NCBI RefSeq assembly: GCF_000219805.1
Contig: NC_015759.1
Coordinates: forward strand, 1-64,000
Reading direction: 5' to 3'
Source: Weissella koreensis KACC 15510
GTDB taxonomy: Bacteria > Bacillota > Bacilli > Lactobacillales > Lactobacillaceae
DNA: 64,000 nt
Shown: one piece after another, positions 1-64,000 of the stretch
Layout: every line of letters starts with the position of its first letter
Numbering within the stretch: position 1 is the stretch's first letter
Program-made: the position numbers and the translations under genes
The notes under the pieces: generated by a model
The model's input: the letters and a program-made list of their open reading frames with translations, nothing else
Database searches by the model: none
What the model was told of the DNA's origin: nothing

Positions 1-631
1 TATAATGTAGCCTTATAACTAGTTCGTAAAATATGCAGATTCCTTCCTTTGAGGTTTCGTAAAAAATTACGCTTAGATTTAATAATTATTGTTATTAGTT
101 TTAATTCGTAATTTTTTACGATTTAATTAAAAATTAAAAATATTAATTAAATGAAAACAATTTTTAAAACGCGCTGTTTTTTAACAGTTTTTGTAATATT
201 TATTAATTCATATTTATTATTAGTTTTTAATATTCGTTATTTAAATCATCATTTTTGCTGTAAATCATTAAAATATCGTTCAATTTTAGTTTAATCAACG
301 CCTTTTGTGTCAATAAATTGTCAAAATACAGTCAAAACAACGTGATAGGGTAGTGATAAATTGATAATCATTTTTATACTTATGTTTATTTGAAAGATCA
401 TATAAAGTTATATAATAAAATGCCGTTATCACGCTCAGAATGCTCAAGAACACACTTTTAGGTTCTAGCAGGTAAATATTCCTAATTTGCATTTTTATGA
501 TCTTAAATGAGCGTATTTTATTTTCAGATGACTTATTCATATGCACCACATTCCCAGAATCATATTGTAGCTGGACCACATATAACAATTTTTAGTAGTA
601 ATTAAATTCAACTCTCTTTTTAAGACATAAT
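1..631. other. AT-rich intergenic stretch without a confident gene
   Basis: Very AT-rich. No RNA gene and no convincing coding region is visible. A 92-codon minus-strand frame at 310-588 has one hydrophobic stretch but no recognisable family, so it is not called. The only clear structure is the inverted repeat near the left edge. Confidence 0.5.
57..121. repeat. 15-bp perfect inverted repeat, 35-nt spacer
   Basis: TCGTAAAAAATTACG at 57-71 is the exact reverse complement of 107-121. The core TTCGTAAAA also occurs at 23-31. Each arm is itself nearly palindromic. No U-tract follows, so it does not look like an intrinsic terminator. It could be a protein-binding site or a remnant of a mobile-element end; function unknown. 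Confidence 0.5.
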
Positions 632-666
632 AAAAACCCCATTATTTTTCTCCAACTAACGGGGTT
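632..666 (-). terminator. Intrinsic terminator of the 717-1124 gene
   Basis: Read on the minus strand, AACCCCGTTA pairs with TAATGGGGTT (one G-U pair) and is followed by a T-rich tail. It lies about 50 nt after the stop codon. Confidence 0.8.
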
Positions 667-716
667 CAGATTAGATAACGTATTTAAATATGAATCTTTA
701 TCATATAGAGTTTAAA

Positions 717-1124
717 CTATTTCATATTAGCTAAAACATTCTTTACTTCACCAACAGTGGTTGATCCATTATCGAATTTAGCATTATTAATATTAATGAC
801 CTTACCAGTTTCAAGATCATTAATTGTAGAAGATTGGTCTCCATATAAAAATCCGGAACCATCATATTCAATCGGCATATTGACAGGTAATTCTTCTCCA
901 TTAAAACCATCAACAGTAAATTTATTTATTGCGTATTCTTTACCATACTTAAGCGCTTCGTCCAAAACAGCATTAATTGTAATGTTTGACTCATTTTTTA
1001 CTATTTTTTTTGATTCTGTAGAAGTTAAGCTAACAGCATTAACATTACTAAAAGTAAATACTGCAAAACTAACCGTTGAAATTAAAGCTAAATTCAAAAA
1101 AATTAATATACCTTTTAAATTCAT
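717..1124 (-). CDS. Small secreted protein, paralogous module of its neighbour
   Basis: 135 aa. Residues 1-30 form a Sec signal peptide (Lys near the start, long hydrophobic stretch, likely cleavage after NVNA), so the mature protein is about 105 aa and exported. I do not recognise a named family. Its second half (residues 78-130) aligns with residues 40-95 of the neighbouring 207-aa secreted protein: both have LP, a G-x-LYG motif, D-x-xTGKV and a later S-x-T-x-x-E-x-K pattern. The start is backed by an AGAGG Shine-Dalgarno. It has its own promoter region because a terminator separates it from the upstream gene. Either a stand-alone copy of the shared domain or a shortened duplicate. Confidence 0.65.
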   Translation of the reverse strand: MNLKGILIFLNLALISTVSFAVFTFSNVNAVSLTSTESKKIVKNESNITINAVLDEALKYGKEYAINKFTVDGFNGEELPVNMPIEYDGSGFLYGDQSSTINDLETGKVININNAKFDNGSTTVGEVKNVLANMK

Positions 1125-1160
1125 AAAATACCTCTTTCTTATATTTATATCAATATACTA

Positions 1161-1196
1161 AAAAAGGGGTAAGTACACAACATACTTATCCCTTTT
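1161..1196 (-). terminator. Intrinsic terminator between the two secreted-protein genes
   Basis: Arms 1162-1175 and 1183-1196 (AAAAGGGGTAAGTA on the plus strand against TACTTATCCCTTTT), one mismatch or wobble, T-tract on the minus strand. It closes the 1209-1832 transcript. Confidence 0.75.
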
Positions 1197-1208
1197 GAAT
1201 ATATATTA

Positions 1209-1832
1209 TTATCTGTTAGCTACACCATAATATGATCCATTGGCTGGATTAAAACTGTAGTAACAAGCCTCACCATTTTTATAAATTTGTTGATTATTTC
1301 CTACAACACTACCAAATGCATGTGCTGGATCTGAATATAAATAAGTCTGTTGAGCTTCATATGGACTTGCAACCATACCACTATCACCATGAGAACCCCA
1401 CAATAGATAAGTACCACCTGTCCCAGAAGCAGCTTGGAAATAATACCCACCAAATCGAAGACCAGAACCACTAAATGAATTAGACTGATAGAATGCATTA
1501 GCCCCTAATGTCTGTACTTCTGAGGGAGGTGACATACGCATAGGAACAACCTTGCTAGGCTGCTTTTTTAATTCACTAATAGTCACACTATTTGAATCAG
1601 TATGACTATTATATCGTTGCAAAACTTTTCCTGTCTTCATATCAGACGTAACCATTTCACCATAAAGTAGTCCGCCGTCAGGTAATTTCAACATTTTTTC
1701 TGAATCAGGTAATCCTCCATAAGGCTTATTCACATCAAAATCATATTTTTTAGATGCATAAGCCTTATCTATATTTGTTACTCCAACAAATATAGAAGAA
1801 ATTATAAGAAATAACCAAAAAAACTTTTTCAT
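1209..1832 (-). CDS. Secreted two-domain protein of unknown function
   Basis: 207 aa. The N-terminus is a Sec signal peptide with cleavage near DKAYA-S (about residue 26). Residues 35-95 hold the module shared with the 135-aa neighbour (GGLLYGE, TGKV, TISELKK). The second domain, about 110-207, is Gly/Ser/Tyr-rich and probably beta-structured (SGSGLRFGGYYF, YLLWGSHGDSG). That domain loosely resembles secreted lactococcin-972-like or carbohydrate-binding folds, but I cannot assign it. No anchor motif or second TM is present, so it should be released. RBS AAGGTAGG precedes the ATG. The promoter (-35 TTGATT, 17 nt, -10 TAATAT) is overlapped by a perfect cre site, predicting CcpA repression by preferred sugars. 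Confidence 0.65.
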   Translation of the reverse strand: MKKFFWLFLIISSIFVGVTNIDKAYASKKYDFDVNKPYGGLPDSEKMLKLPDGGLLYGEMVTSDMKTGKVLQRYNSHTDSNSVTISELKKQPSKVVPMRMSPPSEVQTLGANAFYQSNSFSGSGLRFGGYYFQAASGTGGTYLLWGSHGDSGMVASPYEAQQTYLYSDPAHAFGSVVGNNQQIYKNGEACYYSFNPANGSYYGVANR

Positions 1833-1864
1833 AAAAAGACCTACCTTCTATAATTTTTACATTG

Positions 1865-1878
1865 TGAAAACGTTTACA
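1865..1878 (-). promoter_or_regulatory. Perfect cre site over the promoter start
   Basis: TGAAAACGTTTACA matches the cre consensus TGWAANCGNTNWCA at every position on both strands. It lies just downstream of the -10 of the 1209-1832 gene, where CcpA binding normally represses. Confidence 0.8.
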
Positions 1879-2014
1879 TGTATATATTAGCAAATTTTTA
1901 TTTTTTAATCAACTTTCTAATAAAATTTTAAAAAAACTATTTAAACATGAAATAAAGATTAACTGAATAACGTCATAAAGTTAATGGATAATTTATTTTA
2001 TGGACTATTTTTAC

Positions 2015-2059
2015 ATAATACCCCCTGTAGTCTACTTACTAGACTACAGGGGGTATTAT
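2015..2059 (-). terminator. Strong bidirectional-looking terminator
   Basis: A perfect 17-bp stem, 2017-2033 with 2041-2057, and a 7-nt loop. It follows the stop of the four-gene minus-strand operon by about 50 nt. Confidence 0.85.
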
Positions 2060-2107
2060 TGTATTGAAATGTTAGTCTAAATTTACAAGATGGTTGTTGA
2101 TAGAATT

Positions 2108-2980
2108 TTAAAACATAGCTGACAGCGCACTTAATTCCGCAGTCTCATGATTATATTTCATTTTAAAATTCTCAGGTTCTCCACCATATTGAGCCCAAGA
2201 CGTCATTAACCAGCTTCTAAGTTGCTCAGAAGCTGTCTGTAAATTCATGAATGCTGATCTGACATTAGTTATACGTAAATCTTTAGCTTCGCCTGAAATA
2301 GTCTTTCTCGCATTCTCAGCGCTTTCTACAAATTTAGTTATCACATTAGCGCCAAGTGAAGAGTGGGAATCATTAAATTCAGCCGAGACACTCAGCAATT
2401 CATCAAGTAATTTACGTAATACTTCAATTCGCCCATCTGTCACGGTAGATATAACGAGTGGCATAGTTCCATACTGACTAGCGTAAGAATTAATCTCTTC
2501 AATGTAGCTAAGCGTTTCTTTAAAAGTTGACGCCTTGCTATAACTCAATAAGTAATCAATGACATAATCGGGGATAGTATCGTTTTCTCGTTGATTAGCC
2601 AAAGGCAAATCTGTGAACGGAATAAATGACGGCAAGCCATTAACTTCCATATCCAATTGAACTTTCGCTATTGGTGGTAAGTCTTCTAACGTTAATGGTT
2701 CAATGCTATTTTCAACATCAACTGTCATAGCATCATCGTATTTATTAGATAGAGCGTCCAAGATAAGCCCCAAATAATCAAAGCTTCTTAATGCTGTCGC
2801 ATCACCATTAACATCTTTCAAATCATCAAGATATTTGTCATGCCAACCACCTAATTCAGAATTGACAGGTATACGTGATTGCGGGTTATTAATATATGAT
2901 TGAAGTTCGTCCACAAGGGTATCAATATCTACATCAATAACATATTTTCCATCTTGTATATCTAGCTTAAATATTTCCAT
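2108..2980 (-). CDS. Unknown protein, last gene of the RusA operon
   Basis: 290 aa, acidic, no signal peptide or membrane segment, so cytosolic. I do not recognise a family. The N-terminal 100 residues are rich in D/L (FKLDIQDGKYVIDVDIDTLVDEL). The C-terminal half looks all-alpha (residues about 150-290, with ESAENARKTISGEAKD and SAFMNLQTASEQLRSW). It starts one base after the stop of the 176-aa gene, so it is translationally coupled to it. Being co-transcribed with a RusA resolvase suggests a phage or mobile-element accessory function in DNA metabolism, but nothing in the sequence itself shows an activity. Confidence 0.6.
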   Translation of the reverse strand: MEIFKLDIQDGKYVIDVDIDTLVDELQSYINNPQSRIPVNSELGGWHDKYLDDLKDVNGDATALRSFDYLGLILDALSNKYDDAMTVDVENSIEPLTLEDLPPIAKVQLDMEVNGLPSFIPFTDLPLANQRENDTIPDYVIDYLLSYSKASTFKETLSYIEEINSYASQYGTMPLVISTVTDGRIEVLRKLLDELLSVSAEFNDSHSSLGANVITKFVESAENARKTISGEAKDLRITNVRSAFMNLQTASEQLRSWLMTSWAQYGGEPENFKMKYNHETAELSALSAMF

Positions 2981-2981
2981 A

Positions 2982-3512
2982 TCACATAATCTCGCTGTTC
3001 ATTTTTATAACCATAGCTTTCAATTCTTCCAAATCCGCTTCAGAAGCTTTGTTTTGGTTATCTAACTGCCATGCTAATACTTTACTTTTGTTAGCTTCAA
3101 CGGCTGATAAATTATCATTGATCGATTTTAAGATTTCTTGACTGTTGGCAATTTTTACTTTCCCAAGTTGATTTTTTAAAGCAGTCAGTTCTCTTTTGCG
3201 ATTTTTTAACTTCTTCAAATAATCGTTCGCTTGATCGTCAGTTCTTAATATGACCGCCACATCTAAATCCTCCTTATCCATATTTATTTCATTAATCTTC
3301 GAATTGAGTTCATTCAGCTCATCTTCACTTAAATCTTTAGCCTTATCACCTGACAAACGTCCTAACGAACGTCCTATATTAAGTCGCCATGCTCTAACTG
3401 CATTTGTGGTTAATCTATGATTATCAAGTTCCGTTAAGAACTCCGTTCCTTGTGACATTACATCATTGACCAAGCCCATTTCACGCTCAATGCGATCTGT
3501 TGTTGTCCCCAT
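2982..3512 (-). CDS. Unknown coiled-coil protein in RusA operon
   Basis: 176 aa, charged, predicted almost entirely helical. Heptad-like Leu/Ile spacing from about residue 50 to 175 (DELNELNSKINEINMDKEDL; YLKKLKNRKRELTALKNQL) points to a coiled coil. No membrane segment. Its ATG overlaps the last base of the rusA stop codon (TAATG arrangement), so translation is coupled. Family not recognised; it may be a structural or partner protein for its neighbours. Confidence 0.6.
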   Translation of the reverse strand: MGTTTDRIEREMGLVNDVMSQGTEFLTELDNHRLTTNAVRAWRLNIGRSLGRLSGDKAKDLSEDELNELNSKINEINMDKEDLDVAVILRTDDQANDYLKKLKNRKRELTALKNQLGKVKIANSQEILKSINDNLSAVEANKSKVLAWQLDNQNKASEADLEELKAMVIKMNSEIM

Positions 3513-4057
3513 TACAAATACCTCATCGTCACTTCAATATGTGGCACTTCATCTGAATCTAATATCGTATATCTTTTCATTGCTTTTGTAATTTGAATAA
3601 ACGAATCATTGAGACCTGTCTGTTTAAAAGCAGGGTGCTCAAACAATGAATCGACTGCACCTTTAACCATGTTATCCAAATCGGATTTATTAGTGGGATA
3701 GCTGCGTATTTCGCCCTCTGGACGCTTTAATACAAAAGTTAAGCCCAATTCCCATCCTTGGAAATCAGAACGTAATTTACCCCTTAAACGTCCATTATCG
3801 TCACGTGGTTGACCGCTCTTAATATCTCGAACAGTCTTATATCCTTCTTGGCTTCCTGATAAGTAAAAAATCATCTCAAACTTAGTCTGGCTCAAGTATT
3901 CCGTTAACCACAACTCAATTCTTTTCCGCCATATTGAGTAATCGTCATTGAAATACCCACCATTCTTACTAGAACGCGCACGAGGTGCGGGCATAGGTTC
4001 TATGGGGATAACAAAGCTATAGCCTTTATTCACTATTTCTGATGATTTTTCGTCCAT
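3512..4057 (-). CDS. rusA: RusA-family Holliday junction resolvase
   Basis: 181 aa. Family knowledge: RusA is a dimeric endonuclease that cuts four-way DNA junctions using three conserved aspartates. Here the N-terminal IPIEPMPAPRARSS (about 17-30) matches the family's opening strand, SDLDN supplies Asp126 and Asp128, and LNDSFIQI supplies Asp151, matching the catalytic D-x-D and later D of the family. An insertion at about 55-115 makes it longer than the roughly 120-aa E. coli protein but similar to phage and plasmid versions. Its start lies 25 nt inside the preceding gene. RusA is normally phage-encoded; no structural phage genes accompany it here. Confidence 0.8.
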   Translation of the reverse strand: MDEKSSEIVNKGYSFVIPIEPMPAPRARSSKNGGYFNDDYSIWRKRIELWLTEYLSQTKFEMIFYLSGSQEGYKTVRDIKSGQPRDDNGRLRGKLRSDFQGWELGLTFVLKRPEGEIRSYPTNKSDLDNMVKGAVDSLFEHPAFKQTGLNDSFIQITKAMKRYTILDSDEVPHIEVTMRYL

Positions 4058-4728
4058 TCGTCTCGTTCCTTTACTTCTTGTTTATCTGCAATTTTCACCA
4101 TGTAACTATAATGATCAGGATCAACATTTGGATCCGTGTTCGCTATACTTTCTTTTAAGCTAATCAATTTATCTGATAATTTAAACGGCTTATTAACATT
4201 TTTAGCTTGTGAAGCAGCCTCAAGTTCTCTTTCACTATTGGCTTTTTCTTGTGCAATATCTCTTGCCACTTCTGCTTCAGTCTTTCTTGCCACTTGTTCA
4301 GCACTAGGCATAGCGATTTGTGGTTGCGTTGTGACGTTAACAACACTTTTTGCAGCTAATTCTTTAGCTTCTTGTTCACTTTTAGCGCGTTTAGCCTCAA
4401 ACGCCTTGCGTTGAGCCTCTATTGATTCCCTTGTACGAACAATTTTAGCTGGTGCAGGAACATGCTTCATTCCCTTTTGATCAATTAATTTCAATGCACC
4501 CATTACCGCTCCGTGCGTCATTTCATTATCAATAACTTTAACTTGTTCATCTTCAGTCTTTGCCTTGCGTAAATTAATACCAAGCCGTTCTAATTTACTA
4601 CTAGAAATCCCAGCAGCTTCTAAAAGCTCTTCTTCGCTAATATCTGCCCTACGTTTTTTTACTTGTAAAACATCAATTAAATGCTTACGCTTGCGCGAGT
4701 CATCTATCTTGAAAAAATCATTAGCCAT
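4033..4728 (-). CDS. Unknown charged helical protein, first gene of RusA operon
   Basis: 231 aa from the ATG at 4728, chosen because AAAGGAG lies about 9 nt upstream; the frame stays open for 23 more codons but they lack an RBS. Residues 1-60 contain a possible small helix-turn-helix-like segment (SEEELLEAAGISSSKLERLGI). Residues 100-200 are a long Lys/Glu/Ala coiled coil (EAQRKAFEAKRAKSEQEAKE). No transmembrane segment. As first gene it could be a DNA-binding or scaffold protein of a small mobile cassette. No family recognised. Confidence 0.6.
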   Translation of the reverse strand: MANDFFKIDDSRKRKHLIDVLQVKKRRADISEEELLEAAGISSSKLERLGINLRKAKTEDEQVKVIDNEMTHGAVMGALKLIDQKGMKHVPAPAKIVRTRESIEAQRKAFEAKRAKSEQEAKELAAKSVVNVTTQPQIAMPSAEQVARKTEAEVARDIAQEKANSERELEAASQAKNVNKPFKLSDKLISLKESIANTDPNVDPDHYSYMVKIADKQEVKERDEWTKNHQK

Positions 4729-5128
4729 AGTAGTAACTCCTTTTTTAATTACTTTATTCATATTTTCATTGTAACACTTTATAATTGCTTTAAACACATT
4801 ATTCAGCGTACATTATTTCTTTGATTTTTACGCTTTATAACAATTAAAAATAACACTTTCTAAAATTATTTCTGATAATAATTAACTACAACTTCTTAAT
4901 TTTTTAATATATACTTTGCTTATTAATATTATGATTTCAATTAAAATATTTCACATACTATTACTAATCTCTTTAGTTAAACTAAGAAGCTTCAAAAAAA
5001 AATCTGACTTCACCATCAGCAATTTTTTCTTGAAGCTTAAGTCTAATATATTAATGTTAAATTCTATAATTAAATCATTCATGGTATCAATAATTAAAAT
5101 TTAAAACATTCTAATTATATATTCGTTA
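4729..5128. other. Intergenic, promoter of the RusA operon
   Basis: Contains the minus-strand promoter of the RusA operon (TACAAT near 4771-4776 is a plausible -10). The remainder is poly-A/T rich. A 62-codon frame at 4916-5104 is low-complexity and not called. Confidence 0.4.
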
Positions 5129-5770
5129 CTATTTTTCAAATAATACAAATTGATTTATTCCTATTCGATCAAATTTGTTCTGATGAGTTAGTTCTTGTAT
5201 TTTTCTAGACAGCGTTTCAGGTGTTGTACCTAAATAAGAAGCTGTATCTTTTAAACTCAATGTCAATTGAATAGTATAACTTTCTTGTTCAGCACTTAAA
5301 TCCATAAAATAAGCCATAATTCGATCCTTAATTTTGTAGATTGTTAGATAATAATTTTGGCGATTAACTTCATTGATCTGCCGAACCATGTGTTTAGTTA
5401 ATTCATAACTCAACTGTGGCAGATCAATTAGTAAACTTCTAAATTGTTCTGCATCAATTCGGCAAACTTGAGATAATTCTTCTGCAGTTAGAAAAACATT
5501 ATTATTTTCGGCACCAAATAGCCAATTTTCACCCATAAAATCACCAGACTGCATAATTTCTTGAAAGTGTGCATCCCCATTCTCCATTAAATTTTCCACT
5601 TTCAAGCGCCCAGACTCTAGTATAATCAACTGTTGACTATCATTTGGAGCATAAACTACCTCACCTTTTTGAACCACAACATGATTAATTAATTTTTCGA
5701 TTTCTTTTTGATCAGCTTGCTTTAATTTTTGAAACAAAGGTACGAACTGCACACATAGATGCTCACTCAT
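5129..5770 (-). CDS. flp: Fnr-like regulator (Flp type)
   Basis: 213 aa from ATG 5770, next to a GAGG box; the longer frame overlaps the upstream gene too far. Residues 20-110 form a cyclic-nucleotide-binding-type beta barrel (ESGRLKVENL, SGDFMGENWLFG), then a dimer helix, then a winged HTH at about 165-205 (LKDTASYLGTTPETLSRKIQEL). It lacks the cysteine cluster of E. coli Fnr but has Cys6 and Cys103, the same arrangement as the redox-active Cys pair known in Lactobacillus casei FLP. That suggests disulfide redox sensing rather than an iron-sulfur cluster. It is the last gene of the ATPase operon, and a perfect TTGAT-N4-ATCAA box precedes that operon, so autoregulation is likely. Confidence 0.85.
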   Translation of the reverse strand: MSEHLCVQFVPLFQKLKQADQKEIEKLINHVVVQKGEVVYAPNDSQQLIILESGRLKVENLMENGDAHFQEIMQSGDFMGENWLFGAENNNVFLTAEELSQVCRIDAEQFRSLLIDLPQLSYELTKHMVRQINEVNRQNYYLTIYKIKDRIMAYFMDLSAEQESYTIQLTLSLKDTASYLGTTPETLSRKIQELTHQNKFDRIGINQFVLFEK

Positions 5771-6317
5771 CATCCCCATCCTCGATTTCAATATAAAGTC
5801 CTTCCTTAATGTCATGGCCTAAAAACAACTGACCTTGAGCAATTTGAGCCTTTACCCAAATATAAAGCTGTTCTAATTGTTTACTTTCACCAAAATGTTG
5901 TTCTTTTTGTGCTAAGGTAATTCCCTTAGTTACATAAAGCAATTGGCTATCGAAGTCTTTAACTAGGTCGAACAATTGATCTGATCCTGACTGATATTTT
6001 ATTGATGCATCTTCGACCAAACCTGTGTATTCTTGCATATCCTTCTGAGTGGTAGGAACTAGATCATTCTCATCACGCAAACTTTGACTTAATTCCCAAA
6101 TGAAATTTTGTTCAGTACAATACCAATCTTTAGCAAATTGATTTAAAAACAACTGCGTATTATCAGGTGCAAATAAAGCCGTTTGTTTAATCTTTAAAGA
6201 ATGAATTGTTAGATTGGCTACAATATGTCCAATCATAGCCCCTGCCGTTGGATGATGATGCTCATAGTCCGCTCTTTGTATTTCCTTTTCATACTTATTA
6301 TTTACTTGATTAGTCAT
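5763..6317 (-). CDS. Dps/ferritin-like protein, degenerate
   Basis: 184 aa. The helical pattern and the central stretch (LVPTTQKDMQEYTGLVEDASIKY, shown only in part here: LVPTTQKDMQEYT) align with the BC loop and following helices of Dps proteins, where P-V-A-T-x-K-E-Y is typical. The usual ferroxidase His/Asp/Glu set is not obvious, although HHH occurs at about 20-22, so iron oxidation may be lost. It overlaps the regulator gene by 8 nt and sits after the metallochaperone gene. A role in metal or redox handling is inferred from that context. RBS AAAGGAG supports the start. Confidence 0.6.
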   Translation of the reverse strand: MTNQVNNKYEKEIQRADYEHHHPTAGAMIGHIVANLTIHSLKIKQTALFAPDNTQLFLNQFAKDWYCTEQNFIWELSQSLRDENDLVPTTQKDMQEYTGLVEDASIKYQSGSDQLFDLVKDFDSQLLYVTKGITLAQKEQHFGESKQLEQLYIWVKAQIAQGQLFLGHDIKEGLYIEIEDGDDE

Positions 6318-6320
6318 GAA

Positions 6321-6551
6321 TTACTCCTTTACTGTGACCCTCTGGACAGGATAACCAAGATGATTCAAAATTATTTTAATTTGATCAACATCATTAAGCG
6401 TATCATCCAAATTTAATTTTATCTTACTGGCATTAAAAAGCACTTTTATATCTGATAAACCTGATTGTCCAGATAATGCTTTTTGAATTTTAATCATACA
6501 TGATGGACAAGATAAATCATCTAATTGCATTGTCACTTTAATATTCGCCAT
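6321..6551 (-). CDS. Heavy-metal-associated (HMA) metallochaperone
   Basis: 76 aa, a single HMA ferredoxin-like domain (beta-alpha-beta-beta-alpha-beta). The metal site is SCPSC at about residues 14-18, a C-x-x-C like that of CopZ (GMxCxxC), although here the loop is DLSCPSC. It lies directly between the P-type ATPase and the Dps-like gene, spaced 23 nt and 3 nt, so it probably delivers metal to the ATPase or serves as its detached N-terminal domain. The ATPase has no HMA domain of its own. Confidence 0.85.
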   Translation of the reverse strand: MANIKVTMQLDDLSCPSCMIKIQKALSGQSGLSDIKVLFNASKIKLNLDDTLNDVDQIKIILNHLGYPVQRVTVKE

Positions 6552-6574
6552 CTTTATTACTTCCTTTTCTAATT

Positions 6575-8425
6575 TTAAAATAATGATTTTAAATAGTTCA
6601 AACTTAGAGCATTTATAACTACTAACAAGACACTTAATTCATGTACTAACATTCCTATAGACATATCAACATAATTGGTGAAAAGGCCTACAAATAAGAT
6701 CAATACAGTAGCCAAAGCTATGAATATGTTTTGTTTCATATTACGCATTGTTGCATGTGCAATTTTAATAGCTAGAGAAATTTGGACAGGATCAGAGTTA
6801 ACTAACACTAGATCAGATACATCAATTGCAATATCTGTTCCGCCTCCCATTGCAATTCCTAAATCAGCTTGACTTAAAGCTGGCCCATCATTAATACCAT
6901 CCCCTACAAAGACAACTGACTCTCCTTGCACTTGTAATTTTTTGACAATGGCGAGTTTATCAGCAGGTAACAGGTTACCGATAGCTGTGTCGAAAGGTAA
7001 TTTATTTGCGACAACATCCACAGCAGCTTGATTATCTCCAGATAGAAGCATTAATTTTTTAGCTCCTTGCTGTTTGATTTGATCTAAGTTTTCCTTAATC
7101 TGAGGACGAAGTTGATCATTGATCATTAATACCATATGCACTTGTCGATCAACGACTAATATTACTTGAGAATCAGACTTATTCATAACCAAAGATGGAA
7201 TTGAAATATTTTCTGTTTTCATCATTTTTTGATTACCGACTAAGATAGACTTATGATTTATTTGAGCTCGCATCCCCTGACCAGCAATGCTTTTAACATC
7301 TTGAGCTAAATAAAGAGCATTGTCATCATTATGAATATTCAATATTGCACGAGCTAAAGGATGATTCGATTCATTTTCCACGCTAGCTAATAGTTTAATA
7401 TTATGTTCTCGATCCCCTAATAGGTTTTTAATATTAACTACTGTTGGTTCCCCTACTGTCAAAGTACCCGTTTTATCGAAAATAAAATAATTCTTTCGAC
7501 TCAAAATATTAAAATTAGCAGCTCCTTTAGTAATAATTCCATTCTTAGCCGCCATACCAATACCCATGACCGTTGAAACAGGCACTCCAATCACTAAAGC
7601 TCCGGGACATCCAAGAACTAACACTGTTATAGCAGTCTCCATATTTTTAGTCCATAGAGCAACTATAATTCCCAAAACAAGAATGACTGGCGTGTAATAT
7701 CGTGCAAATTTATCGACAAATCTTTGTTCTTTAGTCTGACTATCTTGGGCATCCTCAATTAACTCGATCAATTTACCAAATACGGTCTCATCCCCAATTT
7801 TAATAACTTGAACAACGATTGTGCCATCATTAACGATAGTCCCCGCAAATACTTTTGATAGTACTTTCTTATGAGCAGGTTTTGACTCACCAGTAATGCT
7901 AGCCTCATTAACATAACTACTTCCTTGAACCACTACCCCATCAACAGGAATTGTTGATCCAGATTTTACCAAAACATATTGATCAACAACTAGTTCGTCA
8001 ATATCAACTTCTTGATATTGACGGTCATCAGGTGTGGAAATTTTTAAAGCAGTTGTTGGAAATGTATCCATTAATTCACGGATCGATTGCCGTGTCTTAT
8101 TCATCATTATCATTTGTAACCAATCGCCTATAGCAAAAAGCCAAACAACAATTCCGGCCTCATCATATTCATGAATTAGCAGGGCCCCGATAACTGCAAT
8201 TGAAATTAATAATTCAATTGCAATACTCTTATATTTTAATGCACTAAATGCCCGTATTAAAATCGGTAACACCCCTATTAGAGCTGTCAACAACATCATT
8301 ATTTGAGATAAATTAATTAAATTACCAAACTTGAATCCAAAAGCTAAAATTAGTAATAAAGTCATTCCTATTAAATTTTCTTTTTGGAATTTTTTAAATA
8401 AATTTTGAATTGCGTACATGTTCAA
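6575..8425 (-). CDS. P1B-type heavy-metal ATPase with CPG motif
   Basis: 616 aa integral membrane ATPase. Actuator motif TGES at about 178-181, phosphorylation site DKTGT at about 317-321, hinge GDGINDGPAL near 530, and a C-terminal membrane pair with HELSVLLVVINAL. The transmembrane metal motif is CPG (about 273-275) rather than CPC. The HE-x-S-x-L-x-V-x-x-NAL helix resembles Zn/Cd/Co/Fe-type rather than copper-type pumps, so a divalent cation is more likely than Cu(I); the metal is not certain. It has no N-terminal metal-binding domain; a separate HMA protein follows. First gene of the operon, RBS GGAGG, expressed from an Fnr-box promoter. Confidence 0.85.
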   Translation of the reverse strand: MNMYAIQNLFKKFQKENLIGMTLLLILAFGFKFGNLINLSQIMMLLTALIGVLPILIRAFSALKYKSIAIELLISIAVIGALLIHEYDEAGIVVWLFAIGDWLQMIMMNKTRQSIRELMDTFPTTALKISTPDDRQYQEVDIDELVVDQYVLVKSGSTIPVDGVVVQGSSYVNEASITGESKPAHKKVLSKVFAGTIVNDGTIVVQVIKIGDETVFGKLIELIEDAQDSQTKEQRFVDKFARYYTPVILVLGIIVALWTKNMETAITVLVLGCPGALVIGVPVSTVMGIGMAAKNGIITKGAANFNILSRKNYFIFDKTGTLTVGEPTVVNIKNLLGDREHNIKLLASVENESNHPLARAILNIHNDDNALYLAQDVKSIAGQGMRAQINHKSILVGNQKMMKTENISIPSLVMNKSDSQVILVVDRQVHMVLMINDQLRPQIKENLDQIKQQGAKKLMLLSGDNQAAVDVVANKLPFDTAIGNLLPADKLAIVKKLQVQGESVVFVGDGINDGPALSQADLGIAMGGGTDIAIDVSDLVLVNSDPVQISLAIKIAHATMRNMKQNIFIALATVLILFVGLFTNYVDMSIGMLVHELSVLLVVINALSLNYLKSLF

Positions 8426-8454
8426 CCTCCTTCTTTTATTTATTGATTAAACTT

Positions 8455-8496
8455 ATTGTATGCTGCTTTATTGAAAAATAAATTGATAGGTATCAA
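8455..8496 (-). promoter_or_regulatory. Fnr/Flp box and promoter of the metal ATPase operon
   Basis: TTGATAGGTATCAA at 8483-8496 is a perfect TTGAT-N4-ATCAA Fnr-type palindrome. On the minus strand, TACAAT at 8460-8455 is a good -10, while no good -35 is present. With transcription starting near 8448, the box is centred at about -41.5, the class II activator position. Confidence 0.75.
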
Positions 8497-8618
8497 GTTT
8501 ACCTCTCCATCTAATAAAAAGAATATATCCATACTTAGAAAAGCTAGTAAAAAAGTACATTTAGTTACTTCCTTCCTACTAGCCTTATTTAATACTTAAT
8601 AAAAATATTTTTCAAAAT

Positions 8619-8660
8619 ATTTAACTTACATATTGTAAGTTAAATCGAACGTATTATAAT
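8619..8660 (+). promoter_or_regulatory. Promoter with 27-bp palindromic operator
   Basis: ATTTAACTTACA (8619-8630) and its exact reverse complement (8634-8645) are separated by 3 nt. The right arm overlaps the -35 (TTGTAA at 8633-8638, 16 nt from TATAAT at 8655-8660), so the bound protein should repress. The motif type (TTACA/TGTAA) is typical of HxlR/MarR-like electrophile regulators; none is encoded nearby. Confidence 0.7.
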
Positions 8661-8694
8661 ATAATTATCATATTGATATCAAAGGAGATTAACA

Positions 8695-9678
8695 ATGAGA
8701 ACACATCATATATCTCTGTTAACAGAGAATGTTGACAGAAACTTTCATTTTTATACTGAAATTTTAGGTTTAAGATTTATTAAGAACTCTGTTAATCAAG
8801 CAAAGCCTCTAAGAAGGCATATATATTATGGCGACTTTCTAGGTACTCCTGGAACGGTAGTTACTTTCTTCCCCATTGATCATTTTCATGAACGATTTGA
8901 TGGTTTAAACTTCTTTAGTGGTATTCACTTTTCTGTTCCCACGGAATCAATCGATTTTTGGAAAATGCGTCTTGCTAATTTTGACATTAAATCAAATTTG
9001 GATGACAAAGGAAGATTACATTTTGTCGATTATGATAATATTCCGATAAGACTACAAGAAACCAATAAAGTGAATTTCGACTGGCATATTAATCGTATGA
9101 GCGATGTGGATGCTGATTTCCAAATAACTGGTGTTGTCGGTGCTGAAATGCACGTTCCTGATATCGATAAAACCATTAAATTCTTTGATGAATTACTTGA
9201 AATTAAGACATATGACAATATCATTAAACTTGATGATGGCGAAGCTCTTGAACTAATTCCGACTGATAAAAACACTGAAAAGTCGAAATTTGGTTGGGGT
9301 TCTACTGATCACTATGCTCTAGGCGTCGAAAGTGAATCTGATTTAAAGTATTTTTGGAATAAAGCAAAAAAGTTAGGATATACTCAAGAATTATTTGTTG
9401 ACCGTGGCTACTTCAAATCAGCTTATTTTATTGAGCCCAATGGAAATCGAGTTGAACTAGCTACAAATAATCCTGGATTCACTCTTGATGAGTCAATTCT
9501 AGAACTAGGTACTACTTTTGCCCTGCCTCCAAAATTTGAAAGCCAACGAGAATTATTATTAGAACATTACGCAAAGAAAAATGTTTCTTTTAACCAAGTA
9601 AAGCCTTATATAAGTAACGAAAACATGGATGAATTTAAAACAAATTTTAGCAAAATAGATGGTAAATTTAATAGATAA
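8695..9678 (+). CDS. Ring-cleaving dioxygenase-like VOC protein
   Basis: 327 aa with two vicinal-oxygen-chelate (glyoxalase) modules: residues 1-115 (begins THHISLLTENVDRNFHFYTEILGLRF) and about 145-265 (HVPDIDKTIKFFDELLEI, then YFIEPNGNRVELATN). Family knowledge: MhqA/MhqO-type proteins of Bacillus detoxify hydroquinones and use His/His/Glu metal ligands; His5, His206 region (STDHYALGV) and Glu258 region fit. RBS AAAGGAG 8 nt upstream. A palindromic operator covers the promoter. The reaction on a specific substrate cannot be read from sequence. Confidence 0.75.
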   Translation: MRTHHISLLTENVDRNFHFYTEILGLRFIKNSVNQAKPLRRHIYYGDFLGTPGTVVTFFPIDHFHERFDGLNFFSGIHFSVPTESIDFWKMRLANFDIKSNLDDKGRLHFVDYDNIPIRLQETNKVNFDWHINRMSDVDADFQITGVVGAEMHVPDIDKTIKFFDELLEIKTYDNIIKLDDGEALELIPTDKNTEKSKFGWGSTDHYALGVESESDLKYFWNKAKKLGYTQELFVDRGYFKSAYFIEPNGNRVELATNNPGFTLDESILELGTTFALPPKFESQRELLLEHYAKKNVSFNQVKPYISNENMDEFKTNFSKIDGKFNR

Positions 9679-9704
9679 GATTTTTATACAGAGGATTATA
9701 AATT

Positions 9705-10040
9705 ATGGTAAAAGATACTTTAGTTTTAAAAGTTATGCAAGACGACAATGACTTGAGTTTGGAAGATATCCGAGGTCCTTGGAAAATTAATATTGATGAT
9801 TTATTGTCTGTGAAATATATTGTGATTCTTCATAATGATAAAGTTATTAGAGAATACGATTTAGGTTCTAAATTCACTTTTGATATGATCTCTAAAGAAG
9901 TCTCAAATCTACAAATAAATGAATTTTCTGGCCAAGTATGCTTGAATTCTCATATGATTGATTATAGTCCTGAAACAATTGTGAGTTTTGAATCTCATGA
10001 ATTTCTTAGAAGCTTAGTCATTAAAGACTTAAAAAACTGA
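9705..10040 (+). CDS. Small unknown protein downstream of VOC gene
   Basis: 111 aa, cytosolic, no signal or TM segment. A mixed alpha/beta pattern; the central strand motif SVKYIVILHNDKVIREYDLG suggests a small DNA/nucleotide-type fold, but I recognise no family. It follows the VOC dioxygenase gene by 26 nt with its own RBS (GAGG) and precedes the shared terminator, so the two genes form an operon. A role in the same electrophile response is inferred only from this linkage. Confidence 0.6.
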   Translation: MVKDTLVLKVMQDDNDLSLEDIRGPWKINIDDLLSVKYIVILHNDKVIREYDLGSKFTFDMISKEVSNLQINEFSGQVCLNSHMIDYSPETIVSFESHEFLRSLVIKDLKN

Positions 10041-10061
10041 AAAATAACCCTAAAATAAAAT

Positions 10062-10098
10062 AAAAAAGGAATGGATTATATTTTCCATTCCTTTTTTT
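10062..10098 (+). terminator. Intrinsic terminator of VOC operon
   Basis: A 14-bp stem AAAAAAGGAATGGA/TCCATTCCTTTTTT with a T-run, about 20 nt after the stop. Confidence 0.9.
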
Positions 10099-10282
10099 AT
10101 TTTATGCCCATTTTTATGTCTTTATAGTATTGTTGCTATATATACGTAGCATGATTTAATTAGTTTTGTATTCTTCTATATTCCATTAATTGATGGGATA
10201 AATCCATGTTCTATATATGCCTTGCATGATTCATATCAACGTGGCCTTCATCTTTTAATACTACTCCTGATGTCTCGATTGA

Positions 10283-11140
10283 TTAAATTAAAAAAGATTC
10301 TAGTATCAAATTAATTTGTGAATCATCAGAGTGTGATTCTGAATTTGAACCTGAGGCTGAAGCCGAATCACTCTTCGAGCTATTATCTGATTCTGATTTC
10401 TCTGAATTAGAATTACTCTCTGAGTTTGAGCCTGATGCACTCTTTGATGTACTTGCTGAATCTGACTCATTTGAATCTGATGTTGAGGCACTCTTTGATG
10501 TACTCTTTGATGCATCATCTGAGTCCGACGCTGAATTTGATTCATTTGAATTTGATTCTGATACACTTACTGAGATACTATCAGATTCACTTGTTGAATT
10601 AGATACTGACTTTGATGCATCTGGATCTTCTGGCTTATTCAACGAAGTTGAACTACTGTCCGATGTTGATGCTGAAGCACTATCTGATCCTTCTGAATTT
10701 GATGTTGAACCCGAAGTTGATGTTGATTCTGAATCACTATTTGAGGCTGAAGTACTATCTGATCCATTCGAATTAGATGCTGACTTTGAGCTTGATGTTG
10801 ATTCTGAATTACTATCTGACGCTGAAGTACTATCTGATCCTTCTGATTCACTCTTTGACTTTGAGCTTGACGTTGATATTGAATCACTCTTTGAGGCACT
10901 TGCTGAATCTGATTCATTTGAATCTGATGTTGAGGCACTCTTTGATGTACTCTTTGAGGCATCATCTGAGGCTGACACTGAATTTGATTCATTTGAATTT
11001 GATTCTGATGCACTTACTGAGATACTATCAGATTCACTTGCTGAATTAGATACTGACTTTGATGCATCTGGATCTTCTGGCTTATTCAACGAAGTTGAAC
11101 TACTGTCCGATGTTGATGCTGAAGCACTACCTGATCAAAA
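10283..11140 (-). pseudogene. Decayed fragment of a serine-rich repeat adhesin
   Basis: The frame encodes almost only Ser/Asp/Glu/Ala/Asn repeats (SASESDSIS, SNSESNSNSEKSES) interrupted twice by NKPEDPDASKS. It has no signal peptide: upstream the frame runs into a stop at about 11138-11140 without an ATG. It has no LPxTG or membrane anchor: it ends in an unrelated QINLILESFLI tail. So both ends of the ancestral adhesin are missing. The repeat type differs from that of the intact SRR protein at 34039-37173 (SDSTSDSxSD), so it is not a simple local copy. Not expected to be exported. Confidence 0.75.
10424..11140 (-). repeat. 447-bp tandem unit in the SRR fragment
   Basis: The block containing NKPEDPDASKS and the following Ser-rich sequence occurs twice, exactly 447 bp (149 codons) apart: for example CTGGATCTTC at 10621 and again at 11068. 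The copies differ by scattered substitutions. Confidence 0.7.
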
Positions 11141-11480
11141 ACCAACATGTAAAATTTCATTAAATTGCTTTAATACATTAAAAATCCCACGCAAATAGTT
11201 ATTTTAAATGAAAAAGACCGAAACAATAATGTTTCAATCTTTTTTCGTTTTAATTTAAACAAATGATGAAACCCGTAGTATTTACCAAAGCCTCTGATCA
11301 TAAGGGATTTACAGATACCAAATTTAAAAATTACCCGAAAATTAGTTGAAACTAAAACAGTCACGTCAAACTATTACATATTAATTTCTGCTAATTTTGA
11401 AGTAATAGGTATGAAAAATAATCAAAAAAAGTTTATTTATACCCAGAATCTATTTGTTAAATATGTAAACGTACATTTAT
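11141..11480. other. Gene-free stretch, possible mobile-element debris
   Basis: No intact gene. A terminator-like hairpin sits at about 11211-11243 (GAAACA/TGTTTC with flanking A and T runs). The minus strand of 11218-11330 gives a short frame with GFGKYYGFHHLFKLKRK, vaguely like the C-terminal end of an ISL3-type transposase. This is too weak to call. Confidence 0.3.
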
Positions 11481-12001
11481 TTATATAATCGAAATTAAAA
11501 AACATACTATACTAAGTAATATAAAAACAACCGATAAATGATTTACATAAGTTTTATAATTATTCAAGTCTATCATGGAAAAGTATGAAAATTCCAGATT
11601 ATTATCTAAATGTTTGTTAATATAAGACCTTCTTATGTCATTTTTTGTTAATCGATTTTTTTTAACGTTAACATATCAAAAGTTAATAATAAAAAGGCAA
11701 TTCCTAATAGAAAATTTGATATTGCAAGATTAATACACGACATAAGAAACGTAATGCCAACAAATAAAAATCCCATACCCATATATAAAAACCACTTATT
11801 TAATATAATATACCAATGACTAATTTTTGATTTAAAATAATTATTTTGTCGGTCTAATAATTCTTTTGACAGTCCTTTTATATGTATTTTTTCATCTCCA
11901 AAAATTCTAGCAAATTGTCTTTCTCTGAGGAAAATAATAAACATCGTTATTATCAATATAAACTGTAGAAACAATAATAAAATAAGCACAGTATTCACCA
12001 A
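11481..12001 (-). pseudogene. Frameshifted paralogue of the 21461 membrane protein
   Basis: The open part (12001-11648, 117 codons) matches the first two-thirds of the 172-aa protein at 21461-21979, including the identical start MVNTVLILLLFLQFIL. The match continues in another frame down to 11481 (YINKHLDNNLEFSYF, NNYKTYVNHLS). The frames switch at an A8 run near 11655; one extra A would restore a full-length protein. Predicted four membrane segments. Adjacent to the lysis/effector cassette but on the opposite strand. It is a recent single-base loss or a phase-variable state. Confidence 0.8.
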
Positions 12002-12851
12002 CTAATCTAAATATTTAACTTAATTATATTATAAGGTGCTAAATTTTAATACAATGTATTAGGCAACAGCAATAATGTACGACAAAATACCACTACTGCA
12101 CCTCTGTCTTTACTTAAAACCACTAATATCTTTATATAATCTTGTTTAACCTGTAAATACCTGTGCCTTTTATAATTTCCGAACAAAGCGTGGTATTCAT
12201 ATGATAATTCAAGTTCTGCTTTATTAACCAACTATATAAAAAGCTGTCATTGGCGTTAATCCAGTAGCAGCTTTTTATTTTATATAGCTCCTGCCACTAG
12301 AACTTACGGCCGAACGGTTATGAGCCGTTTGATCTAACTGGCTGATCTAAAGGTATGTCGCAGTTTATTATGGATTAATAATAGCTTAATTTTAATAATA
12401 ACAATTTTATAAAAATATCACTATATGGAAAACTAAAATGAAATACTATATTAGTCAAAAAATTGGAGTAAGAATTAGGAATGTACGGTAAGTTATATTT
12501 CCAACACCCCAGATTCAACTAAAACTAAACGGCCCGAATTTCAGCCCTTAAACTCTTATTGTATGTATTTTCCATTTTCATAGATCTTAATAAATATGCG
12601 ATTACTTTACATCTGACTGTTTTAGTTATTTATTAGATTATTTTATCCATAATTTTTTTGGTATAAAATTTCTTCAACATTAATATCATTCTATCAGTGG
12701 GTTCAGTGGGTTTGTTTATTTCCTTATATCTAATAAATTTATTTAAACATATTTAATTATTAAATGGTATATAAATTATATCTTCACGTAAATCACCGCT
12801 CTCAACTCTCATACACAAATTCATAAGTATTTACTCCATATAAAAATAACA
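12002..12851. other. Gene-free region upstream of cassette copy 1
   Basis: About 850 bp without a convincing gene. It holds a hairpin at about 12240-12282 (AAAAAGCTG with CAGCTTTTT) and, at about 12290-12360, an unusually GC-richer patch (GGCCGAACGGTTATGAGCC; TGATCTAAC and TGATCTAAA) that looks like a conserved non-coding or relic sequence. A 61-codon minus frame at 12046-12231 has no recognisable family. Confidence 0.35.
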
Positions 12852-12876
12852 GAAAGCACATTAATGTGCTTTTTTA
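12852..12876 (+). terminator. Intrinsic terminator upstream of cassette copy 1
   Basis: AAAGCACAT/ATGTGCTTT stem followed by T6. A similar hairpin lies at the same place before cassette copy 2 (17588-17613), so it belongs to the duplicated unit. Confidence 0.7.
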
Positions 12877-13031
12877 ATTAAATAAATTTATTTCATATTT
12901 ATTTTAACCACACTAATTTAGTCATTACATCATACCAATAAATATTTTTGTCACAAAATGATATTACTAGCAACAATTACTTATATACGAATATTAATGA
13001 CTTATTAAATATATATATGGAGATTGGTGCT

Positions 13032-13418
13032 ATGTGGACAAATGTTGAAAATATTTTAATGCAGAATGAATATCAATTAAATGATTTAACTTATGACGAA
13101 ATATTCACAAAGATTGATAAAAATATAAAGATAAAAGCTAAAAATGCTTCTTATCGTGCTAATAACGTTGGTGTTCATATTTCATACGAAGATTTTTACA
13201 GTTACTTTCTTGAAGCCATTTGGAATGGATTAAATGCGTTCATATCAGATCGAAATCTCATTTTGAGCCACGTTATGACACACAGGTTGAAAATCGCAGA
13301 ATTAACTGTATGGCGTAGAAACCAACATACAGGATCTAATAAAGATAAGAATCGCATAACATATATATCTACACGCAATTTATCTCTTGATTCTATGGAG
13401 TTAGATATCAAATATTAA
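13032..13418 (+). CDS. Sigma-70-like protein, region 2 part
   Basis: 128 aa from ATG 13032, chosen because GGAG lies 9 nt upstream; the frame can extend to a TTG at 12948 without an RBS. Residues 60-110 resemble sigma region 2 (DFYSYFLEAIWNGLNAF, then HRLKIAELTVWRRNQ), like the D-x-x-Q-E-x-x-x-x-LW-A pattern of phage and ECF-type sigma factors. The stop codon TAA is directly followed by the ATG of the next ORF, which supplies a region-4-like domain. In copy 2 the stop is a GAA codon, joining both parts. It is probably the transcriptional driver of the downstream holin-lysozyme-effector genes. Likeness only; no alignment could be run. Confidence 0.55.
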   Translation: MWTNVENILMQNEYQLNDLTYDEIFTKIDKNIKIKAKNASYRANNVGVHISYEDFYSYFLEAIWNGLNAFISDRNLILSHVMTHRLKIAELTVWRRNQHTGSNKDKNRITYISTRNLSLDSMELDIKY

Positions 13419-13634
13419 ATGGATCTATATAATTTTTCAAATTTAAAAATATTAATAGAAGAATTTTCAGAAAAATATCCGGAAGACGGTCTAATAATTA
13501 AAATGCTTTATCACGGATATTCACCAAAATTAATTTCCAAAAATCTCTTCAAATGTTCTCATTACTCAGACAAATATAGAAAAAGAATTAATAGAACTAG
13601 ACATAACTTTGAGACATTTTATGTATCAAAATGA
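13419..13634 (+). CDS. Sigma-70-like protein, region 4 part
   Basis: 71 aa. YPEDGLIIKMLYHGYSPKLI followed by SDKYRKRINRTRHNF fits the helix-turn-helix of sigma region 4 (L-x-x-x-Y-x-x-G-x-S-x-x-x-I, then an R/K-rich recognition helix). It starts at TAAATG, sharing no RBS of its own, so it depends on translation of the preceding ORF. In the second copy (18152-18391) this part is nearly identical and is fused in frame to the end of the first part. Either copy 1 carries a nonsense mutation that splits one sigma factor, or it works as a two-subunit sigma factor, as known for SigO-RsoA in Bacillus. Confidence 0.55.
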   Translation: MDLYNFSNLKILIEEFSEKYPEDGLIIKMLYHGYSPKLISKNLFKCSHYSDKYRKRINRTRHNFETFYVSK

Positions 13635-13664
13635 TTTTGTTTCTATTTTTGAAAGGTGTCTATT

Positions 13665-14027
13665 ATGAATACACTTATCCCATTATTTTTAACCGGTCAG
13701 TCCAAAGAACTACTTTATCTATTCATGTATTTATTACCAATTAGGTTAATCGTCACACTCATTGAACGTAGCCCACCCTACCGTTCTGTTTTAATTAAAT
13801 TTTTTAAATCAGAAGTATATAATTTATGTTTAATTCTAACGTGTGGAATACTGGATCAAGCAGTAATTATTTACGACATTAACATAGCATTTAATTTTGC
13901 AGCGTTAACAACACTTTTAATTATCGTTGATGAAATATCTTCGATACTTGCTGATTCAAAAACAACAGTAAGCAGTAAATTAATCCAAAAATCAATTGAT
14001 TTACTGAAACAATCACTAACAAAGTAA
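13665..14027 (+). CDS. Holin-like membrane protein
   Basis: 120 aa, start at ATG 13665 with GAAAGG 8 nt upstream (an upstream GTG in frame overlaps the RBS). Two or three predicted membrane segments (LLYLFMYLLPIRLIVTLI; YNLCLILTCGILDQAVIIY; FAALTTLLIIVDEISSIL) and a charged C-terminus with KSIDLLKQSLTK fit the small toxin-secretion/phage-lysis holin type. It ends 10 nt before a GH25 lysozyme gene, the usual holin-endolysin order. Expected role: hole formation allowing signal-less lysozyme to reach the wall. Confidence 0.7.
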   Translation: MNTLIPLFLTGQSKELLYLFMYLLPIRLIVTLIERSPPYRSVLIKFFKSEVYNLCLILTCGILDQAVIIYDINIAFNFAALTTLLIIVDEISSILADSKTTVSSKLIQKSIDLLKQSLTK

Positions 14028-14037
14028 GGAGTTAATT

Positions 14038-14790
14038 ATGTTAAAAATAGTTGATATTTCAAGTCATCAATCACCCAACTTCCAAAATGTAGGTGAAGAT
14101 GGCGCTATTATTAAAGCTACAGAAGGAATAGATTATGTTTCACCTGCCTGTAACCCACAATTCACGGCATATAATGACTTGAATAAGCTCCTTGGTCTCT
14201 ACCATTATGCTCAAGGCCTTGATCCCATAGAAGAAGCTGATTGGTTTTTGAATAATATCAAAAACTATTTATATAAAGCTGTTTTAGTCTTAGATTGGGA
14301 AAGCGGAAGTAATCAAGCTTGGGGTGATTCAAACTGGCCAGAGAAATTTGTTACACATATTCACGATAGAACGGGAATTTGGCCACTAATTTATATTCAA
14401 GCTTCCGCAATTGAACAAGTTAAAAATTTATCAGAAAAATGTGGGCTTTGGATAGCTGGTTATCCAGATTTGAGGGACTCCTGGTTAACACCATCGTTCA
14501 TCTACTCTACTGATCCGTGGCCATATTTTACAGGTTGGCAATACTCTACTTCTAATGGTCTATTAGATCGATCTATTTTCAATTTATCAGATAACAATTG
14601 GCATAGTCTAGCTAATCCTAAAAATGATAATTCAATAAATGAAGATAATAACGTTTATATCGTACAAAATGGAGACACATTAATTAACATCGCGGAAAAA
14701 TTAAGCATTCCTGATTGGCACATATTAATTGAACTAAATAATATCGACAATCCAGACATGATTACAGTTGGGCAAACACTCAAGTATTAA
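14038..14790 (+). CDS. GH25 lysozyme (endolysin) with LysM
   Basis: 250 aa. Residues 1-190 are a GH25 muramidase: start MLKIVDISSHQ, LDWESG near residue 86 (catalytic Asp/Glu), GYPDL and WQYST late in the domain. Residues 205-250 form one LysM peptidoglycan-binding motif (YIVQNGDTLINIAEKL to VGQTLKY). No signal peptide, so release needs the holin encoded upstream. RBS AAGGAG. Copy 2 retains only its first about 22 codons fused to the LysM end. Phage-endolysin character is clear; whether it lyses host, kin or rivals is not. Confidence 0.9.
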   Translation: MLKIVDISSHQSPNFQNVGEDGAIIKATEGIDYVSPACNPQFTAYNDLNKLLGLYHYAQGLDPIEEADWFLNNIKNYLYKAVLVLDWESGSNQAWGDSNWPEKFVTHIHDRTGIWPLIYIQASAIEQVKNLSEKCGLWIAGYPDLRDSWLTPSFIYSTDPWPYFTGWQYSTSNGLLDRSIFNLSDNNWHSLANPKNDNSINEDNNVYIVQNGDTLINIAEKLSIPDWHILIELNNIDNPDMITVGQTLKY

Positions 14791-14811
14791 CAATAAGAAT
14801 GGAGGCCAATT

Positions 14812-16926
14812 ATGGCAGACGAAATGGTTTTAGAAACACAAAAATGGTTAAACAAAACTTATGGCAATGTCTCTGGGTTTGGATCAGTTCCTGAGAATGG
14901 TAAAACCGGTTGGGATACAATTTATGGACTTATTAGAGCAACTCAGGTTGAGTTAGGTATTACTGGACTGGTTAACAATTGGGGGCCAACAAGTGCCGCA
15001 TATTGGGACACCCAATTCAAAGATAAGATGAAAGTTGGTTATAAAGGTAACGTCGTCAAAATTTTACAAGGTGCTTTCTGGTGTAAAGGGATCAACCCTC
15101 AAGATTTCACTGGTAATTTTTCAACGCGAACTCAAGAAGCAATTTATTCAATGAAAAGTGATGCTGGAATTGCAGACACATCATACGTTGTTGATTCAGC
15201 ATTTATGGGCGCCCTACTTACAATGAATCAATATGTATTAGTTGCAGGTGGAGATAAAGTCATTCGTAAAATGCAACAAGAATTAAATCATGATTATCAA
15301 TCGTATACTGGAATTTTACCTACAGATGGAATTTATCAACGAGATACCAATACTGCCTTAATCTATGCATTACAAGCAAGTGAAGGTATGGGAACTGATC
15401 AAGCTAATGGATTTTATGGTCCTGGAACAATCGCTAATACACCCTCGATTAGTCAAGGAGCTACTGGTGCATTTGTAAAGATCATCCAATGGGGGCTTTA
15501 CGTTAACGGTTTCAATAGCTCCGCCTCATTTAGTGGAGTATTTGATAATAACGTTTCCTCTGAAATTATTGCCTTTCGAAAATTCATGGTATTACCTAAT
15601 ACTAATTCATCTACAGCTGATTTAACTGTATTTAAGGGGTTATTAACAAGTAACGGAGACACCGATCGCTCCGCTTTAGCTTTTGATACAGCAACACAAC
15701 TATCATCAAGTCAAATTGATAGTCTTTGGAATTTGGGATATCGATATGCTGGACGATATCTCACTGGTTCCGTAGGTACCGGTGAGAATGAACGAGATAA
15801 AAATTTAACAAATACTGAAATTTCTCATCTACAAAAGAAAGGATTTTCAATTTTCCCTATTTATGAAGATGGCGGATACACTGTAAAATATTTCAATGAC
15901 GCACAAGGTATTGAGGATGCCGTTCTAGCTGCAAGAGCAGCAAAGCAACTAGGATTACCTCAAGGAACCACTATCTACTTCGCTGCTGATGTTGACTTAT
16001 TAGATACTGAAATTGTTTCTAATTTAATTCCCTATATCCGAAATGCAAAAAGCTACCTTGCTAGCTTTGGTTACACTGCAGGATTGTATGGCACTAGAAA
16101 TGCATGTTTACAAGCAGCTCAAGCCACTGGAATGAAGGACTTCTTCTTATGTGACATGTCTTCGGGCTGGAGTGGAAACTTAGGTTTCAAAATGCCTGAA
16201 AGTTGGACATTCGATCAATTCTTTGAGGAGACTGAAACAGGAGTAGGTGTTGATAAAGTTGCATATTCAGGTCGAGATGCTGGTTTCAATTCTATTGATA
16301 AGAATCAAATTGCAGTAAATGAAGCCATTAAGAAACTTGTACCTTGGTTTTCATTAAGTCTTGAGGGTAAACATACTATTTATGATATTGGTTGGATGAA
16401 ATTAGTAACTAAAGCCACCAATTCAGCTGGTTTTGGAGGTGATTATGATTCAACGGCAGTTGTAGATATTAAAAATGGTAAGATTAGTAACGCGGATTTA
16501 AGTTCTGCTTTTAAAAAATTTGGGTTAAATAATGATACAGGTCTCGATATAGCTGTCACTAGTATTGAAAAAGCTGCTTTAACTAAAACAGTTAAAAGTG
16601 GATCTCTAGAAATGAAATATAAAGTTTCCAATGGTGACTACACCATTGAATTAGATTATCAAGTAAATGAAATTGAAGAAGGTTATCTTGATGACACATT
16701 AACTATTGGTCTGGAAATTACATTACACTGGTCAAATTTTCTAGATGCTTTAGGAGCACTTAAGGAGGCAGCTGAAGCAATAGCAAGTGTTGTTGTATTA
16801 GTATCACTTGCAGTAATTGCAGTGGCTGCATTTCCACTAGATGCTGTAATTACCCCCGCTGCTGGTATACTAGAAGCAATAACTCTTTCGATAAGACTAA
16901 TTGTTCAAACCGCGTTTAATAAATAA
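14812..16926 (+). CDS. Modular wall protein: PG-binding, DUF1906, hydrophobic tail
   Basis: 704 aa without signal peptide. Residues 1-135 and 140-285 look like two peptidoglycan-binding-type helical regions (GYKGNVVKILQGAFWCKGI; GATGAFVKIIQWGLYVNGF). Residues 287-500 are a DUF1906 glycoside-hydrolase-like TIM barrel (AFDTATQLSSSQIDSLWNLG, IYFAADVD, GLYGTRNAC). Residues 510-704 are an unrecognised module ending in a long hydrophobic stretch (655-690), homologous in pattern to the end of the 801-aa protein (IKNGK, DDTLTI/TESLTI). It follows the lysozyme gene by 21 nt with RBS GGAGG. Domain order suggests a wall-targeting effector with a membrane-active end; killing activity is not shown. Confidence 0.7.
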   Translation: MADEMVLETQKWLNKTYGNVSGFGSVPENGKTGWDTIYGLIRATQVELGITGLVNNWGPTSAAYWDTQFKDKMKVGYKGNVVKILQGAFWCKGINPQDFTGNFSTRTQEAIYSMKSDAGIADTSYVVDSAFMGALLTMNQYVLVAGGDKVIRKMQQELNHDYQSYTGILPTDGIYQRDTNTALIYALQASEGMGTDQANGFYGPGTIANTPSISQGATGAFVKIIQWGLYVNGFNSSASFSGVFDNNVSSEIIAFRKFMVLPNTNSSTADLTVFKGLLTSNGDTDRSALAFDTATQLSSSQIDSLWNLGYRYAGRYLTGSVGTGENERDKNLTNTEISHLQKKGFSIFPIYEDGGYTVKYFNDAQGIEDAVLAARAAKQLGLPQGTTIYFAADVDLLDTEIVSNLIPYIRNAKSYLASFGYTAGLYGTRNACLQAAQATGMKDFFLCDMSSGWSGNLGFKMPESWTFDQFFEETETGVGVDKVAYSGRDAGFNSIDKNQIAVNEAIKKLVPWFSLSLEGKHTIYDIGWMKLVTKATNSAGFGGDYDSTAVVDIKNGKISNADLSSAFKKFGLNNDTGLDIAVTSIEKAALTKTVKSGSLEMKYKVSNGDYTIELDYQVNEIEEGYLDDTLTIGLEITLHWSNFLDALGALKEAAEAIASVVVLVSLAVIAVAAFPLDAVITPAAGILEAITLSIRLIVQTAFNK

Positions 16927-16928
16927 AT

Positions 16929-16964
16929 AAAAAAAGAGACTAATTCTAGTTTAGTCTCTTTTTT
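16929..16964. terminator. Bidirectional terminator
   Basis: AAAAAGAGACTAA (16931-16943) pairs with TTAGTCTCTTTTT (16951-16963). It serves the 704-aa gene on plus and touches the stop of the convergent 161-aa gene on minus. Confidence 0.85.
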
Positions 16965-17448
16965 ATATCATGGGAAACAACATAGGCAATACCATCAACA
17001 AAATACCAGATCTAAAAAAAACAATAAGTGATTTGTTATAAATTAATTCGTCTAAAATATATAAATTCAGTATGTTTTCTGGATCAGATTTTAAATAATT
17101 ACTTATAAAAATATGATCTTCATGCAAACTCCATGCGTTATATAGAGATACAATACCAACACTTTGAAAGAATAAATATATTTTAGGAAATCCCCATTTT
17201 ATTTCAATGAATACAGCGTATCCTAAAGAAATAAACATGGTAATTACCAATATAACCGCTTGGAATTTTATTTTCCAATTTTTTGATTCATCAACATATT
17301 TTCTTACATTTTCCTCAGAGTATCTTAAATAAATTTTTCTCTCATCAGTTTTGTATTTCTTAGTTAAATTCTGATTTAGCATTACCACATCTCGAACAAC
17401 AAAGACTAACACTACAATTAAGATAATATAAAAACTTATTTTTAACAT
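16963..17448 (-). CDS. Multi-TM protein, possible immunity partner
   Basis: 161 aa; ATG 17448 chosen because AGAGG precedes it; five more in-frame codons exist upstream. Predicted membrane segments at about 5-22, 68-88, 92-115 and 142-160. Its architecture (one N-terminal TM, a charged loop, two central TMs, one C-terminal TM) matches the 172-aa protein at 21461, although sequence similarity is slight. It is convergent with the 704-aa modular protein. Small membrane proteins beside membrane-active effectors are often immunity proteins, and that is the inference here. No family recognised. Confidence 0.5.
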   Translation of the reverse strand: MLKISFYIILIVVLVFVVRDVVMLNQNLTKKYKTDERKIYLRYSEENVRKYVDESKNWKIKFQAVILVITMFISLGYAVFIEIKWGFPKIYLFFQSVGIVSLYNAWSLHEDHIFISNYLKSDPENILNLYILDELIYNKSLIVFFRSGILLMVLPMLFPMI

Positions 17449-17587
17449 ACTGACCTCTTCCATTTCATTATTAAAAGTCCAATTATACTATACTTTGTAA
17501 AATGGTCACAAAATATTGTTTTAAAAAACAAAGAATATGTCTCTTAATTATCAATATCATTTTCCCTAATGTTTATTTTATTTAATG

Positions 17588-17613
17588 AAAAGCACAATTT
17601 TTGTGCTTTTTTT
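17588..17613 (+). terminator. Intrinsic terminator upstream of cassette copy 2
   Basis: AAAAGCACAA/TTGTGCTTTT stem plus T-run; positional equivalent of 12852-12876 in copy 1. Confidence 0.7.
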
Positions 17614-17787
17614 ATTAGATCAATACATTTCAAGGTTATTTTTATCTAATTAATTTAATTCTTAAATAGTAATGAATAGATATTCCGTAATTCCGTTAAA
17701 TACTTTTGTCACAATCTGATATTCCTAGCAACAATTACTTATATACAAATATTAATGACTTATTAAATATATATGGAGATTGGAGAT

Positions 17788-18391
17788 ATGTGGACGGATG
17801 CTGAAAATATTTTAATACAGAATGACTATCAATTAAATGATTTAACTTATGACTAAATATTCACAAAAATTGATAAAAATATAAAGATAAAATCTAGAAA
17901 TGCTTCTTATCGTGCAATAACGTTGGTGTTCATATTTCATACGAATATTTTTACAGTTACTTTCTTGAAGCCATTTGGAATGGATTAAATGCGTTCATAT
18001 CAGATCGAAATCTAATTTTGAGCCACGTTATGACACACAGGTTGAAAATTGCAGAATTAACAGTATGGCGTAGAAATCAACATACAGGATCTAATAAAGA
18101 TAAGAGTCGCATAACATATATATATCTACACGCAATTTATCTCTGGATTCTATGGAATTAGATATCAAATATGAAATGAATCTATATAATTTTTCAAATT
18201 TAAAAATATTAATAGAAGAATTTTCAGAAAAATATCCAGAAGACGGTCTAATCATTAAAATGCTTTATCACGGATATTCACCAAAATTAATTTCAAAAAA
18301 TTTATTCACTTGTTCTGATTACTCAGACAAATATAGAAAAAGAATTAATAGAACTAGACATAATTTTGAGACATTTTATGTATCAAAATGA
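17788..18391 (+). pseudogene. Broken second copy of the sigma-like gene
   Basis: Near-identical DNA to 13032-13634. Lesions: GAA to TAA nonsense at 17854-17856 (TATGACTAAATA), a 1-nt deletion near 17916 (CGTGCAATAACG) and a 2-nt insertion near 18120. The last 80 codons (18152-18391) remain open and run from the end of the region-2 part straight into the region-4 part (KYEMNLYNF) because the stop seen in copy 1 is GAA here. The upstream RBS (GGAGATTGGAGAT before ATG) is preserved. Confidence 0.8.
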
Positions 18392-18421
18392 ATTTTCTTT
18401 TATTTTTGAAAGGCTACTAAT

Positions 18422-18781
18422 ATGAATACTCTTATCCCCTTATTTTTAACCAGTCAGTCCAAAGAATTACTTTATCTATTCATATATTTATTACCAATTA
18501 GGTTAATTATCACACTAATCGAGCGTAGCCCACCCACCCGTTCTGTTCTAATTAATTTTTTAAATTAGAAGTATAATCTATGCTTAATTATAACGTGTGG
18601 AATACTGGATCAAGCAGTAATTATTTACGACATTAACATCGCATTTAATTTTGCAGCGTTAACAACACTTTTAATTATCGTTGATGAAATATCTTCGATA
18701 ATTTCTGATTCAAAAACAACAGTAAGCAGTAATTTAATCCAAAAATCAATTGAATTAATGAAACGATCACTAACAAAGTAA
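18422..18781 (+). pseudogene. Broken second copy of the holin-like gene
   Basis: Matches 13665-14027 over its length (starts MNTLIPLFLTSQSKELLYLF). Deletions around 18556-18585 shift the frame and create TTAAATTAG. The C-terminal DNA after 18590 is still nearly identical to copy 1. Confidence 0.8.
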
Positions 18782-18791
18782 GGAATTAGTT

Positions 18792-18973
18792 ATGTTAAAA
18801 ATAGTTGATATTTCAAGCCATCAATCACCCAATTTTTCAAATGTAGGTGAAAATGGCTCAACTATCGCAGAAAAATTTAAAAATTCCTGATTGGCAAATG
18901 TTAATTGAATTAAATAATATTGAGATATTGACAATTCAAACATATTAAAGTTGGGAAAACACTCAAGTACTAA
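18792..18973 (+). pseudogene. Remnant of the GH25 lysozyme gene, internal deletion
   Basis: The first about 22 codons (MLKIVDISSHQSPNF) match 14038 onward, then the sequence jumps to the LysM end (TIAEKF, then IPDWQ in another frame). About 580 bp present in copy 1 (roughly 14104-14682) are missing. Confidence 0.85.
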
Positions 18974-18996
18974 CAATTAGAATGGAGAAATAGATC

Positions 18997-21402
18997 ATGG
19001 AAGATACTTTATTAACATTTCTTAAGAGTCAGATGGATACCGCTAAATTTGAATATCAAATTAATTTTGATAATCAATATGACAGTAATTACGAATCACA
19101 AATTATATCAGGTGAAATTAAAGATCTACCTGATAATGATGAGAAAATTGTACCCAAATATATTAATGTCAACAAATATTACACACCAGAAAGTACCGAA
19201 TACATTTCTGGAACTTGGTCTAATTTAAATAATATTAATAACTACAGAGTTGAAATTTATATATTAACAGATAAATATTACTTAGTTGATTCTTGTGAAT
19301 TAAAACCAGATGGTAGTTGGATTTCAACAAAAGAAATTAAAGAAGGATTTAAAGTTATTAAGTTAGTTGATAACACCCAAACAGGTGATGACAATAGGTT
19401 TATTGAATATCCATATTCACAATTTAGTAATTTTAAATTTAGATTATATAGTTTAACGGATACTGAGTATTTAACAGATGAAGTACCTATATTTGATGTA
19501 GGGAATGGAAAATATATATTTTATACAAATAAAGCAAGACAAGGTTTAAAAGTTGGAAAAGTATTAAATCGAATTTGGCGTGCAAATGCTTATCAGTATG
19601 ATATTGTTGGTATCTCAGGAGCTGTAACTAATATTGGAAATGGACGTTTACCTAGTTCTTATTTAATTCCTACTAATGATCCGTCATATGATAAAGATGG
19701 ATCATCAGCTAAGGGAAAATATGGCTATATGCTGAATTCTCGTTCTTGGATATACGATGTCGGGTTAGTTTTATTAGTGTTCACCACTAGTGGAGATTAT
19801 GATCTATGTAAAGAGATTATGGACCGTATCAAATATGAACAAAATCCAAACGGGTCTTTTAACTTCAGCTACGATAATTATATTGGTCCTCTTTTCGAAG
19901 GTTACGTTCGCACTGGATCAGTTGGCTGGTTAGTATGGGGAATGACATATTATACAATAACTACTGGTGATAAAGCTTATTTAAGAACCATTAAAACTGC
20001 AGGGGAATGGTTATTATCTAAAATTATTACAGATGAATCAGATGATCGTTATGGATTGCTAACTGGTGGATATGGTAGTTATGATGATAATTATGAATAT
20101 CAGCCTACAGAAATTGAATGGTGTTCAACAGAACATCAAGTTTCCAGTTTACAAGCATTAAATGGATTATTTAAGTTAACAGGTGACGTAAGATATAAAA
20201 ACGCTGCTAATAATGTTCACTATCGCTTACTTAAGAGATTATACGATAAAAAAAGTTATCGATTCTATCAAGGTATGACAAAGAATGGAGTTGATAATGC
20301 CTGGGCGTTAGATTGTGTAACGTGGGCTGGATTATCAACATTAACTGATAGTAATTTTAATAAATTTGCTAGAAATATTATTAACGTTACACAAAGTGAA
20401 TATGGAGTAAATGATACTATATTAACTAGTGATGTTGAAAACAGATTTAATACTACGTATTCAAGCGACGAAAATTTTAGCGGATTTAAACCATACAGTG
20501 ATCGAGACAATGGTTATTCTGGCTCGCCTAGTATCGTATGGAGCGAAGGAACTTTGGGATTTGCGTTATTGTGTATTAGAAACAATGAATCAGGTCTTGC
20601 AAATAAGTATTTAAGTGAGATGAAAAAATTACAAAATGTCGCAAATACAAGTGGTGGTCTTTTATATTCAACGGCAACTTATGCTGAATTACCATGGGAA
20701 TTTCACGTATGGGAATGTGTAACATCTACTTCATGGCTATATTTACTAAATAATAATCATGATGTACTCTTTACTAAAAATGATTACCCTACTGTTGATA
20801 TTGATAAAGTTACACCAGAAGAAGCTTTAAAAGATATTTGGCCTAACTGTCAATATGAACTAGAAAGTGAATTTACGATTTTTGATAATTTAGGAATAGA
20901 AATTACTGGTAAAATAACTGATTCATATAAAAATTCTGATGATAATAGTATATTTACCATTAAAAATGGTAAATTTGATGAAGCTAGTTTAAAAGAATAT
21001 TTAAATGGCTTAGGATTAGATAATAGTTCTGTAGTAGATATTGTTTTTGATAAATTGGGTAAGGCCGAATTCACAAGTGAAATTGAATATGGTCAATTTT
21101 CTATAAAAGTAACTATTGGTGCAGATAGTATTGAAGCAATTGAAATGGCATGGACAGTGTTTGAAACAAAATCAGGAATTTTAACAGAATCCCTCACAAT
21201 TTCTTTTGAAGGAAAAATTAACTTTCCAGATGTTCCTGGCGCAGCTGAAATTGAAAAAATTGTAGAAGATATACGTCTAGGATTAATATGTGTTGGTTTA
21301 GTTGTAGTTGTAATTTCAGCTGCCGTTGCAAGCGGAGTTTTCGATGCAATTGCTGCTACAATAATGGCATTCATTGCGGAGATTGGTATGGTTCTTGCTT
21401 AA
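18997..21402 (+). CDS. Modular protein: six-hairpin glycosidase-like domain, hydrophobic tail
   Basis: 801 aa, no signal peptide. Residues 55-165 are beta-rich, perhaps Ig-like (EYISGTWSNLNNINNYRVEIY). Residues 190-595 resemble an alpha/alpha6-barrel glycosidase: repeated helices with WIYDVGLVLLVF, GWLVWGMTYY, EHQVSSLQALNGLFKLTGD, VWSEGTLGFALLCI and ECVTSTSWLYLL. Residues 615-801 are the module shared with the 704-aa protein (FTIKNGK; GILTESLTISFEG; then Val/Ala-rich membrane stretch 760-800). It stands where copy 1 has its DUF1906 protein, after wrecked sigma, holin and lysozyme genes, yet has no lesion itself. RBS GGAG 9 nt upstream. Substrate unknown. Confidence 0.7.
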   Translation: MEDTLLTFLKSQMDTAKFEYQINFDNQYDSNYESQIISGEIKDLPDNDEKIVPKYINVNKYYTPESTEYISGTWSNLNNINNYRVEIYILTDKYYLVDSCELKPDGSWISTKEIKEGFKVIKLVDNTQTGDDNRFIEYPYSQFSNFKFRLYSLTDTEYLTDEVPIFDVGNGKYIFYTNKARQGLKVGKVLNRIWRANAYQYDIVGISGAVTNIGNGRLPSSYLIPTNDPSYDKDGSSAKGKYGYMLNSRSWIYDVGLVLLVFTTSGDYDLCKEIMDRIKYEQNPNGSFNFSYDNYIGPLFEGYVRTGSVGWLVWGMTYYTITTGDKAYLRTIKTAGEWLLSKIITDESDDRYGLLTGGYGSYDDNYEYQPTEIEWCSTEHQVSSLQALNGLFKLTGDVRYKNAANNVHYRLLKRLYDKKSYRFYQGMTKNGVDNAWALDCVTWAGLSTLTDSNFNKFARNIINVTQSEYGVNDTILTSDVENRFNTTYSSDENFSGFKPYSDRDNGYSGSPSIVWSEGTLGFALLCIRNNESGLANKYLSEMKKLQNVANTSGGLLYSTATYAELPWEFHVWECVTSTSWLYLLNNNHDVLFTKNDYPTVDIDKVTPEEALKDIWPNCQYELESEFTIFDNLGIEITGKITDSYKNSDDNSIFTIKNGKFDEASLKEYLNGLGLDNSSVVDIVFDKLGKAEFTSEIEYGQFSIKVTIGADSIEAIEMAWTVFETKSGILTESLTISFEGKINFPDVPGAAEIEKIVEDIRLGLICVGLVVVVISAAVASGVFDAIAATIMAFIAEIGMVLA

Positions 21403-21460
21403 TAAAGTCTATTAAGTTTTAGCATTTTATAGTAAAATTAAAATAAATTATTTAGATTAG

Positions 21461-21979
21461 TTGGTGAATACTGTGCTTATTTTATTATTGTTTCTACAAT
21501 TTATATTATTAATGATATTGATTATTATTTTCTTTAGAGGAATAAAATTCATTAAAATATTTGTAGATGAAAAACGGCTTCCAAAAGAATTATTAGAACG
21601 ACGAAAGACCTATATTAAACCCAAGATTAATAATAGGCAGCTTATATTAAGTAAGTGGTCTTTATATATGGGAATTTTCTTTGTTGGCATTGCGATTCTT
21701 ATGTCATATATTAATATTACAATATCAACTTTTATAATAGGAATTGCCTTGTTATTATTGACTTGTTATCTTTTAACGATTAAAAAAATACAATTTAAAA
21801 TAAATGATATAAAAAGATCTTATATTAATAAACATTCAGATAATGATCTAGAATTTTCATATCTTACCTTGGTAGATTTTAATAATTATAAAACTTATAT
21901 AAATCATTTATCTTTTATTTTTATATTACTCAGTATAGTATTTTTTTTAATTTCGCTTATATTATATATGGTAGTTTAA
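21461..21979 (+). CDS. Four-TM protein, possible immunity partner
   Basis: 172 aa. Predicted membrane segments near 4-24, 68-86, 88-108 and 148-170, charged loops between. It follows the 801-aa effector by 58 nt on the same strand. No RBS is visible before the TTG/GTG start region (TTGGTGAATACTGTG), but a -10-like TATAGT lies about 30 nt upstream; the same start context is conserved in the frameshifted paralogue at 11481-12001, so the start is probably right and perhaps leaderless. Family not recognised. Immunity to the neighbouring effector is inferred from position, size and topology. Confidence 0.6.
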   Translation: MVNTVLILLLFLQFILLMILIIIFFRGIKFIKIFVDEKRLPKELLERRKTYIKPKINNRQLILSKWSLYMGIFFVGIAILMSYINITISTFIIGIALLLLTCYLLTIKKIQFKINDIKRSYINKHSDNDLEFSYLTLVDFNNYKTYINHLSFIFILLSIVFFLISLILYMVV

Positions 21980-22047
21980 TTTCCATATAATTAAATGTAA
22001 GATGACATTATTTAACAAGCAAATGTTATTTTTAAATAGAAACAAAT

Positions 22048-22084
22048 AAAACCTCATTGGTAAACACCTAATGGGGTTTTACTA
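22048..22084 (+). terminator. Intrinsic terminator after the 21461 gene
   Basis: AAAACCTCATT (22048-22058) pairs with AATGGGGTTTT (22070-22080) with one G-U pair; about 70 nt past the stop. Confidence 0.75.
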
Positions 22085-22201
22085 TATCTTAATTAAAGGA
22101 TTAAAAACGGCATCATATACATTACTTTGCATTTACATCTGCATCCTTAAAAGCTTAATGTCTGTTTCTCCAATATGTGAAATACTCTGTCGATTGGTAA
22201 A

Positions 22202-22579
22202 TTAACTTATTAAATTATTCAATTCAAATCCCGTATTGATATGAGAGTAATTTGAACATACGACAAACATTTCTTTACCAGCAAATTGAACTTTTTTACT
22301 TATACCAGAAGATGCTGGAATATGATGATGTCCATGCATTGCGCCGATAATGTTATATTCTTTGAAAATTTCCGGTATTCGTTGAATTTCACACGTGTAC
22401 CCTTTATTGTAAGCCTTGCTTTTTGGAAAAAGCATACTTAGTTCATTAAACAATGGCGCATGTGACACAATCACAGTGGGAGTTTCGCGATCCCCATCTA
22501 ACAATGGTTCTAACTTCTGAACAATATATTTTTGAACCTCTTTTTTTCTTCTTGTTAATGCAACAGGTAGCGTAATACC
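22202..22579 (-). pseudogene. C-terminal remnant of a metallophosphoesterase
   Basis: The frame from 22579 gives the end of a calcineurin-like phosphoesterase: VIVSHAPLF with the metal-binding His, then GAMHGHHHIP, the typical G-H-x-H block. The N-terminal half with D-x-H and GNHD motifs is absent; an in-frame stop lies just before 22579. Non-functional debris. Confidence 0.75.
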
Positions 22580-22688
22580 GTTTTATTTTTCACTTTTCCA
22601 ATAACCGTTATCATTACAGCAAATAAAATAATATACGTTATAAACTCATCATTTATTTCCCCGTAGTTTAACAATAATTTCTTCATTC

Positions 22689-23103
22689 TTAATCTTCTAA
22701 TAGAATACTTTCCAACGCCTCCGTTATTACCTTTGAAACATTAATTTTTTCTTTTTTCGCCAATTTATTTAAATAATCTGGAATTGTAATAGTCTTTTTA
22801 ACTGTTTTGGACATTCCCTTTCTCAAATCATCAATATTAAAAACAACCATTGCAATTACTGTTGTATCTGGTGATTCCCACTCTTCTAAATCAACATCTG
22901 CAATACTAGATACATCAGGAAATTTAAGTTTATCTTCAAGTATTAAGCTAACTGATTCTTAAATCATTTTAGTTGCTTCAATAAAACTGTCCCCTTGCGA
23001 TATAGCACCAACGTCAGGCACTCTAACAGAATAACCACTAACCTCTTCTTTCGCATATACCACAGGATAAATAAGTGATAAGTGTCTTCCCTTCTTGCTT
23101 CAT
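22689..23103 (-). pseudogene. hicB: hicB antitoxin pseudogene
   Basis: Translated in the right frames, it reads as HicB: IYPVVYAKEEVSGYSVRVPD, ISQGDSFIEATKMI, then a stop, then an RHH-type tail (MSKTVKKTITIPDYLNKLA, ITEALESILLED). Lesions: a frameshift between the ATG at 23103 and the YPVV strand, and a TAA after KMI near 22961. It follows hicA in the usual order. Confidence 0.8.
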
Positions 23104-23130
23104 ATAAGTTTATTGTACGACAAACAGGGA

Positions 23131-23301
23131 TTATTTTAAGATACTCCGCTCTGTACCAGGTTTTAAATTCCAAAGGTGAATAGGTACTGGAATATGTGGC
23201 ATTTCAAGTTTAATCATTATCAAGTGACTACAAGCCTGCCTTGATTCTTTAAACCCATTCTTTTTTAAGAATTTCACCATCTGTTTTGCCGTTATTGACA
23301 C
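23131..23301 (-). CDS. hicA: HicA-like mRNA interferase toxin, short
   Basis: 56 aa from GTG 23301, which has GGAG about 8 nt upstream. The sequence TAKQMVKFLKKNGFKESR, then SHLIM, IPVPIH and NLKPGTERSILK follows the double-stranded-RBD-like HicA fold. The catalytic His is present in CSH (about residue 26; the family normally has G-S-H). It ends right after ILK, a few residues short of most HicA proteins (ILKQAGL). The antitoxin gene behind it is broken, so the toxin is either inactive or tolerated by other means. Confidence 0.65.
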   Translation of the reverse strand: MSITAKQMVKFLKKNGFKESRQACSHLIMIKLEMPHIPVPIHLWNLKPGTERSILK

Positions 23302-23374
23302 CGCACTTCTCCTTTTTTTACTATAACTATATTATACGTATGTTTTGTTATTATATTAAATTATAAGATTGTAC

Positions 23375-23408
23375 AAAAAAAGAGGCTACAATTTGTGCCT
23401 CTTTTTTT
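23375..23408. terminator. Bidirectional terminator between hicA and mazF
   Basis: AAAAAAAGAGGC/GCCTCTTTTTTT stem with a 10-nt loop. Ends the mazEF transcript on the minus strand. Confidence 0.8.
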
Positions 23409-23430
23409 AACTTTTTAAATCTAAAAATAA

Positions 23431-23772
23431 TCATCTCAATGTTGCTTGTAAAATCATTTGTATCTCATTAAACTTGTCGGTTGGCAACATCTCTACAGTC
23501 TTCCAACTTCGGCTAGTATAGTCAAACATTCTTAATTGTTCCGCATACACAGTTCCATCAGTTTCTGTTCTTTCATCTAACTTTATGTGCATTGGATATT
23601 GCTTACCATTAAAACTACCGTGCGATATGGGAACTGCCCAGATAAATGGGGACGTCATAGCTAAAATATGATTACTTACTACTACAGCTGGTCGTTTCTT
23701 CTGGATTTCTTTTCCCTTGCTAGGATCAAAATCAATGTATATGATTGAACCCGTTTTTGGCTTGTCTACCAT
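23431..23772 (-). CDS. mazF: MazF endoribonuclease toxin
   Basis: 113 aa. A PemK/MazF-like SH3-type barrel: GSIIYIDFDPSKGKEIQKKRPAVVVS opening (shown by GSIIYIDFDP and KKRPAVVVS), conserved Arg and later Thr in the catalytic groove, and VYAEQLRMFD in the C-terminal half. Family knowledge: cleaves single-stranded mRNA at short motifs to arrest growth. The ATG lies 7 nt inside the mazE stop region, so translation is coupled. All expected motifs are intact, so the module appears functional. Confidence 0.9.
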   Translation of the reverse strand: MVDKPKTGSIIYIDFDPSKGKEIQKKRPAVVVSNHILAMTSPFIWAVPISHGSFNGKQYPMHIKLDERTETDGTVYAEQLRMFDYTSRSWKTVEMLPTDKFNEIQMILQATLR

Positions 23773-24014
23773 ATTTCTTGACCCACCTTACTATCTGCAT
23801 CATTTCCCCACAAATTTTCACCTGGATACTCATTACTTACATCCCAATCAGAAAATAATTCTTCCATACTTATTTGAGATTTTTTTTCTGGGGTTAGACG
23901 TATAATACCTTTTTCGTCCATATCTACGTCAAACTTTTGACCAGCCTCGACATTTAATTTCTTAGGTAACGTAATCGTGACTGCATTACCTTGAATTCTA
24001 GCTTTTACTGCCAT
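23766..24014 (-). CDS. mazE: MazE-type antitoxin (AbrB/SpoVT fold)
   Basis: 82 aa. Residues 1-45 form the swapped-hairpin DNA-binding domain (AVKARIQGNAVTITLPKKL, then FDVDMDEKGIIRLTP). The C-terminal 35 residues are acidic and aromatic (MEELFSDWDVSNEYPGE), the part that normally occupies the MazF active site. RBS GGAGGAG. The gene lies directly downstream of a long palindrome overlapping its promoter, consistent with autorepression by MazE and MazEF. Confidence 0.9.
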   Translation of the reverse strand: MAVKARIQGNAVTITLPKKLNVEAGQKFDVDMDEKGIIRLTPEKKSQISMEELFSDWDVSNEYPGENLWGNDADSKVGQEIW

Positions 24015-24045
24015 ATAATCTCCTCCTATCCTGTTTATAGTATCT

Positions 24046-24088
24046 ATTATAACACATAAAAGTAATTACAAAGTAATTACTTTTATGT
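24046..24088 (-). promoter_or_regulatory. mazEF promoter and 35-bp palindromic operator
   Basis: Arms of 16 bp, 24054-24069 and 24073-24088, are perfectly complementary with an AAA centre. On the minus strand the -10 is TATAAT (24051-24046); the operator covers the -35 region. Typical MazE-like autoregulatory site. Confidence 0.8.
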
Positions 24089-24109
24089 CAAATTCTTTTC
24101 ATTTTATAT

Positions 24110-25145
24110 AATCAATCCAATTTCATATCTAACTTTAACTGTATTTAATATTACTATGTAAACGTTATCCCCTTTAAATTGAATAATACTACAATCAACA
24201 ACTGTATAAACGTGATTGAACCATAAAATCCAAACATAATAGGGCGGGTAAACATAACTTTGATCCATCCACCAAATGTAGGACTTTTTATAGCCATGCT
24301 GTAAGTTATCTTAGAAGGATCTAATTTAATCGTCTGACTATACAAATCACGAAAAGCTCTTTATAACGATAAATAATAACTATCTATTCCCCAAAATAAT
24401 ATTGAAACAAATGTTGATAATAATTACTATCGTTAATAAACATGCCAAAACAGTTACTGACCATCCCCCTAGTGACGAATTAATTTGAAGCCATTCTATT
24501 AATTGCTTATTGAATATAATCCAAATGTTTGCGCTTGTCGTCCCTATTATTATTCATAGCTTTTTAACCAATGTTCCAGAAAATTATTCTTTTCGTTTAA
24601 TATCCCTATCAATATACATGTGACGATATTGAAAAAGACCTTCCAATCAACTAATGTCGCATATCCATTCTTTCTGTTTTCGATAATAATATTAAAATGT
24701 GGTCTATACATTCCACCTTAAATATTTTTTCTATTTTCTGGAAGATAAACTAAAAGCAATGCATTGCTTAAACTATTAAGCCCTTTACGACTAAAGTTAG
24801 ATAATGAATAGCTAATTTTTTCCGGATCTTTTCTGCGACATTATTTATCCTCATGTTAGGTGATCAGACGACTATAGTTACGGTAGTACCATATAATTTA
24901 TAAAATAAATATCTTTAAATATACTCATCAGAATAGCCTTCTAAAATTTCATCTGGCTTTTCGCTTTGATCCATAACAACTGTATTTTTCAGCTTTTTTT
25001 GAAGCTTGCGCAGGTAATCAACATTTTAATGTTTTTTTACTGAGTTAGAATCGTTATTCTTCAACTCTGATGTTGATTTTAAAATGTTTTCACTATCATT
25101 AATACTATCTGAATTACTGTTAAATAGCTCCGATTCATCTAATTA
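24110..25145 (-). pseudogene. Decayed membrane-protein gene and debris
   Basis: No long frame survives. Minus-strand pieces read as a membrane protein: GYATLVDWKVFFNIVTCILI (about 24600-24690), GWSVTVLACLLTIVIIINI (about 24400-24470), then the best-kept piece 24345-24154 with LDPSKITYSMAIKSPTFGGW and a TM segment. Stops and frame changes separate them. Upstream, 24950-25140 gives Ser/Asn-rich SNSDSINDSENILKSTSEL and LRKLQKKLKN fragments. The family could not be named. Confidence 0.55.
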
Positions 25146-25181
25146 TAAAAAGCGAGGATATAAAATACCCTCACTTTTAAA

Positions 25182-25880
25182 TTATTTATTTAAATAATTT
25201 TCGTAATCTGAAACAAGAAGAACATCACTATCAATATCTTCCTCTACTTGACTCATACGAGGAATATTTTCGTAAAATCTATTATCGGTAGAATCATCAT
25301 TTGTTGAGGACACTTCAAATAACATAATCTTACCCAGACCCTTTTTAGCTTGCCACATATGATAAATCCTTGGTGTAAGCGTAATACTTTGACCTGGATT
25401 TATTTCAATGGTTGTTCCAGCTTTAAATGTTTTTTTTACACCATCCATAACAACTTCTACATCTGAAGTTCGATCAATATCTTCAGAACTTGTCGAATTA
25501 TACATTGTCATCTTAAGTACACCACCACCTCTATTGATAATATCTTCTGTTTTATACCAATGGAAATGTAATGGTAATATTTGATTATCTTCAACTAATA
25601 GCATTTTTTCTGCATAAGGTTTTGGATATTTATCCTGATTATTATAATTACCATTTCGGATAGTTAATGCAGTCAATCCATACTCTTCAAAATTCCCTAA
25701 ATCAAAATCTGTAACGTCCCATCCGAGCTTATTATCTATAATTTCATCAATAACTCCAGATTCATGTAGTTTCTCCATTGTTAGCTTATCCCAATCTGCA
25801 AAAGGTGGAAGCGGTAGCCTCAATTCATCTGCAAATTTCTTTGCATTAGTAATTACTGTTGAAATGTCTGATCTTTTCAT
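25182..25880 (-). CDS. D-lyxose isomerase
   Basis: 232 aa, cupin-fold sugar isomerase of the D-lyxose ketol-isomerase family, interconverting D-lyxose and D-xylulose (and often D-mannose and D-fructose) with a divalent metal. Visible family signatures: KPYAEKMLLVEDNQILPLHF with HFH metal ligands near residue 103, KTEDIINRGGG, and the late EVSSTNDDSTDNRFYE (Glu ligand region). Normal length. It is the last gene of the operon, overlapping the HIT gene by 4 nt. D-xylulose would feed the phosphoketolase or pentose phosphate route. Confidence 0.85.
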   Translation of the reverse strand: MKRSDISTVITNAKKFADELRLPLPPFADWDKLTMEKLHESGVIDEIIDNKLGWDVTDFDLGNFEEYGLTALTIRNGNYNNQDKYPKPYAEKMLLVEDNQILPLHFHWYKTEDIINRGGGVLKMTMYNSTSSEDIDRTSDVEVVMDGVKKTFKAGTTIEINPGQSITLTPRIYHMWQAKKGLGKIMLFEVSSTNDDSTDNRFYENIPRMSQVEEDIDSDVLLVSDYENYLNK

Positions 25881-26323
25881 TTAATTTTCTCCAATGCATC
25901 ATTAAAATTCTCTATCAACTTTGCTCTTTGCATTTCATTTATAGGAATTAAATCTTTGGGATTATTAATAAAAGCATCACCAAAATCTATGTCATCTTTA
26001 TATTTTGGAACAAGATGTACATGCAAGTGAGAAACCATATCGCCATAAATACCGTAATTAACTTTATCAGCTAGAAAAGTATTTTTCAAAATGCTAGCAA
26101 CAATACTTACATCATCAAAGAAACGTTTTCTTTCCGTTTCTGTCAGTTCGAATATTTCATTAACATGCCCATTTAGAGCGACAATAGCCCGCCCACGATG
26201 AGTTTGATCATGATTCAAATATAATGTGGATATATCTAACTTTCTTACTTCTGACATCTTGTCTTTTTGAATTTCATTGTGTTCACAATAGAAACAATTT
26301 TCCTCAAAATGAATATTACTCAT
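25877..26323 (-). CDS. HIT-family protein
   Basis: 148 aa. Residues about 100-110 carry the histidine triad in HLHVHLVPKY, where the middle His forms the covalent nucleotide intermediate. FYC with an earlier Cys near the start and a His pattern resembles the zinc site seen in many HIT and GalT-type proteins. HIT enzymes hydrolyse or transfer nucleotidyl groups. Its place between a sugar dehydrogenase and a sugar isomerase is unusual and may mean a nucleotide-sugar or AMP-linked step, or simple hitchhiking. Four nt after the dehydrogenase gene. Confidence 0.85.
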   Translation of the reverse strand: MSNIHFEENCFYCEHNEIQKDKMSEVRKLDISTLYLNHDQTHRGRAIVALNGHVNEIFELTETERKRFFDDVSIVASILKNTFLADKVNYGIYGDMVSHLHVHLVPKYKDDIDFGDAFINNPKDLIPINEMQRAKLIENFNDALEKIK

Positions 26324-26326
26324 GAC

Positions 26327-27424
26327 CTAGTCCTCGTATTGAGACATGGTTTCAAGAGCGTGCTTATTAGCCTCATCATATCGTCCATCATCATGACTAC
26401 TATCAGAATCAATCATGATATGAATAACATCACCTCGAGTTTGATTTCTGAGTGCGAACGCCTTATCAATTTGCGATAACGGGAAAATATTTGTTACAGT
26501 TCGCTCAGTGTTAATTAAACCATTAACCACCATATCTCGTCCTTCACGGAACAAACGATGATTATCTACATCACGCTTAGGCTCAGTTGTATAAATATCA
26601 ACCCGACGACGATGCATTTTAAAGAAATCCATTGGTTTAGTCGTTTTACCAATCCCTCCATACATCACAATACGCCCATTTTGTGCAGTAGCATCTAATG
26701 CATCAATTACTGCATCTCCTTCAAGCAATGCTGGAATGACTACATCAAACCCATCTGGGAAATCTTTACCGACAATATCCATTGTAGGTGTATCTTTTGT
26801 CGGTATTTTGTATGTATGCGTCGCTCCAAATTCTTTTGCTATCTCTAACTTTTCATCAAATAAGTCTGTTACCACTAAATTTTTAGGGCTATATAATTTG
26901 GCAAATTGCGTTAATTGTAATCCACTAACTCCTTGACCTGTAATTAAAACATTTTTAGACTGACTAATTTCGCCACGTTCCATTCCCGTTAAGATAGTCG
27001 GCGTAATTTCTACTAATGATCCATGCATTAAATCAAATTCATCAGGTAATTTAACTGCTGAAAATGGATCTACTGTTACATATTCAGCAAAAGCCCCCCA
27101 AACATATCGAAGAGCAACTTTGTCTCCAACCTTCAATCCAACAACGTGCTCTCCAACCTCATCAATAATACCCGCTACTTCATGTCCTAAACGAGTCGGG
27201 TATGTTAAAAATTCAGGAGAACGAACGCCACGATAAACTTCTAGATCACTTCCACAAATACCAACCCATTTAACATCTACACGAACTTGATAATCATCCG
27301 CATGAGGAATTTCAGCATATTTAATATCAATTTTACCAATATTTTCCATCACAGCAACTTGTTGAGTATTTTCTGATTTTTCATCAACCCACTTCATATC
27401 TGGGACAACCATTTTACGTACCAT
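26327..27424 (-). CDS. Zinc-type medium-chain dehydrogenase (polyol/sugar)
   Basis: 365 aa from ATG 27424, backed by GGAGG 8 nt upstream. Catalytic zinc ligands: Cys in GICGSD and His-Glu in LGHEVAG. The NAD-binding Rossmann motif is GQGVSGLQL at about 175. The four-Cys structural zinc loop of classical ADHs is absent (RYVWGAFAEYV instead), so it is a shortened MDR variant. It is co-transcribed with an MFS permease and D-lyxose isomerase, so a sugar, polyol or aldonate substrate that yields a ketose is plausible; the exact one is unknown. A Ser/Asp/His-rich tail (residues about 340-365) is odd. Confidence 0.8.
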   Translation of the reverse strand: MVRKMVVPDMKWVDEKSENTQQVAVMENIGKIDIKYAEIPHADDYQVRVDVKWVGICGSDLEVYRGVRSPEFLTYPTRLGHEVAGIIDEVGEHVVGLKVGDKVALRYVWGAFAEYVTVDPFSAVKLPDEFDLMHGSLVEITPTILTGMERGEISQSKNVLITGQGVSGLQLTQFAKLYSPKNLVVTDLFDEKLEIAKEFGATHTYKIPTKDTPTMDIVGKDFPDGFDVVIPALLEGDAVIDALDATAQNGRIVMYGGIGKTTKPMDFFKMHRRRVDIYTTEPKRDVDNHRLFREGRDMVVNGLINTERTVTNIFPLSQIDKAFALRNQTRGDVIHIMIDSDSSHDDGRYDEANKHALETMSQYED

Positions 27425-27425
27425 T

Positions 27426-28724
27426 TTATAATCCTCCATTAGTATCTTGTTCTTTTAGAAACATCGTAATTAAACCAGCTAAAATAAGTGAAACTGCTAA
27501 AAAGACAACACCAGCCATTTGAGTACCAGTAATATCTTTTAATGATCCAACAACATACGGTCCTACAAAACCGCCCAAATTACCTAATGCATTTATAATT
27601 CCCAATCCAACTGCCGCAATTCTAGGATCTAATTGTGTAGAAATAGCCCAATAAGGACCAGACCAAGCATATACCCCAATAGTTCCTAAAATGATAAATA
27701 AAAATGCAACAATTGGAATAGATTGGAAAACACTAACAGCAATTAAGGAAACTCCGGCTAGTAGAGTAGCACTAATTAAAAATATTTTACGTTTTTGCAA
27801 TTTATCCGACAACTTTGCTGTAACAACCAAAGATACAGCACCTAATAGATAGGGAATAGCAGTTAACATACCAACTTGAATGTCTGATGCACTCGTTATT
27901 AAAGAAGAAATAATTTTAGGTAAGAAAAAGGTTATTCCATATAATCCAACTACGTAAAAAACATTCATCAATGTAACAATCCAAACCTTACGATTTTTGA
28001 ATGCTGATTTGAATGAGGATTCTACAACCCCATGATTAGAACTAGTTTTTAACTTATCCGCATCTAAAGCATTCACTAAATTTATTCGTTCCTCAGAAGT
28101 TAACCACTTAGCCTTAGTAGGATTATCATCTAGATATTTAAAAGTAATTAATCCTAAAATTACTGCTGGTAATCCCACAATAATAAACAACCAACGCCAT
28201 CCAGATAAACCGATAAAATTATGAACATAATCAATAATAGTCATTGCTACAGGTGCACCAATAGCATTAGCCAATGGTGGTGCCACCATAAACATAGCCA
28301 CAGCAGCAGCCCGGTGGGCACTAACAAACCAATAAGTAGTAATCAAAGTCATACCGGGAAAAAGAGCTGCTTCAAACACTCCTAATAAAAATCTTAAAAT
28401 AACTAAGGCAATTGCAGAATGTACGAAGCCAGTTGCTACAGTTACAGTCCCCCATAATAGTAGAATAATTCCAATCCACTTACGGGCACCAATTTTTTCT
28501 AACAGCATATTTCCTGGAACTCCAAATAGAAAATATCCTATAAAGAAAATACCAGCTATAAATCCATAAAAAGTACTAGTTAAACCTAATTCTGCGTCCA
28601 TACCTCCTAACGAAGCATACGTAATACTGCTTCTATCCAAAAATGCAACAAAATATATAATGAACAAAAAAGGTAATAATCTAAATTTAACCTTTCGTTC
28701 AACGCCTGGATCTAATGTATCCAT
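27426..28724 (-). CDS. MFS transporter, anion:cation symporter type
   Basis: 432 aa, start at ATG 28724 (GGAGG upstream). Twelve predicted membrane helices. FLDRSSITYASLG in TM1 and GARKWIGIILLLWG after TM2-3 are typical of the ACS (phthalate/hexuronate/tartrate) MFS group, which imports organic acids with cations. First gene of the operon with the dehydrogenase, HIT protein and D-lyxose isomerase, hence likely importer of the operon's substrate (perhaps an aldonate, uronate or related acid). Divergent from an araC-type regulator with a cre-like site in between. Confidence 0.85.
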   Translation of the reverse strand: MDTLDPGVERKVKFRLLPFLFIIYFVAFLDRSSITYASLGGMDAELGLTSTFYGFIAGIFFIGYFLFGVPGNMLLEKIGARKWIGIILLLWGTVTVATGFVHSAIALVILRFLLGVFEAALFPGMTLITTYWFVSAHRAAAVAMFMVAPPLANAIGAPVAMTIIDYVHNFIGLSGWRWLFIIVGLPAVILGLITFKYLDDNPTKAKWLTSEERINLVNALDADKLKTSSNHGVVESSFKSAFKNRKVWIVTLMNVFYVVGLYGITFFLPKIISSLITSASDIQVGMLTAIPYLLGAVSLVVTAKLSDKLQKRKIFLISATLLAGVSLIAVSVFQSIPIVAFLFIILGTIGVYAWSGPYWAISTQLDPRIAAVGLGIINALGNLGGFVGPYVVGSLKDITGTQMAGVVFLAVSLILAGLITMFLKEQDTNGGL

Positions 28725-28779
28725 ATAAACCTCCAAAGTCTTGAAATATACCTGTCTACAAGTTATTATTATAGATAAA

Positions 28780-28793
28780 TGATAGCGTTTACA
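28780..28793. promoter_or_regulatory. cre-like site between MFS operon and araC
   Basis: TGATAGCGTTTACA differs from the cre consensus TGWAANCGNTNWCA at one position (T at position 4). It lies in the 113-bp divergent promoter region, so both transcripts may be under CcpA. Confidence 0.55.
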
Positions 28794-28837
28794 TTTATCG
28801 TATTTAGACTATTTTTTAGCGTTTCTGGAGGATTTAC

Positions 28838-29668
28838 ATGAATATATATTGGGCTACAATAAAAAAATATAAAAATAAAATGACTATTCCTGAGCATAGT
28901 CATAAATTTCATCAAATTTTGTTTATTAAAAATGGGGTATATGAATTTTTAATTAACGAAGAAACCTTTATAATAAATAAAACTACTTTAATAGGGATAC
29001 CTAGTAATTTTAGACATTCTTATAGGTGCATAGAACAAGGTAGTATCTTAGACTTTAAAATAAACATAAATAATCAGGACGACATAGATTTCAATAAATT
29101 TTTTATTGAAGCACTAGAAAATAGTTTCGATTTAATGATTTTAGATCAACTATACGTAAATATGTTGAATAATCTATATAACAAAAATCAAGAGGTAATA
29201 TTAATTAAAGCATTAGATTTAGTATTAACATTATTAAGAGAAAAAAATAATGATGTTCCTATTTTATCGGTTAACGTATTAACCGATAACGATATGCTAA
29301 CGAATGTTATCCATTATTTTGAACTTAATTTTTTAAACAATCCTAAAATCATTGATATTGCAAATTATTTTAACTTATCTATTCATGAGATGGATAAATT
29401 ATTTATGACTGAAGTTGGGGTTTCTCCAAAAAAATTACTTTTAAATATTCGTTTAGAATACGCTAGAGAAAAGTTAACCACAGATAAATCTATAACTTAT
29501 ATAGCCAATGAAATTGACATGTCTCTACAGCATTTTTCAAGAATTTTTAAATACACATATGGACTATCGCCTAAGCAATATCAAAAAAATTATAAAAACA
29601 ATAATAGCCAAATAGTTTTTAATAGTGAATTTGATATTTCCGTTGAACCAAAAATTATGATTAAATAA
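28838..29668 (+). CDS. AraC-family transcriptional regulator
   Basis: 276 aa. Residues 1-110 form a cupin sensor domain (PEHSHKFHQILFIKNGVYEF). Residues 165-265 are two HTH motifs: IIDIANYFNLSIHEMDKLF and ITYIANEIDMSLQHFSRIFK, followed by the family signature YGLSPKQYQ. RBS TGGAGG. It is divergent from the MFS-dehydrogenase-HIT-isomerase operon and probably its activator, with the sugar or acid substrate as ligand. An apparently unstructured 20-residue tail follows the DNA-binding domain. Confidence 0.85.
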   Translation: MNIYWATIKKYKNKMTIPEHSHKFHQILFIKNGVYEFLINEETFIINKTTLIGIPSNFRHSYRCIEQGSILDFKININNQDDIDFNKFFIEALENSFDLMILDQLYVNMLNNLYNKNQEVILIKALDLVLTLLREKNNDVPILSVNVLTDNDMLTNVIHYFELNFLNNPKIIDIANYFNLSIHEMDKLFMTEVGVSPKKLLLNIRLEYAREKLTTDKSITYIANEIDMSLQHFSRIFKYTYGLSPKQYQKNYKNNNSQIVFNSEFDISVEPKIMIK

Positions 29669-29688
29669 TTGCATTTTTTAAACACAAT

Positions 29689-29729
29689 AAAACCCCCTAA
29701 GTTATCTTTATAATAACTCACGGGGTTTC
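29689..29729. terminator. Terminator between araC and pox (convergent)
   Basis: AAACCCCCTAAGTTAT with ATAACTCACGGGGTTT forms a long stem with one small bulge. The minus-strand side has the better T-tract (pox). Confidence 0.75.
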
Positions 29730-29771
29730 ACAGTTTATATTTTTTATTAATCATGATTACCAGATAATAAA

Positions 29772-31571
29772 TTAGAACCCACCTTCATTAATTTCATCAT
29801 TTAAAGTTTCAACTCCAAATTTTTTCAAATAAGTTGAAAATGGAATTAATTCATCAGCATCATATCTCTTCTTGAATGAAGAAATTTGTTCGTCGCTAAA
29901 CTTAGCTGGATCTAATTTCATATTTTCGACAGGGATTGGACGATCACCTGAGATAAGAACATCGATTAAGACTGGTTCATTCTTTGCAATTTCCTGAGCC
30001 TTTTTAAAAACAAGATCCAAATCACTAATCTTATCTACACGGAAGCCAGCCATACCCATACTATCTGCTACCTTAGAAAAATCAATATCATTAAAAGTAG
30101 TTCCTAAGTAGCCATTATTGGTATCCTCTTGCTCATCTTTAATAAATCCAAATTGATTATTAGAAAAGACAACATTAATGATTGGCAAATTGTACTGAAC
30201 TTGTGTCACTAAATCTTGCATAACCATGGCAGCTCCGCCATCACCCGAAAGTGAAAAGACTTGTCGATCTGGGTAATTTAATTTAGCCGCAATTGATCCA
30301 GGAATTCCAACTCCCATTGATGCAAATAAATTAGATGTAAAGTGAATGTTGCTTTCTTTTAATAACAAATGTCTATTAGCTAATTGATTAACATCTCCCA
30401 CGTCTAAAGAAAAAATTGTTTTCTCATTAGTAATTGAATTAATTGCATTATAAACTTGATAAGCTTGAAGATCACCATCTGTTTTATGTTCAATCTTATC
30501 CAAGTATGAATTCCAGTTTTTAATATTCTCTAAGTTAGCCTGCCACCAAGGAGTTTCCTCTTTTTCAGAAGACAATTCTGTTATCTTCTTTAATGCTAAT
30601 TTAGCATCAGCTAACATCGCTACATCAGTATGGTGCCTTTTTCCTAATTTGCTAGGATCGAGGTCAATTTGTAAGAATTTTTCAACATTTTTAAATGCAT
30701 TTGAAACCTCAGCGAAAGGATAATTACTACCTACAAAGAGGATTACATCCGCTTGAGCTAAAGCATCATTTGCTGGCTTATGTGCAACCCTGTTTGCAGA
30801 ACCTAAATAATGAGGATGACGGTCAGGCAGGATACCTTTTGCGGGATATGTGCTCATCAAAGGTATTTTTAATTTATTAGATAATTCTTCTAATTCCTGA
30901 CCGGCTCCTCTTGTACCAATTCCGTAATAAATTAATGGGCGTTTTGCCGCTGACAAAATGTCAGCTATTGATTGAGCTTGTTGTACATCCACATGTTCGT
31001 AAACAAAGTCTTGGTGACTGTTAGCTGATGAATACCAACTTTCTGAAGGAATATCCTTCCAAGGTAAATCAACAGGAATTTGTACTACTGCTACCCCTTT
31101 GTTAGCATAATCCCGTCTAATAGCTTCGTCAATAATATGAGGCAGAGATTCTGCCGTTACTACCGTGACATTGTAGACAGCTACATCAGCATAAATAGGA
31201 TTCTCATTCATTTCTTGGAATGTATCCATATTCATACCACTGGTTCCAAATTGACCTACAAGTGCCAAAACTGGGACGTGGTCCTCACGTGCATCGTACA
31301 ATCCATTCAATAAATGGGTTCCGCCAGGCCCAGCTGAACCAAAGGCTACACCAATTTTCCCAGTTAATTTGGCATCAGCAGCAGCGGCCATAGCTCCTAC
31401 TTCTTCATGTCGAACTTGAATATATTTAATATTATCTTTTTCTTTCAACAATGCATCCATTGTTGAATTAATTGATCCGCCAGGAATTCCATACAAATGA
31501 TCAACTCCCCAAGACTCAAGAACCTTAATCATAGCAGTACCAGCATTAATAGTATTCGTTTCTTTTGACAT
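29772..31571 (-). CDS. pox: Pyruvate oxidase (acetyl-phosphate forming)
   Basis: 599 aa from ATG 31571 (GGAGG upstream). A ThDP- and FAD-dependent tetramer that turns pyruvate, phosphate and O2 into acetyl phosphate, CO2 and H2O2. N-terminal Pyr domain with YGIPGGSINSTMDAL and catalytic Glu in QVRHEEVGAM; central FAD domain (IYYGIGTRGAG); C-terminal PP domain with the GDGGAAMVMQD-to-NN ThDP motif (SGDGG, SNNQFGFIKDEQ). Length and motifs match Lactobacillus plantarum POX. Monocistronic. A cre-like site upstream fits the known catabolite repression of pox genes. The product links to aerobic acetate formation and H2O2 release. Confidence 0.92.
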   Translation of the reverse strand: MSKETNTINAGTAMIKVLESWGVDHLYGIPGGSINSTMDALLKEKDNIKYIQVRHEEVGAMAAAADAKLTGKIGVAFGSAGPGGTHLLNGLYDAREDHVPVLALVGQFGTSGMNMDTFQEMNENPIYADVAVYNVTVVTAESLPHIIDEAIRRDYANKGVAVVQIPVDLPWKDIPSESWYSSANSHQDFVYEHVDVQQAQSIADILSAAKRPLIYYGIGTRGAGQELEELSNKLKIPLMSTYPAKGILPDRHPHYLGSANRVAHKPANDALAQADVILFVGSNYPFAEVSNAFKNVEKFLQIDLDPSKLGKRHHTDVAMLADAKLALKKITELSSEKEETPWWQANLENIKNWNSYLDKIEHKTDGDLQAYQVYNAINSITNEKTIFSLDVGDVNQLANRHLLLKESNIHFTSNLFASMGVGIPGSIAAKLNYPDRQVFSLSGDGGAAMVMQDLVTQVQYNLPIINVVFSNNQFGFIKDEQEDTNNGYLGTTFNDIDFSKVADSMGMAGFRVDKISDLDLVFKKAQEIAKNEPVLIDVLISGDRPIPVENMKLDPAKFSDEQISSFKKRYDADELIPFSTYLKKFGVETLNDEINEGGF

Positions 31572-31649
31572 AGTAGCATCCTCCATTTATTTATAAAACA
31601 TTGTACAATTATATTATAACACTTACTAAGTGTAAGTAAACCTATTTTA

Positions 31650-31663
31650 TGAAATCGCTTTCC
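31650..31663 (-). promoter_or_regulatory. cre-like site upstream of pox
   Basis: TGAAATCGCTTTCC matches the cre consensus except the last base. It lies about 80 nt upstream of the ATG; a CACTTACTAAGTG palindrome lies between. Confidence 0.5.
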
Positions 31664-31738
31664 TTAATTTACTCATGGTCCATAAATTAAGTAATATCAA
31701 TACTATGACGTCCAGACACAAATTTAAAATTACACATT

Positions 31739-31784
31739 AAAAAACCAGTAGTGGGAAAAAGTATCTCGCACTACTGGCTTTTTT
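31739..31784 (-). terminator. Intrinsic terminator of padC-padR
   Basis: AAACCAGTAGTG pairs with CACTACTGGCTTT; followed on the minus strand by a T-run; starts a few nt after the padR stop. Confidence 0.85.
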
Positions 31785-31787
31785 ATA

Positions 31788-32336
31788 TTATAAATGTTTT
31801 GCATGAGTCTCAATAACTTTAGTAGACCACTTGATATAATTTGTTTCTCGCTCGATCGCTCGTGTAAGAATCAAATAGTGACCATATCGTTGATTGACTT
31901 GTAATTCTGATCCAAACAAAACTGTTAATCGTTCTTTCAAGTGAATTAACTTCTGTTGATGAATAGTAATATCTTGTTCTAAAATTTCAATAAGTAAAGC
32001 CTGTTGACTATCTTTAATAAAATATAGTTTTAAAGATGTTAAATGCTGATTTTTTTCATTAATAGGCTCCCTTAACCAAGCATCTAAAGTAGCTTGTCCA
32101 AGTTTTGTCGCCGTATATTTAATAATTTTAGCATCTTCTCCATCATCATTTGGCAAGATTTTAATTGTACCTTCTTGAACCATTTTTTGTAATTCTGGAT
32201 ATAACTGACTATGAGAAGACTTCCAAAACTCACCAATCTCATAATCAAATTCTTGTAACATATCTTTACCGGTCATTAGTTGTTGATTGCTCAACATACC
32301 TAAAACAATATTAGGTAAAATTCTTGGCCTAGGCAT
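31788..32336 (-). CDS. padR: PadR transcriptional repressor
   Basis: 182 aa. Residues 1-95 are the PadR winged helix (ILPNIVLGMLSNQQLMTGKD, FWKSSHSQLYPELQKMVQEG, YTATKLGQATLDAWL); residues 100-175 are the C-terminal dimerisation coiled coil. Family knowledge: represses phenolic acid decarboxylase and is released by p-coumarate or ferulate. It follows padC by 1 nt, so the repressor is co-transcribed and autoregulated through the operator at 32911-32930. Confidence 0.92.
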   Translation of the reverse strand: MPRPRILPNIVLGMLSNQQLMTGKDMLQEFDYEIGEFWKSSHSQLYPELQKMVQEGTIKILPNDDGEDAKIIKYTATKLGQATLDAWLREPINEKNQHLTSLKLYFIKDSQQALLIEILEQDITIHQQKLIHLKERLTVLFGSELQVNQRYGHYLILTRAIERETNYIKWSTKVIETHAKHL

Positions 32337-32337
32337 A

Positions 32338-32936
<599 letters not shown>

Positions 32937-32993
32937 GTTTTTGTTGAACATTAATTCTATCACCTTACTATTTAATTTTTCCCCTTATGAAAT

Positions 32994-33040
32994 AAAATAA
33001 AAATCCTACTAACATTTAAGTTAATAGGATTTTTATTTTA
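32994..33040 (-). terminator. Intrinsic terminator of the 33121 Crp-like gene
   Basis: AAATCCTA-TAAC/GTTA-TAGGATTT stem, flanked by A- and T-rich arms; T-run on the minus strand, about 80 nt after the stop. Confidence 0.8.
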
Positions 33041-33120
33041 TTTAACGTTCACTATACTATTATCAAAAAAAATATTTTAAATGCTTAAACATAACTTATT
33101 CATTATAATGTATATGAAAT

Positions 33121-33819
33121 TCATTTTAATTTCAGCATATTTAATTTATCTAAATCCTTAATTATATAGTAATGGTGAAATGAATCTAAAATATTCATTT
33201 TTTTAAGTTTAGCGATAATTCTACTGACTGAGCTTCTATTATTAATTCCACAAAATTTACCAATATCATCATGCAAAAGCTCTAAGTTTATTAATATTAC
33301 TTTAGTACCATCGCGCAAAATCATTTCTAGACCTGATTGCTCAGAACATTGGCTAAAGAAAGCACAGACGGATCCTAATTTGCTATATGTCATACCATAT
33401 TCCAACATGTTAATAAATGTTCTTAGCTCATTCTCATGATGTATATCTATATATTTTTTAAGTCTATAATTGTCATTAACTATTTTACTGAAATTTTTTA
33501 TATTTATTTTATAAAACCAGGCTTGATAAGATTTAACAGTAACTAGATGTGAACTATTTGCTAGTTCATTTCTATCATTGATAAATAAATTTACAATTCC
33601 AGGATTATTTTGGAAATTTATATTTATTTCATTACCGTCCTCATTTAAGATTGAATGTTTAACAATGCCTGATTTTAGTATGTAAATATTTTCTGAAATT
33701 CCATCAGAATCATCCAATTGATATCCATTATGTTTTAAAATTAAATTAGCATATCTATTTTGTGATAATTTATCCATTAAATATTCAATATATGAATTTT
33801 CATCTAAATATTTCAACAT
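33121..33819 (-). CDS. Crp/Fnr-family regulator beside SRR adhesin
   Basis: 232 aa. Residues 30-120 form a cNMP-binding-type barrel (ENIYILKSGIVKHSILNEDG), followed by a long dimer helix, then a winged HTH at about 180-225 (HDDIGKFCGINNRSSVSRII). No Fnr-type iron-sulfur cysteine set. It resembles the regulator at 55500-56174: both have the FCGIN-x-x-SSV-x-RI recognition helix, YILK-x-G-V-K and a C-terminal HHYIIKD. It is the first gene after the SRR gene on the same strand, 219 bp away with a terminator between. Control of the SRR operon is plausible but not shown. Confidence 0.75.
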   Translation of the reverse strand: MLKYLDENSYIEYLMDKLSQNRYANLILKHNGYQLDDSDGISENIYILKSGIVKHSILNEDGNEININFQNNPGIVNLFINDRNELANSSHLVTVKSYQAWFYKINIKNFSKIVNDNYRLKKYIDIHHENELRTFINMLEYGMTYSKLGSVCAFFSQCSEQSGLEMILRDGTKVILINLELLHDDIGKFCGINNRSSVSRIIAKLKKMNILDSFHHYYIIKDLDKLNMLKLK

Positions 33820-33944
33820 ATTATTTGCACCTTAATAATAATATTCCCACTAAACATACTACCTTTCCATATATAATTTATAATTAAATGTATTTTATTA
33901 TAAAATTTATTACCGTTTTCTTATTTTTATAAAAGTAATATATA

Positions 33945-33988
33945 TTATAAAAAAAGTAATATATATTAGTAGCTTAAATATATATTAC
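33945..33988 (-). terminator. Intrinsic terminator of the SRR operon
   Basis: AATATATATTAC and GTAATATATATT arms (33956-33967, 33977-33988), 9-nt loop, T7 on the minus strand. The GTAATATATATTA arm is repeated once more just outside at about 33935-33947. Confidence 0.75.
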
Positions 33989-34038
33989 CTTCTTTATTTA
34001 TTTATAAAAACTGTTTCGTTTGATAGGTGTCTTTTTTA

Positions 34039-37000
34039 TTATTTTTTATTACGGCGTTTTTTACTTAACAATGCTCCTAATGCCAGTACACCAGCTAATA
34101 ATTCTTCTTCAATAAATTTATTTTCCTGATATGCAGCATCCGTAGATGGCAATGAAGGATCTGCATTATTGTCTGAATGTGAGTCACTCGTTGAATTACT
34201 ATCTGATACTGAATCCGATGTTGAATCACTTGTCGAGTCACTCATTGATTCTGATGTTGAATCACTTTGTGAGTCGGAATGTGAGTCGCTCGTTGAATCT
34301 GATGTTGATTCTGAGTCTGACAACGAATTGCTATCTGATACTGAATCACTTAATGAATTACTATCTGATACTGAATCCGATGTTGAATCACTTGTCGAGT
34401 CACTCATTGATTCTGATGTTGAATCACTTTGTGAGTCGGAATGCGAGTCGCTCGTTGAATCTGATGTTGATTCTGAGTCTGACAACGAATTGCTATCTGA
34501 TACTGAATCCGATGTTGATTCACTTGTCGAGTCACTCATTGATTCTGATGTTGAATCACTTTGTGAATCTGAATGTGAGTCACTCGTTGAATCTGATGTT
34601 GATTCTGAGTCTGACAACGAATCACTATTTGATAATGAATCACTTAATGAATTGCTATCTGATACTGAATCCGACGTTGAATCACTTTCTGAAGCATTGT
34701 CTGATACTGAATCTGACGTTGATCCACTTTCTGAAGCATTGTCTGATAATGAATCTGACGTTGAATCACTTAATGAATTACTATCTGATACTGAATCCGA
34801 TGTTGAATCACTTTCTGAAGCATTATCTGATACTGAATCTGATGTTGATTCACTATCTGAAGCATTGTCTGATACTGAATCTGACGTTGAATCACTTAAT
34901 GAATTACTATCTGATACTGAATCCGACGTTGAATCACTTTCTGAAGCATTGTCTGATACTGAATCCGATGTTGATTCACTATCTGAAGCATTGTCTGATA
35001 CTGAATCTGATGTTGATTCACTATCTGAAGCATTGTCTGATACTGAATCTGACGTTGAATCACTTAATGAATTACTATCTGATACTGAATCCGATGTTGA
35101 TTCACTATCTGAAACATTGTCTGATACTGAATCTGACGTTGAATCACTTAATGAATTACTATCTGATACTGAATCCGACGTTGAATCACTTTCTGAAGCA
35201 TTGTCTGATACTGAATCTGATGTTGATTCACTATCTGAAGCATTGTCTGATAATGAATCTGATGTTGATTCACTATCTGAAGCATTGTCTGATACTGAAT
35301 CTGATGTTGATTCACTATCTGAAGCATTGTCTGATACTGAATCTGACGTTGAATCACTTAATGAATTACTATCTGATACTGAATCCGACGTTGAATCACT
35401 TTCTGAAGCATTGTCTGATACTGAATCTGATGTTGATTCACTATCTGAAGCATTGCCTGATACTGAATCTGATGTTGATCCACTTTCTGAAGCATTGTCT
35501 GATAATGAATCCGACGTTGAATCACTTTCTGAAGCATTGTCTGATAATGAATCTGATGTTGATTCACTATCTGAAGCATTGTCTGATACTGAATCTGATG
35601 TTGATCCACTTTCTGAAGCATTGTCTGATAATGAATCCGACGTTGAATCACTTTCTGAAGCATTGTCTGATACTGAATCTGATGTTGATTCACTATCTGA
35701 AGCATTGTCTGATAATGAATCCGACGTTGATTCACTCTCTGAACCATTGTCTGAATCACTTAATGAATTACTATCTGATACTGAATCCGACGTTGAATCA
35801 CTTGTTGATTCGCTATCTGAAATATTATCTGAATCACTTAATGAATTACTGTCGGACAATGAATCTGACGTTGAATCACTTGTTGATTCGCTATCTGAAA
35901 TATTATCTGAATCACTTAATGAATTACTGTCAGATAATGAATCCGACGTTGAATCGCTTGTTGATTCGCTATCTGAAATATTATCTGAATCACTTAATGA
36001 ATTACTGTCAGATAATGAATCCGACGTTGAATCGCTTGTTGATTCGCTATCTGAAATATTATCTGAATCACTTAATGAATTACTGTCAGATAATGAATCC
36101 GACGTTGAATCACTTTGAGAATTTGAGTGTGAGTTACTTTCGGAAATATTATCTGAATCACTTAATGAATTACTATCAGACAACGAATCAGATGTTGAAT
36201 CACTTTCTGAAACATTATCAGACAACGAATCAGATGTTGAATCACTTTCTGAAACATTATCAGATAATGAATCCGACGTTGAATCACTCTCGGAACCATT
36301 GTCAGATAATGAATCAGATTCACTTCCTGAGGTACTTTCGGAATCGGTACCTGGATTTTCACTGTTCGAATCTGACGTTGAATCACTTAATGAATTTGAA
36401 TTTGAACCAGATTCAGAATCAGATGATAATGGCGTCCATAAGTTAATATCTGTCTTTGCACCATAGTTAGTATTTATTTGCATCATAGCATGAGAACCAA
36501 AAACATTAGATCCTACAAGTAGATTTGCATTTAATTTCCATTCGGCAACATCACCTTTATTTAAGGCAGATAGATCCATTTTCTGACCAGCATAGTACCC
36601 AGAAACCGCAGAAGTGTCTTCAGAACCAATATGTGGTTGAATCCATCCATCCGTTCTATCTCCAATTTTTGAAGCTATAACTACAACAGTTGATGAAGAA
36701 GTATATCTGTTTTCATTAAGATTATTAACTAAAACTTTACCATCTAAAGATCCAGTGTGCGAAGACCAACCAGCAGTATATGGTCCAGGAGCAACATTCA
36801 TCATATCCCTATAGCCATGGTTCAAATAATATGCCGTTCTTTCATCACGATTACTTGAGTGAATTATGGTATAGTCTTTATCTGATGTCACTACTTTATT
36901 GTTTTTACTATCTGACTTAATATCATCAGAAGCTGGTATTGTTGTTGATTTTTGATTCGCTAATAATTTACTAGTGCTACTGCTACTCGCTTCTGTAGTC

Positions 37001-37173
37001 TTACCTTCATTTGTTTGCGCATGAACAGCTAATGGTAATGCTGCCCCCCCACTTAAAATTCCTGCCACACTGGTAATAGTGGCATAAGCCCATGACTTAT
37101 TAGCTTTATATGCTTTATATCTTTGCTTTTTATCAGATTTTTTTAGTAATTTTAAATTATTTTTCTTAGACAT
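34039..37173 (-). CDS. Serine-rich repeat glycoprotein adhesin
   Basis: 1044 aa surface protein exported by the accessory Sec system. Residues 1-52: long signal peptide with the KxYKxGKxW-type motif KAYKANKSW (20-28; Asn in place of Gly), cleaved near VHA-Q. Residues 53-95: short Ser/Thr region. Residues 95-250: non-repeat domain ([34 protein letters not shown]), likely the ligand-binding part. Residues 252-1003: SDS-type repeats, the O-glycan acceptor. C-terminus: LPSTD at 1008-1012, short hydrophobic stretch, KKRRNKK. The sorting motif has Asp where sortase A substrates have Gly. Last gene of the glycosylation/export operon, 12 nt after a glycosyltransferase gene. Confidence 0.92.
34165..36415 (-). 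repeat. SRR coding repeats, SDSxSDS modules
   Basis: Coding repeats built from a 6-codon phrase of the SDSTSD type, grouped in larger near-identical blocks of tens of codons ([39 protein letters not shown]). Prone to slipped-strand length change. Ser codons are mainly TCA/TCG/AGT, which leaves the opposite strand open in two frames. Confidence 0.9.
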
Positions 37174-37185
37174 CTCTAAACTTCC

Positions 37186-38250
37186 TTAATAATTATTATT
37201 ATCTATTAAAATGTCTTCAAATCCTAGTTCCATGTATCTAAGCATTGCTATAAGGGTTCTTTTTATAAAAAAGCCTTCAGAAACAGCTTTTTGCCATGGC
37301 TCAATTTTCTTTAACATCAATTGATAATCTACGTCTGTCACACTTGATAATACGTTATCGATTTCATTTAGATTATCCACAACTAAACCGATTCCACGTT
37401 CCTCAATCCATTTAGCATGAGCTGTTTTACTCGAAATAATTACTGGTAAACCAGCTGCTAAATATAATGATAATTTAGTTGGATTATTATATTGCGTATA
37501 ATCAACAAAATTCATATTAGATTTCTCTTTAATATTATCCGAAACAACTAGTCCAAAGCCACCATCAACACTAGCGACAATATCATCACTCGGTAATCGC
37601 CCTAACCAATCTACGCTTGGATTCCATAAAACTTTTTCTTCAACATGACGGTTATAAATCATTAATGGCGTCGATGCGTGATAATCTATTCCATTAACAT
37701 CTCGACCACCTACATAGAATAACTGTTTTTTGAATTTCTTATCCTTAAGAGGACCATCATAATAGTAGTCCCAAATATGCATTGCAATCATGGGTACCAT
37801 TACGCCATCCTCACGTAGACGCTTAGCTCCCTTCTCATTGGCCACTAATAATAAGTCGAATTTACGTAATTGTTTGAGCCAGAAATCATTTTCACGATCG
37901 TACTGAGCTGTTCCGTCATCAAACATCCATGTTGGAATGTCATGAACAAGAGCTACTACACGAACCCGATCTATGGACTTAGCTTGATCAATAAATTCCG
38001 ATTGGAAATTAAGATAAGTCCATAGCGGAAATTGAATTACTATCAAATCACCTGGTTGCACAGGTCCTAAAACAGTATCGATAATATTTTTACGTCTATT
38101 ACGATCATCCAATTGATAGTAATTACCAAAATTTATTTCCTGAAAGCCAAGTTCTTGAGCTGAGTGTGAAACATTTTTGCTGACAATTTGAATAGCATCA
38201 TGTTTTTGACTGTGATTTGACACATTAAAACGGGTAATCCAATTAGTCAT
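37186..38250 (-). CDS. Gtf3-like glycosyltransferase (SRR glycan)
   Basis: 354 aa. Same fold and conserved points as Gtf3 of streptococcal Fap1 loci, a dimeric GT-B transferase adding the second sugar to GlcNAc-Ser: N-terminal MTNWITRFNVS, GDLIVIQFPLWTYLNF, VALVHDIPTWMF, SVDGGFGLV, NNPTKLSLYLAAGLPVI and EGFFIKRTL. The Gly-rich and Asn-Pro-x-Lys motifs bind the nucleotide sugar. It overlaps the next transferase by 4 nt and is clearly paralogous to it, so each may add a different sugar. The donor cannot be told from sequence. Confidence 0.85.
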   Translation of the reverse strand: MTNWITRFNVSNHSQKHDAIQIVSKNVSHSAQELGFQEINFGNYYQLDDRNRRKNIIDTVLGPVQPGDLIVIQFPLWTYLNFQSEFIDQAKSIDRVRVVALVHDIPTWMFDDGTAQYDRENDFWLKQLRKFDLLLVANEKGAKRLREDGVMVPMIAMHIWDYYYDGPLKDKKFKKQLFYVGGRDVNGIDYHASTPLMIYNRHVEEKVLWNPSVDWLGRLPSDDIVASVDGGFGLVVSDNIKEKSNMNFVDYTQYNNPTKLSLYLAAGLPVIISSKTAHAKWIEERGIGLVVDNLNEIDNVLSSVTDVDYQLMLKKIEPWQKAVSEGFFIKRTLIAMLRYMELGFEDILIDNNNY

Positions 38251-39323
38251 TTCTTCACCTCCACATCAACTTGACGATCAGTAAAACCAAGTTCTAAGTA
38301 ACGAATAGCTTCAATAGCCGCTTCTTTTGCAAAGAAACCACTAGTCACTGCACGTTGCCACGGTTTTATATTTTCAACCATTTTTTGATAATCATCATCA
38401 CTTAGGTTATGAATAAGATCATCAATGTCTGAAATAGAATCAACCACAAATCCAAGACCTTGATCTTTAACCCACTGAGCATGAGCAGTATTTGGCATTG
38501 TAATAACAGGAAGCCCTGATGCCAAATATAATGACAGTTTCATAGGATTATTATATTCACCATAATGATTCATCCCCTTTAATCCACCAGTTTTAGGATA
38601 ATAGAGTAATCCAAATCCACCTTCCAGTTGACTAGGAATATCATTACTATTCATTGCACCAAGTAATTGAATATAATTTGGTAATTTTTCTTTATTCCAG
38701 TTTGGTCCAATAAATTTAATTGGAATTTCAGATTGATATTCTTCAATCATGGCTGAATCAATTCCAGTTGCAACATAGTAAATTTGATCAATTCGCTTTT
38801 TTTCTTGCAATGGTCCTTGGTAAACAAAGTCAGACAGATACATGGCGATCATTGGTGTTTTAACTCCGCCCTCTGTTGCTAATCGTTTAGCCATTTTTTC
38901 ATTAGCAGAAATTACTAAGTCATAACGATTCAACATCCATAGTGAGGCGTCTACAGTATAATCACGTTTCCTATTATCATGAATCCAAGAAACAATATCC
39001 CAAACAAGAGCAACAATTTTGGCTTTTCGAGTATTCTTTAGATAGTCAATATACTCAAGTTCAAATTGAGTATAATTAGTCCACATCGGATATTGAACAA
39101 TTACAACATCCCCAGGTAGTACCAAACTTAAAAGCGCCTCTAAACGGTCTTTTCGAGCTGCCTCTCCCATCTCCTGTAATTCACTTGCATACATTCTTGG
39201 ATAATGTAATCGTCTAAATCCAATCTGACTAATAGAATCAGCTGCCATTTGATTAGCGATAATTCCAGAAGCCCGGTTAGATACGTATTCATTATCGTCA
39301 ACTTGTGTTATCCAATAGGTCAT
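38247..39323 (-). CDS. Second Gtf3-like glycosyltransferase
   Basis: 358 aa, paralogue of the adjacent 354-aa protein over its full length (MTYWITQVDDNEYVSN; GDVVIVQYPMWTNYTQF; LEGGFGLLYYPK; NNPMKLSLYLASGLPVI; SGFFAKEAA). A tandem pair suggests successive extension of the SRR glycan or alternative donors. It starts 18 nt after the asp3 stop, so it is part of the export/glycosylation operon. Confidence 0.85.
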   Translation of the reverse strand: MTYWITQVDDNEYVSNRASGIIANQMAADSISQIGFRRLHYPRMYASELQEMGEAARKDRLEALLSLVLPGDVVIVQYPMWTNYTQFELEYIDYLKNTRKAKIVALVWDIVSWIHDNRKRDYTVDASLWMLNRYDLVISANEKMAKRLATEGGVKTPMIAMYLSDFVYQGPLQEKKRIDQIYYVATGIDSAMIEEYQSEIPIKFIGPNWNKEKLPNYIQLLGAMNSNDIPSQLEGGFGLLYYPKTGGLKGMNHYGEYNNPMKLSLYLASGLPVITMPNTAHAQWVKDQGLGFVVDSISDIDDLIHNLSDDDYQKMVENIKPWQRAVTSGFFAKEAAIEAIRYLELGFTDRQVDVEVKK

Positions 39324-39341
39324 TCTTTATTGTTTTCCCTT

Positions 39342-40106
39342 CTAGTTATTTTTACTCAAAAAATATTTAATCTGTTTTATTTCAGAATCTGTTAAATGAT
39401 AAAAACAATTTTTTTGATGTTCTAACACTGATAAATTTTTAAATTCAAATTTGTTTTTAATTTCATTTAACAACTCTTTTAAATTATTGCCGTCAGTATA
39501 TACATGAATGATGCCTCCCAGAACTGATTTATCAATCAATTCTGGGACTTCTGTTATTGTTGATGGCCCACGTGAAAAAGTTATCCCTAACCTTTTCCCA
39601 ACCGCTCCATTTATGGCAGGTGTCGTAAAAATAAAACTACCATGTTTCCCTAAGTGGGCTGTGACAATACGTTGATCCTTAACATTGTTAATTTCTAGAT
39701 AATCAAATTTAAGCCATTTATTATTTAAATTTAGTAAGCTTATTTCATATGAAACTGCATCATCAGGATAAGTGAATTTATCGCTTAGCCCTTTTAATAT
39801 AATTCCATCAATTTTTTCTTGATTGATATCATAAAAAATAATTTGTAATTGTACCGACAGTCCATTATCAGACTCCAGCTGTGCCGTTAATTTATATTTT
39901 TGACCTGATTCCAGTAAAGGTAGCGTTGGTTTAATTCCCTGTTCGATATAATTTGTTTTTGAACGCCATGTACACAATACTTTTCCTGGAGAAAACGTTT
40001 CGTTAGAAAAATAAACTTTACCATCTTCTAGATATCGTATATCAGTACCTGTTACAGCAACATCACTTAAGTTATCTGGCCAACGAGTAAAATAAATATT
40101 ATTCAT
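39342..40106 (-). CDS. asp3: Accessory Sec protein Asp3
   Basis: 254 aa from ATG 40106 (GAGG 6 nt upstream; the GTG just before is less likely). A beta-sandwich, carbohydrate-binding-like protein that joins Asp1 and Asp2 in the complex guiding glycosylated SRR protein to SecA2. Recognisable points: early YLEDGKVYFSNE, GQKYKLTAQLES, LKFDYLEI. The last about 90 residues form an extra mixed domain (HVYTDGNNLKELLNEI) beyond the shorter streptococcal proteins. It overlaps asp2 by 8 nt. Identification rests on order plus moderate similarity. Confidence 0.8.
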   Translation of the reverse strand: MNNIYFTRWPDNLSDVAVTGTDIRYLEDGKVYFSNETFSPGKVLCTWRSKTNYIEQGIKPTLPLLESGQKYKLTAQLESDNGLSVQLQIIFYDINQEKIDGIILKGLSDKFTYPDDAVSYEISLLNLNNKWLKFDYLEINNVKDQRIVTAHLGKHGSFIFTTPAINGAVGKRLGITFSRGPSTITEVPELIDKSVLGGIIHVYTDGNNLKELLNEIKNKFEFKNLSVLEHQKNCFYHLTDSEIKQIKYFLSKNN

Positions 40107-41685
40107 CACTAACCTCTTTTATTTCTGTTTCCAATTCGTTTTTATGAAAGTTACGCTTGAAATCAGCAGCCAACAAATCTTGATATTGTTTAAAAAACCA
40201 AGTATTTATTCCATTTGTATCATCATTATGTCGTCCCTCTAATCCTTTATGTAGCACTTTTGCAGTCGGGTAATTTTCTTTTAAATGCTTGAAAATTTTA
40301 TTAAAAGGACGATCTGTATCTTGTAACATATAGGCAATAGCAAAAGTTGTTTTAGAAAAATCTGCAGATAAAAATAAATTCCAGAAGTCTTTATCCATTT
40401 CCAATGCACTATCTTTATTTAATTCTCCTTGAGTATGAATGATTGTATCCATTGCTAAATCCCATTCATAAGGAGAATACAATCTAGAATTTAATGCTAA
40501 ATTACCAATTCCTGCTAAGGGTTTTCCTACCAAAATACCATGAGGTTCTAGCATTGCCCCATAATAGAATGATGCATATGTTCCCATCGATAGTCCTGAT
40601 AAATTTAATTGATTATTAGTAAAACCTAAATAATCTAATTTTTCTTTAATGATTTCAACTAACTGTTTTTCTAAATTTTCACCTCGATAAAAAGCTCCAC
40701 CAACAATTCTTGGGTCGTATACTAACATGAAAGGTGATCCAAGACTTCCCATCATCCAACGTCCTTCGTATCCTTCTGATGGTCTAAAACCAGAAAAATA
40801 TATATTCAATGGTGGCTTTAAATCTCCAACATTAAAGTAATAACCTAATTCTTCATTTCCCCGATCGGGATCAACTAAACGTTTTCCTCCTATAGCCAAA
40901 AAATTATCAGAAGATAGGTAATAACGTAAGTGAATATCACCTATCTCTAATTTGCCCCGACCTTTAGCAAATAAGGCAATATTTAGAGGGAAATTAGGAA
41001 AACCAATATTTCGATAAACTTCCCCCAGATTCAAATTTTCACCATCAAAATCCCATAAAATGATCTCGCCATCTTTTTCATAATATGCGCGGTAAAAGTA
41101 TTTTATGTTTTCACCGTGCACCTTAATTTCAGCATGAAGCTGTGTTCTACCAGTTGGCCCCCATTTGTTTTTCCATAGAATAATTTCTGAGAAATCATCC
41201 CCAAAGTCACCATCAAAGATAAATTTTCCGGAACCTTTTTTTTGAATCTCACCGGAGAAGTTTTTTGATAATTCAACCATGCTGTTATCAATACTGGTTC
41301 CCCAAGGTTTAACTGCGTAGTTAACATTTAGATATTCAACGAAATTGTAACCTTGATCTAATAAATTAACCTGCATGGCACCTTTTAAGGCTAAAACTTT
41401 ACGATTTTTAACTGAAGTATTGCCTATGTCTTCATAAAAAATCTGATAACTTGGTAGGTAACGTAATATTTCCAAAGATAATTTTTCGATCTCATTTGAT
41501 CCAAATAAAAATACATTTCCAGAATTATTTGGACTTTTCAACGGTATTGCTGATAATTTTTCAAAGCATTCTTCTAATTTGTGCAAGGAAACGTCAACAT
41601 AATGAAATTCAAATTGTTGATCTAAATTGGAAACTCCTTTAATCTTTTCTCCACCAATTTGTATTAATAGTTTCGCTTTAGCCAT
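40099..41685 (-). CDS. asp2: Accessory Sec protein Asp2 (GlcNAc O-acetyltransferase)
   Basis: 528 aa. Family knowledge: Asp2 O-acetylates GlcNAc on the SRR protein and is needed for its export. The C-terminal alpha/beta-hydrolase-type domain shows the nucleophile elbow GLSMG with Ser at about 366 and a late GRHND with the catalytic His near 491. The N-terminal half is beta-rich (GEIILWDFDGENLN). It overlaps asp1 by 8 nt and asp3 by 8 nt. Full-length and apparently active. Confidence 0.88.
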   Translation of the reverse strand: MAKAKLLIQIGGEKIKGVSNLDQQFEFHYVDVSLHKLEECFEKLSAIPLKSPNNSGNVFLFGSNEIEKLSLEILRYLPSYQIFYEDIGNTSVKNRKVLALKGAMQVNLLDQGYNFVEYLNVNYAVKPWGTSIDNSMVELSKNFSGEIQKKGSGKFIFDGDFGDDFSEIILWKNKWGPTGRTQLHAEIKVHGENIKYFYRAYYEKDGEIILWDFDGENLNLGEVYRNIGFPNFPLNIALFAKGRGKLEIGDIHLRYYLSSDNFLAIGGKRLVDPDRGNEELGYYFNVGDLKPPLNIYFSGFRPSEGYEGRWMMGSLGSPFMLVYDPRIVGGAFYRGENLEKQLVEIIKEKLDYLGFTNNQLNLSGLSMGTYASFYYGAMLEPHGILVGKPLAGIGNLALNSRLYSPYEWDLAMDTIIHTQGELNKDSALEMDKDFWNLFLSADFSKTTFAIAYMLQDTDRPFNKIFKHLKENYPTAKVLHKGLEGRHNDDTNGINTWFFKQYQDLLAADFKRNFHKNELETEIKEVSDE

Positions 41686-43267
41686 CTATCACATCCCCCC
41701 AATCGCTCATAATTTGGTCAGACGAATTTTTATTGATCATCTCCACACTTTCAACCAAAGCTTTATTCCATATCTCATTACTGTCTAGATATGTTGAAAG
41801 AACATCAAATAACTCATTGTTAGATTTAATGATGTTTCCATTTTTACCATCTTTGAAGTATATTGATGATTGAAAACTAATGAATGGAATCCCATTGCTT
41901 AATACAATTGATTCTTTAAAGGCATCATTAGTTTTTCGAAAATTAACATAAATTCGACTAATAGATAGATCTTGTTGATTAATTTTTGTTAACGATTTAA
42001 ATCTATATTCAACATGATGAATAAATGAATATGCAGTAATCATATTTTCAAAACCGTAAATGTTTTTTTTAGCTGTTTCAAAAGCTTCTTTTAAATCGAT
42101 AGACATCTGTCCTTCTAATTCAGCAGCAAAATAAGTTTCTATCATTTTGAATTCATCAGATGTAGTATTAATTTCCAACTCATTATTAACAAATTCCACT
42201 ACTTCTTTTTTTAAAATTTCAATATCATTTTGATTTATAACATTTAAAATCAAACGTAAATCATCAAACTTCAATCGATACCTCAACATTTTATGAAATA
42301 TTTTTTTGAAATCTTTATCTACATTATCAATTTGCCAATAAATTACTCGTTCTCTAAACGTATTACTTTGCCCTAAAGATAATTGTGTTGAAAATGTAGA
42401 AATTAAATGTGTATTAATATTTAGACCATTAATATGTTCTTGATCCAAAGTTCTTTTGAGTAGGGTAGAATCAGTAATCAAGGCTTTTGCTTGTGTTAAT
42501 TCACTAATTTGCTTAATTTTATTCAATATCCTTGTTGTGAAATTACCGTAAAAAACAAAAATAATTTTTTCTGGAAATGGAAAATTTTTACTCAATGTAA
42601 TTAAATAATCATTTGAAATATCTATTACAAGATAGTCAGTTTTTAAATTGAAATCTTTTAAGGCCTTTCGCAAGAACTCATTTATAATTTCTTCAATATT
42701 GCTATATGTGCGTTTATTAAAATTTTCAGATATCGTATCCACTATATTGACTTGTTCATCTTTAATTTCAAAAATGCTATTTTCTTGTTCATCATAGAAA
42801 ATTCGACGTTCTAAATTCCCTGATTCATCATATAGTTTTGATGAAATGATAAATCCATAATCAGAATAAATATCGATCCGTGATCCGTTTTTCCAAAAAT
42901 ATTTTACCTGGTCAATAAATCCAAAACGATTAAATTTAACATTTCCGAATTTTTCATTGTTTTTATAAAGTAAAACATCATTTCGGGTATATATTTTCTC
43001 CACATCATTTGGAAGATCTAAATCATTCATTGTTAATGGCGTACCAGAATTAAGTTGTATATTTTGAATATGATGAAATATCAATTCAGACTGTTCTATA
43101 TCAAATAACTTATATTCTGAATTCAAATATCTTAAAAACGGAACTAAAGTTGGTAATAAAACTTTATATTCCAAACCATTATTTCTGATATTTTTAATCA
43201 TATTAAGTAAAGGTATTTTCTCAAAGCTTTTCACATCTTCAGGTAAATCAGCAATAAAATACATCAT
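41678..43267 (-). CDS. asp1: Accessory Sec protein Asp1
   Basis: 529 aa. A GT-B-fold protein without transferase activity that binds Asp3 and SRR precursor. Visible: N-terminal MMYFIADLPEDV, central NIQLNSGTPL and dRGF-type KFNRFGFIDQVKYF, late ISRIYVNFRKTNDAFKESI with GIPFISF. Size is the family norm. RBS GGAGGG before the double ATG. Two nt after secY2. Similarity is modest, as usual for Asp1, but the locus order is decisive. Confidence 0.85.
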   Translation of the reverse strand: MMYFIADLPEDVKSFEKIPLLNMIKNIRNNGLEYKVLLPTLVPFLRYLNSEYKLFDIEQSELIFHHIQNIQLNSGTPLTMNDLDLPNDVEKIYTRNDVLLYKNNEKFGNVKFNRFGFIDQVKYFWKNGSRIDIYSDYGFIISSKLYDESGNLERRIFYDEQENSIFEIKDEQVNIVDTISENFNKRTYSNIEEIINEFLRKALKDFNLKTDYLVIDISNDYLITLSKNFPFPEKIIFVFYGNFTTRILNKIKQISELTQAKALITDSTLLKRTLDQEHINGLNINTHLISTFSTQLSLGQSNTFRERVIYWQIDNVDKDFKKIFHKMLRYRLKFDDLRLILNVINQNDIEILKKEVVEFVNNELEINTTSDEFKMIETYFAAELEGQMSIDLKEAFETAKKNIYGFENMITAYSFIHHVEYRFKSLTKINQQDLSISRIYVNFRKTNDAFKESIVLSNGIPFISFQSSIYFKDGKNGNIIKSNNELFDVLSTYLDSNEIWNKALVESVEMINKNSSDQIMSDWGDVIDG

Positions 43268-43269
43268 AA

Positions 43270-44517
43270 CTACCGCCCTCCCTTTAATTTAATATTGAAT
43301 AAACTATAATTGTCTTTATAGTATAGAAAATCAATATCTTGACGCACTGTATCCAAAATGGAAATTAGCACAAAGAGCATCGCAAAATAATTAGAAAAGT
43401 TTGTATATATTTCATTACCTGTCCAATAACCAATTAATAACGGAGTAATTACAACTGTTGCTAAATAAAGGCTTCCCAAAATTGCAAATACAAAAACTCT
43501 TCTAGTTATATATCTTTGAGAATCATGACCAGGATTTACACCAACAATATAATCGCTTGATTCTTTTAGATCCTGAGCAATTTGTTCTGGCATAATATTT
43601 ACAAATGAAAATATTATTCCCAAAATATAAATAATAATTCCATAAACTATAATTCCTCGTAAACTAGTTAATTGAAAGAAAGATAAAATAAAGTCATTTT
43701 TCCAATCTAATAGTTGCATAATATAGGAAGGCAAATACATAAATGAAGTTGCAAACATCAAAGGCATTGTCCCAGCGATTAAAATTCTAAATGCATAATA
43801 AGCATCTTTAGACCTTCGATCAATTCCTATTCGCTGAATATCAACGTGATACTCTGTTGTATATAGACCCGTAGTTATAAATACAAAAATTATAGTCACA
43901 ATAATCAAAATAACTAATCTACTAGCTATCATAATGACTGACGTATAATTTGCTGAAATACTTCGAGTTACCCCTGTAATAATTCCAGGTAAAATCATAA
44001 TAAAAGGTCCACCCAAACCATATTTAGAATTAATACTAGCAATCCAAGAAATTAATAATCCACCCGCGACTAAACATATAATAGTCATACTAAATACTAG
44101 AAAGTAGTTCATTTTAATCGCCTGAGATGTGACAGTTGTTTGCAAATTATATGCTAATGGTATAGATTGCAGAAAAGATAAAACAAATATTCCACGAACT
44201 TGAATCATTCCACGTTGTTCATGTGAAAATTGAGAGGCCCGATCACGATTGGCAAATAATATAATTGAAATCAAAATTGAAACAGTCATATAAGGTCCCA
44301 TACCCAATGAAAACAAAGTCGCACTGCTAAATACTCCACCAGTTGTTAGAGACAGAAGATTTTGCATTGAAAATTCACTTCCAATTTGAAAGCTTATCCC
44401 ATGTAACGGTATTGGAATACTTTGTCCTACAAGATATATACTCAGCATTAATATTGTAAAAAGGCTTTTTTTTATTAAATCGCCATATTTTTTTATTTTG
44501 TTTATCAAGATAGTCAC
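43270..44517 (-). CDS. secY2: Accessory translocase channel SecY2
   Basis: 415 aa, ten predicted membrane helices. SecY features: QSIPIPLHGI in the plug/TM1 region, NLLSLTTGGVFSSATLFSLGMGPYMTVSI and the TM7-8 region. Cytosolic loops are shorter and less charged than in housekeeping SecY, as for SecY2, where the substrate is SRR glycoprotein only. It follows secA2 by 7 nt and precedes asp1 by 2 nt. Confidence 0.92.
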   Translation of the reverse strand: MTILINKIKKYGDLIKKSLFTILMLSIYLVGQSIPIPLHGISFQIGSEFSMQNLLSLTTGGVFSSATLFSLGMGPYMTVSILISIILFANRDRASQFSHEQRGMIQVRGIFVLSFLQSIPLAYNLQTTVTSQAIKMNYFLVFSMTIICLVAGGLLISWIASINSKYGLGGPFIMILPGIITGVTRSISANYTSVIMIASRLVILIIVTIIFVFITTGLYTTEYHVDIQRIGIDRRSKDAYYAFRILIAGTMPLMFATSFMYLPSYIMQLLDWKNDFILSFFQLTSLRGIIVYGIIIYILGIIFSFVNIMPEQIAQDLKESSDYIVGVNPGHDSQRYITRRVFVFAILGSLYLATVVITPLLIGYWTGNEIYTNFSNYFAMLFVLISILDTVRQDIDFLYYKDNYSLFNIKLKGGR

Positions 44518-44524
44518 ATCCTTT

Positions 44525-46888
44525 TTATGGAAAACTCAATTCAATAGAACCGTCTATATTTTTTTCAATCTCTGTTAATAATAGGTTACGGAACATGTTC
44601 AACCACATTTCTTTTTCCATGTTAAAGAAACTACGACGTGCCTCTAAGGCAAATTCATTGATTGGCTTATGTTGAGCAGAACTTCGACCATCAACAATAC
44701 TTTTAAGTTGTTGTAAATAATCAAGTTGATCTATCCAACCATTATCAATTGCTTTTAAAACAGTTATTTTTTTAAAGTATGCTAATTGAAGACCATTCTT
44801 AAATCGATCTAATGATTTGTCTAAAGCTTCGCTAGCAACATTGAATAGAAATAAATGAATATTTTTCTTTTTCATATTCCCAGCCAATTGGTCTTCAATA
44901 TCTGCCAATTCATATGCACTTTCTACATTGTTAAAAATAAAATCAGCAACATCATGCAGCTCAATACTACGGTAATTATCTACAAAATTTGTAATCACCT
45001 CATTTAAACAGCTATTTATCAATTCATCGATAAAATCAGGATCATCAGTTAAAACTTCATTTCTTGTTCGATATATTTTTTCTCGTTGATTACTTAAAAT
45101 AGTGTCAAACGCCATAGTCCGCTCTCGACCTTGTGCCTCAAGGTTTCCTACTTTTCTTTGGGCTGAGTCAATTGCATGTTTAACGATTCTTTTATCTATT
45201 GGCTGATAAAGGTCAAATTCACCTATCTCACCTTTTTCAACATTTATATCATGATATTTACGAACTCGATTACTTGTGTTTTCAACGACAATCTTATCTT
45301 CTAATGAAACTAAAAATTGACTTTCGCCTGGTTCCCCTTGACGACCTGCTCGCCCACGTAATTGATTATCAATTCGCTTGCTAGTCATTCGTTCAGTCCC
45401 AATGACTAAAAGCCCTCCATTTTCTTTTGCTTCTGGAGTCAGCTTAATGTCAGTCCCACGGCCTGCCATCGATGTTGCTAAAGTTATTGAATTAACTCCG
45501 CCTACTTCACTGATAATTTGTTTTTCTTGTGGAGCCGTTGACGCGTTCAACAAATTATGTGGAATTCTATTTTGTAATAAAATTAAAGAATATAGTTGAG
45601 ACATGCTAACCGATCCGGTCTCAATTAAAATTGGTCTTTTTTCATTAATTCCTTTTTTAACTAACTCAAGAGATTTTTCAATTTTTGCTTGATTAGTTAA
45701 ATAAATTTGATCTTTTTTATCTATTCTTATCAATGGAAGATTTGTTGGTATCTCTATTACTTCTAGGTGATAAGTATCAATAAATTCTTTTTCATCTGTT
45801 TTGGCTGTCCCTGTCATTCCAGATAGACTTTTAAATTTCTTAAACAAGCTTTGATAACTCACCATCCCCAATGTCTTAGATTCTGGCGTTATTTTTAAAG
45901 ACTCTTTAGCTTCAATAGCCTGATGAATACCTCCATTCAGCTTTACACCATTCATTTTTCGCCCATTTACTTCATCTAATAAAACAACTTTTCCATCATC
46001 TACTACATAATCTTGATCACGCTTCTTTAACATATTTGCTTGTAATGCTAAGACAATATGGCGATATATATCAAAATTACGGGCTGAAAATACGGTTTCA
46101 GGGGTATTAAAATATTCTTGGAATTTTTTAATTCCTAGTGGAGAAAACCAAACTTTTTTTCTGTCTTCACTTAACTCATAATCTTCCTCATCAAGGCTAT
46201 TAACAAACCAGTTACTAATCTCGAATAAACTCGATTGCACTTTTGGCGCCCCAGAAATAATAAGAGACGTCTGAGCACCATCCAGTAAAACAGCGTCAAT
46301 TTCATCAATAATGGCAAAATTAAATCTTTTAACCGCTTGTTGATCTAAGTCACTCCCCAAATTATCAAACAAATAATCAAAGCCTAAGCTAGAGTGAGTC
46401 GTATAAATAATATCTGAATCATAAAGTTCTATTTTTTTATCATCATCTACGTTTACTCCTATTCCTACCGTCAAGCCTAACCATTTGAAAACTTTTCCCA
46501 TTGATTCTCCGTCACGTTCAGCCAAATATTCGTTTGATGTGATCAAGAAATTACCCTTGTTACCTTGCAACGCACGAGCGTAAAGTGGCAAAGTTGCAAC
46601 TAAAGTTTTACCTTCACCTGTTTTCATTTCTGCGATATTCCCAAAGAATAAAGCCAGTCCACCTAAAACCTGAACTTTAAATGGTTCCAGTCCAAGTACT
46701 CGGCGATCAGCTTCCATAATAACGGCAAAAATATCGGGCAAAATTTTTTCTAGGTTTTGACCGTTTGCTAATAATGATCTAAAAACGTTAGTCTGTGACT
46801 GAAGTTCAATGTCAACCATTCTTTTATATTTAGGCAAAACTTGATAAACCTTTTGCACAATTTTTTCATATTTTTTTAACTTAAACAT
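44525..46888 (-). CDS. secA2: Accessory translocase ATPase SecA2
   Basis: 787 aa motor ATPase. Walker A GEGKT at about 91-95, DEID box at 195-198, GMTGTAKTDEKE in the middle, TSMAGRGTDIKL and QLRGRAGRQGEPG in the second RecA domain. No C-terminal zinc-binding tail (housekeeping SecA ends with a CxCxSGKKxKxC-type motif), the normal state for SecA2. It drives the SRR adhesin through SecY2 together with Asp1-3. Twelve nt after the small TM gene. Confidence 0.95.
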   Translation of the reverse strand: MFKLKKYEKIVQKVYQVLPKYKRMVDIELQSQTNVFRSLLANGQNLEKILPDIFAVIMEADRRVLGLEPFKVQVLGGLALFFGNIAEMKTGEGKTLVATLPLYARALQGNKGNFLITSNEYLAERDGESMGKVFKWLGLTVGIGVNVDDDKKIELYDSDIIYTTHSSLGFDYLFDNLGSDLDQQAVKRFNFAIIDEIDAVLLDGAQTSLIISGAPKVQSSLFEISNWFVNSLDEEDYELSEDRKKVWFSPLGIKKFQEYFNTPETVFSARNFDIYRHIVLALQANMLKKRDQDYVVDDGKVVLLDEVNGRKMNGVKLNGGIHQAIEAKESLKITPESKTLGMVSYQSLFKKFKSLSGMTGTAKTDEKEFIDTYHLEVIEIPTNLPLIRIDKKDQIYLTNQAKIEKSLELVKKGINEKRPILIETGSVSMSQLYSLILLQNRIPHNLLNASTAPQEKQIISEVGGVNSITLATSMAGRGTDIKLTPEAKENGGLLVIGTERMTSKRIDNQLRGRAGRQGEPGESQFLVSLEDKIVVENTSNRVRKYHDINVEKGEIGEFDLYQPIDKRIVKHAIDSAQRKVGNLEAQGRERTMAFDTILSNQREKIYRTRNEVLTDDPDFIDELINSCLNEVITNFVDNYRSIELHDVADFIFNNVESAYELADIEDQLAGNMKKKNIHLFLFNVASEALDKSLDRFKNGLQLAYFKKITVLKAIDNGWIDQLDYLQQLKSIVDGRSSAQHKPINEFALEARRSFFNMEKEMWLNMFRNLLLTEIEKNIDGSIELSFP

Positions 46889-46900
46889 TTAAAATTCACC

Positions 46901-47101
46901 TTATTTACTAACTAATAAAAACCGAACCACCTCATAAATTTTTGAAACTAATGCAATTAGTGTTACAGACATTATGACAGTGAAAAAAAGTGGTCGAATA
47001 TATTGGAGTTTTGGAATTTTTTGTTTTTTACCATACTGATGACGCTTTTGTTCATCATTGAATTTTGTATCAATAACATTACTCAATTCATCTTTTTTCA
47101 T
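46901..47101 (-). CDS. Small single-TM protein, possible Asp4/SecE-like
   Basis: 66 aa. A charged, basic N-terminal 35 residues (DEQKRHQYGKKQKIPKLQY) and one membrane helix (PLFFTVIMSVTLIALVSKIY). It lies inside the operon directly before secA2. Streptococcal loci carry Asp4 (SecE-like) and Asp5 (SecG-like) small membrane subunits of the SecY2 channel; this gene is the only candidate here for such a partner. Sequence alone is too short to prove it. RBS GGAGG upstream. Confidence 0.6.
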   Translation of the reverse strand: MKKDELSNVIDTKFNDEQKRHQYGKKQKIPKLQYIRPLFFTVIMSVTLIALVSKIYEVVRFLLVSK

Positions 47102-47129
47102 CTAAATCCTCCATTCTATTTATAAATAA

Positions 47130-48449
47130 TTAATTTTTAATGCTTAAAAACTGTTTATAATCAGATACCTTAGACGAAGGTCCGTTTTGTTGAATCATTT
47201 TATTGAGACTACTTCTCCATGTATTTTCACTAGACATTATGCTTGCTAAATCGTTGCATAGAGATCTAACATCATAGAAATTCAAGCTTTTATAATTTGA
47301 TGATTTAACTTGGTCCATAGAAAGAATTATCATATTTTGTCGATACGCCTTTTTTAAGACATTATCAACTTTCATACCATCGTTAATATCCAAATAAATA
47401 TCAGCTTTATTCATTTCTGCAGCTAATTTTTTAGGTGCTAACGATGGAATTAAATGTAGATTATTGTATTTATCACCCAAATGCTCTAGTTTAGTACTCA
47501 TATTTGTATAAGCTGCAACGGTAATGTCAAGTTCATTAAATGTATTTAGAATATCTTCTAGTCCATAAAGTCGGTCACTATTTGTTAATATGAATGCCTT
47601 CTTTATGAAGGTGTTTTTCCTTGTAAATTCACCAATATCTGACAAATAATTTAAATTAACTTTTGTTGATACATATTGTGATTCAGCTTGTTTCAAATGG
47701 TCTTCATTATTAAATATAATTTGTTTTAACGCCTTCGGACTGTTTAACTCTGATTCCATATTTCCAGGTATTTTTTCTCCTAATGCTTCTTGCCAAAATA
47801 ATGTTGTATTAGGTTTAACAGCAACTATTTTTGCAATAAATAGCGGATAATTTAACGAGTTAATAAAAATATCATCTGGATTAATTTCTGCTTTTTCTAA
47901 AAAGAAGATAAAGAACTCTGTTAGATTGTTAAATATAATTTTTCTTTCTTTAATAATTAGTTGTATTTTATGTGTAACTAAATTTTCGATGACAACAGCC
48001 TCGCCATCCTTATAGTATTCAGTCAAATAGGGTTTACCTTCTGAAAAAAAGCTAGTGGCATAATGCTTTCCTGAAATATTATAAAAATCTTTTTTAATTA
48101 TTTTTTTAGGATCTCCATTTAAATACCAATCAACCGTATCAACTAATCGGTAACCTTTTTTACTATAATTAACGCTACCGACAACATGTCCCATATTCTC
48201 AATGTTGGCATTACTACCATTAACATGTCGTATATCATAAAATTCCGGAACCTCTACTTGATCAAAGAAAAGTCCTTCTCGTTTTTGATGATCTATTTCC
48301 ATAAAAAACGAAAATGGACTTATAGCATTTTCTGGTAAGTCTCCAGCGTAATGTACAAATAAATTATTTCTAGATATACCTGCAGTCCTTAAAGAATTTA
48401 ATAGTCGTTGTGTCTTTCCATCATAGTAATCAAAAATATTAATTTTCAT
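47130..48449 (-). CDS. gtfB: GtfB, co-factor of SRR O-GlcNAc transferase
   Basis: 439 aa from ATG 48449 (GAGG box upstream, 11-nt overlap with gtfA). GT-B fold like GtfA but lacking the E-x7-E active motif. Family knowledge: GtfB binds the acceptor Ser-rich region and activates GtfA in a heterodimer or heterotetramer. Recognisable: IFDYYDGKTQRLLNSLRTAG, FVHYAGDLPENAISPF, PEFYDIRHVNGSNANI, AFILTNSDRLYGLEDI, KADIYLDINDGMKV. Gene order and overlap with gtfA support the call. Confidence 0.85.
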   Translation of the reverse strand: MKINIFDYYDGKTQRLLNSLRTAGISRNNLFVHYAGDLPENAISPFSFFMEIDHQKREGLFFDQVEVPEFYDIRHVNGSNANIENMGHVVGSVNYSKKGYRLVDTVDWYLNGDPKKIIKKDFYNISGKHYATSFFSEGKPYLTEYYKDGEAVVIENLVTHKIQLIIKERKIIFNNLTEFFIFFLEKAEINPDDIFINSLNYPLFIAKIVAVKPNTTLFWQEALGEKIPGNMESELNSPKALKQIIFNNEDHLKQAESQYVSTKVNLNYLSDIGEFTRKNTFIKKAFILTNSDRLYGLEDILNTFNELDITVAAYTNMSTKLEHLGDKYNNLHLIPSLAPKKLAAEMNKADIYLDINDGMKVDNVLKKAYRQNMIILSMDQVKSSNYKSLNFYDVRSLCNDLASIMSSENTWRSSLNKMIQQNGPSSKVSDYKQFLSIKN

Positions 48450-49920
48450 CGCCAACCTCACGTTTTAATCCTAGTAATGCACCCCACTGCTCAGATACAT
48501 TGTTTTTTAAATATTGTTTTGCCTTTTTGCGAGCAACACTTCTACCAGATATTTCCAGCTTATTACTATAGAAATCTAAAATGGCTTGCTCCAAATTAAT
48601 ATCTAATTCTTCAATTTCAGTCCTAGGATAGAGCACTCCATTTTGATCATTCATAATAAATTCTCGATTACCATAATCAACATCAACACCAATAATTGGC
48701 AAAGATTCTGAAATCGCTTCTAGCAGTGACAAACCAAATCCCTCCGATGTTGATGCTGAAATATATGCACCATATTGACCATAAATACCATTCATTTTTT
48801 TATGTCCTAACAAATGAACATAGTTATTAGCATCTAAATCATCAATGATATTCTGGATTAAGTTTCGTTCACCACCTTCTCCATAAATATCTAAACTTAA
48901 ATCTGGTAATATTGATTTTGCTTTCACAACTGCTTTCACAATTACATCAATATGCTTTTCTCTAGCTAAACGACTTGCTGTGACCATTCGATACGGATCA
49001 TATTTTCGATTATTTATAATATTGTCAACATACCCAACAGGAATAGTTACGACATTTGTTTTGTGTTTTAATTGGCCTCGTAAAACTTGGTTTTGCCTCT
49101 CCGTTGATACAATAATACTGTCAAAATATTCTGCATGATCGAAAACATATTGATAATTATTGTTCCATAGAATATGGTGGCTATCTGATAAAGGCTCATT
49201 ATAATGTTCAGCATGTACTACTGACATTAATCGTGCTTTATTAGCTAGTTTAGGCAATAGGCCTTCAACAACATCTAATCCGCGATCAATTAAAATAACA
49301 TCATCTGTTTTTAATTGAAGCTTATCGAAGAGCTCTTGGTAGAATTCATACTTTCCATAAAGAATTTTCCCATCAATAAATGTCATTGATATTTGGCCCT
49401 TTTCATAATATTGTTCAAATGCTTGCTTACCATCATTTTTGAAAAAAACTCTTCGAACTAAAACACCTTTTTGATATTCTTCAAAATTATTTAAAGAATC
49501 ATCATAGTGATAGACTCGAATTAAAACGCTGTTCTCCACATAATCAATTCGATCAATCATGCCTGATTTCAATAACCAAATTTTATATTCTGTATTTTTA
49601 TTTTTTAATTTAATTCGAATTGATTCATTATTTTTATGAATAATTTCATATTCATCAAGAATGGTGGTCAAAAAGTCTTCAACTCGGTATGTTGATTCAT
49701 TATTTCTACGTTCACTTAAATAGTTGTAGATAGATAATATTTTATTTTTAGGAAATTCCATCAAATCTGTATATATAACAATATTTTTAGATATATAATT
49801 CAAATATATGTAATAGTCATCTGCCTTAAGTTCTTCTAAAAGTTCACGCCGATATTTTTGGGCATACTCTACGCCGCTTGATGCAAAACCAATTCCTTTA
49901 TTCACACTAAAAATTCTCAT
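48439..49920 (-). CDS. gtfA: GtfA, SRR O-GlcNAc transferase
   Basis: 493 aa. First gene of the SRR operon. GT4-type retaining transferase that puts the first GlcNAc on serines of the repeats: N-terminal NKGIGFASSGVEYAQKYR, extended-finger beta region (150-210), VVHAEHYNE (donor side), TASRLAREKHID, and the E-x7-E motif in STSEGFGLSLLEA at about 415-427. RBS TTGGAG. A transcript starting here would run through to the adhesin without a visible terminator. Confidence 0.92.
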   Translation of the reverse strand: MRIFSVNKGIGFASSGVEYAQKYRRELLEELKADDYYIYLNYISKNIVIYTDLMEFPKNKILSIYNYLSERRNNESTYRVEDFLTTILDEYEIIHKNNESIRIKLKNKNTEYKIWLLKSGMIDRIDYVENSVLIRVYHYDDSLNNFEEYQKGVLVRRVFFKNDGKQAFEQYYEKGQISMTFIDGKILYGKYEFYQELFDKLQLKTDDVILIDRGLDVVEGLLPKLANKARLMSVVHAEHYNEPLSDSHHILWNNNYQYVFDHAEYFDSIIVSTERQNQVLRGQLKHKTNVVTIPVGYVDNIINNRKYDPYRMVTASRLAREKHIDVIVKAVVKAKSILPDLSLDIYGEGGERNLIQNIIDDLDANNYVHLLGHKKMNGIYGQYGAYISASTSEGFGLSLLEAISESLPIIGVDVDYGNREFIMNDQNGVLYPRTEIEELDINLEQAILDFYSNKLEISGRSVARKKAKQYLKNNVSEQWGALLGLKREVGDEN

Positions 49921-50762
49921 TACTTATTCTCCAAACAATCATAAATAATTCTTTTTTATGATTATGTTTTTTCGTTAATTAATATATATTCATGGTTATA
50001 AATCTTATATTCCTAGAATTATTTTCTACGACACTTCTGTATTAAATACTCTTATTTGTATATAAATTAACGTTGTGTATTAGCTTTCTAACTCCATGTT
50101 AATCTTTTATTTAATACTAATTACCCGTACCATAAACACCTCCTCCATTTATTTAAAAAATTCAGATTAACTCTACACATTCACTTCCTTAACGTCTTTT
50201 AAATATTAACAAATAGTCAAATTCATAACGTAACTAATGTTACTTACTTCACAGCAAGATAAAAAATGTGGTAATTTAAAAACAAATAAAGCGCACAAAA
50301 AAATATTTTTGTGCGCTTTATTTGTTTTTAAATTATTGTAATTGTAATGTTTTAAAATAAAAAACTATGAATACAAACCTTATAATACCGCATTAATTAT
50401 TCATCATTTCGGTTATAAATACAGTTAAAAAATCAGTATTATTTAGTTATTTTTATGTAAAAACCATCTATTAACTATTTAAAATACTGTTATATATTAA
50501 TTTGAAGATACATCATCTAATTTTTTAATTATTAGCATAAATTAAAAAACATAAATATTTGTTCAAGTAATACGTTTTAAATATCTATATTTATAAAAAT
50601 AAGCATATGTTTTTTATCATTAAAAAGCAATAAAATATATTATAATTAAGATCGCTGAAAATATTGAATACATTTATTTAAAATAATGTGAAATAAATAA
50701 TTTGACAATTCACTTATAACTTATTATACTAAGTAAAATTTAATTAACTTATACCTTTAATC
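49921..50762. other. Gene-free divergent region
   Basis: About 840 bp between two divergent transcription units. AT-rich and no ORF of note. Apart from the hairpin at 50273-50334 I see only promoter-like sequence near both ends. Confidence 0.45.
50273..50334. repeat. 29-bp perfect inverted repeat hairpin
   Basis: 50273-50301 is the exact reverse complement of 50306-50334, with a 4-nt loop. Its core GCGCAC/GTGCGC is flanked by A/T runs, so it looks like an intrinsic terminator in both directions, but no gene ends here. Confidence 0.8.
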
Positions 50763-50857
50763 TAGTCCGAGAGGCTTGAAAGGAATCCATAAAAGCGACT
50801 TATCACTAGCCAATTTCATGAGGCCTTCTTTTCCTTGAGGATTAGAGGGCCTTTTTT
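50763..50857 (+). promoter_or_regulatory. PyrR-dependent attenuator leader of uracil permease
   Basis: AGTCCGAGAGGCTTGAAAGG at about 50764-50783 matches the PyrR-binding loop (ARUCCNGNGAGGYU). A terminator hairpin AGGCC...GGGCCT plus T6 ends just before the gene. UMP/UTP-bound PyrR should favour termination. Confidence 0.85.
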
Positions 50858-50871
50858 AGGAGATGTTACGT

Positions 50872-52134
50872 ATGCATAACACAAATATTGTTCTTGGAAT
50901 CCATGATCGCCCAACTCCCTTGCGTTGGTTAGGCTTATCTTTTCAACATCTCTTTGCGATGTTTGGATCAACAGTCTTAGTCCCCATTTTAGTTGGTTTA
51001 AATCCTGGAATTGCATTATTCAGTTCCGGTGTTGGAACTTTAATGCATATTCTAGTAACTAAAGGTAAAATTCCCTCATATATGAGTTCGAGTTTTGCAT
51101 TCATTACCCCTATGGTAGCTTTGATGCAATCTACAGGTTATCCCGCAGTTGCGCAAGGAACAATTGCCGTTGGTATTGTTTACTTAATCACTGCATTATT
51201 AGTTAGTCAAATTGGGACTAATTGGATTGATAAAGCCTTACCTCCAGTAGTTGTAGGCCCAATTATTATGGTTATTGGCTTATCCTTAGCCGGAACAGCC
51301 GGACAAAATGCGACCATGAATCACGGTCATTATGATCTTCGTTTCTTTATCATCGCTTTTGTCACCCTCTTTGTAACAATTGCATGTAATATGTTGCTGC
51401 GGGGCTTTGCAAGTCAAATTTCAATTTTAATTGGGGTTGTTACCGGTTATCTGCTATCGATTACCTTAGGTTTGGTTGATTTTTCTAGTATAATTCGAAC
51501 CCCGTGGCTCCAAGCCCCCGCTTTTGAAATTCCATTTATTGCATATCAACCGCATATTTATTGGGATGCCATTTTAGGAATGGCTCCTATCGCTTTTGTA
51601 ACCATGACTGAACATATGGGCCATATCGTCGTACTAAATGAATTAACGGGTGAACAATTTTTAAAAGATCCTGGTCTTCATCGTACTTTGGCCGGAGATG
51701 GGGTAGCCTCCATGGTTGCCGGATTAATTGGTGGCCCAGCGATTACTTCATATGGTGAAAACATCGGTGTAATGGCTTTAAATAAAATTTATAGTATCTA
51801 CGTCGTAATTGGTGCTGCAATTTTGGCAATGCTGTTTGGCTTTGTTGGTAAGTTAAGTGCTGTGATTCAAAGTATTCCCTTACCAGTTATTGGTGGGATT
51901 AGTTTCTTATTGTTTGGAGTAATTGCTTCAAGTGGCTTACGCATCTTAATTGATAATCAAATTGATCTTAATCGAAATAGAAATTTAATGATTACGTCCT
52001 CAATTTTAGTTATTGGAATCGGGAATGCCTTCTTGCAAATTGGTGATTTTCAGTTTTCCGGAGTTGCGGTTGCTACAATCGTTGGAATTGGTTTAAATTT
52101 GGTACTGCCACAAAAAGCTGCAAGTGAACTTTAA
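50872..52134 (+). CDS. pyrP: Uracil permease (NCS2 family)
   Basis: 420 aa; ATG 50872 is chosen because GGAG abuts the other ATG (50863) with no spacer but is 9 nt from this one. Fourteen-helix UraA fold. Signatures: LSFQHLFAMFGSTVLVPIL, TMTEHMGHIVVLNELTG (substrate Glu), and GGPAITSYGENIGVMAL (second substrate Glu). H+-driven uracil uptake for pyrimidine salvage; the PyrR leader couples expression to UMP level. Confidence 0.93.
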   Translation: MHNTNIVLGIHDRPTPLRWLGLSFQHLFAMFGSTVLVPILVGLNPGIALFSSGVGTLMHILVTKGKIPSYMSSSFAFITPMVALMQSTGYPAVAQGTIAVGIVYLITALLVSQIGTNWIDKALPPVVVGPIIMVIGLSLAGTAGQNATMNHGHYDLRFFIIAFVTLFVTIACNMLLRGFASQISILIGVVTGYLLSITLGLVDFSSIIRTPWLQAPAFEIPFIAYQPHIYWDAILGMAPIAFVTMTEHMGHIVVLNELTGEQFLKDPGLHRTLAGDGVASMVAGLIGGPAITSYGENIGVMALNKIYSIYVVIGAAILAMLFGFVGKLSAVIQSIPLPVIGGISFLLFGVIASSGLRILIDNQIDLNRNRNLMITSSILVIGIGNAFLQIGDFQFSGVAVATIVGIGLNLVLPQKAASEL

Positions 52135-52186
52135 ATTAAAAAAATTTACCTAAATATATTAAGTTTGAAATAATTAAATATAAAAT

Positions 52187-52246
52187 AAAACCAGTTAATA
52201 GGAAAAATATGCTGAATTACAACATATTGTCTATTAACTGGTTTTT
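52187..52246. terminator. Bidirectional terminator between pyrP and copA
   Basis: AAAACCAGTTAATAG (52187-52201) pairs with CTATTAACTGGTTTT (52231-52245); an inner AATATG/CATATT arm extends it. T-runs on both sides. Confidence 0.85.
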
Positions 52247-52296
52247 ACTTTTTCAGTAAATTAATCTTATACATTTTTGGATTAAATAATCTAAAT

Positions 52297-54216
52297 TTAC
52301 TTTATTTTAACCCGATTCAATAGCAATGAATTAAAGACAACCGAAATGGAACTAAAGGCCATAGCCAATCCAGCTAATTCAGGACTTAAGGTTAAACCAT
52401 AAATACTAAACAAACCAGCAGCAATGGGAATTCCAATAATATTATAGATAAAAGCCCAAAATAAGTTAGCTTTAATCTTATGAAAAGTCTTTTTACTAAT
52501 ATCTATTGCCCGAGTTACATCCCTTAGATCATTTTTAACTAAGACAATATCTCCTGAATCAATTGCAATATCAGAACCAGATCCCATCGCAATTCCTAAA
52601 TCAGCTGTTGTTAAAGCAGGTGCATCATTGATCCCATCACCAACAAAAGCCACAGTTCCATTTTGTTTCAATCGTTTAATTTGTTCCGCTTTCTCAGTCG
52701 GCAAAACATTTGCAATGACTTGCTCTATTCCCACAGATTTTCCTATAGAATCAGCTACACCCTGGTTGTCACCTGTTAACATAACAGGCTGAATACCTTG
52801 ACTTTTTAACATTTCAATAGCATTTTGGGAAGTAGTTTTGGGGATATCTTGAATTGCTATTAATCCAATAACCATTTTATTTACTATCAAATAAACCACC
52901 GTTTTAGCAGCATCTTCTAGTTTCATGGCTTGTGTTTTTTGATTTTCAGTAATTTTGGTATCATCAGTTATAATTTTATAATTTCCCAATAAAACAAACT
53001 GACCTTGAACCTCTCCAATAGCACCTTTTCCTTCAAGTGCTTTGAAATTAGTTACATCTAGTGGTAACACATCTTCTTCTTGGCTAGCATCTAAAACAGC
53101 TTTAGCAAGCGGGTGTTCAGATAAATTTTCCAAGCTAGCAGCCAATCGTAAAATATTCTTTCGATCTGATCCGATTACATCTGTCACTAAAGGATGACCT
53201 TGAGTAATAGTTCCAGTTTTATCAAAGACAACCGTCTTAAGCTGTTCGGCGATTTCAAGAACGTCACCATTTTTAATTAAGATTCCCATTTTAGCACTTC
53301 GCCCCGTTCCAACCATTAATGCAGTTGGTGTAGCTAGGCCTAAAGCACAAGGACAGGCAATCACGATTACCGCAACGGCATAACTTAAAGCTTGACCTAC
53401 TGGTAGTTGTAGAAAAATATACCAAATTAAAAAGGTGATAATAGCAATAATTAAAACAATAGGTACAAAAATATCAGATATTTTATCAGTTAATTTTTGT
53501 ATTGGAGCACGACTAACTTGAGCCTTTTTAACCACATCAACTATTTGCTGAAGCATAGTTTCATTTTCAGTTTTTGTTACTTTAATGACTAAATTTCCAT
53601 TAGTATTGATCGTAGCACCAATAACCTGGTCACTAATATTTTTTTCCACTGGTAAACTTTCTCCAGTAATAGCAGCTTCATCAACGCTTGAATGCCCATC
53701 AATAACGACTCCATCAATTGGAATCTTTTCACCAGGACGAATTAATACTTGATCATTTAGCTTAATTTCAGCTAAAGGTAACCGAACATATTGTTCATTA
53801 CGCCAAACTTCTGCGTCATTGGCTTGAAGATTTAATAATTTTTCCGTTGCATTGGCAGCTTGATGTCGCATGCGTTCTTCAAAGACTTGTCCTAACAAAA
53901 CAAAAGTTGTCACAACAGCTGCACTTTCAAAATAAACCGGCTGGTTAACGACCATCGCATAGATACTATAAAAATAAGCAGTTGCTGTCCCAACGGCAAC
54001 TAAAGTGTCCATATTGGCATGATGCTTCTTAAATGATGCCCAAGCACTCTTCCAAAAAGGTTGCGCGGACAAAAACATAACAAGAGTAGTTAACAGAAAG
54101 GCCATCAAGGTATGACCAGGTAATACCCAACCAAGAGGCATTAAGATCATTTCTATTAATAACGGTATAGTCAAAACCAAAGAGATGATAAACCGTTTAG
54201 TGATACTTAGACGCAT
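52297..54216 (-). CDS. copA: Cu(I)-exporting P1B ATPase CopA-like
   Basis: 639 aa. Starts straight with membrane helices and lacks an N-terminal HMA domain. TGES at about 185-188, CPC in [14 protein letters not shown] at 288-290, DKTGT at 332-336, [10 protein letters not shown] near 545. The last helices carry YNIIG (Tyr-Asn) and [13 protein letters not shown] (Met, Ser-Ser), the Cu(I) pattern of P1B-1 ATPases. It exports copper from the cytosol. Third gene of the operon behind copY and a cupredoxin-type protein. Confidence 0.92.
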
Positions 54217-54235
54217 GATAAAACCTTTCTATTAA

Positions 54236-54607
54236 TTACTTAACAATTAATTTTCCATGAAACATATTCATACCGCAAGCCCATGCATATTCACCGGCTT
54301 GATCCGTATTAACAGTGACTGAAGTGGTTTCATCTTGTGGTAAAGCCTGATTAATACCAAAATCAGGGAAAACGACATGATCCAAACAACTTGATCCATC
54401 AATTTTTGTAAAACGTAGCTCAGTCGGCATACCTTTCTTAACGATCACTTGTTCGGGTGAATAACCACCATCAACTTTAATATTAACAATTTGCTTTTCT
54501 TGTTCCATCGTAGCCTCCTCTGTTTCGACTTGATGTTTACCAAAGAACCACCAAGTAATTAATGCAATTAAAACAATACCAATGCTTAAAATAATCATTT
54601 GGGTCAT
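54236..54607 (-). CDS. Membrane-anchored cupredoxin-like copper protein
   Basis: 123 aa. One N-terminal membrane anchor (IILSIGIVLIALITWWFFG), then an outward cupredoxin-like domain. Probable copper ligands: Cys and His in SSCLDHVVF, then Cys, Met and His in ACGMNMFHG. Such proteins between copY and copA occur in lactobacilli and are thought to hold copper outside the membrane, possibly on its way from CopA. RBS GGAG. Confidence 0.85.
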   Translation of the reverse strand: MTQMIILSIGIVLIALITWWFFGKHQVETEEATMEQEKQIVNIKVDGGYSPEQVIVKKGMPTELRFTKIDGSSCLDHVVFPDFGINQALPQDETTSVTVNTDQAGEYAWACGMNMFHGKLIVK

Positions 54608-54636
54608 AAAACGCTCCTTTTATCTAATTTTAGAAA

Positions 54637-55068
54637 TTAATTATGTTCGCATTGTTGCGGTAAACAATGGCACTCCACTTCCTCAGGAGCATCTGGTAAC
54701 CGTTTCATTAAAACATTCATCATATTTTTAATATCATTTTGACTTAATGGTACAGTTTCGACTAATTTGGTAATAGCAGCTCCTTTATGATGATCACAAA
54801 ATTGGTCAAACATATCTTGAGTATATTGGTCCGTAATTTCATGCTCAGTAACTGTGGGTGTATAGATTAATTGCTTCCCATTACGAATAGTATTTAAAAT
54901 ATTTTTTTTAACAAGACGCCCTAATAATGTCTTAATGGTTGATTCCGACCAAGTTTGAGATTGCTGTAATATATCAATTAATTCTCGACTACGAATTTCA
55001 CCTTGCGCCCAGATTACATGCATAACAGATAATTCAGCAGATGACATAGGTATAGTTGCTTGCTCCAT
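54637..55068 (-). CDS. copY: CopY copper-responsive repressor
   Basis: 143 aa. Residues 1-75 are a BlaI/CopY winged helix (SSAELSVMHVIWAQGEIRSRE; ESTIKTLLGRLVKKNIL). The C-terminal metal hook is CHCLPQQC (about 133-140); the usual CxCx4CxC lacks its last Cys (ends CEHN), so the zinc/copper switch may use His instead. Known role: zinc-CopY represses, copper releases. First gene of the operon; two cop boxes lie upstream. Confidence 0.92.
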   Translation of the reverse strand: MEQATIPMSSAELSVMHVIWAQGEIRSRELIDILQQSQTWSESTIKTLLGRLVKKNILNTIRNGKQLIYTPTVTEHEITDQYTQDMFDQFCDHHKGAAITKLVETVPLSQNDIKNMMNVLMKRLPDAPEEVECHCLPQQCEHN

Positions 55069-55091
55069 ATAAAACCTCCTTTTCGTTTTGG

Positions 55092-55138
55092 GTTTACATT
55101 TGTAAACAAAGTATAAATCAATCGTTTACAAATGTCAA
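55092..55138 (-). promoter_or_regulatory. Two cop boxes and promoter of copY operon
   Basis: Box 1 GTTTACATTTGTAAAC (55092-55107) and box 2 GTTTACAAATGTCA (55124-55137) fit the CopY box TACANNTGTA (box 2 with one change). On the minus strand -35 TTGACA (55138-55133), 17 nt, -10 TATACT; box 2 covers the -35, box 1 lies after the -10. Confidence 0.88.
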
Positions 55139-55188
55139 TTATCATGTTGATTTCATCTCTATACCTAGTTTTTTAATCTTTGTTAAAT

Positions 55189-55220
55189 AAAAAACCAACC
55201 AATGATTTAGTTGGTTTTTT
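55189..55220. terminator. Terminator-like hairpin in divergent region
   Basis: AAAAAACCAAC/GTTGGTTTTTT stem, 10-nt loop. It lies between the divergent copY and Crp-like promoters, where no gene ends, so its role is unclear. Confidence 0.6.
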
Positions 55221-55499
55221 ATTTAATTAACTTTTTTTAAAATACGAATTCTTATTAAGAAGTGACATATCTTTGACCATTATTAATATTTTATATTATG
55301 ATGCAGTTTTTTTAAAGATCCATTACTACCATGAATCTTTTAAATTATATTTTGTCTTCAGCACTTAATAAAAAACGCATTTAATATTATTAAACTTAAT
55401 ATGATTTGTTATAAACATTTAATAATGTTTTAATTTGTTTGAAAGCGTATTCTTAAAAATATGAATTTTTTTATTATATTACTTTACTGGAGGTTTACA

Positions 55500-56174
55500 A
55501 TGGATATAAATAGTATTGAATATTTATTGAATTTCCTTAAACATAAAGGGGTTCCAATAATTACAAAAAAACGTCATACATATTTGACTTATCACGGATT
55601 TGAAGAAAACATCACCTATATTTTAAAGAAGGGAGTCATTAAAAATTCAATCATTTTACAAGACGGTCGAGAATTTAACATTTCATACATGACAAAGCCC
55701 AATGTGGTAAACCTATTACGGGATGATGAAATATCCAAAGATAATGATCAACCATTCAACATCCGAATTGAATCTGATGTTGCAGAGTTTTATAAGATGG
55801 ATCGCATAGATTTTTGGAATATGGTTAATAATGATGAAAAATTAAGAACTTATGTCAGTGAATATTATAAGAATAAGCTTTCTCAAAATATTACTCATCT
55901 CCAAATGATTGCTATGAATGGAAAATCAGGAGCAGTATGCGCTTTCATATATGAATTAACCAATCTTTTTGGAAAACATTTATCCGATCAAAAAGATGTT
56001 TATATTGACTTTATAGTAACCAACGAGGATATTGCAAGTTTTTGTGGCATAAATTCACAATCCTCTGTTAACCGTATTTTAACGACATTAAGGCAACAAA
56101 AAATTATCGATATCAAAAATCATCATATTATCATTAAAGATATGGAACATTTGTTAGATATTGTGGCAATGTAA
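55500..56174 (+). CDS. Crp/Fnr-family regulator, second of a pair
   Basis: 224 aa from ATG 55500 (TGGAGG 9 nt upstream; 13 further codons upstream have no RBS). cNMP-binding-type barrel at about 25-115 (NITYILKKGVIKNSIILQDG), dimer helix, winged HTH near 175-215 (NEDIASFCGINSQSSVNRIL) and C-terminal HHIIIKDMEHL. Clearly paralogous to the 33121-33819 protein. The two copies bracket the SRR operon and the permease and copper genes. It stands alone with an extended AT-rich upstream region. Confidence 0.75.
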   Translation: MDINSIEYLLNFLKHKGVPIITKKRHTYLTYHGFEENITYILKKGVIKNSIILQDGREFNISYMTKPNVVNLLRDDEISKDNDQPFNIRIESDVAEFYKMDRIDFWNMVNNDEKLRTYVSEYYKNKLSQNITHLQMIAMNGKSGAVCAFIYELTNLFGKHLSDQKDVYIDFIVTNEDIASFCGINSQSSVNRILTTLRQQKIIDIKNHHIIIKDMEHLLDIVAM

Positions 56175-56562
56175 TTTTAATAGGTTCGTTTGAATCCACT
56201 CTGTTAATTACACTTCTTTTTTTGATGAAAAAATCTTTAATATTAGATTCAAAATTATAACTATATTTTTATAATACCATACTACTTTTGTTTTTGACTA
56301 TTATATTTTTTGCTTAAAATCAACATTTTAATTTTTTAGCTTAACTATATTAACTTAAATATAACCTATTCATCACTTTTTAATGATTTATTAAAGCTAT
56401 TCTGGCTTATAAAACATACTTAAAATGAAAATTATTTTTGTTAAACTAACTACTGAATTTATTATAAAAAATTAAAAACCTCACAATTTAGCTTTAAGCC
56501 AATTAATGAGGTTTAAATAAACATTATCTGCTTATAGATAGTGTTTTTTATTTTAAAAAAAT
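56175..56562. terminator. Gene-free region with two terminators
   Basis: At 56474-56516 AAACCTCA/TGAGGTTT closes pepV on the minus strand. At 56521-56551 ACATTATCT/AGATAGTGT plus T6 acts on the plus strand, probably for readthrough from the Crp-like gene. The rest is AT-rich with nothing visible. Confidence 0.65.
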
Positions 56563-57900
56563 CTAATCTACTAACAAGTTTTTAAATGCTTCAGCATATA
56601 TCTCCATAGCTATCCGCATATCTCTTACGGGCCAATTTTCATTGGCTTGGTGCATAAAGTCAGGCGTTGTTGTTAGCATTGCACCAAATGCGACACTATT
56701 CTTCATGGTACGTGCAAATGTAGCACCACCTGATATACCAGGCTCTGCCATTTGTTCACCTGTAACTTTAATATATGATTGCATCAAAGTTTTCACAAGT
56801 GTTCCATCTTTTGGTACATATAGTGGTTCTAGATAATCAAAATTTTCATATTTGAAATTAAATGGAGCTACTTTTTCTTCAATTAATTTAATCAAAGCAT
56901 CATGTTCTGTTTGGACCGGAATTCGCATATCAATTTGCATTCTGGATTCTTTAGCATTAATTTGCAAACTAGATATATTGAAAGTTAATTGACCAGAGAC
57001 CTCATCTTTAATAACTCCTAATAAATTAGCACCAGTTGCATCTTCACCAAAATTTTTAATAAACTCCAAGGCAGCGACGCCAGGAAAGACATCGGCTAGA
57101 GCAATTCCTAAACGTAAGAGCGCATTTTCCCCCTCAGGTGCATTCATGGCGTGGACTGAGTTGCCTTGAATAATGAGTCCAGCATCTGTCTTCTGATAAT
57201 TGAAGCCATGTTTTTCTAAGGCTGTTTCCACTTCAGACTGCCTAGCACCATTGTAAGTCGCTAATCCTGGTACAGCATTAAAAGCATTAACTAGATTAAG
57301 CTCTAATTCCGTTGAGCCAGGTCCAACCAAATATGATTGTTGAAGTCCCTTTTCGGCATACACAAGTGGAAATTCAGCATCGGGTGCAATTCCCATATCA
57401 ATTCCAGCTTCTTTTTCATTATATTTAGCCATCCCCCGCCAAAGGATTTCCTCATCCGTTCCGAAAATGAAGCGTACTTTTTTATTAAAGGTCATTCCTT
57501 GATCTAGCAAGGCTTTAATGGTAAAGAGTGTCGCAATGGTTGGCCCTTTATCATCTTGGGTTCCACGTCCATAGAGCGAACCATCTTTTTGAGTTAGTTC
57601 AAAAGGATTCGTCTTCCAAGCTGCTTTATCTCCAGCTGGGACAACGTCAACATGACAAATTAGGCCAAAAATTTCGTCCCCTTCTCCAATTTCTGCATAA
57701 CCATAATAACCTTCGGGATCAACATAAGTTTGATATCCTAATTCATCCGCAATTTTTAACACTTCATCTAAAGCTAAACGAATACCAATTCCAAAAGGTG
57801 CATTAGGGGCTGCTTCAGTATTATATGAAGGTTGAGAAATCATTCGTCCTAGAGCTTTAATCGCATTATTTTGAATTTCATCTGTAATATAATTTGTCAT
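56563..57900 (-). CDS. pepV: Dipeptidase PepV (M20 family)
   Basis: 445 aa. Zinc-dependent M20A dipeptidase that cleaves dipeptides, including beta-Ala ones. HVDVVPAGD (zinc His and catalytic Asp), GRGTQDDKGP (bridging Asp), GTDEEILWRG (catalytic Glu), APDAEFP and the late HQANENW zinc His. The lid domain lies between about 190 and 350. Family-normal length. It follows a YfcC-type permease gene by 12 nt, suggesting uptake plus hydrolysis of a dipeptide or related compound. Confidence 0.92.
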   Translation of the reverse strand: MTNYITDEIQNNAIKALGRMISQPSYNTEAAPNAPFGIGIRLALDEVLKIADELGYQTYVDPEGYYGYAEIGEGDEIFGLICHVDVVPAGDKAAWKTNPFELTQKDGSLYGRGTQDDKGPTIATLFTIKALLDQGMTFNKKVRFIFGTDEEILWRGMAKYNEKEAGIDMGIAPDAEFPLVYAEKGLQQSYLVGPGSTELELNLVNAFNAVPGLATYNGARQSEVETALEKHGFNYQKTDAGLIIQGNSVHAMNAPEGENALLRLGIALADVFPGVAALEFIKNFGEDATGANLLGVIKDEVSGQLTFNISSLQINAKESRMQIDMRIPVQTEHDALIKLIEEKVAPFNFKYENFDYLEPLYVPKDGTLVKTLMQSYIKVTGEQMAEPGISGGATFARTMKNSVAFGAMLTTTPDFMHQANENWPVRDMRIAMEIYAEAFKNLLVD

Positions 57901-57912
57901 GAATTTTTCTCC

Positions 57913-59415
57913 TTAAAATAAGGTGCAGATTACCAAGAAGGCAATCGTAACAACTAGTAGGATTCCCATTAGCTTAGCAGTAAACTTTAGCCAAGTAGTA
58001 ATATTAACATGTGCAATTGCCAAGGCCCCCATCACAATTCCAGACGTTGGCGTGATAATATTTACCCATCCAACAGCGGCTTGATATGCTGTGATAATTA
58101 GGTCAGGTGTAACACCTGAAAACTTCCCTAGTGGTCCCATAATTCCCATCGTAGCAGCTGCTAAACCAGATGTTGATGGAATTAAGAATGACATCGGAAT
58201 ATAGAAAATAAAGGTTAAGACGATGAAAATTCCACCAGGAAGATGTTGAAGTCCTTGTTCACCAGCATGTAAGACAGTAGCTGTTATATTTCCATCATTC
58301 ATCACAACTTGAATTCCACGAGCCACGGCAATCACGATTGCAACGCTTAGAAATTCATTCATTCCATTTAAGAATGAATCGATAAAATCACTTTCCTTCA
58401 TCTTGAAAACAAACATTACCACTACAGACATGAAGAGGAATAACATTGTCATTTCACTAAAGTACCAAGTTCCAAATGGAGCCATATCATGTCCTAAGAA
58501 ATTTCCAAGGAATGGAATTCCTGTTAACCATTTGGTTGCAGAGTCAAAGAAAGTCCATTTTTCATTAATACTATTCCATGGTACCAAACCGATTACCATA
58601 ACTAAAAAGGTTAGACCAAAAAGCCACAAAACTGCTTTTTGACGTTTAGTCATTTCATTATCAGTATCATTAGTTGAAATTGAAAACTCATTAAGATCCG
58701 ATTCACGTTGATTAAATACTAATGATTTAGTTGGATCTTGTTTCACCTTATTAGCATAACGCATAATATAAATAATACTAATGGCAGTTGTAATCACTAA
58801 TAAAATTAAACGTGGAAATAAGCCATCCCCAGGAGAAATATTTAAACTTTGTGAAGCGACTCCTGTTGCAAATGGGTTAACCGTTGAAGCCAGCACCCCT
58901 ACCTGCGAACCAATTAAGGCAATCGCAATTGCAACTAATGAATCAAATCCCACGCTGATCATCACTGCAATTAAAATAGGATAAAATGCAATGGTCTCTT
59001 CACCCATTCCATAAGTTGATCCACCTATTGCAAATAATATCATTAAAATAGGAATCAAAATTTTTTCTTTTCCAGCATATTTTGATAACATTGTCGAAAT
59101 TCCATCATCTAAGGCTTTGGTTTTATTAACGACTCCCAAAAATCCACCGATAACCAGAATAAATAATGATATGGCGACAGTACCGTCACCATCCTCAGTT
59201 CCTACCATCCCTTTAATCGGAGCCATGAAAACATCCCAGATTCCCTGCGGATTAGCTGCGCGACTATGATAAGTTCCCGCAATAATTTCGCCTGCTTTAT
59301 TTGTTGCATATTGTCCAGCTGGAATAATCCAGGTTAAAACAGCTACGGCAATAATCAAAAAGAACAAAATTGTAAATGACGACGGCATCTGAAATTTTTT
59401 CTTTTTTTCTTTCAT
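57913..59415 (-). CDS. YfcC-family permease
   Basis: 500 aa, about 12 membrane helices, cytosolic N-terminal KEKKKKFQMPSSFTILF. Features of the YfcC/ArcD-like family: LTWIIPAGQY, GGFLGVVNKTKALDDGI, GGSTYGMGEETIAFYP, STVNPFATGVASQ, and IPSTSGLAAATMGIMGPL. Family members are thought to move peptides, amino acids or C4-dicarboxylates; substrate unproven. First gene of an operon with pepV. A cre-like site lies upstream. RBS AAGGAG. Confidence 0.85.
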   Translation of the reverse strand: MKEKKKKFQMPSSFTILFFLIIAVAVLTWIIPAGQYATNKAGEIIAGTYHSRAANPQGIWDVFMAPIKGMVGTEDGDGTVAISLFILVIGGFLGVVNKTKALDDGISTMLSKYAGKEKILIPILMILFAIGGSTYGMGEETIAFYPILIAVMISVGFDSLVAIAIALIGSQVGVLASTVNPFATGVASQSLNISPGDGLFPRLILLVITTAISIIYIMRYANKVKQDPTKSLVFNQRESDLNEFSISTNDTDNEMTKRQKAVLWLFGLTFLVMVIGLVPWNSINEKWTFFDSATKWLTGIPFLGNFLGHDMAPFGTWYFSEMTMLFLFMSVVVMFVFKMKESDFIDSFLNGMNEFLSVAIVIAVARGIQVVMNDGNITATVLHAGEQGLQHLPGGIFIVLTFIFYIPMSFLIPSTSGLAAATMGIMGPLGKFSGVTPDLIITAYQAAVGWVNIITPTSGIVMGALAIAHVNITTWLKFTAKLMGILLVVTIAFLVICTLF

Positions 59416-59470
59416 AATATCATCTCCTTTGATTAGTTAAGCATTTAACTTAACTACATAATATCTCATT

Positions 59471-59484
59471 TGTAAGCGGTTTTA
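59471..59484 (-). promoter_or_regulatory. cre-like site upstream of permease-pepV operon
   Basis: TGTAAGCGGTTTTA differs from the cre consensus at one position (13). About 55 nt upstream of the ATG. Confidence 0.5.
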
Positions 59485-59663
59485 AAGTTATAAATCATAA
59501 GTTTTTAACCTAAATTAAAGCTTGCTATAGATATGCAAACATTTATGCATATATAGATGCATATTATCATTATTTTTTATAAATGATCCCTAAGTTATTA
59601 TCTATAACTACATAAAAGATAAATTCGAAACATTCATTTTTTTATTTAGGTGGTTATAAATTA

Positions 59664-59699
59664 AAAGGGATAATCGTTATTACTAACGATTATCCCTTT
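59664..59699. terminator. Intrinsic terminator of the DHA2 exporter gene
   Basis: A perfect 15-bp stem AAAGGGATAATCGTT/AACGATTATCCCTTT with a 6-nt loop, 23 nt after the stop on the minus strand. Confidence 0.85.
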
Positions 59700-59721
59700 C
59701 TATTTATATTATGATATCCGT

Positions 59722-61077
59722 TTAATTATTAGGCCACTGTTTTTTTAGACTAGGAATTGAAATACTAAATAAAATCAAAGTTAAAATAAACAGACCGAAT
59801 AATACCCAAACTCCTGTACGACTACCAAGCATTGCTCCATGCTGAAGATCTTGTTGTTGACCTGAAGCAAATAGACGAGCTGCTAATGCTGTAGCAGCGG
59901 CCCCAGTAAATTGTTGCAAGGTATTAAGAACACTATTACCATCCGCTGATAAATTTTGATCTAATTGACTCAAGGTTGCTGTCATCAAATTATTAACCGC
60001 TAATCCAGAACCGAACTGAGTCATAATGTGGAATCCCAATAAGAACCAAATAATTTCATATTTGAAAGTTAATGCCATCCCAATCATTGCTAGGGTTGAA
60101 ATTATTAACCCAATTGAAATCGGCTTAACTGGTCCAATTTGATCTAAAATACGACCAGAGATTGGTCCTAAGACAGCTCCAATTAAGGCACCCGGGAACA
60201 TAAATAATCCAGCAACAGTTGAAGACTGGTGTAACCCAATTTGAATGAAACTTGGCAAAATGAATGAAAGAGCCAAGAACATAGCTTGGTAAACTAAAAC
60301 ACCAACTAATAATCGATTAAAGACATGATGTTTAAATACTCGTAAATTAAGTAATGTCGTCTTACTATTAAAGTAATAAAAGATTCCTAATGCAATTAAG
60401 CTTAACAAGAACCATTTAACTGATAATTGCTCAATAGCTAATAGAAGACTAGCTAATCCAATCGATAACATAATAAAAGCCATAAAATTGAACTTTTCAT
60501 TACGCATTACCTTTTCAGTTGGAATTGATCGTAGGCCTAAAATAAACGAGATAATAATTAATGGTAACAAAAACCAAAAAATAGCTCGCCAACCCAAAGC
60601 AGCCATCACTACTCCACCATAAGTAGGCCCAATAGCAGGTGCTAAAGCGGTTGTCATCGTTCCAATCCCCATCATAGAACCACGCTTTTCTAAAGGCGAT
60701 TTAGTCAAAATGATATGAAACATCAACGGTAAAGCAATTCCAGTTCCAATTCCTTGAAAAACACGTCCTAATAATAATATAGGCAAGGTTGGTGCAAATC
60801 CATCCGTTAAAACCCCTACTAAAAACATTAAATTAGAAATGATAAATAAGCGATAAGCTGAATAATTGCGAATAAAGTATGCTGATAGTGGAACTACCAC
60901 CGCAATGGCTAATAGATATCCCGTAGTTACCCATTGGACTCCATTTGCATTCACATTAAATTCTTGCATTAAAGTTGGAAAGGTTACGTTCATTGAAGTC
61001 TCAATTAAAACCCCACTAAAACACATAATTCCGGCGGCGACAATTGCGGCAAAAACGTGCCATTCTTTTGTTTTCAT
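59722..61077 (-). CDS. DHA2-type multidrug MFS exporter
   Basis: 451 aa, 13-14 predicted membrane helices. Motifs of DHA2 (14-TM) drug/H+ antiporters: TSMNVTFPTLMQEF in TM1, QWVTTGYLLAIAVVVPLSAYF in TM2 (motif D2-like), GRVFQGIGTGIALPL and GPTYGGVVMAALGWRAIFW (motif C). Resembles LmrB/EmrB-type proteins. It stands alone. Its leader has two hairpins including a terminator-like one, hinting at attenuation. RBS GAGGAG. The substrate cannot be predicted. Confidence 0.85.
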   Translation of the reverse strand: MKTKEWHVFAAIVAAGIMCFSGVLIETSMNVTFPTLMQEFNVNANGVQWVTTGYLLAIAVVVPLSAYFIRNYSAYRLFIISNLMFLVGVLTDGFAPTLPILLLGRVFQGIGTGIALPLMFHIILTKSPLEKRGSMMGIGTMTTALAPAIGPTYGGVVMAALGWRAIFWFLLPLIIISFILGLRSIPTEKVMRNEKFNFMAFIMLSIGLASLLLAIEQLSVKWFLLSLIALGIFYYFNSKTTLLNLRVFKHHVFNRLLVGVLVYQAMFLALSFILPSFIQIGLHQSSTVAGLFMFPGALIGAVLGPISGRILDQIGPVKPISIGLIISTLAMIGMALTFKYEIIWFLLGFHIMTQFGSGLAVNNLMTATLSQLDQNLSADGNSVLNTLQQFTGAAATALAARLFASGQQQDLQHGAMLGSRTGVWVLFGLFILTLILFSISIPSLKKQWPNN

Positions 61078-61110
61078 ATGTTTCTCCTCTTCATTTTATA
61101 ATTTCTAAGA

Positions 61111-61182
61111 CATAAAAAAGACGGCATAATCAATTGAGATTACGCTCGCCTCTATTATCGGTATATTTGAAGTTAAATATAC
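61111..61182 (-). promoter_or_regulatory. Attenuator-like leader of the DHA2 exporter
   Basis: On the minus strand, GTATATTT-6 nt-AAATATAC (61182-61161) is followed by GCGTAATC-6 nt-GATTATGC (61144-61124) and then CGTC and six T's (61118-61113). The second hairpin looks like an intrinsic terminator inside the 5' leader, about 35 nt before the start codon. Confidence 0.6.
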
Positions 61183-61329
61183 TATCTGTACGAAATAATA
61201 ATATAATTTTAGCATATCTAATCGGGCTTGCCTAGCTATGACTAGAATTTTTCACAAAATATAATGCACTAACACCTTAGGAATGTTATTCTAGAAGGAA
61301 TGATTAAAAAAGGATAGGTTTTATTAATA

Positions 61330-63105
61330 ATGGCAAACAGGCAACAATTTATTCGTAATTTTGCAATTATTGCACACATCGATCATGGTAAGTCTACTTT
61401 GGCCGATCGAATTATGGAAATGACAAGTACAGTTAGTAATCGTGAATCATCTGCCCAACAATTAGATGATTTAGCAGTCGAAAAAGCTCATGGAGTAACC
61501 GTTAAGTCTAAGGCGGTCCAAAACTATTATGTTGATGCAAATGGTGATGAATATCAATATAATTTGATTGATACCCCTGGTCACGTTGATTTTAATTATG
61601 AAGTTTCTCGTTCATTATCAGCCACTGATGGTGTGCTACTAGTTGTAGATGCAACTAAGGGTGTTCAGGCTCAAACGGTCGCCAATTTCCGCTTAGCTAA
61701 GGAAGCCAATTTAACTATTATTCCTATTGTAAATAAAATTGACAATAATATGGCAGATGTTGAAGGAACTATCGATCAAATTTTAGATCTTGACGTCGAT
61801 TTTGCTGATCAAGAAATTTTGAAAATTTCAGCTAAAAGTGGTTTAGGCGTTGATAAGGTTTTAGAAGCCATCCGTGATCGTATCCCAGCTCCAGTTGGAG
61901 ACGATAATGCGCCATTAAAGGCATTAGTTTTTGATTCTAAATTTGACCCTTACAAAGGGGTTGTAGCTCAGGTTAGAATTTTTGAAGGTCAGTTAACCAG
62001 CCAAACAAGTCAACTTTTCTTTGCTAGTCAACTAAGCGCGACTAACAAAGAAATTGGGATTTTTGCTCCTGAAATGTTAACTATGAATAAATTATCCGCT
62101 GGAGATGTCGGTTATGTTGTAACCGGGGTGAAAGACTCCAATGCAATTAAAATTGGAGATACGATTACGAACACAGATAATCCAGCAACCAAAGCTCTAC
62201 CTGGTTATCAGGCAGTCGAGCCGATGGTTTATGCTGGTTTGTATCCTAAAAATACCGATTATAAAGAATTAAAAATTGCAATTGAAAAATTGGCATTGAA
62301 TGATGCTGCCTTTCATTATGAACCCGAACAATCTGAAGCCTTGGGAATGGGATTCCGTGGTGGTTTCTTAGGTATTTTCCATCTTCAAATTATTCGAGAA
62401 CGTTTACTAGCTGAATTTGGTTTAGAAGTTTTAACAACAATGCCAAATTCAACATTTAAATTAACATTGAAAAATCAAGACGAGCCATTATATGTTGAAA
62501 ACCCAATTCAATTCCCTGACTGGTCAAAAATTTCCAAGGTTGAGGAACCATATGTTCATGCTAAAATGACTTTGCCAAATGAAATGTTGAATGACATTAT
62601 GCGCTTAGCCGAAGGACGCCGTGGAATACTAGAAGATCTGGATACATTAGGATCAATGGTTGTTGCCACCTATTTAATGCCAATTTCTGAAATTGCATAT
62701 GACTTTTTCAATGAATTGAAATCTGTTTCACACGGTTTTGCTACTCTATCAACTGAAGTTGCGGACTATGACTATTCAGATTTAGTTAAATTAGAAATTG
62801 CGATTGATTATGTTAATATCGATGCGTTAACTATGATTACACATCGGTTGAAAGCTGAGAGAATGGCCCAAAACATGGTTAATAAATTACGTGATTTAGT
62901 ACCGCGCAAGTTACAAGTTATGCCAGTACAGGCAATCGTCGAAGGAAAAGTAATCGCACGTGAAAATATCCCACCGCTACGGAAAGTTGCTGCAAAAGGA
63001 TCTTCGGTTTCTAAGAAACAACAACAACTTCGTCGAACTGGTCAATCTAAATCAAATATCGAGTTACCACAGGCCGTCTTTGACGCTCTATTGGACCTAG
63101 GATAA
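61330..63105 (+). CDS. lepA2: LepA-type translational GTPase, divergent paralogue (LepA2)
   Basis: 591 aa. G1 HIDHGKST, G3 DTPGHVDF, G4 NKID, G5 SAKSG, EF-G-like domains II, III, V and the LepA-specific C-terminal domain ending KKQQQLRRTGQSK. Family knowledge: LepA/EF4 binds ribosomes and affects translocation and initiation. Switch I departs from canonical LepA: VEKAHGVTVKSKAV where LERERGITIKxxAV is usual, and several normally invariant positions are changed. Lactobacillus genomes often have a second LepA (LepA2); the housekeeping copy is not in this window. RBS AAGGATAGG. Monocistronic. Confidence 0.85.
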   Translation: MANRQQFIRNFAIIAHIDHGKSTLADRIMEMTSTVSNRESSAQQLDDLAVEKAHGVTVKSKAVQNYYVDANGDEYQYNLIDTPGHVDFNYEVSRSLSATDGVLLVVDATKGVQAQTVANFRLAKEANLTIIPIVNKIDNNMADVEGTIDQILDLDVDFADQEILKISAKSGLGVDKVLEAIRDRIPAPVGDDNAPLKALVFDSKFDPYKGVVAQVRIFEGQLTSQTSQLFFASQLSATNKEIGIFAPEMLTMNKLSAGDVGYVVTGVKDSNAIKIGDTITNTDNPATKALPGYQAVEPMVYAGLYPKNTDYKELKIAIEKLALNDAAFHYEPEQSEALGMGFRGGFLGIFHLQIIRERLLAEFGLEVLTTMPNSTFKLTLKNQDEPLYVENPIQFPDWSKISKVEEPYVHAKMTLPNEMLNDIMRLAEGRRGILEDLDTLGSMVVATYLMPISEIAYDFFNELKSVSHGFATLSTEVADYDYSDLVKLEIAIDYVNIDALTMITHRLKAERMAQNMVNKLRDLVPRKLQVMPVQAIVEGKVIARENIPPLRKVAAKGSSVSKKQQQLRRTGQSKSNIELPQAVFDALLDLG

Positions 63106-63106
63106 T

Positions 63107-63150
63107 TAAAAATCCGTCAGCTAGCATTACGCTAACCGACGGATTTTTTT
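63107..63150. terminator. Bidirectional terminator after lepA2
   Basis: AAAAATCCGTC/GACGGATTTTT stem with an inner TAGC/GCTA; serves lepA2 and the convergent reductase gene. Confidence 0.88.
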
Positions 63151-63166
63151 AATTAAATATATTAAT

Positions 63167-63856
63167 TTATTCAACATCTTTTTTAAATAACAAATGAACC
63201 CCACCATCAGATAATGGTTTAGCACTAACAAAGCTAAATTTATCATTAACTTGGGTTCCTAAGGTATCAAAAGCTGCCTTTTGAATAGCGTTACCATCCA
63301 CATGAGGTGCCACCACTAATGAAATTTCGTCTACGACATGCGCTTTCAAAAAGGCACCATCAATGACAGCACCACCACAAACAGCCAAGGTATCAATGGT
63401 AAAGTGTTGTTTTAATTTAACCAATACTTCTTCGAAATTAAAGTCTTCCTCCCCGCTAATAATATAAGGAATATTCATTGAGCGTAGAAAGGCTAAATAG
63501 TTTTTACTGGCTTGTTTGGTCACAATTTCAACAGCATGCATTTTATGCCCATTATATTCAAAATAATTTTGTTCCCAACCACATTGCCCCTTTCGATCAA
63601 AAGAAATAGACCAAGTTTCTGATTTAATCTCCGGTAGCCAATCCTCATATTCAATCCCTTCAGGATCATACTGACCTAGATCAGGATGACCTGAAGCAGC
63701 ATACATTTGAATTGTTTCTCTTCCGTTTGCATCAGCATTACTCATTCGGAAGAGTTCATCCGAATAATAAGCACTTGATACTGCGCTACCATGAGGCCCG
63801 TCAATTTTACCATCAATTGAAACATACATGTGAATGATTACTTTACTACGATCCAT
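63167..63856 (-). CDS. RibD C-terminal/DHFR-like reductase
   Basis: 229 aa. Fold of the RibD C-terminal (dihydrofolate-reductase-like) family: N-terminal IIHMYVSIDGKIDGPHGS, central LAFLRSMNIPYIISGEE, and the NADPH-binding AVCGGAVIDGAFLKAHVVDE then SLVVAPHVDG. No deaminase domain is attached, and no riboflavin genes lie nearby, so it is a stand-alone NADPH-dependent reductase of unknown substrate. RBS GGAGG 7 nt upstream. Convergent with lepA2. Confidence 0.8.
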   Translation of the reverse strand: MDRSKVIIHMYVSIDGKIDGPHGSAVSSAYYSDELFRMSNADANGRETIQMYAASGHPDLGQYDPEGIEYEDWLPEIKSETWSISFDRKGQCGWEQNYFEYNGHKMHAVEIVTKQASKNYLAFLRSMNIPYIISGEEDFNFEEVLVKLKQHFTIDTLAVCGGAVIDGAFLKAHVVDEISLVVAPHVDGNAIQKAAFDTLGTQVNDKFSFVSAKPLSDGGVHLLFKKDVE

Positions 63857-64000
63857 ATTGTTCCTCCACTTATAACTTAATTGTTTTTGATTTTTATTAT
63901 TCCTACTTAAAAAATCTATAAAGCTAGTATATTCCTTGGAGTGTACTTTAAGGCAAGGCTCAATTTTAAATTTAAATAAAGAAAGATGAGATACGTTATC

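What the first reader, a model, noticed from the sequence alone, without database searches (positions are those of the whole stretch)
12852..21979. Duplicated sigma-holin-lysozyme-effector cassette with exchanged effector
Seen: two blocks share an upstream terminator, a sigma-like gene, a holin-like gene, a GH25 lysozyme and a large protein with a hydrophobic C-terminus. The large proteins have different N-terminal enzyme-type domains (peptidoglycan-binding plus DUF1906 versus a six-hairpin glycosidase-like domain). No capsid, tail or integrase genes are near. Inferred: a phage-derived, self-contained release system for signal-less effectors, with modular swapping as in polymorphic toxins. I know of no described system with this exact order.
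Basis: partly seen in the sequence, partly recalled or inferred. Interest (0 to 1): 0.88.

Follow-up and report, generated by a model that had tools for sequence, protein, structure and literature searches.

The report
Duplicated bacteriocin locus with swapped modules
A lactic acid bacterium carries one fuller and one decayed copy of a known kind of bacterium-killing gene cluster, and its two large proteins are built from interchangeable front and back parts, each beside a small membrane protein that probably protects the producer.

Summary
The repeat is real, but it is not two equal cassettes and not an undescribed kind of system. Block 1 (12853-17463) resembles the Bac41 bacteriolysin locus: a BacL2-like regulator cut by an in-frame stop, a holin-like gene, a GH25-LysM lysin, a 704-aa BacA-type protein (51.5% to the pBEE99 protein over residues 3-558) and a convergent membrane protein. 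In block 2 the regulator is frameshifted, the holin is interrupted and GH25 is mostly deleted; the 801-aa effector and a 172-aa membrane protein are open.

The novelty left is modularity. The 801-aa effector joins a glycosidase-like front, also seen in a phage tail-position protein, to a C-module found elsewhere behind the BacA front. Of 75 non-redundant relatives, 58 have a downstream membrane-type gene within 400 nt (upstream 12). With front similarity held, C-module similarity goes with membrane-gene homology; a rank test did not show this. In viral contigs L171/L183 one front at one site has different C-modules and membrane genes.

Best reading: a polymorphic Bac41/YbfG bacteriolysin family. 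Killing, immunity and holin release are inferred; no structure could be run.

The parts
11484..12001 (-). Frameshifted relic of a second copy of the 172-aa membrane (candidate immunity) gene; the open part is the 117-aa ORF 11648-12001
   Evidence: 117-aa ORF matches the 172-aa protein (phmmer 4e-32 in a 26-sequence set); the remaining C-terminal part lies in another frame at 11484-11642
12853..12872 (.). Hairpin with T-run (terminator-like) at the head of block 1
   Evidence: sequence read
12948..13634 (+). BacL2-like regulator (sigma-like) cut by an in-frame stop between its two conserved parts: ORFs 12948-13418 (156 aa, TTG start) and 13419-13634 (71 aa)
   Evidence: NF041508 BacL2 E 5.6e-27 (profile 1-121) and 3.1e-10 (143-201); '1 TAA' inside the match
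13656..14027 (+). Holin-like protein, 123 aa, 3 hydrophobic segments
   Evidence: No family hit of its own; 28.8% identity, E 3.6e-11, to the gene next to BacA in the Latilactobacillus fragifolii genome; profile comparison with three proteins that match PF05105 gives 63%, P 6.9e-5
14038..14790 (+). GH25 muramidase-type lysin with C-terminal LysM, 250 aa
   Evidence: PF01183 2.7e-27, PF01476 3.7e-9; endolysin PHROG 4e-48
14812..16926 (+). Effector 1, BacA-type, 704 aa: PG-binding + Rv2525c/DUF1906 front module (about 1-492) and C-module with a hydrophobic end (about 493-704)
   Evidence: 51.5% to the pBEE99 protein over 3-558; PHROG_15213 1.1e-137 over 2-509
16963..17463 (-). 166-aa membrane protein, convergent with effector 1: candidate immunity protein
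   Evidence: 3 hydrophobic segments, 37 nt from effector 1; weak relation to membrane genes beside effectors of a related C-type (hmmsearch 3.2e-5 in a 26-sequence set; hhalign 39%, P 3e-4)
17590..17610 (.). Copy of the hairpin with T-run at the head of block 2
   Evidence: sequence read; homologous segment
17706..18391 (+). Decayed copy of the BacL2-like gene (frameshifts)
18413..18781 (+). Decayed copy of the holin-like gene (two close indels, stop inside)
18792..18987 (+). Remnant of the GH25-LysM gene: its two ends, the middle deleted
18997..21402 (+). Effector 2, 801 aa: glycosidase-like front module (about 1-600) and a C-module of the type that follows BacA fronts elsewhere (about 600-801)
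   Evidence: tail-fibre PHROGs over 300-595; front 68/56/56% in three other Lactobacillaceae genomes, C-module 43-45% in four others; sharp switch near residue 600
21461..21979 (+). 172-aa membrane protein downstream of effector 2: candidate immunity protein
   Evidence: 4 hydrophobic segments, 59 nt from effector 2; hhalign 95%, P 3.9e-8 to membrane genes beside effectors with this C-type

Best explanation
Block 1 is a Bac41-related bacteriolysin locus. Shown: it encodes relatives of BacL2 and of the BacA-type protein, a holin-like protein, a GH25-LysM lysin and a membrane protein next to the effector. Inferred mechanism: the BacL2-like factor turns the unit on; the holin lets the lysin, and perhaps the signal-less effector, out of some producer cells; the front module of the effector binds or trims the wall of a target cell; the C-module, ending in hydrophobic segments, damages the target membrane; the membrane protein next door blocks the matching C-module in the producer. 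Block 2 is a decayed duplicate of which only effector 2 and its membrane protein remain open. Effector 2 shows that the two ends of these proteins are exchangeable: its front is a glycosidase-like module, its C-module is of the BacA-linked type, and the candidate immunity gene goes with the C-module. The regulator is disrupted in both blocks, so production may be off, or in block 1 may depend on the two regulator halves being made as separate proteins; whether effector 2 is expressed is unknown.
For: Family: BacL2 hits, homology of effector 1 to the pBEE99 protein, pBEE99 order amidohydrolase-SH3 ORF-bacL2-holin-175 aa-726 aa-180 aa membrane gene (the record names only bacL2 and the holin family, and the labels BacL1, BacA and BacI are mine, from position and recall). 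Same part set elsewhere: Latilactobacillus fragifolii has GH25, a BacL2 in two ORFs, a holin-like gene, a BacA-type gene and a convergent membrane gene; Enterococcus mundtii has a LysM protein, holin, BacL2, BacA-type gene and a convergent membrane gene. A BacL2-like ORF lies in the fetched stretch of 8 of the 80 named loci (two of the 8 are near-identical, and distances run up to about 5 kb). Neighbour: 58 of 75 non-redundant effectors have a downstream ORF within 400 nt with at least 2 hydrophobic segments, against 12 of 75 upstream and 169 of 756 background ORFs. Coupling of C-module and membrane gene: with Bacillus left out (46 effectors, 1035 pairs, 22 with homologous neighbours) the C coefficient was reached in 0 of 500 permutations and the N coefficient in 276 of 500. 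Exchange at one site: viral contigs L171 and L183, flanks 97-99%, front 96%, C-module 26%, membrane gene 18% over only 40 aligned residues. Cross-check on this window: the 172-aa protein resembles membrane genes beside BacA-front effectors of the same C-type (95%) and not those beside same-front effectors with another C-type (0.1%). Short C-module ORFs in 5 loci (6 ORFs; L064 and L143 are the same genome). Hydrophobic segment in the last 90 aa in 64 of 75, and none in the first 45 aa of the front module in 75 of 75.
Against: No killing, immunity, secretion or lysis was tested. The rank-based partial Mantel test did not favour the C-module: I~C given N 0.083 (20 of 2000 permutations reached it), I~N given C 0.138 (1 of 2000). 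With Bacillus included the logistic coefficients were N 0.43 and C 1.44, without a permutation test, and in the 0.55-0.65 front band most homologous neighbours were at low C similarity (4 of 23 against 13 of 117). C-modules are not unrelated toxins: distant ones still align (85%), so this is fast divergence of one fold as much as toxin swapping, and 11 of 75 lack the hydrophobic end. The holin assignment rests on weak profile similarity. The 166-aa protein's link to the immunity group is weak (39%). BacL2 is disrupted here, and only 2 of 378 Lactobacillaceae genomes had it, both disrupted, so the unit may be dying. No BacL1-type match was found in this genome. Short C-module ORFs may be broken effectors rather than spare cassettes.
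Confidence: 0.66

Rival explanations
1. A degraded prophage lysis region: the holin and GH25 are leftovers of a phage lysis cassette and the large proteins are phage tail-associated lysins or fibres.
For: GH25 matches an endolysin PHROG at 4e-48 and effector 2 matches tail-fibre PHROGs; a 50%-identical front module is in tail position, followed by holin and endolysin, in viral contig L156; 38 viral-contig loci encode BacA-type proteins.
Against: No head, tail or integrase hit in 10 flanking ORFs; BacL2 near BacA-type genes in Enterococcus, Sporolactobacillus and other genomes; 546 plasmid against 2 annotated phage records; the C-modules and membrane neighbours are not explained by tail function. 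In L156 the C-terminal part of the protein is different.
Confidence: 0.12
2. Autolysin or cell-wall remodelling operon of the producer itself: the effectors act on the producer's own wall and the membrane proteins anchor or regulate them.
For: Domains are wall-active; Bacillus carries chromosomal YbfG-type homologues.
Against: Patchy occurrence (BacA-type in 5 of 28 genomes of the genus, own included, at E 0.001), plasmid carriage, strong variability of C-module plus neighbour at one site, and reported killing by Bac41 (passages).
Confidence: 0.12
3. Only a dying remnant of a Bac41-type unit, with the effectors kept by chance. This overlaps with the best explanation, which leaves present activity open, so the two odds do not add up to one.
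For: Regulator broken in block 1; regulator, holin and lysin broken in block 2; immunity relic.
Against: The 704-aa and 801-aa effectors, the block 1 holin-like gene and lysin, and two membrane proteins are all open, while the front of the same duplicate has collected seven indels, so the effector-membrane pairs seem to be retained.
Confidence: 0.3

Closest known systems
Bacteriocin 41 (Bac41) of Enterococcus faecalis, class III bacteriolysin: BacL1, BacL2, BacA, BacI (the last name recalled)
   Same: BacL2-like regulator, holin-like gene, BacA-type protein and a membrane gene at its 3' side in one locus. Literature passages: BacL1 and BacA act together, and subtypes differ in a region linked to specific immunity.
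   Different: No BacL1-type match: a GH25-LysM lysin sits between holin and effector, and none was found elsewhere in the genome. The membrane gene is convergent. Regulator disrupted. Second effector with a wholly different front module.
Bcn5/UviA/UviB bacteriocins of Clostridium perfringens and C. algidicarnis
   Same: Sigma factor, holin, endolysin and a signal-less bacteriocin with wall-related domains, several with a hydrophobic C-terminus (PMC9527704, passages).
   Different: Effector and regulator families are taken to differ; no sequence comparison was made here.
Bacillus subtilis YbfG and Pfam Ybfg_C (PF21015)
   Same: Same front module family (45-47% in the Bacillus loci) and a named C-terminal domain; the C-modules behind the glycosidase-like front in L137 and L138 match it weakly, below its cut-off (5.8e-4, 0.013).
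   Different: No significant Pfam match for the window's own C-modules. No function for YbfG was seen in the 13 papers listed (search listing only).
Polymorphic toxin systems (Zhang et al. 2012, PMC3482391)
   Same: Conserved front, variable C-terminus, adjacent immunity-like gene, separate C-module ORFs, exchange at one site. The start of the paper's abstract and three passages were seen; the list of features is partly recalled.
   Different: Release by a holin-lysin module (inferred); C-modules are one diverging fold rather than unrelated enzymes. The terms DUF1906 and holin do not occur in the part of that paper held (first 300,000 of 357,715 characters).

Membership tests
Bac41-type bacteriolysin | BacL2 regulator gene | tested here: inconclusive
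   Clear homology (E 5.6e-27 plus 3.1e-10) but below the curated cut-off of 200 bits and interrupted by a stop
Bac41-type bacteriolysin | BacA effector (PG-binding + Rv2525c/DUF1906 front, variable C-module) | tested here: met
   51.5% over residues 3-558 to the 726-aa protein of the bacL2 locus on pBEE99; domains. That this protein is BacA is my label, from position and recalled length
Bac41-type bacteriolysin | BacL1 endopeptidase with SH3 repeats | tested here: not met
   No match in the genome at E 0.001 with the pBEE99 505-aa protein; GH25-LysM present instead. So it is a Bac41-related variant, not Bac41 itself
Bac41-type bacteriolysin | BacI-type immunity gene next to bacA | tested here: inconclusive
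   A multi-segment membrane gene is in place but shows no sequence relation to the pBEE99 180-aa protein; protection not tested
Bac41-type bacteriolysin | Killing of related strains by two released components | not testable with these tools
   needs bench work
Polymorphic toxin system | One front module with exchangeable C-modules and matching neighbour genes at one site | tested here: met
   L171/L183 and the L161/L170 relatives in viral contigs; logistic test without Bacillus. The rank-based test did not favour C over N
Polymorphic toxin system | Orphan C-module or immunity cassettes | tested here: inconclusive
   6 short ORFs in 5 loci (L064, L143, L145, L141 twice, L157), L064 and L143 being the same genome; the 291-aa L141 ORF still has part of a front module, and others may be broken effectors
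Polymorphic toxin system | C-module toxic and neighbour protective | not testable with these tools
   needs bench work
Prophage lysis module | Head, tail and integration genes around it | tested here: not met
   none among 10 flanking ORFs; not every ORF of the 64-kb window was scanned

The most novel reading that the evidence does not exclude
BacA/YbfG-type proteins are a widespread polymorphic killing system of Gram-positive bacteria, not mere co-factors of BacL1: swappable fronts (endolysin-like or tail-glycosidase-like, taken from phages) carry a fast-diverging membrane-active C-module, each C-module with its own membrane immunity protein, released by holin-lysin units, some of them under a BacL2-type sigma-like factor. 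Effector 2 would be a naturally made chimera between two of these delivery types.
Probability: 0.45. Interest if true: 0.75.

Novelty: new variant of a known kind. Interest (0 to 1): 0.6.

Why it matters
In the passage read here, BacA is the co-factor in whose presence BacL1 cuts the wall of E. faecalis. The locus and its relatives point to a direct, testable role: the C-module of BacA-type proteins as the killing part, paired with a membrane immunity protein, and the front as an interchangeable wall-targeting part. The relatives reach Lactobacillaceae, Enterococcus, Bacillus, Listeria, Clostridia and plasmids, so a function for this module would explain many genes now listed only as glycoside hydrolase domain proteins, and would give food lactic acid bacteria a class of large bacteriolysins.

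Tried and rejected
Rejected: two intact cassettes (block 2 front genes broken); ordinary prophage lysis region (and linkage); anti-phage defence (PADLOC: one hit at 0.0055 on effector 2, family of unknown function, not taken as evidence); programmed read-through of the regulator (interruptions lie at different places in different genomes, which fits decay better).

Indirect hints only: TIGR01577 oligosaccharide amylase at 6.7e-6, far below its cut-off, on the L156 relative and GH127 at 0.032 on L136. PDB sequence search with the glycosidase-like front: 0 matches; with a piece of L156, 4 matches at E 0.06-0.6 to PPR proteins, taken as chance. For the BacA front one chain, 1sfs, E 8.8e-5. Two Bac41 papers looked up by id are not held; what I say of Bac41 beyond the passages is recalled. 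Bac41 together with Weissella gave 0 papers; a search for BacL1/BacA with Lactobacillus gave 3 listings. A Weissella bacteriocin review was searched by four terms and gave no bacteriolysin passage.

Counts and dropped rows: one search started from 102 full-front effectors in 101 of 114 loci; 84 remained at 95% identity; 9 of 1360-2343 aa were set aside, leaving 75. Searches used 53 BacA-front effectors with a downstream ORF of 100-320 aa and at least 2 hydrophobic segments (1378 pairs, 55 with homologous neighbours; the five bands shown cover 1350). The final model leaves out Bacillus loci, 7 of the 53. Hydrophobic segments were counted by a simple 19-residue hydropathy window (15 residues for the N-terminal check), not by a trained predictor. 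The related-loci run kept the best 80 of 404. Small-set E-values are for 26 sequences.

Full report
What is there. The reported repeat is real: 1099 of 1180 aligned bases are identical between 12919-14105 and 17677-18859, both copies headed by the same hairpin and T-run. Homology is found again just before the effector start codons (14761-14804 against 18944-18987) and then gives way to two different effectors.

Block 1. The sigma-like gene is BacL2-like: its two open pieces match the two parts of NCBIfam BacL2, and an in-frame TAA followed by ATG separates them between the two conserved regions. Then come a 123-aa holin-like gene, a GH25-LysM lysin, and a 704-aa BacA-type protein. A 166-aa membrane protein gene faces the effector from the other strand.

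Block 2. Seven small indels separate the front of block 2 from block 1, three in the regulator and two in the holin. The regulator is frameshifted, the holin copy has a stop inside, and the lysin is reduced to its ends. The 801-aa effector and the 172-aa membrane protein are open. A frameshifted relic of the 172-aa gene lies upstream of block 1 at 11484-12001.

Which family. On pBEE99 the order is an amidohydrolase (taken as BacL1), an SH3 ORF, bacL2, a holin, a 175-aa ORF, the 726-aa protein (taken as BacA) and a 180-aa membrane gene (labels in brackets are mine, by position and recall). The window has a related set in which a GH25-LysM lysin stands in for BacL1, of which no match was found in this genome. 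Latilactobacillus fragifolii has the same kinds of parts as the window in another arrangement, with BacL2 in two ORFs. BacL2 is rare: 8 of 395 genomes of the order (the G065 match is short and may be chance) and, with a broader profile, 2 of 378 genomes of the family, both disrupted. In the 395-genome sample the coding frame is also interrupted in G295 and G371, and G244 has a stop near its end. BacA-type proteins are far commoner: a BacL2-like ORF was found in the fetched stretch of 8 of 80 named loci.

Modularity. The front of effector 2 is 68, 56 and 56% identical to fronts in three other Lactobacillaceae genomes whose C-modules differ. Its C-module is 43-45% identical to C-modules in four other genomes, all of one genus; two of these have a full BacA front (L139, L142) and two only its end in the open frame (L140, L141). 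Identity along the protein falls from 80 to 14% against L136, and rises from 19 to 54% against L139, at residue 600. One viral contig carries the glycosidase-like front (50%) in a protein that follows the tape measure and a minor tail gene and precedes holin and endolysin, so this front probably came from a phage tail enzyme (inference). In a draw of 378 genomes of the phylum, 3 besides the own genome matched this front, each over about 150-200 residues only.

Neighbour genes. Of 75 non-redundant effectors, 58 have a downstream ORF within 400 nt with at least 2 hydrophobic segments, against 12 upstream and 169 of 756 background ORFs. For 53 BacA-front effectors with such a neighbour I asked whether homology between neighbours tracks the C-module once front similarity is held. 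High against low C similarity, homologous pairs: front 0.30-0.45, 0 of 0 against 3 of 810; 0.45-0.55, 1 of 6 against 6 of 344; 0.55-0.65, 4 of 23 against 13 of 117; 0.65-0.80, 10 of 16 against 0 of 13; above 0.80, 18 of 18 against 0 of 3. Without 7 Bacillus loci: 0 of 0 against 3 of 612; 1 of 5 against 6 of 252; 4 of 9 against 1 of 100; 4 of 10 against 0 of 13; 3 of 3 against 0 of 3; C coefficient 1.90 reached in 0 of 500 permutations, N coefficient -0.06 in 276 of 500. A rank-based partial Mantel test gave no advantage to the C-module; I take it to be dominated by unrelated pairs, but it is a result against. At one site in viral contigs the flanks (97-99%) and front (96%) are the same while C-module (26%) and neighbour (18%) are not (L171, L183). 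Six C-module ORFs of 83-291 aa were seen in five loci (L064 and L143 being the same genome), five of them without a front and one (L141, 291 aa) with only the end of one. In this window the 172-aa protein resembles neighbours of effectors with the same C-type (95%) and not neighbours of effectors with the same front (0.1%).

Mechanism. The passages read say that BacL1 and BacA act together on E. faecalis, BacL1 cutting peptidoglycan when BacA is present, that Bac41 subtypes differ in a region linked to specific immunity, and that the Bcn5 bacteriocins, found with sigma factor, holin and endolysin, may perforate membranes with a hydrophobic C-terminus. By analogy I propose: regulated expression, holin-lysin release, wall targeting by the front, membrane damage by the C-module, and protection by the neighbour membrane protein. 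Only the parts list, the homologies and the linkage are shown; every functional step is inferred.

Verdict. What remains new, as far as the searches here go, is the two-way module exchange, the coupling of the C-module to a membrane neighbour across a large family, and an effector with a front related to a phage tail-position enzyme.

Noticed in passing
window 23431-24014 (-): PemK/MazF-type toxin with an upstream 82-aa partner, 1.5 kb from block 2; a PemK/PrlF pair also sits just upstream of the BacA-type gene on Pediococcus plasmid pPECL-3. The link may be chance.
   Followed up: no
window 10283-11089 (-): Serine-rich SDS/SAS repeat ORF (268 aa) near the relic; looks like part of a serine-rich surface protein.
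   Followed up: no
window 3515-4057 (-): 181-aa ORF matching a RusA-like Holliday junction resolvase PHROG (5.9e-13).
   Followed up: no
L001, L002, L056-L060, L066: A nearly constant BacA-type protein (776-777 aa where whole, 61-62% to the window's front) with a C-module without hydrophobic end and, where the contig reaches, a 196-215-aa membrane gene with five or six segments recurs on small plasmids and contigs of Lactiplantibacillus, Pediococcus, Liquorilactobacillus and others; no BacL2 in these stretches.
   Followed up: partly
L025:9338-11706: BacL2-like gene of a genome of family f3 (same order) next to an M23 peptidase and a lysozyme-like ORF instead of BacA: BacL2 may drive more than one kind of lysin locus.
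   Followed up: partly
L109, L116, L121-L123, L125, L129-L131: In Clostridia and Lachnospiraceae records the BacA front occurs inside proteins of 1360-2343 aa.
   Followed up: no
L028, L027, L031: BacL2 is interrupted in several other genomes at different places, as if the activator is lost repeatedly.
   Followed up: partly
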